Source of the DNA: Bradyrhizobium icense
GTDB taxonomy: Bacteria > Pseudomonadota > Alphaproteobacteria > Rhizobiales > Xanthobacteraceae
Length of the DNA: 64,000 nucleotides
Direction of reading: 5' to 3'
Assembly: GCF_001693385.1 (NCBI RefSeq)
Contig: NZ_CP016428.1
Location: 2,604,001 to 2,668,000, forward strand
Part shown: in pieces, positions 1 through 64,000 of the stretch
Layout of the letters: every line of letters begins with the position of its first letter
Position numbering within the stretch: position 1 is the first letter of the stretch
Translations under genes and position numbers: made by a program
Notes under the pieces: model-generated
What the model was told of the DNA's origin: nothing
The model's database searches: none
Seen by the model: only the letters and a program-made list of their open reading frames with translations

Positions 1-258
1 AATACCTCAGCCGGATCGCCGGCATCCCGGGCAACCGATCCGCTTGCTGCCAAACTCGAACGCTGCCGGACGGTTACCTCTGAACAAACGGCGGAACTCG
101 AGGAGTGTCGTCGGATGTGGACCGAGAATCGCCGCCGCTTCCTGGGACAAAAGAAAGCGCCAAAGGTCGATACCCCTGTGAACGACGAACGACAACCAAA
201 GGGCCGGAGCCGCCTGCCTCAGGATTGGCCGTCCGTTGCAACACCAGAAAGCGAGTGA
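1..258 (+). CDS. TrbK-alt-like entry-exclusion protein, 3' part
   Basis: An open frame enters from the left window edge and ends at TGA 256-258, leaving the last 85 residues. The visible part is hydrophilic and charged, with the two-cysteine segment LERCRTVTSEQTAELEECRR, which resembles the C-terminal part of the TrbK-alt family usually encoded just before trbL in alphaproteobacterial trb operons. The stop is 3 bp from the trbL ATG, consistent with one transcript. TrbK-type proteins are thought to act in entry exclusion. The family call rests on position plus the cysteine-spaced motif; the N-terminus is outside the window. Confidence 0.6.
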   Translation, partial: NTSAGSPASRATDPLAAKLERCRTVTSEQTAELEECRRMWTENRRRFLGQKKAPKVDTPVNDERQPKGRSRLPQDWPSVATPESE

Positions 259-261
259 TCG

Positions 262-1515
262 ATGGGTGGTACCGGCGTCATCGACCGATTTCTGGAAACT
301 TTTACCCGCTATATCGACTCTGGCTTTGGGTTGCTTGGTAACGAAGTCGCCTTCCTCGCGACCACGCTCGCTGCGATCGATATCACGCTGGCCGCTTTAT
401 TCTGGGCCTGGGGCACCGACGAGGACATCATCGCTCGCCTCGTCAAGAAGACGCTGTTTGTCGGCGTGTTCGCCTATCTGATCGGTAACTGGAACAACCT
501 CGCCCGGATCGTTTTCGAGAGTTTTGCCGGCCTTGGCCTCAAGGCATCGGGCACTGGGCTGTCGTCAGCGGATTTCCTGCGCCCGGGGCGGATCGCGCAG
601 GTCGGCATCGATGCGGGACGGCCGATCCTGGATTCGATCTCGGGATTGATGGGCTATGTCAGCTTCTTTGAGAATTTCATTCAGATCGCAGTGCTGCTGC
701 TCGCATGGGTGATCGTGCTGCTCGCCTTCTTCATCCTGGCGATCCAGCTCTTCGTCACGTTGATCGAATTCAAGTTGACGACGCTTGCAGGCTTCATCCT
801 GATCCCCTTCGGGCTATTCGGCAAGACGGCCTTCGCCGCTGAACGCGTGCTCGGCAACGTCATCTCGTCAGGCGTCAAGGTCATGGTGCTCGCCGTCATC
901 GTCGGCATCGGCTCGACATTGTTCTCGCAGTTCACCGTTGGTCCGGGCGGCGCACAGATCGGCATTGAAGATGCTATGGCCCTGGTGCTCGCGGCATTAG
1001 CGCTGCTAGGCCTGGGTATCTTTGGGCCCGGCATCGCCAATGGCATCGTCTCCGGCGGTCCGCAACTTGGCGCCGGGGCTGCCGCCGGCACGGGGTTAGC
1101 TGCCGGCGGGGTCGTGGTGGCCGGAGCGGGTCTTGCTGCAGGCAGCGCCGGTGCACTTGCAGGCGCGGCGCGCGGCACTGCGGCGCTAGCGGGTAGCGCG
1201 AGCGGTGCGTTCCGGGCGGGTGGTTTGTCCGGCGTCGCGGATGCCGCCGCGTCCGCAATGACGAGCCCACTTCGTCGCGCCGCGGCCAGTTCTGCAAGCG
1301 GCTCGGCATCAACTGGTGGCGCTGCAGCCGGTGAAGGCGGCGCAGCCCAGCCAACGGCAAGTTCCTCACCTTCGGACCCTCAGCCCGGTTGGGCCAGACG
1401 CATGAAGCGCATGCAGACCATGAGTCGTGGGGCGTCGGCCGCGACCAACGTCGTTCGCACTGCCGACCATGGTGGAGGAGGCGCCTCCGTCGATCTCTCC
1501 GAAGGAGGGAAGTGA
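262..1515 (+). CDS. trbL: Conjugal transfer protein TrbL (mating-pair channel membrane protein)
   Basis: 417 residues. The N-terminal two thirds hold several hydrophobic segments (about residues 25-75, 140-180, 195-260), typical of the polytopic VirB6/TrbL component in the inner-membrane part of a type IV secretion mating channel. From about residue 260 the protein becomes a low-complexity Gly/Ala/Ser-rich tail, common in TrbL. ATG 262 lies 3 bp after the trbK-alt stop. The TGA (1513-1515) shares its last base with the trbF ATG. Followed by trbF, trbG and trbI in canonical order, so the assignment is firm. Confidence 0.9.
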   Translation: MGGTGVIDRFLETFTRYIDSGFGLLGNEVAFLATTLAAIDITLAALFWAWGTDEDIIARLVKKTLFVGVFAYLIGNWNNLARIVFESFAGLGLKASGTGLSSADFLRPGRIAQVGIDAGRPILDSISGLMGYVSFFENFIQIAVLLLAWVIVLLAFFILAIQLFVTLIEFKLTTLAGFILIPFGLFGKTAFAAERVLGNVISSGVKVMVLAVIVGIGSTLFSQFTVGPGGAQIGIEDAMALVLAALALLGLGIFGPGIANGIVSGGPQLGAGAAAGTGLAAGGVVVAGAGLAAGSAGALAGAARGTAALAGSASGAFRAGGLSGVADAAASAMTSPLRRAAASSASGSASTGGAAAGEGGAAQPTASSSPSDPQPGWARRMKRMQTMSRGASAATNVVRTADHGGGGASVDLSEGGK

Positions 1516-2198
1516 TGTTCAAACGGCCATCCGTTCATTATGGCCGCACGCCCGCGCCCGTAACGCCCTATCAGAAAGCGGCGCAAGTGTGGGACGAGCG
1601 CATCGGCTCGGCGCGGGTGCAGGCCAAAAACTGGCGACTGGTGGCCTTCGGTTCTCTTATCCTGTCGGCAGGACTCGCATCAGGTCTCGTTTGGCAATCC
1701 ACACGGGGAAGCATTATCCCCTGGGTCGTTGAGGTCGATCGTCTCGGCCAATCACAGGCCGTCAGCCCGGCCAATCCCTTCTATCAGCCGAGTGATCCGC
1801 AGATCGCCTTTCATTTGGCACGCTTCATCGAAAACGTGCGCGGGCTGTCGGCTGATGCCATCGTGCTGCGTCAGGACTGGCTGCGCGCCTACGACTTTAC
1901 GACCGATCGCGGCGCCGCGGCCCTCAATGACTACGCCCGCGTCAACGATCCCTTTGCCAAACTCGGCAAGGTGCAGATCGCAGTGGAAATTTCCAGTGTG
2001 ATCCGTGCTTCGCCAGAGAGTTTTCGCGTCGCCTGGATCGAGCGCCGCTACGACAATGGCCAGCTTTCCGCCACCGAGCGCTGGACCGCCATCCTCACCA
2101 TCGTGATCGAAACCCCGCGCGATGCCGATCGCCTGCGCAAGAACCCGCTCGGGGTCTACGTTAACGCCATCAACTGGTCAAAGGAGCTTGGGCAGTGA
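1515..2198 (+). CDS. trbF: Conjugal transfer protein TrbF
   Basis: 227 residues from the ATG at 1515, which overlaps the trbL stop (TGATG) and is preceded by a GGAGGG ribosome-binding site at about 1504-1509. A longer in-frame extension upstream lies entirely inside trbL and is rejected. The protein has a short cytoplasmic N-terminus, one membrane anchor at about residues 42-60 and a periplasmic VirB8-like domain, as expected for the TrbF scaffold of the mating-pair channel. The stop overlaps the trbG GTG by 4 bp (GTGA). Confidence 0.92.
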   Translation: MFKRPSVHYGRTPAPVTPYQKAAQVWDERIGSARVQAKNWRLVAFGSLILSAGLASGLVWQSTRGSIIPWVVEVDRLGQSQAVSPANPFYQPSDPQIAFHLARFIENVRGLSADAIVLRQDWLRAYDFTTDRGAAALNDYARVNDPFAKLGKVQIAVEISSVIRASPESFRVAWIERRYDNGQLSATERWTAILTIVIETPRDADRLRKNPLGVYVNAINWSKELGQ

Positions 2199-3178
2199 CT
2201 ACACCGATTTCCAAAGTTGCTAGCCGGAGTATTAGCAAGGCTGCGCGCCCGGTTGTGCTTGTTTGCATATTGGCACTCAGCGGCTGTACTACCTTCAAGC
2301 CGCCACAGATCAGCTATGACGACGATGTCCCGCCACTTCCCAGTCCGCCGTCGCAAGCTGAAGATCGTCCACGGTCGCTACACGTTCCGCCGTCCTGGAC
2401 GCCGGCGAAAGGCGGCAAGAAGGGAAACGTTGAGGCAAAGGAGCCTATTGCGCGGGTCGAGACCGCCAATGACGCTGCGCGCGTCGAGCCGCGTAGCGCC
2501 GGCTACTTCAATGCTGTGCAGGTCTTTCCGTTTAGTCCCGGTGCTCTCTATCAGATCTACGCAAGCCCCGGACAGATCACCGATATCGCACTCGAGCCGG
2601 GTGAGCAGCTCACGGGGTCGGGGCCGGTTTCGGCTGGCGACACAGTGCGATGGGTCGTCGGGGATACCGAAAGTGGAAGTGGCGATACCAGACGCGTTCA
2701 CATCATGGTCAAGCCGACGCGGCCTTCGATCGAGACCAACCTCGTGGTCAACACGGACCGGCGTACCTATCTCATCGAGCTACGTTCGCGTGAAAAGCCT
2801 TACATGCCCTCGGTGGCATGGTTCTATCCCGAGGAGCGGACCGGTCGTGCCCGAGCTGTTCCGCTGACGCCAGTTCTTCCCGTCGCTTCCCAGCGGCGCT
2901 ATCGCTACACCATGGAGGGTGACAATCCGCCCTGGCGGCCGGTCGGCGCCTATGACGATGGCCGAAAGGTCTATATCGAATTCTCGCCCGGCATCGTTCA
3001 GGGCGAGATGCCACCGCTGTTTGTCATCGGTCCGGACGGCAAGCCCGAGATCGTCAATTACCGAACCAATCGTAACGTGCTGATCGTCGATCGGCTGTTT
3101 GCCGCAGCCGAACTGCGACTTGGCGGCGACTCCCAGCAAAAGGTCCGAATTGTCAGAAGCGACGGGAGGCCGTCGTGA
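2195..3178 (+). CDS. trbG: Conjugal transfer protein TrbG (VirB9-like lipoprotein)
   Basis: 327 residues from a GTG start inside a GTGA overlap with trbF. The N-terminus is a lipoprotein signal peptide with lipobox LSGC (Cys31). The rest matches the VirB9/TrbG beta-sandwich type, including an N-terminal VQVFPFSPGALYQIY segment and a C-terminal VRIVRSDGRPS tail. TrbG forms part of the periplasmic/outer-membrane core of the mating channel with TrbI. The gene ends in another GTGA overlap with trbI. Confidence 0.92.
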   Translation: MTTPISKVASRSISKAARPVVLVCILALSGCTTFKPPQISYDDDVPPLPSPPSQAEDRPRSLHVPPSWTPAKGGKKGNVEAKEPIARVETANDAARVEPRSAGYFNAVQVFPFSPGALYQIYASPGQITDIALEPGEQLTGSGPVSAGDTVRWVVGDTESGSGDTRRVHIMVKPTRPSIETNLVVNTDRRTYLIELRSREKPYMPSVAWFYPEERTGRARAVPLTPVLPVASQRRYRYTMEGDNPPWRPVGAYDDGRKVYIEFSPGIVQGEMPPLFVIGPDGKPEIVNYRTNRNVLIVDRLFAAAELRLGGDSQQKVRIVRSDGRPS

Positions 3179-4368
3179 CTGATAACCAGCCGACCGGCGC
3201 CCATGGCCCTGGTTCTACCTTGAAAAGCGCCGAGGAGATAACCAGCTCACTGCGCCTCCGTCCACAACGCCCGCCTGTCACGCGCCTGTCGCGGAAGGTT
3301 TTGGCCGGCGGCACGGCACTCGCGCTCGTACTCGTCTCAGGAGCCCTGCTGTGGGCCCTGCAGCAAAATCGCACGCGTGGTCCAGCTTCCGAAGAACTCT
3401 ACAGCACCGATCACCATACTGTGGCCGACGGCCTTGCCGGGCTGCCGCGCGACTATGCGGGCATTCCGCGTGACGTGCCGCGCCTCGGGCCGCCATTGCC
3501 AGGCGATCTCGGTCGGCCCATTGTTGCGGCTCAAGCCCTGTCTGGACCGCTTGCGGTGGATCCCGAACAACAGCGGATGAGCCAGGAAAGCGAGGCCGCG
3601 CGCACTAGCAAGGTCTTTGCATCAACGAATGTGCGGTCACCCGCGGCGGCGGTGACTGCCGAGGCGACGCCAAACGCGGCGCCATCGTCCGATGAGGCCT
3701 TCGCTCAGAACGGACAGGATCGCAAGCTGGCGTTCGTCAACGCCTCCATCGATCGCCGTACCACGAGCCCTGACCGCGTGACGAAACCGGCCTCCCGTTA
3801 CCTCATTCAGGCCGGATCCGCTATTCCGGCGGCCCTCATCACGGGTGTTCGTTCCGATCTGCCGGGGCAGATCACCGCGCAGGTGACCGAGAACGTCTAT
3901 GATACGCCGACCGGCCGCTTGCTGCTGGTGCCCCAGGGTGCGCGGCTAATCGGAATCTACGACAGCCAGGTCGCGTTTGGACAGTCGCGCGTCCTCCTGG
4001 TCTGGACACGCCTGATCATGCCGAACGGCCGATCGATCGTCCTCGAGCGCCAGCCGGGTGCCGATACCGCAGGCTATGCCGGGCTTCAGGACGAGATCGA
4101 TCATCACTGGGGCGAGCTCTTCAAGGCGGCGCTGCTGTCGACCTTGCTTGGTGTCGGAGCCGAACTCGGGACCGGCGCCGATGCCGGCAACGCCAACAAT
4201 ACCATCCTCCAGGCGCTTCGCCGTGGGGCAGGGGATTCCCTGAATCAAACCGGTCAACAGATCGTTCGGCGCAATCTCAACATCCAGCCGACCCTGACAA
4301 TCCGGCCGGGTTCTCCGGTGCGGGTAATCGTCAATCGCGACCTCGTGCTCGAACCATTCAAAGGCTGA
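3175..4368 (+). CDS. trbI: Conjugal transfer protein TrbI (VirB10-like)
   Basis: 397 residues from a GTG start that overlaps the trbG stop by 4 bp. A cytoplasmic N-terminus of about 40 residues is followed by one transmembrane segment (about 45-62), a Pro/Ala-rich linker and a C-terminal VirB10/TrbI domain beginning near YLIQAGSAIPAALITGVRSD. This is the inner-to-outer membrane bridging component of the trb mating channel. It ends VNRDLVLEPFKG, typical of the family. Confidence 0.93.
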   Translation: MTDNQPTGAHGPGSTLKSAEEITSSLRLRPQRPPVTRLSRKVLAGGTALALVLVSGALLWALQQNRTRGPASEELYSTDHHTVADGLAGLPRDYAGIPRDVPRLGPPLPGDLGRPIVAAQALSGPLAVDPEQQRMSQESEAARTSKVFASTNVRSPAAAVTAEATPNAAPSSDEAFAQNGQDRKLAFVNASIDRRTTSPDRVTKPASRYLIQAGSAIPAALITGVRSDLPGQITAQVTENVYDTPTGRLLLVPQGARLIGIYDSQVAFGQSRVLLVWTRLIMPNGRSIVLERQPGADTAGYAGLQDEIDHHWGELFKAALLSTLLGVGAELGTGADAGNANNTILQALRRGAGDSLNQTGQQIVRRNLNIQPTLTIRPGSPVRVIVNRDLVLEPFKG

Positions 4369-4372
4369 AAGA

Positions 4373-4612
4373 ATGGCGAAGCTGAAGCTCGGCGCCATCA
4401 CCGATGACAAGCCGGTAAAGCTCACCGTGGAGCTGCCGGCGGACGTCCATCGCGACCTCGCGGCTTACGCTGACGTGCTTACCCGCGAAACCGGGCAATC
4501 GATCTCGGACCCGGCAAAGCTGGTCGCGCCAATGCTGGCGCGGTTCATGGCAACCGATCGAGCCTTTGCGAAAACACGCCGCAAGGGTCAGCCGGCGCAA
4601 GGCAAGGGATAG
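4373..4612 (+). CDS. DUF2274 protein of the trb operon
   Basis: 79 residues starting MAKLKLGAITDDKPVKLTVE, 4 bp after trbI. This small family is regularly the last gene of alphaproteobacterial trb operons. A ribbon-helix-helix-like architecture is possible but not proven here, and no specific function is known. Its 3' end overlaps the convergent LysR gene by 25 bp. Confidence 0.85.
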   Translation: MAKLKLGAITDDKPVKLTVELPADVHRDLAAYADVLTRETGQSISDPAKLVAPMLARFMATDRAFAKTRRKGQPAQGKG

Positions 4613-5544
4613 CGTTCGCCCAGGAGTTTGAGGAAATTTGCCAGCGCCGGATTGTCGTTGTCTTTGCGCCAATGCGCGGAATAATTGACCTGGCTCGGCC
4701 CCGTACCATCGCGTACCTCTCGATAGGTCAGGCCGGCGAAAGTGACGCCGATATCCGACTCGGCCACCAGACTGACACCGAAGCCTATGCTGATGAGGGT
4801 CTTGATGATGCCTCTGCTGACGTCATGGCGTTCGATCTTGGGTCGGTCTGCTGTCGAGATCAGCTTCGCCAACAAGAGATCCTCAAGTTCTCGTCCCGGG
4901 TCATAATGGCTGAGAAGGACCGTCTCATTCCGCAGGTCGGTCCAGTAGATCGCCTTCTTCCCAGCGAGTTGATGTCCCTCAGGCAAGGCCACCAGGACGC
5001 GCTCGCTCCACAGCGGCAAGGCGTTGCTGTCAAAGACGTGTCCCCCGTCGGTCGCGATGACAACGTCGATTGCACCATTGCGTAAGGCGGTGACGAGGCG
5101 CATCCGCGACCTTTCGACCATGCCAAGTGCGACCTGTGGGCACCGCTGCCTGAAATCTACCAACGTCGCCCGTAAATTGCCGGCCGACAGCGACGTATAG
5201 AATCCCACAGACAGCCGCCCAGCCTCGCCGCGTCCGTTAGACTTGGCTGACGTAACCAGCGCATCCATTTGTTCGAGAATCGACCGCGCCGTTCGGAGAA
5301 AGTCCCGGCCAGCCGACGTGGCGCAGACGCCGCCGCTCGATCGCTCGAACACAATAACGCCTATTGATTCCTCGAGTTCCCGAATGCAGCGGCTCAGAGT
5401 TGACTGCTGCGTCAACAACGCTTCTGCAGCCCGCCGGAAGCTTCCATACTCCGCGGAAACAACCGCATATCGGAGGTGTTGAAGGGGGATCGTTGCAGAT
5501 TGATTGCGGAGAGATAAATACCTGTGGTCTTGTTCGTCGGCCAT
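4588..5544 (-). CDS. LysR-family transcriptional regulator
   Basis: 318 residues. An N-terminal winged helix-turn-helix lies at about residues 18-77 (LQHLRYAVVSAEYGSFRRAA, then LLTQQSTLSRCIRELEESIG). An effector-binding periplasmic-binding-protein-like domain follows from about residue 110. It lies convergent to the trb operon, overlapping DUF2274 by 25 bp, a position where LysR genes are common in this type of conjugative element. The target and effector cannot be told from sequence. The upstream region (5545-5600) is AT-richer and is the likely promoter. Confidence 0.9.
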   Translation of the reverse strand: MADEQDHRYLSLRNQSATIPLQHLRYAVVSAEYGSFRRAAEALLTQQSTLSRCIRELEESIGVIVFERSSGGVCATSAGRDFLRTARSILEQMDALVTSAKSNGRGEAGRLSVGFYTSLSAGNLRATLVDFRQRCPQVALGMVERSRMRLVTALRNGAIDVVIATDGGHVFDSNALPLWSERVLVALPEGHQLAGKKAIYWTDLRNETVLLSHYDPGRELEDLLLAKLISTADRPKIERHDVSRGIIKTLISIGFGVSLVAESDIGVTFAGLTYREVRDGTGPSQVNYSAHWRKDNDNPALANFLKLLGERYPLPCAG

Positions 5545-5713
5545 TCGCGACCATGGTGCTCTGAAAATGCAGGAGCATCGATAAGATATTTGGAATCGGG
5601 TGATTTCATCCGCTAGTTGTGTTCTTTATTGGGCGTTTCTGTTTGCTAGGACGGTGTCAGCTGCACGAACGCTAACACCTATTGTAGCTAGGCGTTCGGT
5701 CTCTATTCGAGTG

Positions 5714-5893
5714 TCAAAAAGCGTTGCTAGCTGCATGTCGGGGAAATATCGAGGCAACGCGACTTCTATGCGAGCTAGGTCCATTTGTCATCTCCGAGGC
5801 CCCTGCAAGATCGAACGCAAGTGGGGGCGCAGCGGCGAGTATAAAAAAGAGACCAAGTGTAAAGGTTATCGCGATTGAGACGCTGCGCTTCAT
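5714..5893 (-). CDS. Small predicted exported protein
   Basis: A 59-residue frame starts MKRSVSIAITFTLGLFFILA, a good signal peptide with a possible cleavage after the AAAPPLA region. A short polar tail of about 30 residues rich in Ser, Arg and His follows. A longer in-frame extension upstream is Arg/Ser-rich and unlike protein. It sits downstream of the broken DMT transporter on the same strand. No family recognised; it could be a decayed or non-coding stretch. Confidence 0.3.
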   Translation of the reverse strand: MKRSVSIAITFTLGLFFILAAAPPLAFDLAGASEMTNGPSSHRSRVASIFPRHAASNAF

Positions 5894-6134
5894 CAAGGGC
5901 GGGGCAGTTCGCGCAAGCCTAGTTCGACGATATCGTCGGGAATGACGCGAGCGGCTTCGATGGCGCTTACGTTTGCTCTTTGAGGCGGCTCGCAGAGCCG
6001 TCGCTGCCAAATCCAGGAAATTGACGCGGGAGAGAGTCGGCAACGCGCTCGCCAGAAAGACGTCGTCTTGGGTGCCGTTCACAGCAATCGCTTCTCACGG
6101 CAAGTACGAAGAAACAGGACACCGAAACGAGGCA

Positions 6135-7094
6135 CTAGTGATGGGCCTTTTTGTGCCCATGACGGTGATGCAAATCTGGATAGTGAGGATGTTTGTGTCG
6201 CATCGGTTTGTGTTCATGCCAATGCGAGTGCGATTCAGTTATCGGCCCCTCGTGACTATGTTGATGATGTTCATCATGGACATGACGGTGCTCGTGCGAC
6301 AATGCTTCGTGAAAGTGTTCGTGTTCATGCCGTTCCGTCAAATGGAGCCATAGTCCAAATCCCATCAAGAGCGCGGCGGCGGCAAGCTTGATTGTGATCG
6401 GTTCACCGATGACGACCGCAATCAGCGCGCCGATAAACGGAGCGAGGGAGAAATAAGCACCCGTGCGCGCCGTGCCCAGGTAGCGCAGCGCCAGCACAAA
6501 CAAAGCGAGGCTTACGCCTATTGCGAAAAATACCAGCAGAGCCGTCGCGCTCGAGAGGTGAACAGGGGGAAAGGCAGCGGTTCGACAGAGGCCGATGGCG
6601 ATACTCGAACCGCCAGCGACAAGGCCTTTGACGGTCGCAATGATTATGGGATCGGCGGACGACAACTTCCGTGTGAGATTATTGTCGATCCCCCAACATA
6701 TGCAGGCTCCGACAATCAGAGCAGCTCCGATGTCAAGCGACACGCTTTGCCCTTCCCAAGCGAGCAGAAGAGCGCCCAGGACGATTGCCAGCGCGACCGA
6801 ACAGAAGGCGCTTGTCAACGTTCTCCCGAAAGACGAGCCACGCAATCGCCATTGTTGCGAGGCTTTCGAGGTTCAGCAGCAAGGAACCCGAGGCGGCCGA
6901 GGTTTGACTGAGACCCAACATCATCAGCAAGGGCCCAAGCATGCCGCCAACAACGATAATTGCTGTCAGCCCTGGAATATCGTGCTTTCTGAGAGGAGCT
7001 TCCGTGGCCGAATGGCCAAGCGCGCCACGTATCAGATGAACGGCGGCCAACCCCAAACCCGCGCCGAGATACAGCAGTCCAGCGAGCTCTGGGA
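6135..7094 (-). pseudogene. EamA/DMT-family transporter with His-rich C-terminus, frameshifted and 5'-truncated
   Basis: Two overlapping frames together encode an EamA-type permease. The upstream part reads LAGLLYLGAGLGLAAVHLIR through FRENVDKRLLFG. The downstream part continues ALAIVLGALLLAWEG and carries several further membrane spans. Removing one C at about 6795 joins them perfectly, so this is a single-base insertion. The last ~65 residues are exceptionally His-rich (repeated HEH, HxHxH), suggesting binding of Ni, Co, Zn or another divalent metal. The 5' end is cut near 7094 where an IS66 remnant begins, so the first membrane spans are missing. Almost certainly non-functional. Confidence 0.8.
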
Positions 7095-7316
7095 CGCAAA
7101 TCCTGGCTGTTCGCCGGCTCCGAACGCGGTGCCGATCGTGCCGCTGCCATGGCCACGCTAATCATGACGGCGAAGCTCAACGATATCGATCCGCTGGCCT
7201 GGCTTGCCGACGTACTCCGCCGCATCGCCGGCATCCCGCAGGGGCGGCTCCATGAGCTGCTGCCCTGGGAATGGAAACGCACGGCGTCAAATCCCGCCGC
7301 CGCTCAGGCAGCCTAA
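7086..7316 (+). mobile_element. IS66-family transposase (TnpC) C-terminal remnant
   Basis: Frame ending at TAA 7314-7316 reads ALGRKSWLFAGSERG, then a segment with LNDIDPLAWLADVL, then RLHELLPWEWK. These are signature C-terminal motifs of IS66 TnpC. Only about 75 residues remain and the rest of the element is missing. Its left edge abuts the truncated DMT transporter, so insertion of the parental IS66 element probably destroyed that gene. Confidence 0.85.
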
Positions 7317-7417
7317 CTATCACGTCGGGTCAAAACGGCATCGACGGGCTGCGCGATCTTCTGGCGTGGAATTGGAGTGTCGCACCCGAACGAACTGGGA
7401 TGGCGGCATGATGCGCG

Positions 7418-7855
7418 TCATCGCAGGCCGGCCGGCTCGACTGCGGTCTCGGCGTCCGCAGTATCGGCGTGGATAGCCTCCCGGATCAGCCGCTCCGTCG
7501 TCTGCTCGAAATAGAGCCAGAGGTCCGTGTGAAGGACAGAAAACTGCCGCCACACCACGGTGTCGAAAAAGCGGCGCGGCGCCCTGACCATGATCGTCGT
7601 CGAGCGCTGCCGCGGATATCGGAACGGCCGAATGCCATAACGCCGGCACAAGGCGATGAACAATCGGACCGACCATTGGTCCGGCAAGCTGAACTTCATC
7701 TCGACGGCGGGATCGCGGCGGCAGGCCTCCTCGAGCTTGGCCTTCAGCCGCTCTGCTGCGGCTTCGGCGGCATCACGTTCTCCCGCAGTAGTCGCGCCGA
7801 AATACAGCGCCTCCACCTTCTTTAGCCGCTCCCGAAGCTGCTCTTCGATCAGCAT
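7418..7855 (-). CDS. Conserved hypothetical protein
   Basis: 145 residues from ATG 7855, preceded by an AAGGAG ribosome-binding site 7 nt upstream; an alternative ATG 30 bp further up (7885) lacks one. The N-terminal half is helical and charged (MLIEEQLRERLKKVEALYFG, with Ala/Glu-rich repeats suggesting a coiled coil). The second half has a mixed alpha/beta composition (MKFSLPDQWSVRLFIALCRR, TTIMVRAPRRFFD). I have the impression of similar proteins on alphaproteobacterial plasmids and islands, but no function is known. It sits between the two IS66 remnants. Confidence 0.65.
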   Translation of the reverse strand: MLIEEQLRERLKKVEALYFGATTAGERDAAEAAAERLKAKLEEACRRDPAVEMKFSLPDQWSVRLFIALCRRYGIRPFRYPRQRSTTIMVRAPRRFFDTVVWRQFSVLHTDLWLYFEQTTERLIREAIHADTADAETAVEPAGLR

Positions 7856-8165
7856 AACCTCGCTCCTTGATAGAAACAAGGCCATCGCACGAACCGGCCG
7901 TCAATCGCGGAAAATACGCCGTCCACACATCATTGCACGGCCGGCATGGAGTTCGGACCAGAGTCTCCCGCGGCCTTGGGCGGATGCTTACCTTAATCGA
8001 TGGTGGTCGCGGAATCGCTTCAGCGTCGTGTGGCGGTGGTGTAGTCTCGCCAACCGGTAGCGTGAGAGTGAGCGTCCAGCGCGTGGCCCGGTGCCTCGCT
8101 GGTCACGATGTAAGCCGAAGCAGATGCTGACGCGCGCTGATCTTGCTCCGCCACAAGACGGCCGA

Positions 8166-8780
8166 CTACCGCCGCTTCTCACTGTCTGGCTCGGACCGCC
8201 CAGGCTTTGGGTGGAGTTCCACCATTCGCAGAGAAAGCGACAGTAGCAGAATGCTAACGGGCAGCAATGCAATCGTTCCGAGGTGGAGCCAGCTCGTCGC
8301 AGCCTTGTTCTGCACAAAAGTTTCCAGGGCAACACGGAGAAAGAGCACGAACAGCACGACGACGATGACTTCCGTTACCACCTGCTTCAGCTGACCGATC
8401 TGCTGCACGCGTAGCCAGGCAGGTATCGCAAGGCGCTCTTCCGGCTCCTCCGGATGGATGAACAGGGAGTAGACGCCGTAGGAAAAGTAAAGCAGTACAA
8501 TCGCTATCAAAAATCGATCGAGAGCTTCGATCACAGAAATGATTGCAGCAGTTCCAAAGTGCCCGTCAGCGGGCTGCAGGCCAACAGTGACTGCAGCGTA
8601 AATGTTGTAGAACCCCAGCAGAAACATCAAGAAGGCGCCGATTAGCGATCCAAAGACGGCGATCAGTGTAAAGAAACGCGATGCAACGATGACTGCTCGC
8701 TCGGTCTGACGTAGGTTCATTTCATACCTATTGAGTGTCCGTTCACTCCAGCCCATGGCGGACTGAGTCCTAGGCATCAA
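8166..8780 (-). CDS. YqhA-family (UPF0114) membrane protein
   Basis: Up to 204 residues. The first codon is TTG followed by ATG; an internal ATG at 8720 (MNLRQTERAVIVASRFFTLI) is also a plausible start. Four hydrophobic segments lie at about residues 32-60, 80-105, 140-160 and 165-185. The motif FLIAIVLLYFSYGVYSLFI matches the UPF0114/YqhA family. Members are small inner-membrane proteins of unknown biochemical role. Confidence 0.8.
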   Translation of the reverse strand: MMPRTQSAMGWSERTLNRYEMNLRQTERAVIVASRFFTLIAVFGSLIGAFLMFLLGFYNIYAAVTVGLQPADGHFGTAAIISVIEALDRFLIAIVLLYFSYGVYSLFIHPEEPEERLAIPAWLRVQQIGQLKQVVTEVIVVVLFVLFLRVALETFVQNKAATSWLHLGTIALLPVSILLLSLSLRMVELHPKPGRSEPDSEKRR

Positions 8781-8978
8781 TGAATGTTGATCACTGGAGT
8801 TCCTGGAAGGGTATCGGGATTAGCCCGCATTCTTGAGGTTATTGGAATACAACGCTGCTGCGTGTTGCGGCTATTGTCGCGAAGTCCCCGCCGCGACGCC
8901 CGCGACACAAGTCGTGATAGCCATCGGACACAAAAAGGCCAATCGGTGCCGCCGAACGCGAACTACGAGCGGTCCCCC

Positions 8979-9156
8979 GTAGGAAGAAGAAACTGGACCT
9001 TCGCCGGCTCCGATGAGGGCGGACGGCGCACTGCGGCCATCTACACCCTCATCGCAACCGCCAAGCTCAACGATATCGATCCACAGGCCTGGCCTGGGCA
9101 AGCTTCTGGCCTGGAACTGGCGAAAGCCAGTGCCGAGCCATGTCGACGCGGCGTGA
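8979..9156 (+). mobile_element. Second IS66-family TnpC C-terminal remnant
   Basis: Reads GRRNWTFAGSDEGGRRTAAI and TLIATAKLNDIDPQAW, then after an internal deletion and frame change LGKLLAWNWRKPVPSH, ending at TGA 9154-9156. These are IS66 TnpC C-terminal motifs, but the residues differ clearly from those of the 7086-7316 remnant, so the two derive from different IS66 elements. Non-functional. Confidence 0.8.
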
Positions 9157-9169
9157 GCCAAGAGGACAC

Positions 9170-9541
9170 ATGAGAGCAAGCGGTCTGTCCGCGGCAGATA
9201 AATCGGCGGTGACGGCCGCCTGCCAGCAACTGATCGATGACTTCCTGAAGCCTCGATTCCTACCCACTATCCGGCCGACACAGTTCAACTATCCCGTCGA
9301 TATCCTGGGAAAGTGGCACGGCACCAAATATCGCTTCATTCAACGCTACCGCTCCGGCTTCCCGGAGAATCTCGGCGAAAAGTTCGACGCCCCGTTCGCC
9401 CGCCTCGACTGGATCAGCCGCAATCGCTTCAACATCCAGTGGCACCGTCACACCGGAGAATGGTTCTGCCTCCATCGTGGCCTCACCCTCGCCGAAGCGG
9501 TCGACACCCTAAGATCCGATGGATTGCTCCATCCACCCTGA
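9170..9541 (+). CDS. DUF3024-like protein
   Basis: 123 residues from ATG 9170, with AGAGGA at 9161-9166 as ribosome-binding site; a further 30 bp of open frame upstream lies in the IS66 remnant. Visible motifs are FLPTIRPTQFNYPVDILGKW, YRFIQRYRSGFPENLGEKFD, FARLDWISRNRFNIQWHRHT and GEWFCLHRGLTLAEAVDTL. The aromatic-rich pattern resembles DUF3024, a small soluble family of unknown function. It directly follows a mobile-element remnant. Confidence 0.6.
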   Translation: MRASGLSAADKSAVTAACQQLIDDFLKPRFLPTIRPTQFNYPVDILGKWHGTKYRFIQRYRSGFPENLGEKFDAPFARLDWISRNRFNIQWHRHTGEWFCLHRGLTLAEAVDTLRSDGLLHPP

Positions 9542-9940
9542 ACGCCGGAACTCTGCAAGCTTAGGTACCCGCGGTCTTCGCCGGACGGATACGGTAGCCA
9601 ACACCGGAGTGGCGTCTCTCCAGAATGTGGGAGCCGGCGGATCGGCTTGGCGGGTTTCAGTCGTCAGCTGTTGTATCGCGGCGTGCATCTCCTCACTCAC
9701 GAGGTTTGATCACGTGTTGACGTTGATGCGGCCTACTATGTGTTCGACGAAATAGACGAGTGTCGCAACGCAGACGAAGGCAAATGGAATGGCAGGGCTA
9801 AGATGCGGAACAAATGCATCGTCGTTCTCGGTCCTAACGCTACGCAGGACGATGAGATCAGCTTTGTTTTGATCGCGAGGGACACAGGTAAGAGTAGGGG
9901 GCAGCGCGCGGATCAGGCGGCTGGCAAACCGGCTCTGGAG
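9542..9940. other. No gene recognised
   Basis: About 400 bp without a convincing frame or site. Short open frames on both strands lack family motifs and ribosome-binding sites. Confidence 0.4.
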
Positions 9941-10153
9941 CTAGTTCTGTATAAGCTTAATGGTCGAAATAGGCCATTTTCCGGCGTGCCCGCTGACCGA
10001 AATGCGCAAGCCGTGCAATTCGAAGAAGAGTCCGTCGATCGTTCCTGCTTTTCCATCGCTGAGCACAACCGCCTTCCCGATCAATTCGGTCTGAGCTTGT
10101 GCGTATTATACCAGGATCGTGTAAGCGCATTCCTTGACGAGTGGCATTTCCAT
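9941..10153 (-). pseudogene. Small PRC-barrel-like protein, broken by a nonsense codon
   Basis: On the minus strand, ATG 10153 opens MEMPLVKECAYTILV, followed by TAA (10106-10108). The same frame then continues for 54 codons with YAQAQTELIGKAVVLSDGKA and ELHGLRISVSGHAGKWPIST to TAG 9941-9943. The second part resembles a short rhizobial PRC-barrel-like family in which this frame would be continuous, so the TAA is probably a substitution of a Gln codon. The family link is from memory. Confidence 0.4.
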
Positions 10154-10796
10154 ATCCACTGAAGATTTGGGGCAAGGCAGCATCAGAACTCGGACGCCAA
10201 GAGCCACAACTGTTTTTTGGCACTTGCGAGGTCGTGCGAACACGTCGCAGACGGCCTGCAATCCTTAGCCCACGACACTAACGTCGGCGCATCGCGATAA
10301 GGACCTATCAACGTTTAGCCAGTGCGCGGCAAGCTTTTCACGTTCTCTTGGTCGAAGGTGAGTCAAACTCATGTCGCAAAATGGATCGGTGCAATTGCGT
10401 ACCAACTCTTCGTCGCTCGTTGGGACCGTGAGAAACCAACGGTACGTGCACGGTCAGTACAGGGGTTCTCCTGCCGTCCGTATTGTGCGCTGATGTTCTG
10501 GCGGGACTGTTCCAAAACCTTCCATCAACGGCGCCGACGCGCATATCAATTAGGACACGAAGGAACGCATTGCATGCCTCCTCCACTGCCGAACTGCTTG
10601 CCATCAGCACATGCAGCCCTGAGGCCGGCAGTCCGGCTGACAATGCGTCTCGGAGGTGAGGGACGCTTCCAAGACCAGGGCTGCCACTGGGGCGCAGGGG
10701 CTCGCCGTGGTCGTGCGGATGAATCGCCGGTCGCGACACTCGGCATCGCGGCGGAGGTCGGCAGGCCAACCAATTCCCCCGATGTGAAAGCGCATA
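10154..10796. other. No gene recognised
   Basis: About 640 bp downstream of livF. Open frames here are Arg/Pro/Ser-rich shadows with no recognisable domain, and no clear terminator hairpin was found after livF. Confidence 0.4.
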
Positions 10797-11684
10797 TCAT
10801 CCGCCCAGGAACAGGCGCCCGACATCGGGATCGGCGACGAGCTCCGTGCCCTTGCCGGCGCGGGCGAGCTGCCCGGATACCAGGACATAGCCGATATCGG
10901 CGAATTCCAGCCCTTTCTTGGCGTTCTGCTCGACCATTAGGATGGTCTTGCCGTCGCGGTGCTGGAGCTCGTCCAGAATCTCGAAGACCATCTCGATAAA
11001 GCGCGGCTCAAGCCCGATGGACGGCTCGTCGATCAGGAGCAACTCCGGATCCATGACCAGGGCCCGCGAGATCTCGAGCAGCCTACGCTCGCCGCCAGAT
11101 AGAACACGAGCCGGCATATGGCGCCTCTCGGCCAGCCGGGGATACTTGGTGAATATGCGTTCGGCGGCGGACTTGGCCCCCCTGGGCGTGTTCATGAGAT
11201 AGCCGCCCATCCATAGATTCTCTTCCACTGTCATGTCGGCGAAGACGGAGTTGTCCTGCAGTACATAGGCAATGCCGGCTCGTCTGAGCTTGTCGCTGGG
11301 CTTGAGCTGGGTCACGTCATGCCCGGCAAGGCGCACAGCTCCAGCATAGATGCTGGTGAAGCCAAAAACGGTGTGAAGCACGGTCGACTTGCCCGCACCG
11401 TTCGGCCCGATGAGGCACAGAGACTGGGCGCGCCCCACGCGCAGCGAAAAGTCGTGCAGAATCTCCATCGGCCCGTAGCCGGCGCGCAAGCGGTCGATAG
11501 TCAGAAGGGGGGTGTCACCGGCGAGGGCGTTGAGCGTCTCTACGGGCGGCGCGTCGGCAGCGAACTGCTCTGCCTCGCGTGCCACGTCGGTGACTGACAT
11601 CGCCGGGCCGACCGAGCCGCCGTCGCCGGGGAACCCGGCCATCTCCGCCGCTTTCCTATGCTCGGTCTTGTTGCTCGATCTCAT
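10797..11684 (-). CDS. livF: Branched-chain amino acid/amide ABC transporter ATP-binding protein (LivF-type)
   Basis: 295 residues. The start codon immediately follows the livG stop (TGAATG) and is preceded by GGGAG. An N-terminal extension of about 60 residues rich in Ala/Asp precedes the ABC domain, making it longer than a usual LivF (about 235). Visible motifs are Walker A GPNGAGKST, signature LSGGERRLLEIS, Walker B LLLIDEPSIGLEP and the switch region MVEQNAKKGLEFAD. It forms one of the two ATPases powering the permease pair encoded upstream. Confidence 0.93.
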   Translation of the reverse strand: MRSSNKTEHRKAAEMAGFPGDGGSVGPAMSVTDVAREAEQFAADAPPVETLNALAGDTPLLTIDRLRAGYGPMEILHDFSLRVGRAQSLCLIGPNGAGKSTVLHTVFGFTSIYAGAVRLAGHDVTQLKPSDKLRRAGIAYVLQDNSVFADMTVEENLWMGGYLMNTPRGAKSAAERIFTKYPRLAERRHMPARVLSGGERRLLEISRALVMDPELLLIDEPSIGLEPRFIEMVFEILDELQHRDGKTILMVEQNAKKGLEFADIGYVLVSGQLARAGKGTELVADPDVGRLFLGG

Positions 11685-12428
11685 TCAGTGCGCTCCCAGA
11701 TAAGCGTCTATTACGCGCCGGTCGTTCCGGATCTCCTCAGGCCGCCCTTCGGCCAGCAGCTCGCCATGAGCCAGGCAGTAGATGCGCTCGGCAAGGCTCA
11801 TGATGACGCGCATATTGTGCTCGATGATAAACAGCGTGACGCCAAACGTTGCGTTAGCTTGCTTGAGCCGGTCGATCAGGCCGTCAATCAGTGTCGGGTT
11901 GATGCCGGCGGTTGGCTCGTCCAGCATAAGCATCTTCGGCTCGTTCATGAGCGCCATGGCAAATTCGAGAAGCTTCTGCTGGCCGAACGACAGTGAGCCG
12001 GCCCTCAGATGGCGCTTGGCATGAAGCCCGACGAATGCAAGGAGATCCTCGGCCTGGCGACCCCGCGCGGCGCTTCTGATGTGAAATAGGTCGAGGAGAT
12101 TGCTGCCGCGTTGGGAGGCGGAGATCAGCATGTTCTCAACGCAGGTCATACCGCCATAGATACGCGTCTGCTGGAAGGTACGGATGAGCCCGAGCCGGGC
12201 GATGTCGGCGACGCGCAGGCGAGAAATCTCGCGGCCCTGAAAGCGGATCGAGCCCTCGTCGACCGGATGGGCACCGACGATCGATGAGAACAGCGTCGTC
12301 TTGCCCGATCCGTTCGGCCCGATGAGGCCGACGATGCGGCCCTCGTGCACCTCAAGGCTGATCGACTCGTTGGCCCGCACGGCGCCGAAAGACTTCGAGA
12401 CATTCTTGACCTCGAGCATCGCAGTCAT
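11685..12428 (-). CDS. livG: Branched-chain amino acid/amide ABC transporter ATP-binding protein (LivG-type)
   Basis: 247 residues from ATG 12428, which overlaps the livM stop by 4 bp (ATGA); a much longer upstream extension lies inside livM and is rejected. Motifs are Walker A GPNGSGKTT, Q-loop near LIRTFQQTRIYGGMT, signature LSFGQQKLLEFAMAL, Walker B MLMLDEPTAGINP and switch FIIEHNMRVIMSLAE. The FQ and EPTAG contexts fit LivG, partner of LivF. Confidence 0.94.
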   Translation of the reverse strand: MTAMLEVKNVSKSFGAVRANESISLEVHEGRIVGLIGPNGSGKTTLFSSIVGAHPVDEGSIRFQGREISRLRVADIARLGLIRTFQQTRIYGGMTCVENMLISASQRGSNLLDLFHIRSAARGRQAEDLLAFVGLHAKRHLRAGSLSFGQQKLLEFAMALMNEPKMLMLDEPTAGINPTLIDGLIDRLKQANATFGVTLFIIEHNMRVIMSLAERIYCLAHGELLAEGRPEEIRNDRRVIDAYLGAH

Positions 12429-13492
12429 CGCAACGTTTCCTTGCGCGCCGGGCCGGCGATCGTGCCGCCTTCCACGCGATGCCCGAACCAGTCCGGAAAG
12501 CGCTCGCGCACGAAGCCCATGATGCCTTGCGGGAAGAACACCACGATGACCACGATCACCAGGCCAAGTACGACGCGCTGCCAGCCGAGGAGATAGGTCC
12601 AGCTGGCCTCCTTGAGCACCTGGAATACGACGGCACCGATCACCGGCCCCCACAGCGTACCCTTGCCGCCGAGAATGGCCATGAGCACCATCCACACCCC
12701 ATATGTTGGGCCGGCGAAGGCCGTGTCGATGGGGTCGATAAAACGTTTCAAATTGCCGAGAATCCCGCCAGCGATGCCGAGGAAGAACGCCGATATCATC
12801 CACGCCGTCACCTTGATCTGCGTGGTCTTGAGCCCCATCGCCTCTGCCTTGTCCTCATTGTCGCGGATGGCGTTGATGGCGAGCCCAAAGCGCGTCATGT
12901 AGAGCCAGCGCAGAACGAGGAATGTGACGACGGCAAGCGCCAGCGCCAAATAGTAATAGAAGCGTGAGAGATCGCCCACGGCGTCAGGCGCATTGGGCGG
13001 CACCATGCCCGAACCGGCGCCGATCCACTCCCAGCCATTGGCGATTTCGCCGGCAGCGATGCCGAGGCCCAGTGTGCAGATGGCAAAGTAGTGCCCGCGC
13101 ATCCCAAGCACGATCGATCCCAGGGCGAGGGCAGTTAGGGTGGCAAGGAGAGCGCCCACCGGCAGGCCGATGGCCAGCCCTTCGAGATATTGCGTCATAT
13201 CGAAGGTGAAGACGGTCGCCCCGCCGCCGCGCGCGGCGTTGTAAGTGGAGACGGGATAAAACAGGCCAACCTGCGCGAGCACGCAGGCATACATGCCGAC
13301 GCCGAGGAACACCACATTGCCGAAGGAGTTGTAGCCCATCTGGCCGCCCACCAGGTCCCAAGTCAGCGCGAAAACAATGAACAGCCATAGCTCTGCCATT
13401 TGGGACTGGTAGGCAGGGAACAGAAAGGGCGCGACAATGCCTATGGCGAGGATAGCTAGATAGCCGACGGGTCTGTACACCGCGACGCTCAC
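12425..13492 (-). CDS. livM: Branched-chain amino acid/amide ABC transporter permease (LivM-type)
   Basis: 355 residues from a GTG at 13492 in a GTGA overlap with livH. The open frame extends further upstream inside livH, but that part is non-protein-like. About 9-10 hydrophobic segments. Typical LivM stretches include LWLFIVFALTWDLVGGQMGY, SFGNVVFLGVGMYACVLAQV and GLAINAIRDNEDKAEAMGLK, the last being the cytoplasmic EAA-like loop contacting the ATPases. It forms the channel with LivH in the inner membrane. Confidence 0.94.
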   Translation of the reverse strand: MSVAVYRPVGYLAILAIGIVAPFLFPAYQSQMAELWLFIVFALTWDLVGGQMGYNSFGNVVFLGVGMYACVLAQVGLFYPVSTYNAARGGGATVFTFDMTQYLEGLAIGLPVGALLATLTALALGSIVLGMRGHYFAICTLGLGIAAGEIANGWEWIGAGSGMVPPNAPDAVGDLSRFYYYLALALAVVTFLVLRWLYMTRFGLAINAIRDNEDKAEAMGLKTTQIKVTAWMISAFFLGIAGGILGNLKRFIDPIDTAFAGPTYGVWMVLMAILGGKGTLWGPVIGAVVFQVLKEASWTYLLGWQRVVLGLVIVVIVVFFPQGIMGFVRERFPDWFGHRVEGGTIAGPARKETLR

Positions 13493-14391
13493 TTCAGATA
13501 CTGCCTTCTTCTCGCCAGGCGCCAATTGCGCCAAACCAGCACCACCACCAAGAGCAGGAACACGAAGGCGAGCTGGTACTGCGTACCGAGCACGAAACCG
13601 GCGATGTTCTCCGCCGCCCCGAGCCCGAGCCCCGCCGCGATGACGCCAGCGAGATTGCCGAGTCCCGCCACCACCACGATCATGAACGAACGAATGGTGT
13701 AGGGCAGACCAATATAGGGGTGGATCGTGTAAGCCATGGCGACCAGCGCGCCGCATGCACCGCACAAGGCGGCATTGAGGCCGTAGGTCGCGGCGTAGAC
13801 CCTGTCGGTGTCGATGCCAAGGACTCGCGCGGCGCGCGCATTCTGTGCCGTCGCCCGGATTGCCTGACCGAGGCGCGAGCGCCTGAGGAAGATAACGAGC
13901 GCCACCGCGAGCACCGTGGCAAGCGCAAAGGCGAGGAGTTTGATCTTGGCGAGCGTCACCATACCGCCCATCAGGAGCGCCGTACCGAGACCGGCGTCGG
14001 CGACCTGCACATTACCGCCGAACAGGGTGTTCATGAGCTGCTGGAGTACGATCGAGATGCCGAATGTCGCGAGGATGGAGATGAAGATGTCCCGGTCGAC
14101 GACCCGGAAGATCACCAGGTGAAAGAGCGCCCAGCCGATAACGTACATAAACGCGGCGGCGACCGGCACGGCAAAGAGGGGATGAATGCCGGCGACTCCC
14201 ATGACGATCGCCACATAGCCGCCCAGCATGACGAACTCGCCTTGGGCAATATTGATGATATTCATTACCCCCCACACGAGCGCCATGCCATACGCAGCCA
14301 GCGCGAAGAGGGCGCCGATCAGCAGCCCGTTGAGCACAAGATCCAGCGTGATGACCGGGGCCTCAAGCAGGATCGTAATATTGTCCATCAC
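13489..14391 (-). CDS. livH: Branched-chain amino acid/amide ABC transporter permease (LivH-type)
   Basis: 300 residues, all-helical membrane protein starting MMDNITILLEAPVITLDLVL. Diagnostic LivH stretches are MALVWGVMNIINIAQGEFVM near the N-terminus and SRLGQAIRATAQNARAARVL (cytoplasmic loop). It lies 170 bp downstream of the binding-protein gene and overlaps livM by 4 bp. The gap to the binding-protein gene contains a strong hairpin, so livHMGF may be expressed at a lower level than the binding protein. Confidence 0.94.
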   Translation of the reverse strand: MMDNITILLEAPVITLDLVLNGLLIGALFALAAYGMALVWGVMNIINIAQGEFVMLGGYVAIVMGVAGIHPLFAVPVAAAFMYVIGWALFHLVIFRVVDRDIFISILATFGISIVLQQLMNTLFGGNVQVADAGLGTALLMGGMVTLAKIKLLAFALATVLAVALVIFLRRSRLGQAIRATAQNARAARVLGIDTDRVYAATYGLNAALCGACGALVAMAYTIHPYIGLPYTIRSFMIVVVAGLGNLAGVIAAGLGLGAAENIAGFVLGTQYQLAFVFLLLVVVLVWRNWRLARRRQYLK

Positions 14392-14495
14392 GACTTAGGG
14401 ACGCCGTTGGGGTTGTCGTTCATGCTGTCCGCCTCCTGTTGCGCGCACCACCACTTGAGGTCGCGCGCGAGAGTGAAGCCGTTGCGTCCAGCGAC

Positions 14496-14520
14496 CCATC
14501 CTCCCGTCCGGGGAGGATGG
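14496..14520 (-). promoter_or_regulatory. Intra-operon hairpin between binding-protein gene and livH
   Basis: A perfect 10-bp inverted repeat (CCATCCTCCC / GGGAGGATGG) with a 5-nt loop, 41 bp after the stop of the binding-protein gene on the transcribed minus strand. No T-run follows, so it is more likely an mRNA-stabilising or attenuating stem than a full terminator. Comparable stems are known in periplasmic-binding-protein operons, where the binding protein is made in excess over the permease. Confidence 0.6.
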
Positions 14521-14560
14521 TGTAACAGCCGCCAAGAGCGGCCTCACCCTTGAGCGCCCG

Positions 14561-15775
14561 TCACATGGACGGCCGGGGAATCACCGCCTTGGTCTCGGCG
14601 AAGTCGGAGGGTGCGACGACCTTGTACTCGCCGTTGAGGACCTGGTAAAGCGCCATCGGCTTGGCGATGTTCTTGCCTGTGTCATCGAACTTGATCGGCC
14701 CGTAGAACGTCTTCATATCCGTGGCGGCGAGTGCGTCACGCACTGCCTGCGGATCCAGCGAACCGGCGCGCTCAAACGCGTCTGCGTAGACTTGGACGGC
14801 GGCAGCCGACTCCGCGGCCTGGTAGGGCGGCGCGTAGCCGTAGGTCTCCTCGAACAGCTTGGCGAAATGCGCCGCCGAGCCGAACAGATCGTCGGAGTAT
14901 GCCAAGGTTGGAGCCCACTGGGTGGCGCAGAGCGTGTACTCCGCCGCCTCGCCGAATTGGCCTATGACGTCGGCTGCGTCGCAGTGGGTCAGGGCGAGCA
15001 CCGGCACTTTGACCTTCAATTCACTGATTTGGCGGATTGCCGTTGCCGCTCCCTTGGAGTGTCCGGAGACGATCAGCATGTCCGGCTTGAGGGCCTTTGC
15101 CTTGGTCAGCGTAGCGGTCATGTCGTTGAGCTCGCGCGGCAGCTGGTCGTCGATAACCACCTCCATGCCGAACTTCTTCATGTCCTCTAGCACGCCGGCG
15201 CGCACATCCTGGCTGAAGGGGTCGTTTTCGAAGGCCAGCGCCACCTTAACCTCACGCACTTCCTTGCCGAGATCTTTCGCATTCTCTGCAACCAGCGCGA
15301 CAGCGCTGGCGAGATACTGCTCCGACGTCGAGAGCGTGGCGAAGATATACTTCCAGCCATTGGTGAACAGGGAGCGCGAGGCTCCGTTGGCTTCCACCAT
15401 GGGCACCTTGTGCTCTTCGGTTACCGGCGCGATCGCCTTGGTCATGCCGGAGGAATATGGACCGAGCATGAACTTGACACCGTCCTGTTGTATCAGGCGC
15501 TCAGCGAGCTCGGCGCCGCGCGCGGGCGTCGACTCGTCGTCGTAATATCTGATTTGGAGCTTGTAGCTCTTATCGCCAACCTTGACGCCGCCGGCTTCGT
15601 TGATCTTCTTCACGGCGAGATCGTAGCCGCGTTGGGTGTGCTCTCCGTTTGTGGTGTACTTGCCGGTCAGCGACACGGCGGCGCCGAGCAGGATCGTATC
15701 TTGGGATTTTGCGTATGCAGGAGCGACCACGAGACTCGCGGCGACCACACCGACAAGTGTAGCATAATGCAGCAT
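14561..15775 (-). CDS. ABC transporter substrate-binding protein (LivK/amide-type, periplasmic)
   Basis: 404 residues with a classic signal peptide (MLHYATLVGVVAASLVVAPA, cleavage after AYA). The mature protein begins with the type I periplasmic-binding fold: ILLGAAVSLTGKYTTNGEHT, DDESTPARGAELAERLIQQD, KFMLGPYSSGMTKAIAPVTE. A GGGAGGATT ribosome-binding site lies 6 nt before the ATG. It heads the livHMGF operon. The ligand could be a branched-chain amino acid, amide, urea-like compound or aromatic acid; sequence alone does not decide. Confidence 0.92.
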   Translation of the reverse strand: MLHYATLVGVVAASLVVAPAYAKSQDTILLGAAVSLTGKYTTNGEHTQRGYDLAVKKINEAGGVKVGDKSYKLQIRYYDDESTPARGAELAERLIQQDGVKFMLGPYSSGMTKAIAPVTEEHKVPMVEANGASRSLFTNGWKYIFATLSTSEQYLASAVALVAENAKDLGKEVREVKVALAFENDPFSQDVRAGVLEDMKKFGMEVVIDDQLPRELNDMTATLTKAKALKPDMLIVSGHSKGAATAIRQISELKVKVPVLALTHCDAADVIGQFGEAAEYTLCATQWAPTLAYSDDLFGSAAHFAKLFEETYGYAPPYQAAESAAAVQVYADAFERAGSLDPQAVRDALAATDMKTFYGPIKFDDTGKNIAKPMALYQVLNGEYKVVAPSDFAETKAVIPRPSM

Positions 15776-16322
15776 GCTTGAATCCTCCCTGGATGTCTGC
15801 CCCTCCTCTTGCTCTTGCGCGAACTATTTCCCTCAAACGCGGGCCCCGTGCAGAGGTTCCTTGCATTGAAACATCAGGCTTGTTTTCCAGCACGGCGATA
15901 CGGGTCCTCCGCAAATATTCTTCATGCTCCGCGTACCAACGCTATTCGCCAATTTCAGAGAGCCAACCGCCTGACTCCTCTCATCTAGCCAGACGCATCA
16001 TGTCAAGCGATCAGGAATCCCGAGGTTCACGGCATTGTACGGCTGCGTACTGATCACCGCGGTGTCTAGGCCTGCCGATGCAGCGGTATCGGCGGGTCGG
16101 GCTTGTCTCTGCGGATTCAGCGCTTCAGTGGGAAATGCGCCAGGTCCATGCCTGCCGCCGCACCCGAAGCGGCCGCAGCAGTATTCTACTCGAAGCGGGT
16201 CTGTTCGTTGGTAAAAAGGGCTTAGCGCCGCCGGTGTTCGGAAAGTTGGTACAGAAATGTACAAATCGGTGCTCACCCTGGATCGCGAATGGCACATACT
16301 ACGTCAATTGGCCTTTTATGAC
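15776..16322. other. Upstream region of the liv-type operon; no gene recognised
   Basis: About 550 bp. The part nearest 15776 must carry the promoter of the minus-strand ABC operon, but no confident -35/-10 or operator was identified. The remainder shows no protein-like frame. Confidence 0.4.
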
Positions 16323-16687
16323 ATGGGGGTGACGAAGAGCTTGCTCATCCCTGATCAGATCAAGCCAGCTCTCTGGGGGTACAGCAGCGGGGGCGGTTCT
16401 CATTACCATCGTCGCCTTCGCGGGCTGGGTGGTCACAACCGGGACCGCCCAACAAACCGCAGATCGCAAGGCAGAACGAGCAGTCATTTCTGCGCCGACG
16501 CCGATATGCGTCGCCCAATTCAAGCTCGCGTCGCGAGCAGACGACACATATCGCCGCGTTGCAGAAGGAAAGTTCCTGGGAACGTGGCGACTATGTCGAG
16601 AAGAACGGCTGGGCAACAATGCCTGGTGGCGTAAAACCTGCCGAGGCGTGCGCGTCGGAGTTCCTCAAGCTTGCGAAGACATCGTGA
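16323..16687 (+). pseudogene. Small membrane-anchored conserved hypothetical protein, two frameshifts
   Basis: Three frames placed end to end rebuild one protein of about 120 residues: IPDQIKPALWG, then AGAVLITIVAFAGWVVTTGT (a membrane anchor) and SAPTPICVAQFK, then QKESSWERGDYVEKNGWATM and KPAEACASEFLKLAKTS to TGA 16685-16687. Breaks lie near 16378 and 16530. The reconstructed sequence matches a family I remember as common in Bradyrhizobium-type genomes (one N-terminal membrane helix, a CV.KF-like motif and a C-terminal Cys), with no known function. Confidence 0.6.
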
Positions 16688-17157
16688 AGCTGGCCGCCGT
16701 CGGCGCGCCGCATGTACTGCCTGGGATCGGCGATTCGATTGGGTGTTCTCCAGTGCAGCACGACTTCATTACAGAAAAGAAAGCGGCTGAATCGGCGAGG
16801 ACGCGATAGATGGCCATTTAAGATGCGTGCCGCTGGAAGCAGCCGTCGCGCAAACCTGCGCAACATCCGCGAAGTGGCTCGCAGCGCCAGCATTTGCACA
16901 CCGCGATAACGATGGGCTCCACACGCGCACGACGATGTCAGAGGTCCCACTGGCGCGCCGCGCGCGATGCAGTCTCATCCGCAGAACCTCCATGGCAAGG
17001 TGCAAATCGCGCATGCCTTTCGAGTGCTATTTTCACGTCATCGATCTCATCTCACCCACCAGGATAGTCGGGATGCACGCGTAGTATCGCGTCAGATGCA
17101 GTGTTCATCGGCGCCTTGGAGATGGCCTGCAAACAGCGGACCAAACGTCTGCAGAAT
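16688..17157. other. No gene recognised
   Basis: About 470 bp between the pseudogene and the cytochrome c gene. Frames are Arg/Ser-rich and lack motifs; no hairpin with a T-run was noticed. Confidence 0.4.
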
Positions 17158-17760
17158 TCAATGCAAATTGGGTGGTACGTCTTTGTCATTGCTCCGAGTC
17201 TGTGGCGGAGACTCTGCCGTTTTGGGGCGGGCCACCGGATTCTCTGCCAGCGTTCGCAGGTATTCGATAACGTTAGCCCGCTCTCGCGCGCGAGAAATGC
17301 CGGCGAATGTCATTGATGTGCCGGGGACATAGCCACGCGGATTCGCCAGAAATCTGTCGAGTTCCTCGAACGTCCATGCTCCGCCCTTGTCCTTCATCGC
17401 GGTCGAGTATTTGAAACCCTCCGTCGAAGCTCGCGGCCGATCGACGATGCCCCAGAGATTGGGACCGACGCGGTGCTGGCCGCCCTCGTCGAATGTGTGG
17501 CAGGCTGCACATTTCTTTGCTGCACTCATGCCTCGCTCGACACTTGCTCTGGCCAGACGTTGTTCGATTGGCTCCGGCTCAGCAGGCTCTTCGACATTGT
17601 CCTTGTTGGCGGCCGTCGGTTCTTGGACCGCAATCTCGTAACCGGGCTTCTCTGGCTCCTCGGGCGCAAAGATCGCGTCTGTGGCGATATTTACCGCAAC
17701 CAGAATGGTGCAAATACCCAGGATCGCACCGAGAAGTTTGTTGAGTTCAAAGCTGTTCAT
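17158..17760 (-). CDS. Membrane-anchored class I cytochrome c (CycM-like)
   Basis: 200 residues from ATG 17760; a further 27 bp of open frame upstream is less likely because MNSFELNKLLGAILG is the usual start of CycM-type proteins. A single N-terminal membrane anchor (about residues 8-27) is followed by an acidic, Pro/Glu-rich linker and a class I cytochrome c domain with the heme-binding CAACH motif. The Met ligand lies in GTSMTFAGI. Such proteins pass electrons from the bc1 complex to terminal oxidases in rhizobia. The C-terminal 20 residues are a polar extension. Confidence 0.88.
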   Translation of the reverse strand: MNSFELNKLLGAILGICTILVAVNIATDAIFAPEEPEKPGYEIAVQEPTAANKDNVEEPAEPEPIEQRLARASVERGMSAAKKCAACHTFDEGGQHRVGPNLWGIVDRPRASTEGFKYSTAMKDKGGAWTFEELDRFLANPRGYVPGTSMTFAGISRARERANVIEYLRTLAENPVARPKTAESPPQTRSNDKDVPPNLH

Positions 17761-18476
17761 CGGGCACGAGTTGACCTTCAACGCCAATGCCTCTCCTTAG
17801 TCACGAACTCGCAGATGGCTCTGACAGTTCACTAGGCCGTCGAGTTCTTATGACCCAAGGGCACAACGTCTCAACCGTACGGACCAGCAAGAAGTTCGCG
17901 TCAATGTATGGCAGCGTACGAAGGTTTTGGCATTGCCATATCTTCCCTGCCTGCATTGGGCCTAGCACGACCGCCCAACCGCGCGCACCATTGTCGCGCC
18001 GCGGCCTACAGCCTCCGCGCGCTCACGCGTGCTCGAGGACTGGCTGGATGCACACTTCCTGCCATCGATTCGATAGTGGTGTTCGCAGAAGCGGGCTCTC
18101 CAGCGCACAGGGGTCGCTCTATGGATTGTGCAGGACAAAAGCGTTTGGCGCGAGGTGCCGGCTGATATCAACCCGGAGCCTGAAATGGCGTTTTGTACAT
18201 CAGCGCACCAACTTCTCGCACATGAGGTCGAGGAAGGCAGAACCGCTTCGATGGACGCGCATTCAGACCCAAGAACAGCGGCCTCTGTGAGATAGTACGC
18301 GAAGTTTGCTTCGATCGAAGGCTGTGGCCACGAGAACGACTGCGCCCCACGTGTGGCGTTAAGTGGCACCGTCAATCTCTACAGGCTCACCTTCCTCACC
18401 GCATTCAGAAGGTAGGTGACGGAGGATCGACCTGTCCTGCCGCTGGCCGCCGAAGATCCGACGTTGGAGGAAGCAC
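17761..18476. other. No gene recognised
   Basis: About 715 bp between the divergent cycM-like and hflK genes. Presumably holds both promoters, which I could not locate with confidence. A frame near 18010-18290 contains some protein-like stretches (LEDWLDAHFLPSIR, VWREVPADINPEPEMAF) but is interrupted and unassigned; it may be another decayed gene. Confidence 0.35.
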
Positions 18477-19595
18477 ATGCCCACGAACACGCCCGGGGGA
18501 CCGTGGGGCACTCGGCCCCCGTCATGGGACCCGCGTGAGCGGGATCTCGAGGAGCGGATCCGACGGGCGCGGGACAAGCTGAACACTTGGTTTCCCGGTG
18601 GCGGTTACGGGGGAAAGGGCATTGTCGTGTTGGCTCTGGTGGCCGTCATGCTGTGGGGTTTCTCCGGTTTCTTTCGCGTCCAACCCGACGAGCATGACGT
18701 CGTCCTCCGGTTCGGAAAGATTCAACGTGAAGTTCAGCCCGGATTGAACTATCACTTGCCGTATCCGATTGAGCAGGCGCTGACGCCCAAGGTTATGCGC
18801 ATCAATTGGATCGATGTTGGCATGCGGCTTGGAGGCGACAAGCGCCGCGTCGCCGTGGAGCAGAACGTTCCGGAGGAGGGGCTGATGCTCACCGGCGACG
18901 AGAATATCGTTGACGTGGATTTTTCCGTCTTCTGGCGCGTCAGTCCGAGGCCGGGTGGCACGACGGATTACCTGTTCAACGTTCGCAATCCGGAAAGCAC
19001 CGTCAAAGCGGTGGCCGAAAGCGCGATGCGCGAGGTGATCGGCCGGTCGATGCTGCACCCTATCCTGACGGGAGGACGGCAGGTTGCCGAGACAGAGGTG
19101 CACGAGCTGATGCAGGCGACGCTGGACCACTACGACGCTGGCATCCTGGTAACCCAAGTCCAGTTGCTGCGAGTCGATCCGCCTCAGCAGGTTATCGATG
19201 CCTTTCGCGATGTCCAGGCCGCGCGCGCTGATGCCGAGCGCGCAGAAAACCAGGCGCAGGCCTTCGCCAACCGGGTCATCCCCGAGGCGCGCGGCAAGGC
19301 AGCGCAAGTCGTGCAGGCCGCCGAGGCCTATCGGGAGCAGGCGGTAGTCGAGGCGAAGGGGCAAGCCGAGCGGTTCACGAAGGTGCTTGACGAGTACGCA
19401 AAGGCTCCAAAGGTCACGCGGCGCCGGCTGCATATCGAGACGATGGAGCATCTGTTCCAAGGCACCGAAAAAATCATCGTCGATGTCGATGCGAGTGGCT
19501 CGGGCGTGGTTCCGTATCTGCCGCTCAACGAGCTGAAGCGCCATGAGGGGAAGTCCAGCGCAGAGGAGGACAGGGCGAAAGGAGATACGCAATGA
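18477..19595 (+). CDS. hflK: HflK-type SPFH/band-7 membrane protein
   Basis: 372 residues, GGAGG ribosome-binding site at 18466-18470. A Gly/Pro-rich cytoplasmic N-terminus (PPSWDPRERDLEERIRRARD) is followed by one membrane helix (about residues 49-67) and an SPFH domain with VQPDEHDVVLRFGKIQREVQ and GLNYHLPYPIE. A long helical Ala/Glu-rich segment (RADAERAENQAQAFANRVIP) completes the HflK architecture. HflK and HflC form a large periplasmic cage regulating the FtsH protease. ATGA overlap with hflC. Because the partner is broken, this is probably a second, accessory hflKC locus. Confidence 0.9.
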   Translation: MPTNTPGGPWGTRPPSWDPRERDLEERIRRARDKLNTWFPGGGYGGKGIVVLALVAVMLWGFSGFFRVQPDEHDVVLRFGKIQREVQPGLNYHLPYPIEQALTPKVMRINWIDVGMRLGGDKRRVAVEQNVPEEGLMLTGDENIVDVDFSVFWRVSPRPGGTTDYLFNVRNPESTVKAVAESAMREVIGRSMLHPILTGGRQVAETEVHELMQATLDHYDAGILVTQVQLLRVDPPQQVIDAFRDVQAARADAERAENQAQAFANRVIPEARGKAAQVVQAAEAYREQAVVEAKGQAERFTKVLDEYAKAPKVTRRRLHIETMEHLFQGTEKIIVDVDASGSGVVPYLPLNELKRHEGKSSAEEDRAKGDTQ

Positions 19596-20484
19596 GATTC
19601 ACGTTTGTCGTTGCCAGCGCCGTCTCGACTGTTGTGGGCGTCGTCCTTGTGGCCGGCGCGTTGTTCAGCGTGCATCCGACCCAACAGGCGCTCGTGATCC
19701 GGTTCGGTGAGACGGTGCGCGTGATAACGGAGCCGGGGCTCAAGGTGAAGTGGCCGCTGATCGATGACGTCGTTTACATCGACAAGCGGATTCTCGATCT
19801 CGAAGCACCGATCCAGGAGGTGATCGCGTCTGATCAAAAGCGGCTGATCGTCGATGTCTTTGCGCGCTACCGCATTCATGATCCCTTGAGCTTCTATCAA
19901 ACCGTGAAGTCGATCGAACGCGCGAATTCAAGACTGTCGACCTTGATGATTTCATCTCTGCGCCGCGTACTCGGTGAGGCGAGCTTTGTCAGCGTCGTGC
20001 GCGACGAACGTCCTAAGCTGATGGGACGGATGCGCGAGCAGGTCGATCGCGCGGCGGCGGACATGGGCATCTCGGTTGTGGACCTGCGCATCCGGCGGGC
20101 TGACCTGCCTGAACAGAACAGCCAGGCCGTCTACAAGCGTATGCAGACCGCGCGGCAGCGCGAGGCGGCACGCATCCGTGCGCTCGGCGACCAGCATGCT
20201 CAAGAGATTCGCGCGCGCGCCGAGGCGAGGCCACGATTATTGTCGCGAAAGCGAATTCCAGATCCGAGAAGATTCGCGGTGAGGGGGACGCCGCGCGCAA
20301 TGCGATCTTTGCTGCGGCATACGGACGCGATCCAGACTTCTTTGCGTTCTACCGCAGCATGCGGGCATACGAGCAGGGATTTTCTTCCGACGACACGCGC
20401 ATGCTGCTGTCGCCGGACTCGGAGTTCTTCCAGTATTTCGACAGCCCGTCAGGCGAGCCCGGCACGGTCCAGGCAGCCGACTGA
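19592..20484 (+). pseudogene. hflC: HflC-type SPFH protein, frameshifted near the 3' end
   Basis: The ATG overlaps the hflK stop. The first ~210 residues are normal HflC: membrane anchor (about 4-24), HPTQQALVIRFGETVRVITE, then SPFH domain. At about 20230 the frame breaks. The +1 reading continues with ATIIVAKANSRSEKIRGEGD, NAIFAAAYGRDPDFFAFYRS and ends PGTVQAAD at TGA 20482-20484, exactly like an intact HflC. One or two bases are therefore missing within the RAEAE region. In the original frame the product ends 79 bp later, at 20563, with an unrelated Arg-rich tail. A sequencing error is the alternative explanation. Confidence 0.85.
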
Positions 20485-20559
20485 TCGCGCAACGGCAGCC
20501 GCCCAGCATTCGAGCAGGGGTGATCCTCATCTTGTCGATCTTGGAGGCGGAACACCGTG

Positions 20560-21771
20560 TTAGGACTTCCCCTTAGACGCCGATCTCGGTATTCGCTGCC
20601 CGGCGACTTGCGAGCGCGAGCGACTCCCTACCAGTCCGGCCTTCTCTGGCTGCCGAGCCTCAACGTTGTCGGCGGGCGGCAAAGGAGGGGCGGCGGCCTC
20701 GCGATCAACCAGCTGCTGACGACGACGCGGCAGGCATTCCGGCATCTTGGTGTTGACGAACTCGATGAGGTCTTCCCGGACCTCACATCTGAGGTCCCAC
20801 GCGGCGGCTGATGTTGCAGCGCTGACGAGAGCCCGCAATTGGATGGTATCCGCTGTAGCATCCGTAACCTGTAGGTTCACAATGCGACGGTCCCATCTCG
20901 GATTCTCTGCAACTATCTCGTTCAGCTTCGAGCGTATCGCCGCGACGTCCGTCGAATAGTCGACGTTGAATGTGATAGCGCCGATGATGGACGAGTTCTC
21001 TCTGGTCCAGTTTTGGAACGGCTTTTCGATGAAGTAATTTAGAGGCAGTACCATTCTGCGCCAGTCCCACAATTGCACCACGACGCAGGTTGAGGTGATC
21101 TCCTCGACGGTGCCGTATTCTCCCTCCACGATAATGACATCTTGAATGCGGATCGGCTGTGTCATGGCTATCTGAACGCCGGCGATCAGATTTGACAGCA
21201 GCGGGCGCGCAGCGAGGCCTACCGCAAGTCCTGCCACGCCTGCGGATGCGAACAGGCTGACGCCGTATTGCCGAACCGCGTCGAAACTCATCAGCACGAA
21301 TGCGGTTCCGATCACGGCAATCACGGTGACTGCGGCACGTTTCAATATTCGCGCTTGCGTGGCGTGCTTGCGCGCAAGGAGGTTGTCTTCCACGTCGACT
21401 TGTAGACGGCGAAGATAGACCGAACCAAAGATTTCGGTGACGACGATCGCTATCCATGTGAGTAGCGCAATTAGAGCGATTTGCAGGACACGAGCAAGAA
21501 GAGCAGCCAGCGCGCCACTAATGGGGGTCAATTGCAGCAGCGATGTCGTGAAAAAAATGACAGCGGCAAGGGCGGATGGAGCCCGTAGCTTCTCCAGGAC
21601 CAGCAGCCAGACATAATGCTCGGTATTGCGGAGCCACTTACCAATAGTGAGAAATAGCAATCGATGAAGCAGAAGCCCGGCAACTACGGCCACCAAAAGT
21701 GTCGCTACGACGATGATCCAGACGGGCATCGGGCTTATGGCGGTGGCCACCGACGAGATCCAGTCTTGCAT
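20560..21771 (-). CDS. MscS-family mechanosensitive ion channel
   Basis: 403 residues from ATG 21771; an in-frame TTG at 21816 gives 15 more residues. Hydrophobic N-terminal segments are followed by the conserved pore helix region (SAGVAGLAVGLAARPLLSNL, then IAGVQIAMTQPIRIQDVIIV) and the beta domain (EGEYGTVEEITSTCVVVQLW). The C-terminus adds a ~40-residue polar, Pro/Arg-rich tail. Small-conductance channels release solutes on osmotic downshock. Its 3' end faces hflC. Confidence 0.9.
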   Translation of the reverse strand: MQDWISSVATAISPMPVWIIVVATLLVAVVAGLLLHRLLFLTIGKWLRNTEHYVWLLVLEKLRAPSALAAVIFFTTSLLQLTPISGALAALLARVLQIALIALLTWIAIVVTEIFGSVYLRRLQVDVEDNLLARKHATQARILKRAAVTVIAVIGTAFVLMSFDAVRQYGVSLFASAGVAGLAVGLAARPLLSNLIAGVQIAMTQPIRIQDVIIVEGEYGTVEEITSTCVVVQLWDWRRMVLPLNYFIEKPFQNWTRENSSIIGAITFNVDYSTDVAAIRSKLNEIVAENPRWDRRIVNLQVTDATADTIQLRALVSAATSAAAWDLRCEVREDLIEFVNTKMPECLPRRRQQLVDREAAAPPLPPADNVEARQPEKAGLVGSRSRSQVAGQRIPRSASKGKS

Positions 21772-22453
21772 CACGTTTCCAATCGAGCTGTGGATCCGGT
21801 TGGCGTCAATCGCCAACGAGTTGGCTTTTCCCTCGGGTCAACGTTCATGTGTTCCGTCGTCTGGGCGAACTTGGAAGCCGGCTCGATTGGCCGGATGCGG
21901 GCACGCCAGCCACAGCACATCATCATTCCATCGAGCCTAAAGGGTCCAAGGAACCCACATATTGGGAGAAGCCAGAATCTCTGCGTTCGTTCCCCGGCTC
22001 TGGGGTTTGGATTGGGCGGTTTTCCGAAAAGCGGGCGATTGGTCCGGTAGCGCACCAGTAACGAAACTGAGCCATGGACATTTACGAAGCTCCGGTACCG
22101 TCTTCCGAGAAACCAAACACGCCGCAGATTGGCGGGCTACAGGTTCCTATCACTAAGGTGGTAGGTGGCTAGGCGCTCCTTCGGAGAGGCCAGGATACAG
22201 CTATGTGTTCGATCTCGCCATTCCAACCTCGCCATGGAGGATCGTCAACTTCACGCCACGTCAAACCCAGTGCGTCACCGCACTGAGGTAACTGCCTTGT
22301 AGTTATCGTTAGAGTTTGCGGGTCGAAGCGCTCGGCTCGTGATTCATTAGGTTGATTGCGCCAACAGCGCGTACATATAGCCCTCATGACTAGCGCAGTT
22401 CAACTGCTGAACTAACGGCGTCCTGGTCCTGGTCCAAGCTGGAGGTGTCGACA
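21772..22453. other. No gene recognised
   Basis: About 680 bp between the divergent MscS and DUF502 genes. Presumably contains both promoters. Only Arg/Pro/Ser-rich shadow frames are present. Confidence 0.4.
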
Positions 22454-23128
22454 ATGCGCTCGATATTAGGAAAGGTTTGGCGAATAGGTATCATTGGAAA
22501 TCTGCTGACTGGCATGTTCATTCTGCTGCCGTTTATGCTGACCGTCTTGATCATCGCTTGGGTCATCGGCACAGTTGGAGCGATCATCGGCCCGGGTACG
22601 TGGATCGGCGATCTTCTGACGAGCGGCGGCGCGGCGATCATCGGGCAGAAACGTGGGCTAATTGCCTTTCTCATCGGTGTTTGCATCGTCCTAGCGAGCC
22701 TTTGGCTCCTTGGCTTTGTCGTGCGAGTTAAGGCACGACGCGCACTCGATCGGACGCTAGACGACGTGCTGGCGACGGTGCCTCTATTTCGATCTATCTA
22801 TCGCCCGGTTTCCCAAGTCGTTCGTCTCTTCGTCGGGAGCAAAGCGGACTTGGCCGGCCTGCCAGTTGTGATGTGCCGCCTCGGAGGAGATCAAGGGGCG
22901 GACGTTCCTGCCTTGCTCGCGGTCGATGATGTTTTCGATGTTGGCGGCGACCGACGGTTGTTGGTCTATCTACCAACTTCGCCTCTTCCCGCTTGGGGTG
23001 GCCTGGTTTTGGTACCGGAAACCGCAGTGATACCCGTTCCCAGCATGGACGCAGACGCGCTGATAAAACTCTACTTTTCCTTCGGGGTACTCGGCCGCGA
23101 GGTTATCCCGACAGTCGCGCGCTCCTGA
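22454..23128 (+). CDS. DUF502 family membrane protein
   Basis: 224 residues from ATG 22454, with GGAGG at 22441-22445; an in-frame GTG at 22445 overlaps that ribosome-binding site and is less likely. Two hydrophobic segments (about 15-45 and 70-90) are followed by a conserved region VPLFRSIYRPVSQVVRLFVG and a C-terminal domain ending FSFGVLGREVIP. This matches the DUF502 family of bacterial and plant plastid membrane proteins (plant homologues include COV1-like proteins). Biochemical role unknown. Confidence 0.88.
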   Translation: MRSILGKVWRIGIIGNLLTGMFILLPFMLTVLIIAWVIGTVGAIIGPGTWIGDLLTSGGAAIIGQKRGLIAFLIGVCIVLASLWLLGFVVRVKARRALDRTLDDVLATVPLFRSIYRPVSQVVRLFVGSKADLAGLPVVMCRLGGDQGADVPALLAVDDVFDVGGDRRLLVYLPTSPLPAWGGLVLVPETAVIPVPSMDADALIKLYFSFGVLGREVIPTVARS

Positions 23129-23548
23129 TGAATGGAAGACAGACGGGATTTGGTTAAGAAGCACTGCCGGTGCGCTCGGTCACTAATCAACGCGATGTGG
23201 CGCGGCACATTGGCGCGGTTGAAGGCTCCAGCCCCCAACCACCTGCTGACAGTCAATAACGTGCGAGCAACCAAGTATCGGATGTGTGCCCGATCGCCGT
23301 CGACAGGGATGCCGCATGCGCAGCTTGCTTAAGCTGTAACTTATCAGCGCGCGAACGTCAGTCCAGGATCGAGTGGATATTTGAACAAGCCTTCGAAGGA
23401 GGCCCGATCACAATGCTCATAGCCGCACAAGCCATCGCGCTCGTGCCAAGCGGTTTCCTGCCACGCCAGAACATATCTGGGAAAAATGTATACGGGCGTC
23501 CAGGCGGCGCTATCAGGCATCCGGGTTGGATGGGTTGGACTTGAGAGA
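23129..23548. other. No gene recognised
   Basis: About 420 bp with no convincing frame. Confidence 0.35.
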
Positions 23549-23573
23549 GAGGCGGGACTGAAAATCCCGCCTC
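23549..23573 (-). terminator. Hairpin downstream of the DegP-like remnant
   Basis: Perfect 9-bp inverted repeat GAGGCGGGA / TCCCGCCTC around a 7-nt loop, directly after the stop at 23574 on the minus strand. No long T-run follows (a TCTCTCTC stretch instead), so it is a terminator-like stem retained from the parent gene. Confidence 0.5.
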
Positions 23574-23880
23574 CTAGAGGTTTGCCGCCTGGCGGGTCCG
23601 AAGACCGAAGAATGCGCAGGCGGGCACCTCAGTATCAACCGACGGGATCGCGACGAACTTGGTGACCCCCGAGGTCTTTATCTTCATCAGCACGTGATGC
23701 TTGGCATCGGCTTTCGCGTCGGAAAGTGCGTTGCGGATGTCGCCCGCGTTGTTTACTGCCTCGCCGCCGAGGTTCAGGATGACATCGCCGGTTCGCAAGC
23801 CATGATCCGCGGCCGGGCCTTCAGGATCGACGTCGGTCACAACAAGCCGATGGGTGGCCGTCAGGCGGAGCCATCCATTC
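23574..23880 (-). pseudogene. DegP/Do-type serine protease remnant (last PDZ domain only)
   Basis: The minus frame carries VVTDVDPEGPAADHGLRTGD, VILNLGGEAVNNAGDIRNAL and HHVLMKIKTSGVTKFVAIP, the end of the second PDZ domain of a Do-family periplasmic protease. The protease domain and first PDZ are absent; upstream of about 23880 the sequence switches to a different gene. A short frame opening at 23906 gives no plausible N-terminus. Confidence 0.8.
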
Positions 23881-23929
23881 TGGCCGCGAGCTGTTCGTCC
23901 CACCACCAGATGTCAGGGAAGCCGACATT

Positions 23930-25761
23930 CCGTAGGTGGGCATGACGTCCGTTTGGCAAACCGGTTCAATCGCGCCGTGCGAACCTTGTTGATGCTCCAC
24001 TGCGGTACAACATCATGATGCCAGAGCAGGACGCGGTCTAGTGCGTGGGTCGCAGCAATCTGTTCAGTGCGATTGACGGCGTAAACGATACGGTCGATGA
24101 GCTGATCGACCGCCTTGTCGGCGATGCCGATGAGATTGCGGGAACCTGGCGTCGCCGCCGCGCGCGATCCAGAATAATCGCGGAGCTCATTGCGTTAGGC
24201 TCTCTGCCCAGCTGGCAACCACGATATCGAAGTCGAAGTTGCGCAATCGCTCCTCACACTGAACGGAATCGACCGAGCTTACCGAAGCGTCGATCCCCAG
24301 TCGTGCGAGCGAAGCCTGATAGAACAGAACAAACCGTTCGTAAGTCGGGTCTGAAAGTAAAAATTCCGCCTTGAGCTGCTTGTCGGTCTTGAGGTCGATA
24401 AGCCTCAGATCGCGCACTGCAAACCTGGACACTTCAAGCAGCTTCATTGCCTCAAGCAGGTTCTTGCGATTAGCCGCCGGGCTACCGCTGACTGGATTCC
24501 AATAAGGGGTCCTCGGGGACCTGCTCGCGCAATGGAGAGAGGATCTCGAGTTCTCGGCCTTCCGGCAACCCGGATGAGGCAAGGTTGGTGCCCTGAAAAT
24601 AACTCGCGACGCGCGTGTATTGCCCGTAGAAGATGCTCCTGTTGACGCTTTCGAAATCGAAAGCGAAATTGAACGCGCGGCGCAATCGAGGGTCGACAAA
24701 TTTTCCGCGTCGGGTGTTGAACGCGAAGGCTGCATGACTCCGACGTTGCGGATCGGAAACTCCTCGAGCACCACACGTTTTTGCGTAACTGCGGAGAAGC
24801 CGTATGACGTGGCCCAGTTCCTGGCGACATTCTCGTTGTGCCAGTCGAAAGCATCGGCCTTGAAGGCCTCGAACTGCACGGCTGAGTCGCGATAGTAATC
24901 GAAGTGCAATTCGTGGAAGTTGCTCTGTCCGACCCGGACATTGAGATCTCTCGCCTAATAGGTCTCCACGCGCTCGTATACGATGGTACGGCCAGCCTCG
25001 AAGCTCTTGATCCGGTATGGACCTGATCCGAGCGGAGGCTCCAGCGTGGTGTCGGCGATCTCACGCTTCTTCCCGGACGCATCCGTCGTCTGCCACCAGT
25101 GTTTTGGCAACACCGTGAGTTGACCAACGATCTGAGGCAGCTCGCGATTGCCCGCCGCATCGAAAGAAAACTTAACTTCGCGCGGACCGGTGATCTCGTC
25201 ATTGATGACATGGCGATAATAGGTCGAAAGTCGTGGGTTGTGCTCCTTGAATGCGCGGAAGGAAAAGACGACGTCCTCTGGCGTGACTGGTGCGCCGTCA
25301 TGCCATTTGGCCTCCGCGCGCAGCCGGTACGTTACCGAGCTGAAATCCCCCGGATGACTGACGGCCTCGGCAAGCAGGCCGTATTCTGATGACACTTCGT
25401 CGAGCGCCAGCGTAAGCAGCGTCTCGTGAACGAGGTCGATTCCGACGGCGAGCACGCCCTTCATGCCGTCCACGGCCATGTTGAAATTGTCGAACGTTCC
25501 GAGAGCGCCGCGGCGCACCACGCCGATTTTGGGCGCTTGCGGATTGACGTAGTCGAAATGCGCAAAATCCGGCGGGTACTTCAGTTCGCCGACCAAGGAG
25601 AGACCATGACGCCATTGCCGATAATCCGCACCGATTCGCTGAACAGCTCGATGCTGGCTAGCAACCGAAGGCGTGACCATCAAGCCCGACGCGGCTTGCA
25701 GGAACGTGCGGCGCGATAAGCTCATGTCGAGGCGCCGGAGCAAAAAGGAACTCAAGTCCAA
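23930..25761 (-). pseudogene. YejA-like (family 5) peptide/oligopeptide ABC substrate-binding protein, multiply broken
   Basis: The remains span about 610 codons, full length for this family. The N-terminus carries a Tat-like signal (MSLSRRTFLQAASG, ATG 25725; alternative 25761). Normal family sequence follows: DFAHFDYVNPQAPKIG, PLGSGPYRIKSFEAGRTI. The frame stops at an amber codon (24955-24957) where the family has Trp (the YWARDLNVRVGQ motif), then resumes. Further shifts lie near 24735, 24508 and 24190. The C-terminus is recovered as IAATHALDRVLLWHHDVVPQ and WSINKVRTARLNRFAK, ending near 23935. At least four lesions: a true pseudogene, not a sequencing slip. No permease or ATPase genes accompany it. 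Confidence 0.85.
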
Positions 25762-25993
25762 CGCATGAGCTCAGGCCGATGTTCCGGCCGGCGACCGGTG
25801 TGGCGCCGGAAACTGTCCAGTCCCGTACCAGATTCGTGTGTGCACTTATCCCCCACAATCGGTTCGTCCGTTCAGACTGCTGACGAAAGAAGGGGAGGGG
25901 GCAGGACGACAAGCGGGTAGGCGCCAGCGGCAAACGCTTCCTTTCGCTTGGTTGGAAAAAGTTCTCACTTCGTCCGCATAGCTTGATTAGATT

Positions 25994-26530
25994 GTGAGAG
26001 CAATACTGATATCGGGAGCCGGAAAACCCTTGGCGTACTGGTTAAAGGCCGGCGGGTTTGAGCCGACTTTAATCGAGAAGGCGCGATCACTGCGCGACGG
26101 CGGCTATGTCATCGATTTCTGGGGACATGGATACGATCTCGCCGAGCGCATGGAACTGCTGCCTGCGATCGGTCGCGCGCGATATCACATTAAGGAACTG
26201 CGGATCGTGGACGACAGCGGAAAGAAGGCCGCCGGCTTCGGTACGAACGTCTTTCGCGAGTTGACTGGCGGCAGATACATTACCCTGCCGCGCAGCGAGC
26301 GCTCCAGGCTGCTGTTCGAAGGGATCGAGCGGTCGATCGAAGTCATTTTCGGAACGGAGATCGTCAACTCTACCAGGATGCGGCCGGCGTCTCTGTGCAA
26401 TTGAGCCATGGCGGCGAGCGGCGCTTCGACCTTGTGATTGGCGCCGTTGGCCTGCATTCAAGGATGCGTGAGCTTGCTATGGTTCGAGTCGGAGTGTGCA
26501 TTTCAGACCGACGCGCTTTCCGCGAGCGGT
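25994..26530 (+). pseudogene. FAD-dependent monooxygenase, truncated and frameshifted
   Basis: The frame opens with GTG 25994 and reads LISGAGKPLAYWLKAGGFEP, lacking residues of the usual GxGxxG dinucleotide-binding loop. It continues with GYVIDFWGHGYDLAERMELL and stops after STRMRPASLCN. Shifting the frame near 26375 restores YQDAAGVSVQLSHGGERRFD and LVIGAVGLHSRMRELA, the next conserved block (expected GADGLHSRVR). The following ~200 residues are missing. A decayed PHBH/UbiH-like monooxygenase. Confidence 0.75.
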
Positions 26531-26543
26531 AATTCTATTGGCC

Positions 26544-28094
26544 TTAGTTTTCTGAGTGTCCCAGGCCTGGCCTTGGCGGTAGTACGGACGGAGCGATGTT
26601 CATCTGCGGCGGTTTCGGGGGCGCCGCATCGCCGGAAGGGGAGGTGGCCCCTTCCTGTCCACTCGCGCCGCGCGGCGCTGCCGCACCCTGCGCGCGGCCT
26701 CCAGCAAGGCCGACCGTGATCTGGTCCGTGCCGACGGGCTGCGGCGTCATGGAGCCGTCTGCGGCTGCTATGCGCCAGACCATGTCTCCGGCGTCGTCCG
26801 CGACGAGCAGCGCGCCGGTGCCGTCTATTCCGAGGCCAACCGGCCGGCCGCGGGCCTGATCGTCGTCAAGGAAGCCGGTCACGACATCCCGCGCCTTGCC
26901 GGCGGGCGCGCCTTCCTCGAAGGGGATGTAGACCACCTTGTAACCGGAAAAGGAGTTGCGGTTCCAGCTACCGTGCTGGCCCACGAAAGCACCATTTCGA
27001 TATTCCTCCGGAAGCGCCGAGTTCAGCGTGAAAGTCATTCCGAGCGCGGCAACGTGGCTCGCAAGCGCGTAATCAGGAGCGATCGCCTTTTCGACCATGT
27101 CGGGCCGGGGCGGGTGGACGCGCTCGTCGACATGATTGCCGAAGTAGCTCCATGGCCAGCCGTAGAACCCCCCTTCCTTGACCGAGGTCATGTAATCCGG
27201 GACGAGGTTGGGGCCAAGTTCGTCCCGCTCGTTCACCACGGCCCAGAGCTCGCCCGTTTGCGGATGGACCGTCAGGCCGTTAGGATTACGCAGGCCAGAC
27301 GCGTAGACGCGGGATGCGCCGGTCTGCCGGTCCACCTGCCAGATAGCGGCGCGCCCCTTCTCGGCCTCCAGCCCTCTTTCCGCGACATTGGAGTTAGAGC
27401 CGACCGACACGTAAAGAAAACGGCTGTCCGGACTGAGCGCGAGATCCTTGGTCCAATGATGGTTGATCGGTCCGCCGGGCAATGGCGTCAGCACTTTCGC
27501 TTGGGCGGCGATCCTAGTGTCGCCGAGCCGGTAGGGATATGCCAGGATCGCATCGGCCGCGGCCACATAGAGCGTATCGTCGTACCAGGCGGCGCCAAAC
27601 GGTGACTTGAGGTCTGCCAGCAGGTCATGTCGCTCGTCGACTGTGCCGTCGCGGTTCGTGTCGCGCAGAAGCGTGATGAGGTTGCTCTTCTTCTGTTCGC
27701 CACCACCGCCCTGCGCGTACGACATGATCCAGCCGCGGATGAGGTCCTTGGGCCGCGAGACCGGCTTGCCGGGCGGAGTGCGCGATTGAACGACGAGCAC
27801 GTCTCCGTTCGGCAGGGTATGTACCGTGCGCGGGTGGGCCAGATCGCGGGCATAGGCCGTGATCTTGAGCCCGCTCGGGATAGACGGCGTATCACCCTCA
27901 TTCCAGCCGACCACCTCGGCCACCTTCAAGTGGGGTACAAGTGAGTGGCTCGGTTCCGGCAGGACCGGATCAGGTCCGACTTGTTGCGAAACGTCGAAAT
28001 CCGAGCCGCTGTCACTGCAACCTGCGAGGGTCGCGACGAGCAGGCAACTGCCGGCAAACGCGGCAGCGCCCTGCAATCGAATGCGCCTAGTCAT
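26544..28094 (-). CDS. PQQ-dependent sugar (L-sorbosone) dehydrogenase-like lipoprotein
   Basis: 516 residues. Signal peptide with lipobox LAGC (Cys25), so probably membrane-anchored in the periplasm. The body is a six-bladed beta-propeller of the GDH/sorbosone dehydrogenase family: SGLKITAYARDLAHPRTVHT, VGSNSNVAERGLEAEKGRAA, SGLRNPNGLTVHPQTGELWA, NERDELGPNLVPDYMTSVKE, GGFYGWPWSYFGNHVDE and FVGQHGSWNRNSFSGYKVVY. A ~60-residue Pro/Ala/Gly-rich tail ends the protein. It is translationally coupled to the DUF2231 gene (8-bp overlap). The natural substrate is unknown. Confidence 0.88.
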   Translation of the reverse strand: MTRRIRLQGAAAFAGSCLLVATLAGCSDSGSDFDVSQQVGPDPVLPEPSHSLVPHLKVAEVVGWNEGDTPSIPSGLKITAYARDLAHPRTVHTLPNGDVLVVQSRTPPGKPVSRPKDLIRGWIMSYAQGGGGEQKKSNLITLLRDTNRDGTVDERHDLLADLKSPFGAAWYDDTLYVAAADAILAYPYRLGDTRIAAQAKVLTPLPGGPINHHWTKDLALSPDSRFLYVSVGSNSNVAERGLEAEKGRAAIWQVDRQTGASRVYASGLRNPNGLTVHPQTGELWAVVNERDELGPNLVPDYMTSVKEGGFYGWPWSYFGNHVDERVHPPRPDMVEKAIAPDYALASHVAALGMTFTLNSALPEEYRNGAFVGQHGSWNRNSFSGYKVVYIPFEEGAPAGKARDVVTGFLDDDQARGRPVGLGIDGTGALLVADDAGDMVWRIAAADGSMTPQPVGTDQITVGLAGGRAQGAAAPRGASGQEGATSPSGDAAPPKPPQMNIAPSVLPPRPGLGHSEN

Positions 28095-28542
28095 GTCGTC
28101 TCACTCCCACGCCATATCGAAACACAAGTGCACGGCCCAGCCAGTCGCTGACGACCATCACGATGACGGTCGCAACAGAGAGGATGAGACCCCAAGGCAC
28201 AACGGCAGTCCAGCCGTCGCCAGCGTGGACGAGGCTGTTGAGAAATGCCAACGCGAGGACGACCACGCCGCCGACGGCATGGGGCCACGCGGGTGCCGGC
28301 GCGCGCACCGTCGAGCGGAAGAGGAAATCGATGAGGCCCGCGATCAAGGCGAGCGCGCCGAAGACAAGCCCGGCGAGAAGCAGCCAGGACGAGAATTCCT
28401 GCCACATTAGATGCGAGGTTCGCCAGTATGCGATGTCGGTCAGCAGCGTCAGCGTGAAGCAGACGTTCGGGAACTGCGCGAGCATTGAGTGAATCGGCTG
28501 CCCGGCGATTGCCGCGGTCGCGGGGGTATGTACGTGCGTCAT
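28087..28542 (-). CDS. DUF2231 membrane protein
   Basis: 151 residues, MTHVHTPATAAIAGQPIHSM then four membrane helices, with the typical IHSMLAQFPNVCFTLTLLTD and LIAGLIDFLFR motifs of DUF2231. Such proteins are often encoded beside PQQ sugar dehydrogenase-like genes; here it overlaps one by 8 bp, suggesting co-expression and perhaps a membrane partner or heme/electron link. The biochemical role is not established. Confidence 0.88.
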   Translation of the reverse strand: MTHVHTPATAAIAGQPIHSMLAQFPNVCFTLTLLTDIAYWRTSHLMWQEFSSWLLLAGLVFGALALIAGLIDFLFRSTVRAPAPAWPHAVGGVVVLALAFLNSLVHAGDGWTAVVPWGLILSVATVIVMVVSDWLGRALVFRYGVGVRRHD

Positions 28543-28721
28543 CGGTCATGTCCACTACGGTTTGCTCGAAACATATCGAATTTGCGGGCGGTCGCATTGT
28601 TCCTCTGACCATGGAATGAATCGGCGAAAAGCATGCGCCAGTCAGTCTGGAACTGTACGTTCGGTCGCCGTAACATTGTCCGCTCGTCAATTGTTCGAAC
28701 AAAAGCGCCGCAAATACAGAT

Positions 28722-28960
28722 TTGGTCGGCATCATTTCCGGTCTAGCCTTCCGTGACGTCGCCGAGAACTTCCTCGCGAGTATTCTTCTCAGCGTCAGAA
28801 ACCCGTTTCGGATGGCGACCTGATCGCGGTCAATGGCAGCAAGGGGATCGTCCGGGATCTCATCATGCGCGCAACCGCACTCCTGGCGCTGGACGGCAAA
28901 TTACGTGCAGATTCCCGATGCGATCGTTTTCAAGGGCACAATACCAACCACAGCAGCACC
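28722..28960 (+). pseudogene. MscS-family channel fragment with two frameshifts
   Basis: Three short frames in succession give [31 protein letters not shown], then [20 protein letters not shown], then NYVQIPDAIVFKG. These align with residues of the intact channel at 29738-31168 ([20 protein letters not shown] and NYVQIPNATVFKS) but on the opposite strand and clearly diverged. Both ends of the gene are missing. Breaks lie near 28810 and 28905. Confidence 0.8.
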
Positions 28961-29737
28961 AACCACAGCAGCGCGCGAACGAATGGTGAAGCGTCTCTCA
29001 CCGTCGGACGGTAAACCGACCTACATGCGAGGAAAGGATTCCGCCTCCGTCTGAACGATATGCCGCAAGTTGTCCAGCACCGGCGGTTCTGCCAAAACCC
29101 GCTGCCGATATTGCGGTAATGATCCTGTTGATCAGCCTGACGGGCGCGACGCTTCAAGGCCGATAGGATCAGATATTCGATCTCTCAGCGATCGCAGCCG
29201 CCGGCTCGCGCTAAGAGCGTGTGTAACCGAGACCGCCTTTCAGCCCACGAGCTCGGTAATCTCGCCAAATTGTCCGAGACACGGCGATGGACGACCAGAC
29301 CAGGTCGGCATTGCGCAACTTTCAGTGCGCAACTTTCAGCAGGCGCAGGGCATGAAGCAGACCGTTAGCTTTGACGGCACGCCGCTGTCGGCGTTGGCGG
29401 GTCGATTTCGGCCAAGATCAAGGTGGCAGCCAGACGACAGCTTCGGCGCCACAGCAAGAGAAGAAGCACCCGCAACAGGGTGGTCAATTGTCTGGCAAGC
29501 AGAAATGATTTCGAGCGATGGCTTCCCTCGCCGCGACAAAGAGCGACGGATGCCGTTGCCCTTGTCGACGCAGTGAAACAGCGTCGACATGAAGTGATCG
29601 AACCGTTGCCTCCCCCTGGGGTGTGCCCCGCCTGGAGGGTGGACCTCGGTGCGTGATGTTGCGGCGCCACCAGCACCCGCAATCGAGCCCTCATTGACTA
29701 AGCCGGCCGAGGGAGGTCAGCAATCGAAGCTGGACCG
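28961..29737. other. Mostly featureless stretch with a short tandem repeat
   Basis: About 775 bp without a recognisable gene. At 29312-29339 the 14-mer TGCGCAACTTTCAG occurs twice in perfect tandem. Remaining frames show no family features. Confidence 0.4.
29312..29339. repeat. 14-bp perfect tandem duplication
   Basis: TGCGCAACTTTCAG repeated twice head to tail with no mismatch. It lies in non-coding, decayed DNA and is probably a replication-slippage or insertion scar. Confidence 0.8.
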
Positions 29738-31168
29738 TCATGAGCTGAGTAAATTCCTCTCCCGGCCGGGCGGGTTTAGTCTGGTTTCTTCCGTCAGCTC
29801 GGACAATTCGTTGCGCAGGTCGCCCTCGCCGGAGCTTGCCGTAGTGGCCTCTTCGGTTGGCGGCATTCTCGGGCTGACGTCCGCCTTCGTGGAATCCGCG
29901 TGGATGATCGGGACGCCGTTCGGGAACACTACTTCGCGCGCCGGATCCGGAAGCTCGATCCCGGCGGCGAGAAGCGCATCCTTTGTCAGACGCATAAGCG
30001 AGGAGCTGATCTTCTCGGGCGAGTACGTCGCGCTCGCGAACCAGTAATAGATACGGAGATTTATAGCTGCGGGACCGAGTTCCTGGACCAGCACGAGCGG
30101 CTCCGGATTCTTCAGCACGGCGGGGTGCCGGCTAAGCACATCGGCAATCAGGGCCTGGGCCTTCATGGTGGGGGAACCATATCCAACCCCGACGGCAAAA
30201 TCGGCGCGCCGGCTGGCCGCGCTGCTGTAGTTGGTGATCGGGCTCTTGAAGACGGTTGCGTTGGGAATCTGCACGTAATTGCCGTCCAACGTCAGGAGAG
30301 CCGTGGTCCGCATGTTGAGGTTCTGGACGATTCCCTTGTGGCCGTTCACCTCGATCAGGTCGCCCGTCCGAAACGGATTTCTGACGCTGAGCAGAATGCT
30401 GGCAAGGAAGTTCTCGGCAATGTCGCGGAAGGCGAGGCCGGCCACGATGCCGACAAGGCCCGTACCGCCCAGCAGCGTGATCGCAAGTCGCGTGAGGCCG
30501 GAGACGCGCAGGACGAAATAGATGCCCAGCAGGAACACCGGGATCGCAATCGCTCGCGCAACAACACGCAGCAGAAGCGGGGAGGCAATGCGACCGGAGA
30601 GAAGCCGCAGGGACATGCGCCTGACCAAGTGCGACAGCAGCCAGGACAGGAGAATGACGATGATCGCCAGCAGCGCCCAAGGCCAGGTCTGCATAGCCTG
30701 CTGTCCGATACTTGCCAACTCCTCGCGTGCAAGGCCGAAGGTCAATTCGGGGTCGGCTTCGACCTCAATGCGATTGACCACCGCAACCGTACCTTCAGTG
30801 CTTTCGGCCAGCCGGCCTGCCCATCGCTGATGCTCCACAGAGTCGGTCCTACCGTTTAGGAACACGACGCCGTCGCGGACCGCTACACTCGCTTGCTGAA
30901 ACCAAGTCGTGGACGCCAGAATGCGCTCGATGCGCGCAGCGATCGCCGGGTCACCGACCTTCGGGTCGACGCGAACCTCCTTGCGGGCGTCCCGGTCCGG
31001 CGCGTCGATGATAGGGCTGAGTGGCGTCTGTGCCGTCCCGGGGACTGGAACAACAATGAGAAGCGCCGCCAGGCTTGCGAGCAGAATGCTCAGGTGGCGC
31101 GACCGGCATGCTCGGCGAACAGTTCGATAGATTGTTCGCGCGTGGTCTCGGCTGGGCTGCCGGCTCAT
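29738..31168 (-). CDS. Mechanosensitive channel (MscS family) with N-terminal BON domain
   Basis: 476 residues from ATG 31168, preceded by GGGGAG; an upstream frame start at 31306 adds 46 unlikely residues. A signal-anchor (ILLASLAALLIVVPVPGTAQ) precedes a BON domain (about residues 60-125: AIAARIERILASTTWFQQAS, VAVRDGVVFLNGRTDSVEHQ). Membrane helices and the MscS pore/beta domain follow (GTGLVGIVAGLAFRDIAENF, LIEVNGHKGIVQNLNMRTTA). BON domains bind phospholipid or membrane surfaces; here one is fused on the periplasmic side of the channel. Confidence 0.9.
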   Translation of the reverse strand: MSRQPSRDHARTIYRTVRRACRSRHLSILLASLAALLIVVPVPGTAQTPLSPIIDAPDRDARKEVRVDPKVGDPAIAARIERILASTTWFQQASVAVRDGVVFLNGRTDSVEHQRWAGRLAESTEGTVAVVNRIEVEADPELTFGLAREELASIGQQAMQTWPWALLAIIVILLSWLLSHLVRRMSLRLLSGRIASPLLLRVVARAIAIPVFLLGIYFVLRVSGLTRLAITLLGGTGLVGIVAGLAFRDIAENFLASILLSVRNPFRTGDLIEVNGHKGIVQNLNMRTTALLTLDGNYVQIPNATVFKSPITNYSSAASRRADFAVGVGYGSPTMKAQALIADVLSRHPAVLKNPEPLVLVQELGPAAINLRIYYWFASATYSPEKISSSLMRLTKDALLAAGIELPDPAREVVFPNGVPIIHADSTKADVSPRMPPTEEATTASSGEGDLRNELSELTEETRLNPPGRERNLLSS

Positions 31169-31461
31169 TTGGCACTCCCCAAATGAAACCAACAAGGGAG
31201 TGGACTTTTCGGTTCCACACTGGCTGCGGGCTTCCGAAGCGTTCGAGCGCTCCCCTCTCGTAGGAACGAACGCGCGCCTGCGAAGATTGGCTGCATCAAG
31301 GCTCACGCCAACCGCGCTGGGCGGCAGCGGCCGGCATGAAGGAGCAGTGAGGCTGACCTTGTCCTCGATCTCCGGAAGCGTTCGACTCCAAAAGCGCTTC
31401 GCGCGCTGGATTACCGGGAGGACTTCACATCCTTAGATCCATCAAGACCAAATCGGCAGCT

Positions 31462-32706
31462 TTGTGGGATCGTCTGCGAACCAGCTTCTGGTTCACTCCA
31501 TCGTTGATGGCAGCAGCGGCGGTCGGCCTCTCGCTGGTGACGACCCGGCTGGATCGATGGATCGCAGATCAAGCGGTGCGGGAGTTCGAGTGGATCTACG
31601 CTTTCGGACCGGAGGGGGCCCGGGCCGTGCTTGCGGCGATCGCCAGTTCGATGATCACGGTCGCTGGCCTGACATTCTCGATCACGATGCTCACGCTGCA
31701 GCTTGCGTCCTCGCAGTTCGGGCATCGTATCCTCCGCAACTTCATGCGAGACCGTGGCAATCAGGTGGTGCTGGGTACGTTTGTCGCGACGTTCGTCTAC
31801 TGTCTCCTTATCCTGCGCACCGTCAAGGGAACTCCGGATTCAAGCTTCGTGCCGCACCTGTCGGTCGCCATGGGCGTGTTACTAGCAATCGCCAGCCTGG
31901 CGGTGCTGATCTTCTTCATTCATCACATTGCCAGCACGATCCGGATCGAAACACTTTTGGCGCAACTGACCGAGGAAGCGCGATGTACCATCGAACGCCT
32001 CTATCCCGAGCAGCTGAATTCCGGGACAACCGCTCAAGAGGGCCGCATCCAACGCGAAGAAGCCCTGCACCAGGTCGCCCGTGAATACTGCGAGGTCCGA
32101 AGCAAACTCAGCGGCTACATCCAAATGATCGACGACGATGCCATCATGGAGCAGGCAACCGCGTGCGATCTGTTGCTCAGAATCGAGGCGGGGCCGGGAA
32201 GCTTCGTTCAGAAGGACGAGGTCATCCTGAGTGTGTGGTCTGCGGTTCGCGGCGATGACGTAATTGGGGCGAAACTGCAGGATTCGATTGTGATCGGGCA
32301 GGAGCGTACGCCATCCCAGGACCTGGATTTTGCGGTCCACCGAATCGTGGAGATTGCCCAAAGAGCCTTGTCGCCGGCGGTCAACGACCCCACGACTGCC
32401 ATTTACTGTCTGGATCGAGTCGAGGAATTGCTGACGGCACTGGCCGGACGAAAGATCCCGGGCGCACTTCGGTACGATGATGAGGGAAAATTGCGGGTCG
32501 TGACCGAGGTCCTGAAACTCGATCAGTTCGTTCGCAAAATGATGGCCGGCATCGCAAGACACGCTATCGCCGACCCGGATGTGATCAGCCGTGCGCTCCA
32601 CGTGCTCGAACGCATTGCAAAACGCGCGCCGCCAAACTCGCGAGCGAGCCTCAAGGCATTCGCCGACGACCTTGCAGTGCAGCACCGTTCGCGTTTCAGC
32701 CTGTGA
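31462..32706 (+). CDS. DUF2254 membrane protein
   Basis: At least 414 residues from TTG 31462; no ATG or GTG fits. The frame is open further upstream (LRSIKTKSAALWDRLR), and a strong GGGAGGA at 31416-31422 lies 6 nt before an in-frame ATC codon at 31429, so the true start may be there. Four N-terminal membrane helices (SFWFTPSLMAAAAVGLSLVT; ITVAGLTFSITMLTLQLASS) precede a large cytoplasmic domain with SPAVNDPTTAIYCLDRVEEL. These match DUF2254, of unknown function. Confidence 0.85.
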   Translation: MWDRLRTSFWFTPSLMAAAAVGLSLVTTRLDRWIADQAVREFEWIYAFGPEGARAVLAAIASSMITVAGLTFSITMLTLQLASSQFGHRILRNFMRDRGNQVVLGTFVATFVYCLLILRTVKGTPDSSFVPHLSVAMGVLLAIASLAVLIFFIHHIASTIRIETLLAQLTEEARCTIERLYPEQLNSGTTAQEGRIQREEALHQVAREYCEVRSKLSGYIQMIDDDAIMEQATACDLLLRIEAGPGSFVQKDEVILSVWSAVRGDDVIGAKLQDSIVIGQERTPSQDLDFAVHRIVEIAQRALSPAVNDPTTAIYCLDRVEELLTALAGRKIPGALRYDDEGKLRVVTEVLKLDQFVRKMMAGIARHAIADPDVISRALHVLERIAKRAPPNSRASLKAFADDLAVQHRSRFSL

Positions 32707-32950
32707 CGTCTGTTCCTGTGCTGCAATCAATCTCACAAGGCGGTTTTTCGACCTAGCTGATGAGGTCCAATACCTGCGACGCCTGCAGCCCGATCGACAG
32801 CTAGCTTCTGCCTTAAAGACATTAATGCACAGAAATGCTCACATTTGGGGTCAGACCCGACGGACAGCCTTATAGCTCCCCCCGGGCATTGGGTCTTTCA
32901 GACCTTAGGTGCTCGGGCTAAGCCGTGCAGAGCGAGCCTCCTGAATATTG

Positions 32951-34398
32951 GTAGTGTGCGGGAGGTTCTGCAAAAGCTGAGAGGCTGAAGCGGTCATGGT
33001 AAGTCCGGTGGTTGCGAAGATCACCGCTCGTAGAGGAGCAAGGACCACCATGACCGTGACGAAGATTAAGACGGATGTCTCTGCCGTTAAACAGCTTTTG
33101 GCGTCGGACAAGGAGTTCCTCAAGCCGCTGATCCAGGCCGCGGTGCAAGAGACGCTGGAAGCCGAGATGGCGGAGACGTTGGGCGCGGAGAAAGGGGAAC
33201 GCACCGAAGCCCGGCTCGGCTATCGCTCCGGCTACTACACGCGGTCGCTGATCACCCGGGTCGGTAAGATCGAGCTCAAGGTGGCGCAGGACCGCCAAGG
33301 GCGGTTCTCGACCGAGCTGTTCGAGCGCTACCAGCGGTCGGAGAAGGCGCTGGTGGCGGCGCTGGCCGAAATGTACGTGCAAGGCGTGTCGACGCGGAAG
33401 GTCAAACAGGTCACCGAGGAACTGGTGGGGCATGCCTTCTCGGCCTCGGCGATCAGCGCCATCAACAAGCGGCTTGATGCATCGCTGAAAGCCTTCTGCG
33501 AACGCAAGCTGAGGGAGCCGTTCCCTTATCTGATCCTGGACGCCCGCTATGAGCGGGTGCGCGAAGACGGGATTATCGCGAGCCAGGCGGTGCTGATCGC
33601 CATCGGCGTTGACTGGGAAGGCCGGCGTCAGGTGCTTGCAGTTGAGCTCGCCAACCGGGAGAGCCGCTCGAGCTGGAAGGAGTTTTTGGAAGGCCTGAAG
33701 GGCCGCGGCCTGCATGGCGTCGAGTTCGTCGTCTCCGACGATCATCCCGGGCTGAAGAAAGCGATTGCCGAAGTCCTCGCCGGGGTGTTCTGGCAGCGCT
33801 GTTACGTGCATTTCCTGCGCAATGCGCTCGACTACGTGCCGCGCAGGGTCGACGACGATTGTCTGCTCGAGCTCCGCTGGATGTACGACCGGCGTGACCT
33901 TGGCGAGGTGCGGCGCGATCTGGCGGCCTGGCTCGGCAAATGGGGCGGCAAATACCCCAAGCTCACCGGCTGGGTCGAGGAGAACATCGAGGAGACGCTC
34001 ACCTACTTCCGTCTGCCGCTGGTGCACCGCAAGCACATGAAGTCGACCAACATGCTGGAACGTCTCAACGAGGAAATCCGGCGGCGCACCTATGTGGTGC
34101 GAATCTTCCCCAACGCCGAGAGCTGTTTAAGGCTGGTGCGGGCGCTGACCGTCGAGCGCCATGAGGCCTGGCTCGAGGATCATCGCTATCTCAACATGGA
34201 TCTGTTGAAGCAGCACAAGAAGGAGGCGTTACGCCAAGCGGCCTGACGATGCTCAGGCCCACCAAGGGGATGCACGCCATCCCCTCTCCGCCGCCGTCGC
34301 TCGCCAGCGCTCCGCTGTGGGCAAGCGAGCGACGGCGGCTCCGAGGGGATGGCTCGGCCGGACCCCATGATCAATTTTGCTGAACTTGACGCACAGAA
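32951..34398 (+). mobile_element. IS256-family insertion sequence
   Basis: An element of about 1.45 kb around one transposase gene. Imperfect terminal inverted repeats are visible: about 32951-32974 (core TGTGCG..AGGTTCTGCAAAA) and, inverted, about 34375-34398 (core TGTGCG..AAGTTCAGCAAAA), roughly 17 of 24 positions matching. No clear 8-9 bp target duplication was found, so the exact tips are uncertain by a few bases. It sits between the DUF2254 gene and small hypothetical genes and disrupts no recognised gene. Confidence 0.75.
33050..34246 (+). CDS. IS256-family transposase (DDE)
   Basis: 398 residues from ATG 33050 (MTVTKIKTDVSAVKQLLASD); an in-frame ATG 54 bp upstream is less likely. Family motifs are RLGYRSGYYTRSLITRVGKI, the first catalytic Asp in LILDARYERVRED, the second in VVSDDHPGLKKAIAEVL, and the final Glu in STNMLERLNEEIRRRTYVVR. 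The CYVHFLRNAL motif is also present. Full length and apparently intact, so the element may still be active. Confidence 0.95.
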   Translation: MTVTKIKTDVSAVKQLLASDKEFLKPLIQAAVQETLEAEMAETLGAEKGERTEARLGYRSGYYTRSLITRVGKIELKVAQDRQGRFSTELFERYQRSEKALVAALAEMYVQGVSTRKVKQVTEELVGHAFSASAISAINKRLDASLKAFCERKLREPFPYLILDARYERVREDGIIASQAVLIAIGVDWEGRRQVLAVELANRESRSSWKEFLEGLKGRGLHGVEFVVSDDHPGLKKAIAEVLAGVFWQRCYVHFLRNALDYVPRRVDDDCLLELRWMYDRRDLGEVRRDLAAWLGKWGGKYPKLTGWVEENIEETLTYFRLPLVHRKHMKSTNMLERLNEEIRRRTYVVRIFPNAESCLRLVRALTVERHEAWLEDHRYLNMDLLKQHKKEALRQAA

Positions 34399-34589
34399 CT
34401 GGGCCGAATCTCCGTTTGCGGGTCGCCGCGACGGCGGCCGGGAGCGGGGATGCGAACCAGGGACGTGGTCTCCAGGAATGCACGACGGTTGCCAGAACTT
34501 TTCGTCTCCCGCCGGGCACCCCGCCTTCTTCCTGCCGCGCACACAATTCTCCGCGGGCGCCGCTTCGATTGACGAATTTGCCACTCCCA

Positions 34590-34796
34590 TCAGTCGAGCG
34601 ATTTCTCGAGCTTTTGTGCCGCCCGAAAGTCATCCATGTGATGTAGGTTCGGGCCGTATGCGGCCTCCTTCGTCAGGAGGTGATAGATCCTTCCTACCAC
34701 GATCTGGAGATGCCTCATCCGTCCGACGGGCATCGCCCGAGCCTTGCAAAGGGCTCGGACAGCATGGGCTCGGAAATAGTGAAAAGCGTCCGACAT
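34590..34796 (-). CDS. Small conserved hypothetical protein
   Basis: 68 residues: MSDAFHYFRAHAVRALCKAR, then PVGRMRHLQIVVGRIYHLLT and HHMDDFRAAQKLEKSLD. Basic, helical and protein-like; I recall similar small rhizobial proteins with a DFRAA..LEKSL tail. No good ribosome-binding site was found before the ATG. Function unknown. Confidence 0.5.
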   Translation of the reverse strand: MSDAFHYFRAHAVRALCKARAMPVGRMRHLQIVVGRIYHLLTKEAAYGPNLHHMDDFRAAQKLEKSLD

Positions 34797-34877
34797 GCGG
34801 ATCCAACGTCAGTCGGGGATTTTGGTTCTTCCGGCCGCCCTCCAGGAACCTCTCGGAGATCACCTGGTTGAAAAGGC

Positions 34878-35090
34878 ATGACAAGAATTCTCTACGAAAG
34901 CGCCAACGGTGACGTCTGGCGGCTGGTCCGCGATCCGCAATCGGGTGTCGCGATGGTGGAGCACAAGCCCAATGCCAGCTCCGGGGGACGTGCGTCCCTG
35001 ATCGAAATCGGAAAATTCCTTCGAGCTGGCGCCAACGGTCCCGAACACCAGGCTCTACTCCAGTTGATCGGCACGCAGGTCAACGACTGA
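34878..35090 (+). CDS. Small conserved hypothetical protein
   Basis: 70 residues: MTRILYESANGDVWRLVRDP, EHKPNASSGGRASLIEIGKF, GPEHQALLQLIGTQV. This matches a recurring small soluble family of rhizobia and relatives (pattern ESANGD.W.LVRD...HKPN..SGG). No function is known. Start supported by the conserved MTRILYESANGD beginning. Confidence 0.65.
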   Translation: MTRILYESANGDVWRLVRDPQSGVAMVEHKPNASSGGRASLIEIGKFLRAGANGPEHQALLQLIGTQVND

Positions 35091-35492
35091 CGAGCGTCAG
35101 GAAGGTCGACCGGCCGCCGACTGCATTGGCGGTCTGCGCGCGAGGGTCGAGTTGGACACTATGCGAACGAGGATTTCGATGCCGTGACGCGGGCGTGGTT
35201 TCTATTCGTACTCGCGATGGACAGCCTGTGCCGCACCATCGGCACCTCGGACATGTACCCATTCGTGTTGACGCGCCCGGTGATCGGCAAGCTGGCGTTT
35301 ATTTCAAGAGCTGGTTCAGCGCGAGCGGTCGGCATTACCGCCGGCTCCGGCGGCGGGTAGGGGACAGTCGCCCAGGTGACGTTCCCTTGAAACAAAGCCG
35401 GTCTAATCGCATTGTAGCACATCACCAGCAATGGTCAGCCAAAGACGCGGATGGAGATAGTGTGTGCTCCCGATATGATACAGGAGGTGCGC
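35091..35492. other. No gene recognised
   Basis: About 400 bp. A frame near 35165-35355 (FDAVTRAWFLFVLAMDSLCR, PFVLTRPVIGKLAF) is somewhat protein-like but has no start codon with a ribosome-binding site and no recognised family. Confidence 0.35.
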
Positions 35493-35663
35493 ATGTGCGA
35501 TTTGTGCCGCGAGCTGGACTATAAGATCGAAGCGTGTCGGAGATTAGAAAACTCAACCAATGACAAGCTAACGCGCGAAGCTCTCGCTGACCTCATCAGG
35601 GAATACGAGGAGGACAAAGCCAGGCTCCATCCACACCAGTCGGAGGAGGCATGGCGAAGTTAA
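35493..35663 (+). CDS. Small CxxC protein
   Basis: 56 residues from ATG 35493 with a GGAGG ribosome-binding site; the frame is open 42 bp further upstream but without signal. Sequence MCDLCRELDYKIEACRRLEN, then REALADLIREYEEDKARLHP. An N-terminal CxxC and a third Cys at residue 15 hint at metal or redox use, and the rest is a charged helix. No family recognised. Confidence 0.5.
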   Translation: MCDLCRELDYKIEACRRLENSTNDKLTREALADLIREYEEDKARLHPHQSEEAWRS

Positions 35664-35995
35664 GTTGCTTCGCAGTGTTCAATCCTGCGCAAGCCTTATG
35701 CTCGACCGATTGAGCGGCGAGTTGCAAAAGATGGCTCTGCTAACTCACCGGCACGCCGTCCGTAATGTCAGTAGCCGATGGTCGGTAGAGTCCCTTCGCT
35801 TCAGACACGGGCCCGGATCGAGCGGCATACAAAGACTTTGGATCGCTAAAGCTGCGGGAGTTCAAGGGTCGCTCCGAACAAGGGCGGCTGCTTTTTACGC
35901 CTGGTGGGTAACGGGAACCAAAGCATGGATAGCGCTTTTACTGGATAGCGCACAGCCGCCCTTGCGCGTTGCAGGGATGCGTCCCGGGATTGTTC
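35664..35995. other. Upstream region of glgX; no gene recognised
   Basis: About 330 bp likely carrying the glgX promoter, which I could not pinpoint. Frames here are shadows. Confidence 0.35.
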
Positions 35996-38227
35996 ATGAA
36001 CAAGGTCAAGGATAAGAGACTAGCCCGGGCGGCGGCAAGCCTTCGGCGTGCTACCGTGCTGGAAGGTAAGCCCTTTCCGCTTGGAGCCACCTGGGACGGC
36101 CTTGGCGTTAATTTCGCGCTGTTTTCGGCTCATGCCACCAAGGTCGAGCTTTGCCTCTTCGATGACAGCGGAAAGAAAGAGATCGAACGCATCGAGCTGC
36201 CCGAATACACCGATGAAGTCTGGCACGGTTACATACCGACCGCACGTCCGGGTACAGTCTACGCGTACCGGGTCCACGGCCCTTACGAGCCAGATGCGGG
36301 ACACCGTTTCAATCCCAACAAGCTCGTGATTGATCCTTATGCCAAGCAGCTTATGGGCGCGCTGCGTTGGGGACCAGAATTATTCGGCTATGAGCTCGGT
36401 AACGTGGACAAGGACAAGTCCTTCGATTCACGCGACAGCGCGCATCTTATGCAAAAATGCCGCGTGATAGATCCCGCCTTCACCTGGGGCCATGCGGCAA
36501 AGCCCGAGGTGTCCTGGGACCGCACCATCTTTTACGAGATGCACGTCAAAGGCTTCACCCGGAGCCATCCGCTTGTACCAGAAGGCGACCGCGGCACCTT
36601 CGCCGGACTTTGCCATCCGCATATCCCTCCTTACCTTCGCGCGCTCGGGATCACGAGCGCTGAATTTCTACCCGTCCATGCATTTGTGGACGACAGTTAC
36701 CTTGCGGAGAAGGGCCTCCGTAACTATTGGGGCTATAACTCGCTTGCGTTTTTCGCACCCGAGCCGCGTTATCTTAAGACGCCTCTTGCGAATGAGTTCA
36801 AGGAAGCCGTCAATCAGTTCCATGCCCATGGTATCGAGGTGATTCTCGACGTCGTCTATAATCACACTGCCGAAGGGAACGAACTCGGGCCAACGCTCTC
36901 TTTCAAGGGCATCGATAATGCGAGCTATTATCGCCTGCTTCCAGACCAGAAGCGCTACTACATCAATGATACCGGTACCGGCAATACGGTAAACTTGTCG
37001 CACCCGCGCGTGCTTCAGATGGTCGCGGACAGTCTGCGCTACTGGGCGACCGAAATGCGCGTGGATGGTTTCCGCTTCGACCTTGCGACCATACTTGCGA
37101 GGGAGCCCTACGGATTCGATGAAGGCGGCGGTTTTCTGGATGCCTGCCGGCAGGATCCGATCCTTTCGTCAGTCAAACTGATCGCCGAGCCGTGGGATAT
37201 AGGCCCGGGGGGCTATCAGGTCGGCCAATTTCCCCCTGGATGGGCGGAATGGAATGATAAATTCAGGGATGCGGCGCGGCGCTTTTGGAAAGGGGATGAA
37301 GGCGTGACGCCCGAATTTGCGCGGCGCATCACGGCATCGGGTGACCTCTTCAACAAGCGTGGCCGCAGGCCATGGTCATCAGTCAATTTCGTTACGGCGC
37401 ATGACGGCTTCACGCTGAACGACGTGGTTTCCTACAATGATAAACACAATGAGGCCAATGGCGAAGACAACCGCGACGGACACTCGGACAATCATTCGTG
37501 GAATCACGGCGCTGAAGGGCCGACTGATGATCCAGAGATCATCAAGCTTCGCGAGCAGCAAAAGCGCAATCTCCTAGCGACGACGCTGCTGTCGCACGGA
37601 ACGCCTATGATCCTTGCAGGTGACGAGTTTGGCCATACCCAGCGTGGCAACAACAACGCCTATGCTCAGGACAATGACACGGCATGGCTCAACTGGCTCG
37701 GTATCTCGGCCGACGGCCGCGCCTTGCGGGAATTCGTCCGCAAGCTAATCGCGACACGGCGGGCCTTTCCGATCTTGCATCGCTCAAGGTTCGTCATCGG
37801 CAACGTCAATGAAGAACTAGACGTGAAGGACGTAAGCTGGCTCGCTCCGAACGGCCTTGAGATGACAACGGCGGATTGGGACAATCCGGCCACGCGATGC
37901 TTCGGTATGCTGCTTGACGGAAGGGCCCAGGAAACTGGTGTCAAACGGAAAGGCTCGGATGCGACACTGCTGCTTATTTATAACGCGCATCATGATTTGG
38001 TCGAATTCGTCTTGCCCGAAGTGCCGCAGGGCCGCGCCTGGGCCGGGCTCATTGATACCCATGTACCGGATGCGACCGTGACGGTTTATCCTTTTGGCCA
38101 CCGCCTAAAGGCCGCCGGTCGATCGATGCTAGCGCTCGGCCTCTCGACGGAAGAGACCATGACGCGACGGCTCCGGCAGGGTCTTGGTGCCATCATGGAT
38201 ATTGCCGAGTTTCCACTTCCGGTCTAG
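35996..38227 (+). CDS. glgX: Glycogen debranching enzyme GlgX (isoamylase-type)
   Basis: 743 residues from ATG 35996 (MNKVKDKRLARAAASLRRAT); an in-frame TTG at 35969 adds nine residues. An N-terminal carbohydrate-binding module (LGATWDGLGVNFALFSAHAT) precedes a GH13 barrel with EVILDVVYNHTAEGNELGPT, the nucleophile Asp in MRVDGFRFDLATIL, the acid Glu in LIAEPWDIGPGGYQ and the third Asp in NFVTAHDGFTLNDVVSYNDK. It hydrolyses alpha-1,6 branches of trimmed glycogen. It converges on the maltokinase gene; the stop codons share the palindrome CTAG (38224-38227). Confidence 0.95.
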   Translation: MNKVKDKRLARAAASLRRATVLEGKPFPLGATWDGLGVNFALFSAHATKVELCLFDDSGKKEIERIELPEYTDEVWHGYIPTARPGTVYAYRVHGPYEPDAGHRFNPNKLVIDPYAKQLMGALRWGPELFGYELGNVDKDKSFDSRDSAHLMQKCRVIDPAFTWGHAAKPEVSWDRTIFYEMHVKGFTRSHPLVPEGDRGTFAGLCHPHIPPYLRALGITSAEFLPVHAFVDDSYLAEKGLRNYWGYNSLAFFAPEPRYLKTPLANEFKEAVNQFHAHGIEVILDVVYNHTAEGNELGPTLSFKGIDNASYYRLLPDQKRYYINDTGTGNTVNLSHPRVLQMVADSLRYWATEMRVDGFRFDLATILAREPYGFDEGGGFLDACRQDPILSSVKLIAEPWDIGPGGYQVGQFPPGWAEWNDKFRDAARRFWKGDEGVTPEFARRITASGDLFNKRGRRPWSSVNFVTAHDGFTLNDVVSYNDKHNEANGEDNRDGHSDNHSWNHGAEGPTDDPEIIKLREQQKRNLLATTLLSHGTPMILAGDEFGHTQRGNNNAYAQDNDTAWLNWLGISADGRALREFVRKLIATRRAFPILHRSRFVIGNVNEELDVKDVSWLAPNGLEMTTADWDNPATRCFGMLLDGRAQETGVKRKGSDATLLLIYNAHHDLVEFVLPEVPQGRAWAGLIDTHVPDATVTVYPFGHRLKAAGRSMLALGLSTEETMTRRLRQGLGAIMDIAEFPLPV

Positions 38228-39789
38228 CCCACGCCTCCTTCTTCGAGAACGCGCAGGACGCCTTGCAATGGCACGGAAATCCAAGCCGGTCGGTAAGAGA
38301 GCTCGTATTCGACTTCATAGAGCGCTTTTTCGAGTAAAAAGAAATCCAACATCGCTTTCGTATCCTCGGCGCGGTCAGGCCACAGAACCGAGGCGCCTAT
38401 CGCTTCCTGATAAGCGCTCAGAAAGGCATCTGTCGTCTGTTCGCGCCACGCGAATAAGGCTCGCGACTCCAGAGTGTTGAGTTTTTCTGACATCCGCCTC
38501 TGCTGTCTCGAGGCCATGGCGGCATAATCCAGGGAGCGCAACACACCTGCGACATCGCGCGCAGCAGGCGCCTTGCGCCTCCGATCTGCCAAAGGTCGGC
38601 TGGGCTCGCCCTCGAAGTCTATGATGACTGCGTCCTCATTGGCTACAAGCACCTGGCCCAAGTGCAAATCGCCATGATGGCGTATCTTGCAGCGGCCCAG
38701 CGAAGGACGGATGAGGTTAACTGCGTAATCATACAGCCGGGGCTTGACCCGAAGCAGGCGCTCCATGAGGGGGCATTCGTCCACATCCAGCGACGATTCC
38801 TCCAACTTCTTGAAGATACGAGCAGCGCGCTCCATAACATCGCCGATCCAGAAATCGAGATCGCCTTCGTCGATCGGCTCAGGCTTGAACGCCGCCACTT
38901 CGCCGCGGCTTGCCAGGGCGCGATGCATCTCGGCGACACGGCATCCCAAACGCCGCACCCACTGGAGATAATCCCGCCGTGCGGTGATCGCCTTGTCGCG
39001 TTCTTCAGAGCCTTTCCCCATAGCGTCAAGGTAAATGCTGAGGCGCTCGGCAGACCAGGTCCAGGCATCACCGCTGTTCGGCACAAATGAGTGGACGATA
39101 CCAAGGGCATAGCTCGCGGAAGTATGAGCAGCCTCGAGGTGGCCAAGCAGCGCAGGCGTATGCGCAAAATTCGCCGCCTCGGTCAGAAAGTGTCCCATCT
39201 CGACCTCGGGGTTTTGGCCGGGCTCGATCTGGCGGTACAACTTGACGACATAGTCCTGGTCAACCAGCGCCGTACTGTTGGATTGCTCGCCGGCAATGGC
39301 GCGAATCCGGGATGGAGTATTCGGAGGCTGGCTTCCGAGTTTGCTCGTGGGCTTGAAATCCAGCCGCCAACCCGAGCCGGCAATGGAAGCCTCCCGCCGA
39401 AGGTGATCAAGGAGCCTGCGGATGAAAGTCGGATCAGCGGCGACGTCGCACAGCAGTCCTTCACGCTCGCCCTGGTGCAAACGAGCCACGATGGATTTGT
39501 CCAGTTCGGGACCCGCATCAACGGACCAGTCGGCCCGTAAGGGCAGGAGATAGCGCGCGCGGTGGTTAGTCTCGATAACGACGAAAGTGGTTGAGTCTGC
39601 GGCGAACGGAAGGCTCGCAATGATCTTTGGCTTAATCCGCGTTGCAGAGTTACCGGGAAACCACCTGGTTTTGGCGAGATAGGCCGGAAGAAAATGTCTT
39701 TCGAGAGCTGCAGTCACCTCGCTGTTCGCAACCCATGAAGAACCTTCCGGTATGTCCAAGCATGCGAGGCGTTCAGCGGCGGTGCCCAT
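38224..39789 (-). CDS. Maltokinase-like protein (Mak / Pep2)
   Basis: 521 residues from ATG 39789, 5 bp after the glgE stop; a longer frame start inside glgE is rejected. An N-terminal cap (LERHFLPAYLAKTRWFPGNS) precedes an aminoglycoside-phosphotransferase-like kinase domain with the catalytic loop IRHHGDLHLGQVLV and metal-binding IIDFEGEPSRPLADRRRKAP. Mak phosphorylates maltose to maltose 1-phosphate, the donor for GlgE. In many relatives this domain is fused behind trehalose synthase TreS; here it stands alone and no TreS is present in the window. Confidence 0.9.
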   Translation of the reverse strand: MGTAAERLACLDIPEGSSWVANSEVTAALERHFLPAYLAKTRWFPGNSATRIKPKIIASLPFAADSTTFVVIETNHRARYLLPLRADWSVDAGPELDKSIVARLHQGEREGLLCDVAADPTFIRRLLDHLRREASIAGSGWRLDFKPTSKLGSQPPNTPSRIRAIAGEQSNSTALVDQDYVVKLYRQIEPGQNPEVEMGHFLTEAANFAHTPALLGHLEAAHTSASYALGIVHSFVPNSGDAWTWSAERLSIYLDAMGKGSEERDKAITARRDYLQWVRRLGCRVAEMHRALASRGEVAAFKPEPIDEGDLDFWIGDVMERAARIFKKLEESSLDVDECPLMERLLRVKPRLYDYAVNLIRPSLGRCKIRHHGDLHLGQVLVANEDAVIIDFEGEPSRPLADRRRKAPAARDVAGVLRSLDYAAMASRQQRRMSEKLNTLESRALFAWREQTTDAFLSAYQEAIGASVLWPDRAEDTKAMLDFFLLEKALYEVEYELSYRPAWISVPLQGVLRVLEEGGVG

Positions 39790-39794
39790 GTTCG

Positions 39795-41729
39795 TTAACC
39801 CAAGCACCGGAAAATAAGCACGGGATCGTGGATTGGATCGATCCAAAGCCGCATACCGCCATAGGCGACGGGCGAGGTCGGACCGGATTTCAGGTTTTCA
39901 AGCGCGGTCACGGGCTTCAAGTCGCCATGGCCTAGCCGCACCTGCACATCACCGAGCGGAAGCCAGAATTCCCGGAAACCACCCGTTAATGCGATGATCG
40001 TCACAACTACGTTTGTCTGATCGGCGGAATGTTTGACGTAGGCGATGACCGAGCTGTCCTCCACGGGCAGAAACCGGATCGCGGAGGTCTGTTGCAGTGC
40101 TGGGTTTTCGCGCCGGATACGATTGATCTGGGCGATATAAGGCTTGATGTTTCCGGGCTTGTCCCAGTCGCGGGATTTCAGTTCGTATTTTTCGGAATTG
40201 AGATACTCCTCGCGGCCCGGAATCGGCTCATGCTCGAGAAGTTCGAAACCGTTATAGATGCCGTAGTTGCTCGATAACGTTGCAGCCAGCGCAAGCCGCG
40301 TCTTGAACATCCATGGCTCGCCGCGCTGAAGGTGGTACGGCAGGATGTCGGGCGTGCTAACAAAGAAATTGGGGCGATAAAATTCGCGCTCGGGGTAGCC
40401 CGCGAGCTCGTTCACATATTGCTCGATCTCCCATCTTTCCGTGCGCCACGTGAAGTAGGTGTAAGACTGCGTGAAACCGAGCTTGGCAAGACCCTTCATG
40501 ACTTTGGGCCTGGTGAATGCCTCCGAGAGGAAAAGCACGTCAGGATCGCGCGCTTGTACCTCGTTGATCAGCCATTCCCAAAAGCGAAACGGCTTGGTGT
40601 GTGGGTTGTCGACACGAAAGATTTTGACGCCTTGCGAGACCCAGAACAGGACGACATCGCGCAACGCTCGGTATAACCCTTCAGCATCGTCCGACCCAAA
40701 ATCAACATTCACGATGTCTTCGTATTTCTTTGGGGGGTTCTCGGCGTATTTCATCGAGCCGTCTGGACGGCGTTTGAACCATTCCGGATGCTGCTTGATC
40801 CAGGGGTGATCGGGTGAACATTGAATAGCGAAGTCGAGCGCGACCTCCATGCCGGCGGCCGCGCATGCCGCGACAAACCGCCGGAATTCATTCAGGCTTC
40901 CGAGCTGCGGATGGATGGCATCGTGTCCCCCCTCATCTGAGCCAATCGCGTAAAAGCTGCCTGGGTCACCATCGCCGGCTTTGAGAGAATTGTTGCGTCC
41001 CTTGCGATTGGTGCGTCCAATCGGGTGGATGGGCGTCAAATAGATGACATCGAATCCCATGGCTTGGATGTCGGGAAGACGATTGATGCAGTCGTTCCAC
41101 GTACCATGTTGTCCAGGCTGAGGAGTTTGGCTGCGAGGCACCATTTCGTACCAGGAGCTGTAGCGAGCCTTTGGCCTATCCACGATAAGTGTCAGTGGCT
41201 TTGATCGGGTAAGATCCGTCCGATCTTGCCCTTCGGCCATCGCTTTTTTGAGGTCATCGGCGAGCAAGCTCTCGCACTTGCCCGATTGTAAGAAGATTTC
41301 ACATGCACGCGCGATCTTTACTGTGGCTTCCTGACCGCCGCTAAGGGCGCGGGTAAGGAGGGAAGCTCCCTCCATAGCGTCAACCTCGGTTGCCACATTT
41401 GCTTTGCGTTTTTGCTCAAAGCCATGTCGCCACGTCGCGAATTCGTCAGTCCACGCCTCAATGGCGTAGCTGTAGCGCCCGGTCTTCTCAGGCACGAAGG
41501 ATCCCACCCAGCGGTCATTGCCATGGTGCATCATGGCGGTCCGCTGCCAATCGGATTCGGGCTCGCGGCGCCATATCAAGTCGGCGGCAACGACGTCGTG
41601 ACCGTGGCGATAGATATCTGCCCAGACCTCGACGGCCTCGCCCACGATCCGTTTGACCGCAAAGCGGCCACAGTCAATTGAGGGGAAAATCTCCTCGATA
41701 TGAAAAGCCTGTTTTACAGGAACGCTCAT
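39795..41729 (-). CDS. glgE: Maltosyltransferase GlgE (alpha-1,4-glucan:maltose-1-phosphate)
   Basis: 644 residues from ATG 41729 (MSVPVKQAFHIEEIFPSIDC); an ATG at 41753 adds eight. N-terminal beta domain (VEVWADIYRHGHDVVAADLI, KTGRYSYAIEAWTDEFATWR) then GH13_3 barrel: FDVIYLTPIHPIGRTNRKGR, DFAIQCSPDHPWIKQHPEWF, nucleophile Asp in FRVDNPHTKPFRFWEW, acid Glu in LFLSEAFTRPKVM. GlgE transfers maltosyl units from maltose 1-phosphate to growing alpha-1,4-glucan. It is immediately followed by its substrate-making kinase, evidently one transcript. Confidence 0.95.
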   Translation of the reverse strand: MSVPVKQAFHIEEIFPSIDCGRFAVKRIVGEAVEVWADIYRHGHDVVAADLIWRREPESDWQRTAMMHHGNDRWVGSFVPEKTGRYSYAIEAWTDEFATWRHGFEQKRKANVATEVDAMEGASLLTRALSGGQEATVKIARACEIFLQSGKCESLLADDLKKAMAEGQDRTDLTRSKPLTLIVDRPKARYSSWYEMVPRSQTPQPGQHGTWNDCINRLPDIQAMGFDVIYLTPIHPIGRTNRKGRNNSLKAGDGDPGSFYAIGSDEGGHDAIHPQLGSLNEFRRFVAACAAAGMEVALDFAIQCSPDHPWIKQHPEWFKRRPDGSMKYAENPPKKYEDIVNVDFGSDDAEGLYRALRDVVLFWVSQGVKIFRVDNPHTKPFRFWEWLINEVQARDPDVLFLSEAFTRPKVMKGLAKLGFTQSYTYFTWRTERWEIEQYVNELAGYPEREFYRPNFFVSTPDILPYHLQRGEPWMFKTRLALAATLSSNYGIYNGFELLEHEPIPGREEYLNSEKYELKSRDWDKPGNIKPYIAQINRIRRENPALQQTSAIRFLPVEDSSVIAYVKHSADQTNVVVTIIALTGGFREFWLPLGDVQVRLGHGDLKPVTALENLKSGPTSPVAYGGMRLWIDPIHDPVLIFRCLG

Positions 41730-41753
41730 GGCATGATGGGGACGCGGCAGCAT

Positions 41754-42140
41754 AGAGACTTATGTACGAATGCCGGATGTGCCGGATTGGTTCCTGAGTG
41801 CTGCCGGCGCCTCGGGAAGGAACTGTTTGGGGATAACGCGGTTAGACTTCCGGACCATTTATCTTGGTCTTCGGCGACGCTACCAAGAGGCACTCGAATA
41901 TTTCGAGTTGCCACTACGCATTAGCGCTTATCCTCTCACCACCACTGGTTCGAACGGACTGGTCGCTAAACATGCCGCGGCCAAAAGTGCGCGGCTGCGC
42001 GCATTAACGAGGAATGTCACCATGAGCCCGAAAACGGACCCAATCGGCAACATGAAAAAGGACCCGGATGACGCGCAGGCATAGTATCGACGAACAAGCC
42101 GACAACACGCCTTGGGTTGGGCTCTCGCGAAGGTGCAGCT
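41754..42140. other. Upstream region of glgE; no secure gene
   Basis: Likely holds the glgE promoter. A plus-strand frame ending MSPKTDPIGNMKKDPDDAQA (42021-42083) resembles only the first residues of DUF3072 proteins and then stops, so at most it is a fragment. Confidence 0.35.
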
Positions 42141-42149
42141 GATGGCGGC

Positions 42150-42262
42150 GCGGGAGGTACTGCTACCAGCACGTCCAGGTCATCGCGGTGGCCATCGACC
42201 GGTACGCGGAGAAGGCGCTGGGCAATCGCGAGTACTTCCTCAATAAACCTACAGCATTAGTG
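42150..42262 (+). pseudogene. Fragment of a small conserved hypothetical protein
   Basis: The plus frame reads YCYQHVQVIAVAIDRYAEKA and LGNREYFLNKP, a motif I recall from a small rhizobial protein ending in ..GNREFFLNKPH. There is no start codon and the conserved part ends abruptly near 42250. Family link from memory only. Confidence 0.35.
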
Positions 42263-42841
42263 GTGGCAGGAAGGATCACGTCCCCTGATTGTTCGAGATT
42301 CAGGGAAATAAGCAAAAATGCCCGCTCGCCCTCCAGCATGGTGCTCCGATCACGCCGCAACTGCTGTAAGCACGACAGTCCCTATTCGCCGGGGCAACTG
42401 GCGATGGGCAGCCGGAGGCGAGCCCCGCAGGCCATTGCTGAAAGCTAGGACCGCGGCCCAAGCTTATTAGTTTTTACGGATGGCTTAAGCCAAAGTCCGC
42501 GTTTGTGAAGGGTTTCGGATGCTGGCCGCTTGAAGGATGTCGCCGCGTGCTCGGCGGCCGGCGTCCGAAAGCCTCCAAGGGAGGAAACCGCGCTTAAGGG
42601 AACGTAAGGCGGTGCGGCAGGCGCTATGGGGATTTGAGTGCCGCGGGTGAGTTCGTATATTGAGATCGAGGCGGTCCAACGAGTCGTGCGACGGAGAGGC
42701 TGCTGACGAATGCGCGGCGGATAGCATCGAGCTCGACAAGTTGTCCGACGATTTGCGACGGCTGACGGATATCTGGGCGCGCTCTGCCGTGGCCGGTCGA
42801 GAGCCAGCGGCAACGGGCAGATTTGCTGGATTGCGGTACGG

Positions 42842-44041
42842 TCATGAGGTGTCGATCCTGATTACGGTCGCTGGAGCTGTCGGTCGATGCCGTGGCGCTG
42901 CACCGCGCGCAAAGACCTCGATGATGATCATCCGACCGCCACAGCATGGGCAGCTCGGCTTGCTGGAATCGACGGCAGCAGCGGAAGGCTGGCCCTCAGG
43001 TTTTGAGGCGCCGAGCAGCTCCCGCGCGCGGGCGATGTTGTCGGCGCAGGCGCTTTTGGCGAACAGGCCGTAGTGGCGGATGCGGTGCAAGCCTTTTGGC
43101 AGGACGTGGATGAGGAAGCGGCGGATGAACTCGTCGGTGGCGAGCGTCATCTGCTTGTATCGATCGCGGCCCTCGATACGGTAGTCCTTCCACTTGAAGG
43201 TGACGCCGCGTTCGTCGCAGGCGATCAGGCGGCTGTTGGCGATGGCAACGCGGTGGGTGTAGCGCGACAGATAGGCCAGCACCGCCGTAGGGCCGCTAAA
43301 CGGGCGCTTTGCGTAGACGACCCACTCGGCCTTGCGCAGCGGTGCGATATAAGCCGCGAAGGATTGCGCCTCGGCCAGATGGATGTCGTCGCCGAAGAAG
43401 CTCAGACGGCTGGCGGCGTGGGCGGCGACGAGCTTCTCCAGGAACAGTCGCCGGAACAGGCGGGAGAGCACGCGCACCGGGAGGAAGAATCCGGGCCGGC
43501 AAGATATCCAACTTTTGCCGTCGAACGAGATGCCGCCGCCCGGCACGATCATGTGCACATGGGGGTGATGGGTGAGCGCCGAGCCCCAGGTGTGCAGGAC
43601 GGAGGTGATGCCGATCCGGGCGCCGAGGTGCTTGGGGTCGGCGGCGATCGTCAGCATGGTCTCGGCGGAGACCTTGAACAGAATGTCGTAGATCGCCGCC
43701 TTGTTCCGATAGGCGATGTCAGCGACAGCCGCAGGCAGCGTGAACACCACGTGATAGTACGGCACTGGCAACAGCTCGGCCTCACGGTCGGCGAGCCAGT
43801 CCTTGGCGGCAGCGCCTTGGCACTTCGGGCAGTGCCGATTGCGGCAGGAGTTGTAGGCGATGGTGGTATAGGCGCAGTCCGCGCAGCGCGCGACATGGCC
43901 ACCGAGGGCCGCCGTGCGGCAGCGCTCGATTGCCGACATCACCTTCAGCTGGTCGAGGCTGATATGGCCGGCATGGACTTGGCGCCATGCCGGACCATGG
44001 CCGCGGAAGATATCCGCGACCTCCAGAGCCGGGCGCGACAT
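42842..44041 (-). CDS. IS91-like YxxxY HUH transposase (copy 1)
   Basis: 399 residues. N-terminal zinc-binding domain (CADCAYTTIAYNSCRNRHCP plus KCQ), then the HUH nuclease core with HPHVHMIVPGGGISFDG and two candidate catalytic tyrosines in YLSRYTHRVAIANSRL (YxxxY). A C-terminal CPCCGGRM knuckle is also present. This is the architecture of IS91/ISCR-type rolling-circle transposases. It lies 10 bp downstream of the recombinase gene, so both are probably co-transcribed. The encoded protein is identical to that of copy 2. Confidence 0.93.
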   Translation of the reverse strand: MSRPALEVADIFRGHGPAWRQVHAGHISLDQLKVMSAIERCRTAALGGHVARCADCAYTTIAYNSCRNRHCPKCQGAAAKDWLADREAELLPVPYYHVVFTLPAAVADIAYRNKAAIYDILFKVSAETMLTIAADPKHLGARIGITSVLHTWGSALTHHPHVHMIVPGGGISFDGKSWISCRPGFFLPVRVLSRLFRRLFLEKLVAAHAASRLSFFGDDIHLAEAQSFAAYIAPLRKAEWVVYAKRPFSGPTAVLAYLSRYTHRVAIANSRLIACDERGVTFKWKDYRIEGRDRYKQMTLATDEFIRRFLIHVLPKGLHRIRHYGLFAKSACADNIARARELLGASKPEGQPSAAAVDSSKPSCPCCGGRMIIIEVFARGAAPRHRPTAPATVIRIDTS

Positions 44042-44051
44042 ACGCGTCGTG

Positions 44052-44927
44052 TCAGCCGGGCGGCCGGACCTCCTTCAGCTTGAGCGCGATGTGCTCCAGC
44101 GGGCTCATGACCTCGCTGATCGTCTTGGTGGCTACCCGGGTATAGAGCGCGGTGGTGTCGAGCTTGGCGTGACCGAGCAGCACTTGAATGACGCGGACGT
44201 CGATGTTCTGCTCGAGCAGGTGGGTGGCGAAGCTGTGCCGCAAGGTATGCAGCGAGACGCGCTTGTTGATCTGCGCCATCTGGGCGGCGGCGTGGCAGGC
44301 GCGATTGAGCTGGCGCGTGGTCATCGGCTGGGCCGGATCGCGGCCGGGGAACAGCCAGCCCTGTGGCCGCGCCGCCTTCCACCAGTTCCGCAGCAGCTCG
44401 AGCAGGCTCGGCGACAGCATGACGTTCCGGTCCTTGCCGCCTTTGCCCTGTTCGACGCGGATGATCATGCGCTTACTGTCGATATCGGAGACCTTGAGCG
44501 AGACCACTTCGGTCGCACGCAGGCCGGCGCCATAGGCTACGCTCAGTGCCGCCTTGTACTTCAGCCCCGGCGCGGCATCGAGCAGCCTTGCCACCTCCTC
44601 GACGCTGAGCACCACCGGCAGCTTGCGCGGCTCGTGAATGACATGGGTATGCTCGACGATCTCGTGGCGCTTCAGCGTGACCCGAAAGAAGAACCGCAGG
44701 GTCGAGACGGTCTGATTGAGCGTCGGCACGCCAACGCCGCTCGCGGCCAGATGAAGCTGGTAGCGGCGCACGTCCTCGAAGCTCGCCGTATCGGGTGATC
44801 GCCCGAGAAATACAGCGAAGTTTTTGATCCTTTGCACGTAGTCATGTTGGGTCTTCGGCGCTAACTTGCGGATCGTCATGTCTTCGATCATGCGTCGGCG
44901 CAACGGGCTCATTGCCTCGTCGATCAT
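44052..44927 (-). CDS. Tyrosine recombinase of the IS91-like element (copy 1)
   Basis: 291 residues from ATG 44927 with a GGAGC ribosome-binding site; an in-frame TTG at 44975 would place the start inside a hairpin. SAM-like N-terminal domain (MTIRKLAPKTQHDYVQRIKN) and catalytic domain with Arg in YGAGLRATEVVSLKV, HTLRHSFATHLLE (HxxR) and LLGHAKLDTTALYTRV (His and nucleophile Tyr). Several IS91 relatives carry such an accessory integrase; its role in their transposition is not settled. Confidence 0.93.
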   Translation of the reverse strand: MIDEAMSPLRRRMIEDMTIRKLAPKTQHDYVQRIKNFAVFLGRSPDTASFEDVRRYQLHLAASGVGVPTLNQTVSTLRFFFRVTLKRHEIVEHTHVIHEPRKLPVVLSVEEVARLLDAAPGLKYKAALSVAYGAGLRATEVVSLKVSDIDSKRMIIRVEQGKGGKDRNVMLSPSLLELLRNWWKAARPQGWLFPGRDPAQPMTTRQLNRACHAAAQMAQINKRVSLHTLRHSFATHLLEQNIDVRVIQVLLGHAKLDTTALYTRVATKTISEVMSPLEHIALKLKEVRPPG

Positions 44928-44936
44928 GGGGATGCT

Positions 44937-44981
44937 CCTGCCTTGAGTGAGGTTGTCGACACCCCTCAATCTCAAGGCAGG
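44937..44981. promoter_or_regulatory. Long hairpin at the recombinase leader (copy 1)
   Basis: Perfect 11-bp arms CCTGCCTTGAG (44937-44947) and CTCAAGGCAGG (44971-44981), extended inward by TGAGG (44948-44952) and CCTCA (44964-44968), with a 2-nt bulge and an 11-nt loop. It lies 10 bp upstream of the recombinase ATG, within the terIS-side end of the element. It could be an end-recognition structure for the HUH protein or a leader hairpin limiting recombinase expression. Confidence 0.6.
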
Positions 44982-45082
44982 ACGCCCTATTGCGCTATCG
45001 TCTGGGCTCCGCTGCCAGCCGTCGTGCCCTACCGCGCGAGCGGTTTAGTCCTTTGTGCATTAGGCGATTGTGACAACGGAGA

Positions 45083-45850
45083 ATGCCCGTGGCTGCCGGT
45101 TCCAGCAAAACCGCCGTCCTCTATCGGATGGTGATGCCCGACCATATCTGTCCGTTCGGGCTGAAGTCGCTCGATTTGCTGCAGCGCGAAGGGTATGAGG
45201 TCGAAGATCACCTCCTTGAGACGCGCGCGGAAACCGATCGTTTCAAGGCAGGGCAGCACGTGGACGCGACGCCACAGACCTTCATCGGCGGCCGACGGAT
45301 CGGCGGCTATGACGATCTGCTTCGTCACTTCGGCAAGTCCGTAGCGCAGCCTTATTTGGCCTATCAGCCGGTGATTGCCGTATTTGGCACGGCGGCGCTG
45401 ATGGCGCTGGCGGCGAGTTGGGGGGTAGGCGGCACAGCGTTGAGCGTGCGCACCGTAGAGTGGCTCATCGCCTTCAGTATGTGCATCCTCGCGATACTCA
45501 AACTGCGCGACTTGGAGAGCTTTTCGACCATGTTTCTCGGCTACGATCTGCTAGCGCAGCGTGTCGTGCGATATGCCTACGTGTATCCGTTCGCCGAGGC
45601 TGTCGCTGGCATTTTGATGATCGCCGGCGCGCTACTGTGGGTCGCTGTGCCCATTGCGCTGTTTATCGGGACGATCGGCGCCGTTTCTGTTTTCAAGGCG
45701 GTCTATGTCGATAAGCGCGAACTGAAATGTGCCTGCGTCGGCGGCGACAGTAATGTGCCGCTCGGGTTCATTTCTCTGACCGAAAACCTGATGATGGTAG
45801 CGATGGCGATCTGGATGATCGTCAAATCGATACGGCCGGACGGATTGTAA
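45083..45850 (+). CDS. Glutaredoxin - MauE/DoxX-like membrane fusion protein
   Basis: 255 residues (ATG 45083; GTG 45089 has better spacing from the GGAGA at 45078-45082). The first ~85 residues form a glutaredoxin fold with the active-site motif CPFG (HICPFGLKSLDLLQREGYEV) and the cis-Pro/GG elements ATPQTFIGGRRIGGYDDLL. Four membrane helices follow, MauE/DoxX-like (EWLIAFSMCILAILKLRDLE; YVYPFAEAVAGILMIAGALL), with a Cys pair in KRELKCACVGGDSNVPLGFI. Probably a membrane thiol-redox protein. It lies between the two IS91-like copies with a DUF305 gene, a pairing I associate with metal-handling islands. Confidence 0.85.
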   Translation: MPVAAGSSKTAVLYRMVMPDHICPFGLKSLDLLQREGYEVEDHLLETRAETDRFKAGQHVDATPQTFIGGRRIGGYDDLLRHFGKSVAQPYLAYQPVIAVFGTAALMALAASWGVGGTALSVRTVEWLIAFSMCILAILKLRDLESFSTMFLGYDLLAQRVVRYAYVYPFAEAVAGILMIAGALLWVAVPIALFIGTIGAVSVFKAVYVDKRELKCACVGGDSNVPLGFISLTENLMMVAMAIWMIVKSIRPDGL

Positions 45851-45955
45851 CTACGAGGCTTTGGAGTTCTAGTCCGTACTAGGAGCCTATCCGGGGGCGG
45901 AACTATTGAGCGGCACTCGCACACTTATCCTTCTAAACCCGGAGGAGCTTCTCGG

Positions 45956-46447
45956 ATGTCTTACGGACGCTTCGCTGCCATGATCGCGGCTTCTACGGTG
46001 ATGATGTTCGGCCTGATGTATCTTAATACATTCTCGGCGGATCATATTTGGTACAGTCAAACGCGAGCCTGGATGGCGCTTTTGATGGGAGCTGTGATGG
46101 CAGTAGTCATGCTGAGCTTCATGTGGAGCATGTATAAGAGCCGAACAGCAAATGTCGCCATTTTGGTTGCCTGCATTGCTGTATTTTGCGTCTCGCTGTG
46201 GCTGGTACGCAGCCAAGAGACCGTATACGATGTTTCCTACATGAAAGCCATGATCCCGCACCACTCGATTGCTGTTCTCACGAGCGAAAGAGCGCATATT
46301 CGAGACTCGCGCGTCCGCAAGTTGGCGGATAGCATCATTGAGGCCCAGGTTAGAGAGATCGGCGAAATGAAGAGTCTAATAGCTGATCTTGAAGCAAACC
46401 CGCCGCCATCGAACGCCAAGGACTTGCCACCGCGGTCGCCAAAGTGA
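45956..46447 (+). CDS. DUF305 membrane protein
   Basis: 163 residues with a GGAGGAG ribosome-binding site. Three N-terminal membrane helices (MIAASTVMMFGLMYLNTFSA; AWMALLMGAVMAVVMLSFMW; VAILVACIAVFCVSLWLV) precede a C-terminal DUF305 helical domain with DVSYMKAMIPHHSIAVLTSE and a Met/His-rich face, a ferritin-like bundle often linked to copper or other metal resistance. It is cargo between the IS91-like copies, 105 bp after the glutaredoxin fusion and likely in the same operon. Confidence 0.88.
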   Translation: MSYGRFAAMIAASTVMMFGLMYLNTFSADHIWYSQTRAWMALLMGAVMAVVMLSFMWSMYKSRTANVAILVACIAVFCVSLWLVRSQETVYDVSYMKAMIPHHSIAVLTSERAHIRDSRVRKLADSIIEAQVREIGEMKSLIADLEANPPPSNAKDLPPRSPK

Positions 46448-46885
46448 GATGTCGCTTCTTTGCCCTTAGCCGAATAGCGCTCAGCCGTCGTCACGTCGGC
46501 TGTCAGGGGTGAACCGGACGTCGTCCACGTTCGCGTCCACCCGTTTTTGTGAAGGGTTTCGGATGCTGGCCGCTTGAAGGATGTCGCCGCGTGCTCGGCG
46601 GCCGGCGTCCGAAAGCCTCCAAGGGAGGAAACCGCGCTTAAGGGAACGTAAGGCGGTGCGGCAGGCGCTATGGGGATTTGAGTGCCGCGGGTGAGTTCGT
46701 TGATTGAGATCGAGGCGGTCCAACGAGTCGTGCGACGGAGAGGCCGCTGACGAATGCGCGGCGGATAGCATCGAGCTCGACAAGTTGTCCGACGATTTGC
46801 GACGGCTGACGGATATCTGGGCGCGCTCTGCCGTGGCCGGTCGAGAGCCAGCGGCAACGGGCAGATTTGCTGGATTGCGGTACGG

Positions 46886-48085
46886 TCATGAGGTGTCGAT
46901 CCTGATTACGGTCGCTGGAGCTGTCGGTCGATGCCGTGGCGCTGCACCGCGCGCAAAGACCTCGATGATGATCATCCGACCGCCACAGCATGGGCAGCTC
47001 GGCTTGCTGGAATCGACGGCAGCAGCGGAAGGCTGGCCCTCAGGTTTTGAGGCGCCGAGCAGCTCCCGCGCGCGGGCGATGTTGTCGGCGCAGGCGCTTT
47101 TGGCGAACAGGCCGTAGTGGCGGATGCGGTGCAAGCCTTTTGGCAGGACGTGGATGAGGAAGCGGCGGATGAACTCGTCGGTGGCGAGCGTCATCTGCTT
47201 GTATCGATCGCGGCCCTCGATACGGTAGTCCTTCCACTTGAAGGTGACGCCGCGTTCGTCGCAGGCGATCAGGCGGCTGTTGGCGATGGCAACGCGGTGG
47301 GTGTAGCGCGACAGATAGGCCAGCACCGCCGTAGGGCCGCTAAACGGGCGCTTTGCGTAGACGACCCACTCGGCCTTGCGCAGCGGTGCGATATAAGCCG
47401 CGAAGGATTGCGCCTCGGCCAGATGGATGTCGTCGCCGAAGAAGCTCAGACGGCTGGCGGCGTGGGCGGCGACGAGCTTCTCCAGGAACAGTCGCCGGAA
47501 CAGGCGGGAGAGCACGCGCACCGGGAGGAAGAATCCGGGCCGGCAAGATATCCAACTTTTGCCGTCGAACGAGATGCCGCCGCCCGGCACGATCATGTGC
47601 ACATGGGGGTGATGGGTGAGCGCCGAGCCCCAGGTGTGCAGGACGGAGGTGATGCCGATCCGGGCGCCGAGGTGCTTGGGGTCGGCGGCGATCGTCAGCA
47701 TGGTCTCGGCGGAGACCTTGAACAGAATGTCGTAGATCGCCGCCTTGTTCCGATAGGCGATGTCAGCGACAGCCGCAGGCAGCGTGAACACCACGTGATA
47801 GTACGGCACTGGCAACAGCTCGGCCTCACGGTCGGCGAGCCAGTCCTTGGCGGCAGCGCCTTGGCACTTCGGGCAGTGCCGATTGCGGCAGGAGTTGTAG
47901 GCGATGGTGGTATAGGCGCAGTCCGCGCAGCGCGCGACATGGCCACCGAGGGCCGCCGTGCGGCAGCGCTCGATTGCCGACATCACCTTCAGCTGGTCGA
48001 GGCTGATATGGCCGGCATGGACTTGGCGCCATGCCGGACCATGGCCGCGGAAGATATCCGCGACCTCCAGAGCCGGGCGCGACAT
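46886..48085 (-). CDS. IS91-like YxxxY HUH transposase (copy 2)
   Basis: 399 residues, identical in sequence to the product of 42842-44041: zinc-binding N-terminus, HPHVHMIVPGGG HUH motif, YLSRYTHR tyrosine motif and CPCCGGRM C-terminal knuckle. Intact, so both copies could supply transposase. Confidence 0.93.
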   Translation of the reverse strand: MSRPALEVADIFRGHGPAWRQVHAGHISLDQLKVMSAIERCRTAALGGHVARCADCAYTTIAYNSCRNRHCPKCQGAAAKDWLADREAELLPVPYYHVVFTLPAAVADIAYRNKAAIYDILFKVSAETMLTIAADPKHLGARIGITSVLHTWGSALTHHPHVHMIVPGGGISFDGKSWISCRPGFFLPVRVLSRLFRRLFLEKLVAAHAASRLSFFGDDIHLAEAQSFAAYIAPLRKAEWVVYAKRPFSGPTAVLAYLSRYTHRVAIANSRLIACDERGVTFKWKDYRIEGRDRYKQMTLATDEFIRRFLIHVLPKGLHRIRHYGLFAKSACADNIARARELLGASKPEGQPSAAAVDSSKPSCPCCGGRMIIIEVFARGAAPRHRPTAPATVIRIDTS

Positions 48086-48095
48086 ACGCGTCGTG

Positions 48096-48971
48096 TCAGC
48101 CGGGCGGCCGGACCTCCTTCAGCTTGAGCGCGATGTGCTCCAGCGGGCTCATGACCTCGCTGATCGTCTTGGTGGCTACCCGGGTATAGAGCGCGGTGGT
48201 GTCGAGCTTGGCGTGACCGAGCAGCACTTGAATGACGCGGACGTCGATGTTCTGCTCGAGCAGGTGGGTGGCGAAGCTGTGCCGCAAGGTATGCAGCGAG
48301 ACGCGCTTGTTGATCTGCGCCATCTGGGCGGCGGCGTGGCAGGCGCGATTGAGCTGGCGCGTGGTCATCGGCTGGGCCGGATCGCGGCCGGGGAACAGCC
48401 AGCCCTGTGGCCGCGCCGCCTTCCACCAGTTCCGCAGCAGCTCGAGCAGGCTCGGCGACAGCATGACGTTCCGGTCCTTGCCGCCTTTGCCCTGTTCGAC
48501 GCGGATGATCATGCGCTTACTGTCGATATCGGAGACCTTGAGCGAGACCACTTCGGTCGCACGCAGGCCGGCGCCATAGGCTACGCTCAGTGCCGCCTTG
48601 TACTTCAGCCCCGGCGCGGCATCGAGCAGCCTTGCCACCTCCTCGACGCTGAGCACCACCGGCAGCTTGCGCGGCTCGTGAATGACATGGGTATGCTCGA
48701 CGATCTCGTGGCGCTTCAGCGTGACCCGAAAGAAGAACCGCAGGGTCGAGACGGTCTGATTGAGCGTCGGCACGCCAACGCCGCTCGCGGCCAGATGAAG
48801 CTGGTAGCGGCGCACGTCCTCGAAGCTCGCCGTATCGGGTGATCGCCCGAGAAATACAGCGAAGTTTTTGATCCTTTGCACGTAGTCATGTTGGGTCTTC
48901 GGCGCTAACTTGCGGATCGTCATGTCTTCGATCATGCGTCGGCGCAACGGGCTCATTGCCTCGTCGATCAT
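48096..48971 (-). CDS. Tyrosine recombinase of the IS91-like element (copy 2)
   Basis: 291 residues, identical to the copy-1 recombinase, from ATG 48971, 10 bp upstream of the transposase gene. Arg, HxxR, His and Tyr catalytic positions are all present. Confidence 0.93.
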   Translation of the reverse strand: MIDEAMSPLRRRMIEDMTIRKLAPKTQHDYVQRIKNFAVFLGRSPDTASFEDVRRYQLHLAASGVGVPTLNQTVSTLRFFFRVTLKRHEIVEHTHVIHEPRKLPVVLSVEEVARLLDAAPGLKYKAALSVAYGAGLRATEVVSLKVSDIDSKRMIIRVEQGKGGKDRNVMLSPSLLELLRNWWKAARPQGWLFPGRDPAQPMTTRQLNRACHAAAQMAQINKRVSLHTLRHSFATHLLEQNIDVRVIQVLLGHAKLDTTALYTRVATKTISEVMSPLEHIALKLKEVRPPG

Positions 48972-48980
48972 GGGGATGCT

Positions 48981-49025
48981 CCTGCCTTGAGTGAGGTTGT
49001 CGACACCCCTCAATCTCAAGGCAGG
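48981..49025. promoter_or_regulatory. Long hairpin at the recombinase leader (copy 2)
   Basis: Same structure as at 44937-44981: 11-bp perfect arms (48981-48991 and 49015-49025) with a nested 5-bp stem. Confidence 0.6.
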
Positions 49026-49248
49026 ACGCCCTATTGCGCTATCGTCTGGGCTCCGCTGCCAGCCGTCGTGCCCTACCGCGCGAGCGGTTTAGTCCTGTGA
49101 TCCACTGCGGACCTTCGCCGCCGAACTGCCCCCATCGGCGCGCTCTGGGCCAATTTCTATCGATGTAGGGACTGCGGCAACATGCTTGGGTCGGGCCTCG
49201 CCTCGATTGCAAAGGGCCGCTCAATGGGTGCCGTCTGCATCTGACTCC

Positions 49249-49372
49249 GTGCCGTTCGCGGCCAAGGTCGGCTGCACGCCGCAGACGCTACATGACTGTG
49301 TCAGGAAGGCCGAGATCGACAGTGGACACCGTGCCGGCGTTCCGACCGACATAGCCGAGCTGGCAGATGACG
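49249..49372 (+). mobile_element. IS3-family OrfA remnant
   Basis: The plus frame contains FAAKVGCTPQTLHDCVRKAE and IDSGHRAGVPTDIAE, a helix-turn-helix stretch typical of IS3-family OrfA proteins (usually AAKVGC..TLH.WVR.AE). It lies 150 bp beyond the end of IS91-like copy 2, and both ends of the IS3 gene are missing. Confidence 0.75.
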
Positions 49373-49433
49373 GCATCAAAGCGCTCGTCCGCATAAGGCA
49401 AGGCATGAGCATCGAGAGTATCGAGCGCTACCG

Positions 49434-49668
49434 CCGTCTAAGCAGCTTACGTCGAGCTACCTCGAGCATCGCCGGGGAGCTGTCGCCGGCGACAAATGGT
49501 ATCCGGCGGACCGGCGACCGCCGCGCCGGTGCCGGTCGTGAAATTGAGCACATGTTGGCCGGGCACGAGCCGGTCGGCCCGAAGCATGGCAGGCAGAAAC
49601 ACGCCCGTAACGTCGGCGAAGGTGTGATCGTAACCGGTCGCACCTACGGTGTATGATATTTGGTCCAT
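49434..49668 (-). pseudogene. SAM-dependent methyltransferase N-terminal fragment
   Basis: The minus frame from 49668 reads MDQISYTVGATGYDHTFADV, TGVFLPAMLRADRLVPGQHV and LNFTTGTGAAVAG, the start of a class I methyltransferase (motif I normally LD.ATGTGA). After a frameshift the next block is FVAGDSSPAMLEVARRKL (motif II region). The remaining ~180 residues are absent. Confidence 0.7.
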
Positions 49669-50042
49669 AATCTTCCTAGCGCTCGAGGGCTCCGTGCTGT
49701 ACTCGTTCCTCAGTCACCGCAGGCGGAAGGCAGCGTAGGGTCGGCTGGAACAAACAGCAGTGTTCTTCCATCGGCTAGCGCTTGCTCAGCCGTGGTCGGA
49801 TTGACAGCGCCGCCTGGGAGCTCGCCAGCAAATGTTGATGTGCATGGGAGAGCGTTCCGTTAATTTGGGCCGCGGCAGTTGATGCAGTACCGTAGTCTTC
49901 CCCTGTGTCACGCATCGAGAGTGGCGCCGCTTCCCTGCTTGTCCCAACAGAAGAACATTGGACGATCGATGTGCAGACGCTCGTCCTGAAAGACTTCGTC
50001 GGTACTCCCATTGTGCTTTGGAACTGACAGATCTCCACATCG
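49669..50042. other. No gene recognised
   Basis: About 370 bp. Possibly contains the eroded N-terminal half of the following Crp-type gene, but no motif is clear. Confidence 0.3.
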
Positions 50043-50453
50043 ATGTGGTGCTCAGGTGCCAGGTTAGCCCTTCGCATCGCCGCCAGCGGTCCTACCCGCC
50101 TGATGGAATTGATACCGGAGCTGCGCCGTATTCTACGCGGATATTTCTGCAAGCTGCGTTGGCTCAGACTGGCCAACTCGTGGTATACGACGCGCGGCAT
50201 GAACTGCGAAGCCGGCTTTGCGCGTTGCTACTGACAGCCACTGACCAACTGAGTTCAACTGAGGCCCAACCGAGCCCAGCGTTTGGGGTGCGTCGTGCGG
50301 TATCTCGTGGAGCAAGCCGGACTTATCGAGCGGCGACGCCGAAAAATCGTCATAATCGATCGCGATGGTCTGGAGCAGCAATCCTGCCCCTGCTACTGGT
50401 CAATCCTAGACGAGTACCAAAGAGTTCTCGCGCGACTGCACAAGCCCGGGTAA
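50043..50453 (+). pseudogene. Crp/Fnr-type transcriptional regulator, degenerate
   Basis: Pieces in different frames line up with the C-terminal half of Crp-type regulators: LRIAASGPTRLMELIPELRR (linker helix), LAQTGQLVVYDARHELRSRL and CALLLTATDQL (dimer helix), FGVRRA (start of the recognition helix), then VRYLVEQAGLIERRRRKIVI, IDRDGLEQQSCPCYWSILDE and YQRVLARLHKPG to TAA 50451-50453. At least two frameshifts and a missing or unreadable cyclic-nucleotide-binding domain. Confidence 0.65.
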
Positions 50454-50462
50454 GATTGCTCA

Positions 50463-51206
50463 TCAGCGGTCCGATCGTTCCTTTCCTTCCTCTGAGTGTG
50501 AAGTCTGTGGTCCGCGGGAAATGCTTGCGATGAGAACTGCTAGAATTCCGGTAATGAAGATCCCGTCGAATGCACCTGCACCTCCAATCGAAGCGACTGG
50601 CGCCCCGAGATACTGAATTTCTCGGAAGTTGAGCAGATCGGCCCCGATAAGCGTACCAAGGCTGCCAGAGATGTAGGCCGTTGGGGCAGGCCGCTGCGCA
50701 GAGATCAAGAGCGAAACGATCGCCGTTGCCGCCACCGGCGCGAATATTGGGATGGCAATTCCAAATCCCGGAATTGGACGAGCCAGCCAGTAACACACGA
50801 CAGCAACTGCTGCGGTACCCAGCGTAGCCTGAAGCCAAAGTCGGTGCTTAATGAGCAGGTACACCGACATTAGCGCCGGAATTACGGCACCACCGACGTT
50901 TACAGCTACCAGCGTGCCAGGCCATTGGACCACGACCGGCACCACATAGCGCATTCCGAAGAAGTTAACTTCCTGTCCCGACAGGATCCGCCGCTGCGGC
51001 AGTTCAGCTATTGGTATGTTGAAATAGCTGCCGACCAAGGACCCGAATAGCAACAGAAGCGCAACATTGGAGGTGATGCCGAGACGCCTGTAGGCGTAGT
51101 GCAGGATTCCGACCTGGATCAGAACGAGTACAACGACGAACAGCCCGAGGAGAAAGGAAAAGAAAATCGGTGCGAGCGGTAGGTAATGAGGGGCAGTCCA
51201 GTTCAT
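50463..51206 (-). CDS. DUF1614 membrane protein
   Basis: 247 residues from ATG 51206 (MNWTAPHYLPLAPIFFSFLL); the frame is open 60 bp further up but less plausible. Seven or eight hydrophobic segments; typical features are YLPLAPIFF, LLLLFGSLVGSYFNIPIAEL, NVGGAVIPALMSVYLL and GADLLNFREIQYLGAPVASI, plus GGAGAFDGIFITGILAVLIA near the end. These match DUF1614, an integral membrane family of unknown function. Confidence 0.85.
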   Translation of the reverse strand: MNWTAPHYLPLAPIFFSFLLGLFVVVLVLIQVGILHYAYRRLGITSNVALLLLFGSLVGSYFNIPIAELPQRRILSGQEVNFFGMRYVVPVVVQWPGTLVAVNVGGAVIPALMSVYLLIKHRLWLQATLGTAAVAVVCYWLARPIPGFGIAIPIFAPVAATAIVSLLISAQRPAPTAYISGSLGTLIGADLLNFREIQYLGAPVASIGGAGAFDGIFITGILAVLIASISRGPQTSHSEEGKERSDR

Positions 51207-51816
51207 GCGGTCCTCAGCACTCTCTTCAAAGAGGCGGTCAACGACAGGTTGAGGTGTGGCCGCCATAGATTACATATCCTCGAAGCAGATACGTCGGCTC
51301 TCGAGAAGACAGCCGAGCAGCTGGCGGAAAGGCAATCGACGGGAACTGTCGACTTCTTTTCATACGTCCGAGTTCGCACCCAACTCCTGGCTGATTGCGC
51401 CGAGCGGGACCAACGCTCGCTAGCCACCATCGCATCAGATCCGTACCTGTTCGCCCAGTTCTCGTCAGCGTCGTCGAGCGCGGTCCCGACGCCATCTATG
51501 CCGCGCTCGCACTGCCTCACAATGCGGCGTAGAAGCAAATCGACGGAGAGCTGGCAAGGCAGACCCCCCGGTCTCGCGAGTCCACCCAGCGGTAGCCGCT
51601 ACGCTCCTACGCACAGGCGCTGGCGTCTGATAACCAGCACTAACTAAAGGCAACGCTGATGTCTCTGCACAGCCGTGCATCCGTATTCACCTCCCGCAAT
51701 GCATGACCGGGTGATCCCGAAGGCGGCAGTCATATTACAACAGGTGAGGCTCCAGTTATGAACGGTCTCCTACGCATTCGGTTGCACGACATGGCCGAGC
51801 AGAAACCCCCTCATCA
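51207..51816. other. No secure gene
   Basis: About 610 bp. A plus frame (ALEKTAEQLAERQSTGTVDF, FSYVRVRTQLLADCAERDQR) looks partly protein-like and might be an eroded helical protein, but no family could be named and no start is evident. Confidence 0.35.
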
Positions 51817-52122
51817 ATGGCAGCGTTCCGGATGATCGATATCGCAGAGAATGAGTTAGTGCGCTGGCGTACAAAACTGGTCGCGTCGGTTGTGCGGGGA
51901 GAAAGCGTCCGGGAACTAATTCTCGACGTGAATGGTTGTGATCTCGCCGCGGGGCTCCCTCAGCTTGCTGTAATTGCTGTCATCCCCCGGGGTCGTCCGC
52001 TGTCTCGGGAACCTCGGTTACTGCTTCAACAACAGGTCAGCAATATGACTGATCCGTCCAGGTCCAATCGATCGCGCGAGTCTTCGAATTGCGGAAACGA
52101 CTGCATTCCCTTGCGGCACTGA
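51817..52122 (+). CDS. Hypothetical protein, diverged duplicate of the 60050 region
   Basis: 101 residues: MAAFRMIDIAENELVRWRTK, LVASVVRGESVRELILDVNG, CDLAAGLPQLAVIAV. The first ~85 codons align with the decayed stretch at 60050-60330, which has the same LVASVVR, ELILDV, GCDLA and PQLAV blocks. The shared coding pattern suggests a once real protein. No family recognised, and no good ribosome-binding site. It may itself be a remnant. Confidence 0.4.
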   Translation: MAAFRMIDIAENELVRWRTKLVASVVRGESVRELILDVNGCDLAAGLPQLAVIAVIPRGRPLSREPRLLLQQQVSNMTDPSRSNRSRESSNCGNDCIPLRH

Positions 52123-52332
52123 GGCATCAGACCCTCATCCCAGCGGCGTGCGCAAAACGTGATGTCATACATCGATTGCGAGCGCCTATCCCGATAGACC
52201 GCACCGAATGGTATGTCTCCGGCGGTTTGCCGAACTTGAGGTTGGTTCATGAGGCGTTAGCAAGGGTGCTTTGGCCCGGATCATGGCGAAAGGCCAATCC
52301 TATTAGTTGATCAACATTTGCACGAATGCGAC

Positions 52333-54996
52333 ATGTCCGAAGTGCGAAAGACATCCTGGTTTGAACGAGTTGGGCAAACGTTGGTGCGCGCCTCCGTTAC
52401 GATTGCTTTCCGCCGCAAGTGGTTAGTAGTCAGTGCCGCTCTAATCGCCGCCGGCCTTGGCGGCTATGCCGCGACTGGACTGAAGGTCAGTACGAAAACG
52501 CAGGACATCCTCTCCACCGATCTGAGCTTCTTCCAAATCGAGAGGCGCTATCGCGCAGCATTTCCGCAGCGCGACCCCATCATCGTAGTCATCGACGCAG
52601 ACAATTCGACGAAAGCACGAGCAGCTGCGATGAGCCTTGCCGAGAGGCTCAAGCTCCACCAAGGACTATTTGAAAGCGTTGAAGTGCCGGGGGAGTCCGC
52701 TTTTTTCCACCGCAACGCCCTTTTGTTCCTTCCTGCCGATCGCCTCACAGCCGCTGCGAATGAGCTCGCGCAGTCGCGTCCAGTGCTTTCGATCTTTGCG
52801 CAAGATCCCAGTCTGCGCGGCCTGGCAAAGTTTATGGAGCTCGTCCCGAGCAGTGTAAGTGTTGGAAGAGCGTCGCAGGATCTGGCGAACACGATCAACG
52901 AATTGGCGGAGACGGCGGCTGCAAGCGCCGAGGGGAGGCACTCCAGCATGATATGGAGTACCCTGTTCGGCTTCGATGCTGGGGCCAAAAGCAATCGTGC
53001 TCTGGTGCTCGTGGAGCCGATCGTGAGCGAGCCTTCGATTCTCGGTTCTCAGCCCGCCCTAGAGCAGGTGAACACCGACATTGCGAGCATCGCCCGTGAT
53101 TATCCAGAAGTCACGATGCATGTGACCGGTTTTCCGGTACTGCGACAGCAGGAACTAAACGAAGTGTTCTCCGGCGCGGCGTATGCGAGTGTTCTTTCGT
53201 TTGCCCTGGTGTCGCTTAGCTTGTTGTTGATCCGATCGTGGCGGATTGTGATTGCCTTGGTGGTAACGCTCGTGATCGGTTCGATCATCACGACGGGTCT
53301 GGCGGCAGTATCTGTCGGCCGTCTCAACCTCATCTCGAGCGCTTTCCTGGTGTTGTTCTTCGGGTTGGGCGTGGATTTCGGCACGCATTTCGGGCTGCGT
53401 TATCTCGAGGAATCCAGGACTGGCGCGCCTTTTCGAGATGCGATCACCCGAGCTGGGTGCGGTGAGGCGCCTGCCATCAGCCTAAGCGCACTGTGCGCCT
53501 CCATCGGATTTCTCTCATTCGTTCCGACGAGCTATGTGGGCCTCGCGGAATTTGGGGTGATCTCTACACTTGGCATTGTCGTGGGCGTTGTCCTTACTTT
53601 CACCCTGCTCCCGGCCCTTATGGCCATAACACCGCCCAAGCCGCAAGCCCGAGCCGGACTGCAGATCAACATAGGGAATCAGATCAGACGGCATCATCGC
53701 GGCATATTGCTTGTGGCAACCGTTGCCACGATCGCGGCGGCATTTGTGGCGCGGGGGATCCGTCTCGATGTCAATCCGCTCAACCTGCAAAATCCCCAAA
53801 CCGAAGCGGTTCAGACGTATCGCGATCTCGCCAAGAATCCGTCGACATCGCCGTATGCCTTAAATACCATTGCTGCGAGCCGGGACGCGGCGCGCAATCT
53901 GGCGTCCGAGTTGGGCAGGATAAAGGGTGTTGCTCAGGTTCGGACGATCGACGCCTTCGTACCGGAAAATCAGCCAGAAAAATTGAAGATCATCCGCGAA
54001 GCTGCGCGGCGCCTCGGTCCGGTTCTCCAATCTCCAGTGCGTCGGCCCGATCTGAGCGAAGGTGAACTGCAACAGGCGTTTACCAACCTGCGTGGCAAAG
54101 CGTCAGCGATCGTTTCCAGCGGCCCATCCGACGCGCTCACGGTAGATGCCGCGCGCCGTTTGACCGCAGCACTCGACCGCTTTGCCGATTTGCGAAGCGT
54201 CGGACCGGCCGCGCTCGGGCAGCTCGACGCAGCACTGACCGGAACTCTGCCGAGGCAGATCAGGAACCTGCAGGCAATGGTCTCGGTATCGCAACCGGTC
54301 ACGATCGATGACATCCCCGCGGACCTGCGCCGCCAGTGGATCACACCGGACGGGCGCGCCCGAATCCAGATATTACCTACAAGTGAAATCACAGACACAG
54401 TAACGCTCGAGTCGTTCGCCCGGCAGGTGCAATCAGTAGCCCCAGAGGCCACGGGAGTACCCGTCGACGTCACCGAAGCAGGTGCAGCCGTGTCGCGCGC
54501 CTTCTTGCAGGCGATCGCCTATACCGTCGTCGCCGTTGCGATCGTTATTTTTGTTGTGCGGCGCAGCGTGGTCGATCTGCTTCTTGTGCTCGCTCCACTT
54601 GGCCTGGCGTCGCTCTGGACAGTTGCAGGGGCAACGCTGCTCGGCCTTCCTTTCAATTTTGCCAATGTGATCGTGATCCCTCTGTTGCTGGGCCTCGGCG
54701 TGGCGAGCAGTGTTCACATGGTGGTACGCGCTCGCGAAGCGCCACGCGGCGCCATTGGCGATATTTTGCAAACCTCCACGCCTCTCGCTGTTTTTGTGGC
54801 TCAACTCAATACTGCAGCTGCATTCGCCACGCTGGCCGTTGCTGAGCACCGAGGACTATTCAGCATGGGAGTTCTTCTCGGCCTGTCCATACTGTTCGTA
54901 CTGATTGCATCCCTGATCGTGCTCCCAGCGGCGATGGTCTTGTGGGACCATCTGCGAGTTCGGCGCGATGAAACGCGGGCTCGGCCGTCAACCTAA
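52333..54996 (+). CDS. HpnN-like RND/MMPL membrane transporter
   Basis: 887 residues from ATG 52333; an in-frame TTG 15 bp upstream is possible. Two repeats of the MMPL/RND architecture: helix 1 (WLVVSAALIAAGLGGYAATG), a large periplasmic domain, then five helices including VLFFGLGVDFGTHFGLRYLE; a second helix, second periplasmic domain and NVIVIPLLLGLGVASSVHMV. It matches the hopanoid-associated RND transporter family (HpnN), which moves hopanoids to the outer membrane. No other hopanoid gene is nearby, so it may be a paralogue with another lipid substrate. Confidence 0.85.
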   Translation: MSEVRKTSWFERVGQTLVRASVTIAFRRKWLVVSAALIAAGLGGYAATGLKVSTKTQDILSTDLSFFQIERRYRAAFPQRDPIIVVIDADNSTKARAAAMSLAERLKLHQGLFESVEVPGESAFFHRNALLFLPADRLTAAANELAQSRPVLSIFAQDPSLRGLAKFMELVPSSVSVGRASQDLANTINELAETAAASAEGRHSSMIWSTLFGFDAGAKSNRALVLVEPIVSEPSILGSQPALEQVNTDIASIARDYPEVTMHVTGFPVLRQQELNEVFSGAAYASVLSFALVSLSLLLIRSWRIVIALVVTLVIGSIITTGLAAVSVGRLNLISSAFLVLFFGLGVDFGTHFGLRYLEESRTGAPFRDAITRAGCGEAPAISLSALCASIGFLSFVPTSYVGLAEFGVISTLGIVVGVVLTFTLLPALMAITPPKPQARAGLQINIGNQIRRHHRGILLVATVATIAAAFVARGIRLDVNPLNLQNPQTEAVQTYRDLAKNPSTSPYALNTIAASRDAARNLASELGRIKGVAQVRTIDAFVPENQPEKLKIIREAARRLGPVLQSPVRRPDLSEGELQQAFTNLRGKASAIVSSGPSDALTVDAARRLTAALDRFADLRSVGPAALGQLDAALTGTLPRQIRNLQAMVSVSQPVTIDDIPADLRRQWITPDGRARIQILPTSEITDTVTLESFARQVQSVAPEATGVPVDVTEAGAAVSRAFLQAIAYTVVAVAIVIFVVRRSVVDLLLVLAPLGLASLWTVAGATLLGLPFNFANVIVIPLLLGLGVASSVHMVVRAREAPRGAIGDILQTSTPLAVFVAQLNTAAAFATLAVAEHRGLFSMGVLLGLSILFVLIASLIVLPAAMVLWDHLRVRRDETRARPST

Positions 54997-55380
54997 AGAG
55001 CCGCGCGCGCGGCGCTGGGTCGGCTAATCCGATCACGCTAACGGCTTCGCTGTCGATGGTCGCTCTCGGCTCTGCCACCATTAAGAAGCATCTCGTGCTC
55101 GAGCGATCCCGAGGCGGAGCTATGCAGTACTAGGTTGAGCCATATGATTCGGGAAATTCGAATGGCTCCGAACTCGGCTTTTGAGGAGGGAATGTCAGGG
55201 TCGTTTCTGTGCCGACCATCAGACAGTCACATTCCGAAAGGACGAGCGTCGGATGAAGAAAATCCGTACGTAATCGTACACTCAGCCGACCCGCAGCCGA
55301 CTTGGCGCGAACCGCCGGCCTTTTCACTTGTTGAAGGCAATGATCGAGAACAACACGTATCAACCACAGCGAGGAAGATC
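54997..55380. other. No gene recognised
   Basis: About 380 bp between the transporter and the PRC-barrel gene. A GC-only perfect palindrome (GCCGCGCGCGCGGC, 55000-55013) follows the transporter stop but has no T-run. The frame in front of 55381 is open but not protein-like. Confidence 0.4.
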
Positions 55381-56001
55381 ATGCGACGGCTTCTCTGTGC
55401 CGCGAGTGCGGCGCTCCTGATGACCAGCGCCGCGATGGCGCAAGACGCTTCGAAAAAGTCAACCGAAACGAACAAGAACAATCCAGCCGCGGCGCCAACG
55501 ACCACGCAAGGACAGGGCCAAGGCTCCGCAACACAAGCACAGTCCAACAAAGCGCAAGAGGACGCATCGCCGGGTATCCGATCCGTAGATCAGGCGACTG
55601 CGTCACTACGTATGACGTTCTATGCGGTGCAGCCGGCAGATATGCGCGCATCAAAGCTGATTGGAACCAATGTTTACAATCTTACCAACGAGAACGTTGG
55701 CGAGGTCGAAGATTTGATCATCGACAATGGCAAGACCGTAAAGGCTGTTATCATAAGCGTCGGCGGCTTTCTTGGGATTGGCGATCGAAACATCGCGGTG
55801 CAGCCTGGCTCGGTGGTCCTCTCTGAAAAGAGTGACGGATCGGCGCGGGTGGTGATTAATACCACGAAGGAGGACCTTAAGAACGCTCCGGCCTTCAACT
55901 TCGCAGATGTCGATAAGGCCGGCAGTGCTAGTAGTGCGGGCACAACTGGCGCCTCGTCCCAACCCGCCCAGGGCGGCGACAAAAGCGCTCCGGAGAAGTA
56001 G
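55381..56001 (+). CDS. Exported PRC-barrel domain protein
   Basis: 206 residues from ATG 55381 with GAGGAAG upstream; a longer in-frame extension from 55135 lacks a signal peptide and is rejected. Signal peptide MRRLLCAASAALLMTSAAMA (cleavage AMA/QD), a Thr/Gln/Asn-rich linker, then a PRC-barrel (SKLIGTNVYNLTNENVGEVE, DLIIDNGKTVKAVIISVGGF, GIGDRNIAVQPGSVVLSEKS). The C-terminus is Gly/Ser-rich. Periplasmic PRC-barrel proteins of this kind are frequent in alphaproteobacteria; function unknown. Confidence 0.88.
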   Translation: MRRLLCAASAALLMTSAAMAQDASKKSTETNKNNPAAAPTTTQGQGQGSATQAQSNKAQEDASPGIRSVDQATASLRMTFYAVQPADMRASKLIGTNVYNLTNENVGEVEDLIIDNGKTVKAVIISVGGFLGIGDRNIAVQPGSVVLSEKSDGSARVVINTTKEDLKNAPAFNFADVDKAGSASSAGTTGASSQPAQGGDKSAPEK

Positions 56002-56236
56002 CGGGCATTCGCCAGCTTTGATCGGGCCGCCCGACGCTGCTGCCCGACAAGCTGTGGCGGTTGCCCAGAGTTGGGTTGCGGAGGTTTCACAAGATCCGAC
56101 GCATCCGAAATTGAGGTACAGAGGAGTTGCTGGCCCTCAACAGAACTGAACTACCGCTGCAGAAATGGCGGCCGATACGACCACGAACTATGAGCACAAG
56201 CAGCTAAACAGAGCTCTTTGACTAGGAAACAATAAT

Positions 56237-56491
56237 ATGGCCAGATCACCGGATAAGAATTGCGACGAAGAAGAAGCGGTCTCTCGCGAAAGCAGTCGCG
56301 GACAGCCCAATGCAGAAGTTGCCGCGCAACCTCCCGCGCCAGGAGCGAAGGATCGACCGGGCTTTGACCTTGGAGGTGCCGTCACTGACGCAACGGCAGG
56401 TTCGGGTCTAGGCTTGGGAGACGACGCAGCAGAGAACCGAGAGGATCGGCGGCTACCCCGCCGCCGTCCGAAGAAAAAGCCGGTTGCTTAA
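56237..56491 (+). CDS. Small hydrophilic hypothetical protein
   Basis: 84 residues, AGGAAA ribosome-binding site 7 nt before the ATG. Strongly charged and predicted disordered: MARSPDKNCDEEEAVSRESS, GFDLGGAVTDATAGSGLGLG in the middle and a basic RRLPRRRPKKKPVA tail. No recognised domain. Confidence 0.55.
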   Translation: MARSPDKNCDEEEAVSRESSRGQPNAEVAAQPPAPGAKDRPGFDLGGAVTDATAGSGLGLGDDAAENREDRRLPRRRPKKKPVA

Positions 56492-57166
56492 CGTTAAGGG
56501 CAGCCGTCGCGAATGAGAAGTGACTATGTGCTGGGTCGCGGCGGTCTCCGTCCACCGGGCCCGCGATTGTCGCCTCGACCCAGCACGCGCCGTCTCGGGC
56601 GGCCCACCTGTTGTGGCGCGTCCTGTCTTCCGCTGAGAAGTCCGCCCATCCAGATGGCCATAGCCCACGCCAGCGCGGCGGCAACCAAAGTCGATTCGGA
56701 GCGAACTCGGGGCGTCTGCACAGGGTGTGACCCATGCAGGGCGGGAGGCCCATAGGCGCCAAAATGGGACTTCGGGAACATATGAGAATGCAACCGAAGC
56801 CGTAGGACGAGTTCTTCATCGAAGCCAAATATCCCGTACCCAAGTGCAAGGGACGGCATGGGTGGATAGTGACGCGCGAAGAGAAGCGTGTGTGTTGCAC
56901 GTGAGTTCAGTGGATCGAAGTCCTTGAAAAAAATTGCCATGTCAGAGCGAACTGCGCGCCGGAGCCATTCAAGCTCCAGCAAGCTGATGGCGCGCCCAAA
57001 AAATGTTCTGTGACAAACTTTATGCCGAGCCGGCGAGCGGCCGACCGCCAACGTCGCTACCGCTGCGGTGCACGGCGCCGGAAAAATCGCCGGTGCGGAA
57101 GGTAAGCCAGACCCTGCGGCAGCCGGTCGTTCCGGCAAGTGGTTAGGAGATGGTTGGCGTCGATAT
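56492..57166. other. No secure gene
   Basis: About 675 bp. A long minus-strand frame (56524-57183) contains a stretch such as SLALGYGIFGFDEELVLRLR that looks partly protein-like, but the rest is Arg/Pro-rich and no start or family can be supported. Confidence 0.35.
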
Positions 57167-58141
57167 CTACCGTCGGTCGCCAAGGATCAAGACGGCCACC
57201 TTCTTGCCGTCGCCGTTACTGCCAAGCGCTAGTCCGATGTGGGTTAAGGTAGATCGCAAGAGCCTCTTCCGGTACTGCGAACTATCCAGCCATTGCTGCG
57301 TGAAATAGTGCACATCGGCTCGCGTCGGCTTGGTTCCACAGCCGCCACAGGTGGCCATTAAGAATGAGACTGATTGCCAGCTCCGACGCTGGCCGGTCGG
57401 CAGGAGCTGGTATGGGTTCACATCTCGGTCAATCTCCAGATTCTCGGAGTCGGAGCCGCCTATGACAGACCTCGCGACGTCGATCAACGCTGTGCTGCTC
57501 TCAAGCGGAGATCGATCCTCGGCCGCCCGCGTGCCATTGATCTGCGATAGTGCAAATTTTGTTTGCTCGCCGGGAGAAGTTGCGACCTCCTGCTCTCCCG
57601 CCTTCGCGCCGCGCGGAGTGCCTGGGCCGGCAAACGTCTGAACAGCATATTGTCCTTGCTCGTGGCTCGAAACGACGCCGAAGCCGAACTGCGTCAGCCC
57701 ACGATGCAGAATATTTTGTCGATGCTCTGGGCTGTTCATCCAGCCGCGATGTAGCCGCTCAACCGCTTCGGTATCGGGCGTCGAAGTGCAGCCTGCGCAG
57801 CGCGCAATATTTTCGGCCGTCAGGCGCCACTTGCTGCCACCTGCCTCGATATAGCGGTCCTGTACCGTCTCGCCTTCCGGTGATGAATGGGAATAGTAGT
57901 CGCGCCGGAGCATGTCTCTTGCGTGGGAGAGGGCGGCTTGGTTGACATTTGGCCCAAGCTCAAGCGGCTGCAGTCCCTGCTCGCGCCGCGCCTGGTTCAC
58001 CAATTCGAGCGCACGGGTTCTCAGCGTTTCCAGATCACCTGTGCTGGCTGCAACGCATGTGGGCGCGATAGCCGCAAAAAGCACGAGTGTGCACACCACA
58101 ACCTGAACCGGGCAACGCCCATTCGGAAACCCCCGAATCAT
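57167..58141 (-). CDS. Exported CAP-domain (SCP/YkwD-like) protein
   Basis: 324 residues from ATG 58141; ATG 58153 adds four. Signal peptide (VVVCTLVLFAAIAPTCVAAS). The first CAP domain spans about residues 35-165: LVNQARREQGLQPLELGPNV, the His in ALSHARDMLRRDYYSHSSPE, ENIARCAGC and WMNSPEHRQNILHRGLTQFG. A second, degenerate CAP-like half follows (ALSQINGTRAAEDRSPLESS; WLDSSQYRKRLLRSTLTHIG) in which the His/Glu cluster is lost. A tandem active/inactive pair is unusual. Ligand unknown. Confidence 0.85.
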   Translation of the reverse strand: MIRGFPNGRCPVQVVVCTLVLFAAIAPTCVAASTGDLETLRTRALELVNQARREQGLQPLELGPNVNQAALSHARDMLRRDYYSHSSPEGETVQDRYIEAGGSKWRLTAENIARCAGCTSTPDTEAVERLHRGWMNSPEHRQNILHRGLTQFGFGVVSSHEQGQYAVQTFAGPGTPRGAKAGEQEVATSPGEQTKFALSQINGTRAAEDRSPLESSTALIDVARSVIGGSDSENLEIDRDVNPYQLLPTGQRRSWQSVSFLMATCGGCGTKPTRADVHYFTQQWLDSSQYRKRLLRSTLTHIGLALGSNGDGKKVAVLILGDRR

Positions 58142-58252
58142 GAATTCGAGCACATCGGCTTCATCGCATCAACTCTACCATTCTCTCCAAGCTATGGCGC
58201 TCATCGTGTCCGCACTCAATTGCGCCACGTGGACAGGGGAACCCATTAACGT

Positions 58253-58990
58253 TTACTTTCCGCCTGTCGGCTGGAGGACATCAAAGGTTGCGGAACGCAC
58301 CGCGACATCGATTTCCGGGCTGGCGATCACAAAGATGAAGTCATGCTGCGGATCGGCCCAAGTCGGCAACTGCACAGTGACCTGCAATGTTCCTTCGGAG
58401 CTGGTCAGCGCGGACTCGATGACACGATAGTCGCGACCTGGCTCGCCACCGGCGATGTCGACGCGCTGAGTGGGAGGCAGTCCAATCGCCGACAGTGTCA
58501 CTGGCGTTCCTAGGGCACCCTTTCTGACTGACAACGAAACTTGCGCCTCGACCTTTTCCATGCCGGGAATGTTCAGGCGCTGGCCGAGCTTACGAACGCG
58601 CTGATGCAGGTCCGGATTCCGCTCAATGAAATGCTCGACAGATCGGGTAACGGTCTCGGCTGCTCCTTCGATCGATTGGCCAGCTTCCTTGGCGTAGGAT
58701 TTCAAGCGACCGAACAGGGATTCCGCCGCTTCCCGTGCCTTGGCCGCAGCGTCATTCGCCGAAGGGGCGGCCAAGTTCAAGGGTATGCCCGTCTGCAGGT
58801 CCCTTGATCCTTGAATCTTTGGATTGAGGTCGAGAATTCTGGCTTCCGTGACGTCGCAGCGCTTGGCGAGGCTGCTCAAGGTTTCGCCTTCTCGGACCTG
58901 GACCTCGTTACCGCACTGGGCATACGCCGGCGAGGCCAGTCCAATCGCGATCGCCAGACAAAACGCCGTGGTAGAAAGTCGCGAGACCAT
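58253..58990 (-). CDS. Exported LysM-domain protein
   Basis: 245 residues from ATG 58990, chosen because MVSRLSTTAFCLAIAIGLAS forms a clean signal peptide (cleavage AYA/QC); ATG at 59011 or 59026 is possible. A single LysM motif follows (EVQVREGETLSSLAKRCDVT, ARILDLNPKIQG), which binds peptidoglycan glycan chains. A helical middle (AKAREAAESLFGRLKSYAKE) and a beta-rich C-terminal domain (APVTLSAIG-like region with LPPTQRVDIAGGEPGRDY) complete it. It lies close to the CAP gene on the same strand, 112 bp apart, suggesting a shared cell-wall theme. Confidence 0.85.
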   Translation of the reverse strand: MVSRLSTTAFCLAIAIGLASPAYAQCGNEVQVREGETLSSLAKRCDVTEARILDLNPKIQGSRDLQTGIPLNLAAPSANDAAAKAREAAESLFGRLKSYAKEAGQSIEGAAETVTRSVEHFIERNPDLHQRVRKLGQRLNIPGMEKVEAQVSLSVRKGALGTPVTLSAIGLPPTQRVDIAGGEPGRDYRVIESALTSSEGTLQVTVQLPTWADPQHDFIFVIASPEIDVAVRSATFDVLQPTGGK

Positions 58991-59310
58991 GAATGGCGAG
59001 CACAGAGGCATGGCTGTTTCTCTCAAACGAACTTTTAAGGAAAACCGCCCTGGACGCCACTCGTTCCGACAGCGCCGCAGCTGAGCGTTTACTGGGAAAA
59101 ATTATGCCGACCACAGGCAAGCCGATCCGTACGCCCAGCCTCGGTGCCGGATTTCTTCGCCTGAAGCGATGCTGCCCGGCAACGTCCGGAACTCTAGCTT
59201 CCAGTAGGCCACTTCTGTCGGTTCGCGAAGTCTGGCTCTGGCAGCTCGTTATTGGTTCGACTCTACACCCGGTGCACGGCCTGGCCGACGGGATCTGGTC
59301 GATCGGCGTA

Positions 59311-59499
59311 TCAGTCTTTCGACCGGTGTTCAGGTTTTCCTTTCCGTTTGGTTAAAGCCATGTCTTCGAGTTGCCGCTCGCTCATGGATCTGTACATTGA
59401 TTTCGACGCGCCCTTCAGATCCGAGACCTTCGTTTCCTTGCGTTTGGCGGAAAGAGCTGCGCCGGCTGCCTTCTGCTGTGCACGGGATTTCGCAGGCAT
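59311..59499 (-). CDS. DUF3008 family small protein
   Basis: 62 residues: MPAKSRAQQKAAGAALSAKR, KETKVSDLKGASKSMYRSMS, ERQLEDMALTKRKGKPEHRS. An essentially complete match to the DUF3008 family, with a GGAGA ribosome-binding site. Very basic, probably nucleic-acid or ribosome associated by composition only; function unknown. Confidence 0.9.
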   Translation of the reverse strand: MPAKSRAQQKAAGAALSAKRKETKVSDLKGASKSMYRSMSERQLEDMALTKRKGKPEHRSKD

Positions 59500-59559
59500 G
59501 CTGTTCTCCGGGGTTGTGGCTGATCCAATCCCTAACCGGGACCTTCACCAGGAGTTCCT

Positions 59560-59814
59560 GAGCATCCCCACTAGCGCCGACGGTCGCGCTCCGCCCTGGC
59601 GATCTCACGGCGTAGCCGTTCGATCTCCTGCTGCTCGGGCCTCATCTAGCGATGACCGGGAAAAGGCTTGCGCCGGATTGGCACCGAACTCCTTGACCCA
59701 TTTGCGCAGCACGTTCTCATGAACACAAGGTCGCGGCCCGGTTGCGCCACTGACCCCCACGACCAGCTTGACCGCTCCGACCTGGAACTCGCTCCTGAAT
59801 TTGTGGCCCTTCAT
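59560..59814 (-). mobile_element. IS3-family OrfA remnant (second)
   Basis: From ATG 59814: KGHKFRSEFQVGAVKLVVGV and ENVLRKWVKEFGANPAQAF, an IS3-type OrfA helix-turn-helix. After a frameshift near 59650, MRPEQQEIERLRREIARAER continues the leucine-zipper part in a second frame. The orfB gene is missing. Confidence 0.75.
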
Positions 59815-60049
59815 CGCTCACCTCCGGCTTCATGAAACACCTAATCTCGACGTCCATCAAACCGGCAGCAGCTCAAAATGGCTCAACCCTCGCATTCCAG
59901 TGGTGGAACTCGACCGCGCCGATCTCGATCATTCCGAGGAGTCCTTCCAGAGCATTCATCCCGTAGCCGTCGGTCTGTTCAGGCTATCTGTGCGTTGCGC
60001 GGTTGGCTCGCTTTCCGTCGGCTGGTTGCGCGCCGTTGTTGAGCAGCAA

Positions 60050-60330
60050 TGCGCTCACTAATGGCGTTCGACGTCGCAGAGAAAAAGTTGGTGCGCCGGC
60101 GCACAATGCTGGTCGCTTCGGTTGTGCGGGAGGGCGCGTTTGGGAACTGATTCTCGACGTGATGGGTTGTGATCTCGCCGGGGCTTCCGCAGCTTGCCGT
60201 GATTGTTATCCATCAGCCCGGGATCGCCCGTCGTCTCGGAGACCTCAGCCGCTGCCCAACAACAGGTGACGATATGACTGATCCGCCCAAGCGCAATCGA
60301 TCGGGCGAGTTTCCGAATTGACCCGCGAAT
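60050..60330 (+). pseudogene. Decayed duplicate of the 51817-52095 sequence
   Basis: Reads MAFDVAEKKLVRRRTMLVAS and VVRE, then after a shift VWELILDVMGCDLA and, in a third frame, LPQLAVIVIHQPG, ending in the common MTDP(S/P)..NRS segment. The plus-strand sequence is collinear with 51817-52095 with many substitutions and several indels. It has no intact product. Confidence 0.5.
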
Positions 60331-60374
60331 GCGGCGCGTTCACGGTCTGATGGCCGGCTCACGCCCATGGAGAA

Positions 60375-61823
60375 ATGATGCAGGACCAGAATGATCGCGC
60401 CGCGTGCACGGCTGCTATCGCGAAGGAAGGTCGAGTGCGCGTCCTAAAGCCAGGGCGGAATTGCTGGCGAATAGCAAGGGCCGATAAGGTCGCGGTCCTG
60501 ATCGATTCGTCGGATTACTATGCACGTCTCGAACAGGCGCTCCGTCAGGCGAAACGATCGATCCTGATCATCGGTTGGGCTTTCGACGGACGCGTCAAGC
60601 TTTGTCCGGACCGTGACGACTGTCCGCCTCTCCGCGATTTCCTGCGTTCGCTGGTCGAAGCAAAGCCAGAGCTCGAAGTCCGCATCCTGGTGTGGAGCGC
60701 GGCGGTGATCCATGCGCCCGGGGATCCGGTGCCACTCTTGCTAGGGGCTCCGTGGCAGAATCACCCGCGCATCACGGTCCGATTGGATCGGCAGCATCCG
60801 CTATATGCCTCGCACCATCAGAAACTGGTTGCGATCGATGACGCATTGGTTTTTTGCGGCGGTATCGATCTCACGATCGGGCGCTGGGACACCGCCGGGC
60901 ATCACGAAGCCGATCCCTTGCGGGTCCGTCCCGATGGGAGTGCATACTGTCCGGTGCACGACGTCCAGATGGTGGCGGCTGGAGAAGCCGCGGGTGTCGC
61001 CGCTGATGTTGCGCGCGAGCGCTGGCGCATTGCGACCGGCGAATTCCTAAGTGCCGCGGAACACGGCGCCGATCTGTGGCCGCCTGATCTTGTGCCCGAC
61101 TTCACTGACATACCGGTCGCCATTGCCCGCACGGTGCCGGCCTGGGGAGATGCGCCCGCCGTACACGAGATCGCGGCGCTGACCGAGGACCTCCTCTCTG
61201 CCGCCCGACACTCGATCTACATCGAGACGCAGTATTTCGCGGCCGGTAACGTACGGCGGATTCTCGAGAAGAGCCTTGCCGCCGCGGTTGGACCGGAGAT
61301 AGTTGTGATCGTCAGGCGCGCTTCGCCCGGTGTGCTGGAGCGGCTGGTGATGGGAAGTAACCGCGACCGTCTGATCCGGCATTTGCGACGCATCGACCGC
61401 CATAACCGCCTTCGCGTCTTTTACCCAGTGGTGCCCGGAAGCGACAAGCCTTGCGAGCTGCTGGTGCACGCGAAGGTAGTAGTTGTCGATGAGGATATCG
61501 TTCGCATCGGTTCCTCCAATCTGAACAACCGCTCGATGGGTCTCGATACCGAATGCGATCTCGCGGTCGAAGCTGCGAATGACATCGAGCGCCGCGCGAT
61601 CCGCCAGTTGCGCGAGCGCCTGCTCGCCGAGCATATCGGGGTCACGCCCACCGAGATCGCGCAGGCGGTTGTCGATCGCGGCTCTCTGATCCACGGAATC
61701 GACGCCTGCAATCGGAATGTGCGGGGCTTGCGGCCGTTCCCCGAGACCGATCTCGATGGTCCGACCGAGCCGATTACCGGAACCGGCTTGCTCGACCCGC
61801 TGCCGCCTGTAGAGCTGCTCTAA
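60375..61823 (+). CDS. Phospholipase D superfamily protein (cardiolipin synthase ClsB-like)
   Basis: 482 residues; ATG 60375 or 60378 (the latter 5 nt from GGAG). Two PLD motifs: ASHHQKLVAIDDALVFCGGI (HxKxxxxD) and LLVHAKVVVVDEDIVRIGSS followed by NLNNRSMGLDTECDLAVE. Preceded by SILIIGWAFDGRVKL, typical of this group. The family transfers phosphatidyl groups, for example to make cardiolipin. It is divergent from neighbouring ybhN- and ybhP-like genes, the same trio as the E. coli clsB (ybhO)-ybhN-ybhP group, which supports a lipid-synthesis role. The predicted protein has no clear membrane helix. Confidence 0.88.
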   Translation: MMQDQNDRAACTAAIAKEGRVRVLKPGRNCWRIARADKVAVLIDSSDYYARLEQALRQAKRSILIIGWAFDGRVKLCPDRDDCPPLRDFLRSLVEAKPELEVRILVWSAAVIHAPGDPVPLLLGAPWQNHPRITVRLDRQHPLYASHHQKLVAIDDALVFCGGIDLTIGRWDTAGHHEADPLRVRPDGSAYCPVHDVQMVAAGEAAGVAADVARERWRIATGEFLSAAEHGADLWPPDLVPDFTDIPVAIARTVPAWGDAPAVHEIAALTEDLLSAARHSIYIETQYFAAGNVRRILEKSLAAAVGPEIVVIVRRASPGVLERLVMGSNRDRLIRHLRRIDRHNRLRVFYPVVPGSDKPCELLVHAKVVVVDEDIVRIGSSNLNNRSMGLDTECDLAVEAANDIERRAIRQLRERLLAEHIGVTPTEIAQAVVDRGSLIHGIDACNRNVRGLRPFPETDLDGPTEPITGTGLLDPLPPVELL

Positions 61824-61847
61824 CTGCGCGTCCGGCCGGCCAGGAGT

Positions 61848-62828
61848 TCAGGTTCGTCGCGTCGAGCCCTTGCGGCTTTTCAGGATCAGCTCGGTGAGCC
61901 CGAACAGCGGCGCGCCGATTGCGAGCGGCAGCAGGAAATAAATCGCGCGGAACGCGAGCAGCCCACCGATGACGTTTGCATCGGGAAGCAGATAGAGAAC
62001 GACAGTTTCAATGACGCCGAGGCCGCCGGGGACGTGGGTGATCAACGCGCTTACATTCGCAATCACATACGCAGTGACGACGGCCGGATAGGAGATATAT
62101 CCTAGTCCGGCGAGCGCCTGATCCAGGCAGCCCGCGACGAAGGCGAAGTTAATCGGGCCGATCACCACCTGCCCGAGCGCGAGCCGCAACGTTGGCATTT
62201 CGATCCGCCAATTGCGGATGCGCAGTGGTCTTCGGAGTAGTGCGGACAGGACAAGATAGATGCCGGCCGTGGTTAAGCACGCAGCGCCGCTAGAAAGGAC
62301 CGCGGCTTGCGACAGCCCGGTGATCTTCCCCGCTAGATCCGGACGCAGGAGAAGTGCGCAACCGCCGAGGATCATCAGGCCGAGACCAACGGTGGTCCCG
62401 CAGAACACGATGATCTTGGCGATGTCCCCGCCGCTGACACCCCAGCGCGAATAGAACCGATACCGGATGGCGCCGCTGCTCAAGGCGGCAAAGCCGATAT
62501 TGTGGCCGAGCGATAGACTACAGAACGAAGCCAGCGCGGCTTTGCGATAAGGCACCTTCTGGCCGACATAGCGCAGCGCGAGCCAGTCGAAACCGGTCAA
62601 GCAAAGATAGCTTGCGGCTGCAAACAGGGTGGAGAACACAATATGTCTGGCCGGAATGCCGGCCAGCGAGGTCACGATCTCGTCGCGGCTGTATCGGCTA
62701 AGTGTCCGGTAGAGCAGAAAGGCTGCGAGTCCGACGAGCGCTATTCCCAGGACCGGCGCAAACCAGCGCGACCAGTTGCGCTTACGCGCCGCTGCTGCCG
62801 CAATTCCGCTCGTTGAGGCGTTCGCCAC
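61848..62828 (-). CDS. YbhN-like (UPF0104, LPG synthase TM-domain family) membrane protein
   Basis: 326 residues, about 8 hydrophobic segments. Motifs TGFDWLALRYVGQKVPYRKA, ALASFCSLSLGHNIGFAALS, SGAIRYRFYSRWGVSGGDIA and ALITHVPGGLGVIETVVLYL are characteristic of the lysylphosphatidylglycerol-synthase transmembrane/YbhN family. The soluble synthetase domain of MprF is absent, so it is likely a flippase-like or lipid-handling membrane protein. Same strand as the phosphodiesterase-like gene upstream. Confidence 0.88.
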   Translation of the reverse strand: MANASTSGIAAAAARKRNWSRWFAPVLGIALVGLAAFLLYRTLSRYSRDEIVTSLAGIPARHIVFSTLFAAASYLCLTGFDWLALRYVGQKVPYRKAALASFCSLSLGHNIGFAALSSGAIRYRFYSRWGVSGGDIAKIIVFCGTTVGLGLMILGGCALLLRPDLAGKITGLSQAAVLSSGAACLTTAGIYLVLSALLRRPLRIRNWRIEMPTLRLALGQVVIGPINFAFVAGCLDQALAGLGYISYPAVVTAYVIANVSALITHVPGGLGVIETVVLYLLPDANVIGGLLAFRAIYFLLPLAIGAPLFGLTELILKSRKGSTRRT

Positions 62829-62917
62829 GCGACGTTGTCCGTTCGTTCCATGCGGCGCCGCGCTCTACATTTGCGCAGCGCGCGGTCCAATATGAAACGG
62901 CTGGATACAAGTCTGGT

Positions 62918-63757
62918 TCAGCTGTTTGTGTCTATTGCGTCACGATGAAGTCCCGCATGGTCTCGACTTGCCGCGGAGCCGGACAGGGAAACCCGGAGTT
63001 CTGCGACCACCGGCAGGTGGTCGGAGGCAAAGCTCGCAAGCGGTGTGCGCACGGTCCGGACATCGAGGATCTCGACAGAGGGCCCGACGAAGATGTGATC
63101 GATGCGTAGGCTTGGGTAGCGTGTTGGGAATGTGGCACGGTTCGGCGCACCTGCTCGTCGCGGCAACGCTCGATGCGCATCCTGAAGCCGATCCGCCAGA
63201 CGGCGATAGCCGCGCGAGCGCGTGGTCGCGTTGAAATCCCCCATGAGGATCACAGGTTCGTGGCAATGCGGGTCGCCGAGCCATTCGGGCCCGAGCAGCG
63301 CATTGACCTGCATCAGCCGCTCGCGCCCAAGGACGCTGAGATGGGTGTTGATCACCTGCACGGTAGCGTTGCCCATTCGAATCGAGGACCACAATGCGCC
63401 ACGCGGCTCAAGCCAGGGTAGGCGCAGCGCCGGCAAGGGCCCGGCCTTTACGGTTCGCGCCGGCCAGCGGCTGAGGATGGCGTCGCCGTAAAGTTCCTCC
63501 ATGACGCGCAATGCCGGGAAGAACTGCACGTCCATCCCGAGATCGCGGGCGATCATTTCCGCTTGATCGACATGGCCGCTGCGTGCGCGCCCGACATCCA
63601 ATTCCTGCAGGCCGACGATATCAGGATGACAGGAGGCGATCACTTCCGCGATGCGCTGCGGCGACCAGGTGCGATCGACGCCCCGGCAGCGATGGACGTT
63701 GTAGGTCATGACCCGGAAGGACACTTCGGCGCGCGGGCCACCGGACAAGACAGCCAT
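62918..63757 (-). CDS. Endonuclease/exonuclease/phosphatase (EEP) family protein, YbhP-like
   Basis: 279 residues from ATG 63757; a GTG at 63823 would add 22 residues overlapping the cytochrome frame. EEP motifs: VMTYNVHRCRGVDR, VGLQELDV (Glu), LYGDAILSRWPA, VINTHLSVLGRERLMQ, PVILMGDFNATTRSRGY (DxN) and ASDHLPVVAEL (SDH). The linkage to clsB- and ybhN-like genes points to a phosphodiester substrate in lipid metabolism instead of DNA, as in the E. coli ybhP position. The C-terminal 30 residues are a weakly conserved tail. Confidence 0.88.
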   Translation of the reverse strand: MAVLSGGPRAEVSFRVMTYNVHRCRGVDRTWSPQRIAEVIASCHPDIVGLQELDVGRARSGHVDQAEMIARDLGMDVQFFPALRVMEELYGDAILSRWPARTVKAGPLPALRLPWLEPRGALWSSIRMGNATVQVINTHLSVLGRERLMQVNALLGPEWLGDPHCHEPVILMGDFNATTRSRGYRRLADRLQDAHRALPRRAGAPNRATFPTRYPSLRIDHIFVGPSVEILDVRTVRTPLASFASDHLPVVAELRVSLSGSAASRDHAGLHRDAIDTNS

Positions 63758-64000
63758 TTCGTTTCTCGTCTGCGCCGAAACCGCCCCGCGGGAAACCGGC
63801 GAGCCTGCGCACTGGTTCCACACGCCCTGGCGTGTGGCAACACGCTACCGTCAGCGACCGTATGGTCCAGAGCGCGCAGATACGCGATCAGGTCTGCGTG
63901 CTCCTGCTCGTGCCGCAGCTGCGGCAAAGCCATCTTCTTAGTGTCCGGCACCGCGTTCTGCGGGTCGGTGAGAAATGCGTCGAGTGCGCAGGCTTGCTCA
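63706..64000 (-). CDS. Class I cytochrome c, 3' fragment at window edge
   Basis: The minus frame entering from the right edge reads FLTDPQNAVPDTKKMALPQL and RHEQEHADLIAYLRALD, the Met-ligand loop and last helix of a class I cytochrome c. The heme CXXCH motif lies outside the window. The tail after ALDH is an Arg/Pro-rich 55-residue extension overlapping the EEP gene, so the true C-terminus may be frameshifted or end elsewhere. Partial gene. Confidence 0.6.
   Translation of the reverse strand, partial: EQACALDAFLTDPQNAVPDTKKMALPQLRHEQEHADLIAYLRALDHTVADGSVLPHARACGTSAQARRFPAGRFRRRRETKWLSCPVARAPKCPSGS

Follow-up and report, generated by a model that had tools for sequence, protein, structure and literature searches.

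Proposed two-base insertion footprint of an IS91-like element carrying a tyrosine recombinase gene in Bradyrhizobium icense

The window, a 64,000-nucleotide stretch of the Bradyrhizobium icense genome (one 8.32-Mb contig), contains two direct copies of a small element encoding both an IS91-family HUH transposase and a tyrosine recombinase. On balance, the copies are probably sequential insertions of this one element by the footprint cycle set out below. A two-sided target together with a heritable two-base footprint would make a directly testable model of the role of the recombinase. The wider proposal is a two-enzyme pathway, in which the HUH transposase would copy the element out by a rolling-circle mechanism, its ends would be joined, and the recombinase would paste them into a bipartite target resembling a Xer site, so that each daughter would keep a two-base record of the parent site; this is put forward tentatively, as something short of probable. 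If general, such a pathway would explain the IS91-XerD couples found in many phyla and would make insertion pedigrees readable from sequence.

The element pair and its genes

Base-by-base comparison of the two copies (Table 1) showed that they match at an offset of 4,044 along 2,551 bases except at three positions (42657, 42658 and 42701), and that identity breaks off sharply at both ends of the repeat. The initial annotation had described two near-identical direct IS91-like copies with a 4,044-bp period, identical HUH transposases and identical tyrosine recombinases in both, and glutaredoxin-MauE and DUF305 genes between them, all of which is borne out. The copies are 99.9% identical with no patch of old sequence, and at each of the three differences it is copy 1 that has the derived state. 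The single contig, the unique DNA between the copies and the three differences argue against a collapsed-repeat mis-assembly of the pair. Copies 1 and 2 are the only complete and stop-free members of the six PF04986 matches in the genome. The ends are named by analogy with IS91, the low-coordinate end (3' of tnpA) being ori and the high-coordinate end ter, and the inverted repeat at the ori end is conserved throughout the compared families.

The copy 1 transposase matched PF04986 (4e-67) and PF14319 (1e-32), and its NF033538 score, from a scan run on copy 1, was 426.7 bits (cut-off, 125). The tyrosine recombinase matched PF00589 and its catalytic motifs are present. Its score against the integron integrase model TIGR02249 was 194 bits, below the cut-off of 265.

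Table 1. Features of the element pair and of the DNA between and beside the copies.
Feature	Position	Strand	Remarks
Copy 1 ori-side target half AAGTCCGCG + NN = TT	42493..42503	+	strong match
Copy 1, IS91-like element	42502..45052	-	invariant part 42504-45051 (TGTGAAGG...TTTAGTCC)
Copy 1 ori-end inverted repeat (TGTGAAGGGTTTCGGATG ... CGTCCGAAAGCCTCCAAGG)	42504..42581	+	
Copy 1 HUH/Y2 transposase, IS91 family, 399 aa	42842..44041	-	HPHVH and YLSRY motifs
Copy 1 tyrosine recombinase, Xer/IntI-like, 307 aa	44052..44975	-	R, K, HxxR, LGH, Y motifs
Copy 1 ter-side NN = TT + right half TGTGCATTAGGCGATTG	45052..45070	+	weak match
Glutaredoxin-MauE protein, 255 aa, between copies	45083..45850	+	glutaredoxin models below cut-off
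DUF305 protein, 163 aa, between copies	45956..46447	+	weak CopM-like match below cut-off
Dispersed-repeat end up to copy 2 ori, then NN = TT	46448..46547	+	weak PWM score
Copy 2, IS91-like element	46546..49096	-	invariant part 46548-49095; three mismatches to copy 1
Copy 2 HUH/Y2 transposase	46886..48085	-	protein identical to that of copy 1
Copy 2 tyrosine recombinase	48096..49019	-	protein identical to that of copy 1
Copy 2 ter-side NN = TG + right half TGATCCACTGCGGACCT	49096..49114	+	strong match

Insertion site and terminal dinucleotides

Comparison of 146 ori flanks and 47 ter flanks gave a two-sided insertion site, with ANGTCCGCT-NN on the ori side and TGGCCC-NN-AGCGGACNT on the other, NN being a variable dinucleotide. 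The ori flanks have C at position -7 in 140, G at -5 in 117 and T at -3 in 116, and in the ter flanks the T and the G that follow NN were each found in 46. Near-identical flanks had been removed before counting (ori, from 148 to 146; ter, from 58 to 47), and among the 146 ori flanks are those of the two window copies, 20 that belong to small hairpin units, and 30 taken from the stretches L209-L235, which have no listed titles. When the hairpin-unit ends are left out the counts become 121, 104 and 101 of 126 for C, G and T, and the consensus is unchanged in 33 ori flanks from listed records with titles other than Bradyrhizobium (29 without hairpins). Within the genus Bradyrhizobium, the right target half can coincide with the beginning of a small repeat that is resident in the genome. 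In more distantly related subgroups (67-68% identity, loci L089-L105) the ends differ, being GAATCTTGAGGG in the larger one, and the target context is GAATC ~23 bp upstream and often GG^CC; these subgroups were omitted from the counts, and the NN rule is not readable there. No covariation links the left and right target halves, with 5.14 of 9 paired and 5.00 after shuffling (p = 0.10), which leaves a folded-hairpin target unsupported, and the consensus palindrome TGTCCGCTNNTGGCCCNNNGCGGACNT was not found in the B. icense genome with up to three mismatches allowed.

The NN at both ori and ter differs among otherwise identical copies. Genome G090 has seven copies that differ by at most one base, yet they carry six ori and four ter dinucleotides; the nine copies of G219 and the seven identical copies of G191 each carry four ori and three ter dinucleotides. 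Across nine clonal families, the ter NN equals the ori NN of some sister in 34 of 40 copies (19.8 expected; 0 of 20,000 permutations), and conversely the ori NN equals the ter NN of a sister in 26 of 40 (null 16.3; 3 of 20,000), in a test that is diluted because TT and TC are common. The six unmatched ter dinucleotides amount to at most one miss per family, which is consistent with one root in each. The eighth copy of G191 (313 differences) and two G237 copies, L266 (74) and L274 (12 mismatches to L267), were omitted from the family count, and L252 and L255, both of G191, share one left flank and so are not fully independent.

Flanks were joined and used to look for empty sites among the relatives of G191, G090 and G219, each set comprising 31 genomes, and nine candidates were scored per genome. 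Two empty sites (the L241 and L255 sites) matched on both flanks and were discriminating, and in both the NN is that of ori. The site in G061 reads TC where the corresponding G090 copy has ori TC and ter TA, and a paralogous site within G191 reads AT where the corresponding copy has ori AT and ter CA. In these two cases the ori NN is, as read from the aligned flanks, that of the target, and the flanks are explained without target duplication. For the L237 site there was a match to the right flank whose junction has 1 bp inserted. Matches to the left flank alone were mixed, one agreeing with the ori NN and four not: the L238 site (85%) reads GG, in agreement; the L239 site (91%) reads TT where the copy has ori TC and ter TT; and the L248 site reads TG, GA and AT in three genomes (95, 88 and 85%) where the copy has ori TA and ter TG. 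Two of these four disagreeing matches thus carry the ter NN of the copy. The left-flank-only matches all have a right side other than that of the copy, the L248 flank is itself repeated, and in four further L248 matches (L345, L347, L348 and L353) the site was not recognisable. On the basis of the 34 family matches and the two both-flank empty sites, bases from the left of the donor appear to arrive at the right of the recipient, here in an HUH element. The mixed left-flank matches count against this reading. The footprint would be 2 nt, or at most 4 because TG is shared, and its difference from the 6-8 bp that tyrosine recombinases usually leave also counts against it.

A proposed cycle and the role of the two enzymes

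In the proposed cycle, the element would insert between the half-sites ANGTCCGCT-NN and TGGCCC-NN-AGCGGACNT. The donor strand would be cut 5' of the NN beside ori and then copied out up to TTTAGTCC at ter; the ends would be joined as TTTAGTCC-NN(donor ori)-TGTGAAGG, and this junction would be inserted at a target NN^TG, so that the new copy would take its ori NN from the target and its ter NN from the ori NN of the donor. We infer that the intermediate is a circle, copied out by the HUH enzyme and inserted by the tyrosine recombinase; the aligned copies themselves show the bipartite site, the variation of NN at either end of identical copies and the match between ter NN and sister ori NN. It had been suggested earlier that the recombinase might resolve or integrate a circle; the footprint rule lends indirect support to a role in integration.

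The HUH transposase alone might excise and insert the element with a shifted cut, the recombinase only resolving dimers or being a passenger, although this seems rather unlikely. A review credits IS91 transposition, in the passage concerned, to its transposase (PMC5714925), and GTCC occurs both in TTTAGTCC at ter and in GTCCGCT of the target, as an HUH cut motif might. A single cut position, however, predicts a ter NN that is fixed or derived from the target, whereas identical copies differ in ter NN, and the ter NN is absent from the two both-flank empty sites. A recombinase-less IS91-family element served as a control and has no such footprint: at seven plasmid loci (five distinct right and four distinct left flanks) it adjoins GAAC, CAAG or GCAC without a variable dinucleotide, and its other flank has no evident shared sequence at these loci. 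In the logo of the 146 flanks of the present element, GTCCGCT-NN adjoins ori and no GAAC/CAAG tetranucleotide is found there. In addition, both genes are stop-free in representatives of eight other clonal families, with the recombinase match of L264 in two pieces.

It is harder still to credit the tyrosine recombinase alone with exchanging strands both ways, as in SE and Tn554, with the HUH protein only replicating the element. Passages in accounts of recombinase-only elements describe the same rule of donor left to recipient right, and the target has an 11-6-11 layout like that of dif, the Xer core site, with insertion at a boundary of its 6-bp centre. The footprint is nevertheless 2 bp and not 6; the element also has a complete HUH transposase, and an ori-end inverted repeat that is kept across the compared families.

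The pair in its surroundings and among known systems

The most satisfactory reading of the pair is that the element inserted twice, at target sites close to one another, as in G219. A composite unit is unsupported: the left flank is empty in two relatives, copy 2 stands at a repeat targeted elsewhere and the fetched homologues of the genes in the middle (the cargo) occur without the element. The left flank of copy 1 lacks the element in the relatives G235 and G236, where it reads TT-TGGCAC; the TT at this flank does not discriminate. The dispersed repeat at copy 2 ori is uninserted at that point in six of the seven loci read, and the seventh, in G219, holds a copy of the element. Copy 2 is likely the parent and copy 1 the daughter, with resident genes between them, since the differences are derived in copy 1 and the ori TT of copy 2 equals the ter TT of copy 1. 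The outer half-sites of the pair are canonical and the inner ones weak: the score of -1.6 at copy 1 ter falls in the 5th percentile among 74 other sites, and that of -3.4 at copy 2 ori in the 4th percentile. These weak inner half-sites count against the reading of two insertions.

The initial annotation favoured a composite rolling-circle unit, in which copy 1 and the middle genes would move by read-through past ter; in another form of this reading, element-cargo-element would have been inserted whole into one target. The orientation allows this, the geometry of read-through past copy 1 ter would indeed take the middle DNA, and canonical outer with weak inner half-sites are what a single whole insertion would give. 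A composite redox/metal cargo unit is unsupported, however: the element is absent from all 11 fetched cargo-homologue loci (~3-4 kb), and also from three of them when read over 10-12 kb, and in one genome the cargo homologues lie side by side without it. Copy 2 ori adjoins the end of the dispersed repeat that is occupied only in G219 among the loci read, and G219 itself has a pair of identical copies, separated by 1.29 kb, that both stand between half-sites of their own. The two-sided target and the footprint argue in the same direction, and the composite unit is accordingly judged improbable. Cargo DNA was matched in 87 of 265 genus genomes, many solely in the dispersed repeat at the cargo end, and among the best two candidates scored per genome no gene-length match outside the B. 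icense genome exceeded 81% identity. Least probable is that the direct repeat arose when a 4,044-bp circle of element plus cargo recombined homologously with an older copy already resident here. In favour of this, the left flank has a 95% paralogue, located at 1.83 Mb, that bears an old element at the same site, so that an older copy may have stood here, and the inner junctions are atypical. Against it stand the near-identity of the copies, with differences derived in copy 1 only and no old patch, and the lack of a close second cargo place among the two best candidates in each of the 265 genomes. The direct repeats as they now stand could recombine, freeing a 4,044-bp circle.

The element resembles the IS91 family (IS91, IS1294; ISCR) in its HUH/Y2 transposase with a zinc-binding domain, in its ori-end inverted repeat 3' of the gene and, from the two both-flank empty sites, in the absence of target duplication. 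It differs in its additional tyrosine recombinase, in a two-sided target as opposed to GAAC/CAAG beside ori, and in a dinucleotide that varies at both ends as opposed to a fixed ter end. Pairs of an IS91-like transposase and a XerD-like neighbour have been reported as 245 couples in 15 phyla (PMC9208149) and also beside resistance genes, in a tetX-catB11-IS91-XerD cluster in Chryseobacterium (PMC11194056); the relevant passages of these papers report the association of the same gene pair without ends, target or footprint. In the open-access literature, in the portions covered and with ISfinder and TnPedia outside this scope, no account was found of the role of the recombinase in such pairs. 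Repetitive extragenic palindromes are the targets of certain IS elements (PMC1525189), which resemble the window element in inserting at dispersed palindromic repeats; in the portions of that paper covered they belong to other IS families and genomes, Bradyrhizobium is unmentioned and IS91 stands in a table entry only. The SE and Tn554 elements are described, in the passages concerned, as carrying 6 bp from the left of the donor to the right of the recipient (PMC10214605, PMC9345347), and they are like the window element in that donor-left bases reappear at the recipient right while target bases stay at the left. By these accounts SE moves 6 bp with several recombination genes and no HUH or DDE enzyme, whereas the window element has a 2-nt footprint, one recombinase and one HUH transposase.

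Element ends and target sequence

The initial annotation described two near-identical direct copies of an IS91-like element with an exact 4,044-bp period and the same transposases and recombinases, and this description holds: base-by-base alignment gave 3 mismatches over 2,551 bases, and the proteins of copy 1 and copy 2 are identical. Each copy carries a predicted tyrosine recombinase gene followed by an IS91-family HUH transposase gene, and the catalytic motifs of both predicted enzymes are found in both copies. The Bradyrhizobium icense assembly, a single contig of 8.32 Mb, contains six PF04986 matches, of which only those of copies 1 and 2 are complete and stop-free; elsewhere in the genome, copies are truncated or have an internal deletion. 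Internally deleted, MITE-like derivatives retaining both ends lie at 2478716-2479481 and 1812307-1813817 of this genome, and an old copy at L042 (1833500-1841600) has an ori-to-ter distance of 5.9 kb with other open reading frames inside.

Paired elements and intervening genes (window coordinates)
Feature	Position	Strand	Remark
Copy 1	42502-45052	minus	direct repeat of copy 2
Glutaredoxin-MauE gene	45083-45850		between the copies
DUF305 gene	45956-46447		between the copies
Copy 2	46546-49096	minus	direct repeat of copy 1

Alignment of many copies defined the invariant element as TGTGAAGG...TTTAGTCC, running from ori (3' of the transposase gene) to ter, with two variable bases (NN) beyond each end. 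Logos of 146 ori-side and 47 ter-side flanks gave the target consensus ANGTCCGCT-NN / element / NN-TGGCCC-NN-AGCGGACNT, and the three strongest ori positions were unchanged once 20 flanks from small hairpin units were removed. Rejoined without the element, this consensus forms an imperfect palindrome (11 + 6 + 11 bases), and the element inserts where the left arm meets the six central bases. Of 76 sites with both ends available, 74 have TG directly after the ter dinucleotide; the left and right target arms do not covary. The ori-side consensus also holds among the 33 flanks whose listed record titles name something other than Bradyrhizobium (e.g., Bosea, Xanthobacter, Microvirga, Rhizobium). 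Some right halves are the start of a discrete dispersed repeat of ~107 bp, indicating that a small repeat already present can receive the element at its left boundary.

The dinucleotide footprint

Families of near-identical copies were found in G090 (seven copies) and G219 (nine), each with at most one difference, in G191 (seven, no differences) and in G237 (seven, each with at most one mismatch to the copy at L267). Identical copies vary in the dinucleotide at both ori and ter, and neither dinucleotide is therefore a fixed part of the element. Across nine clonal families (40 copies; five families are pairs), the ter NN equals the ori NN of a same-family copy in 34 of 40 copies; shuffling ter NN across copies gave a mean of 19.8 and reached 34 in none of 20,000 permutations. 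The converse match, of ori NN to a family member's ter NN, was seen in 26 of 40 copies, against 16.3 expected, a value that 3 of 20,000 permutations attained. Each family has at most one unmatched copy, as expected if it descends from a single founder. In G191, the uncommon CA is the ori NN of two copies and the ter NN of four.

Two empty sites matched both flanks and were discriminating: the empty G061 orthologue of a G090 site has TC, the ori NN of the copy and not its ter NN (TA), and a paralogous empty site in G191 has AT, again the ori NN and not the ter NN (CA). Sites matching the left flank only, with a different right side, gave a mixed outcome, agreeing with the ori NN for L238 (GG) and disagreeing for L239 (TT) and L248 (TG, GA and AT); two of the disagreeing matches equal the ter NN. 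These may be other repeat members rather than orthologues, and they weaken the footprint rule and lower confidence in it. On balance, the sequences suggest that the target's NN is retained at ori, whereas ter receives the NN that the donor had at its ori.

Such a rule would require two cut positions 2 bases apart, one for an outward and one for an inward step. As the element encodes two strand-transfer enzymes, we infer that the HUH enzyme would copy it out and the tyrosine recombinase would paste it in. In a recombinase-less IS91-family control, GAAC, CAAG or GCAC adjoins ori, and no variable dinucleotide was found there in the seven plasmid loci (five distinct right flanks), one stretch of which also encodes a "recombinase family protein" that is not part of the control element. 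Some IS91 members listed in IS catalogues have an integrase-like gene as their second gene. In published work, 245 IS91-XerD couples across 15 phyla are described as an association (PMC9208149), and the pair occurs in a resistance cluster (PMC11194056); the gene pair is already known at that level, and the open-access literature searched, as far as its accessible text extends, offers no description of the ends, target site or footprint that go with it. Comparable donor and target bookkeeping is described in PMC10214605 and PMC9345347 for strand-biased circularizing elements and Tn554-related elements, which carry over 6 bp rather than 2; the former are described there without an HUH enzyme, whereas the window element has one.

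Origin of the pair

The left flank of copy 1 is present without an element in G235 and G236 as TT-TGGCAC, to the right of which the two genomes differ from one another and from the window. A 95% paralogue of this flank, at 1.83 Mb in the same genome, is interrupted at the corresponding position by an older element. The site, near glgE (42501 in the window; L061, L110, L111), looks like a hotspot from these sequences, carrying a new element in the window and an old one in the paralogue; to its right, G235 and G236 each have a different sequence, and homology breaks at the half-site. The ori end of copy 2 adjoins the end of a dispersed repeat that continues uninserted at six of seven loci read (e.g., CTTTTGACCC), the seventh, in G219, being occupied by an element copy. 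Copy 2 is likely the parent of copy 1, since copy 1 has the derived state at all three inter-copy differences and its ter TT matches the ori TT of copy 2.

The composite unit carrying the middle genes, proposed in the initial annotation, gains no support from the homologous loci fetched: none of these 11 loci, including three for which 10-12 kb was covered, has the element beside the homologues of the middle genes, and in G092 homologues of both genes are adjacent without it. Together with the empty left flank, the uninserted repeat loci and the parentage, this leads us to interpret the two copies as separate insertions on either side of genes that were already there. The half-site scores count against this interpretation: the inner half-sites are weak, at -1.6 for copy 1 ter and -3.4 for copy 2 ori (4th-5th percentile relative to 74 other sites), and the outer ones strong (9.05 and 13.0), a pattern that would also follow from a single joint insertion of copy 1, middle genes and copy 2.

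Related repeats and subgroups

The ~107-bp repeat spans TGGCCCATCGCGACATATTG to GGGTTTATAGGTACACGGCCT (L242, L341, L327, L340, L309, L328, L316, L310, L315 and others), often with sequence resembling the element's left target half upstream; it is possibly a small non-autonomous unit sharing the element's target. Small units with the ori end inverted on both sides (L135, L144, L156, L158, L168, L185, L194, L200, L213, L218, L221, L230; 71-77 bp in the eight measured) are REP-like hairpins akin to the element's ori end. Further subgroups at L089-L105 have the same gene pair and other ends (such as GAATCTTGAGGG), with a conserved GAATC ~23 bp outside the ori end. Identities to the window's transposase and recombinase are 88.7% and 71.0% at L250, and 79.0% and 94.1% at L073, an unequal divergence among families that suggests module exchange.
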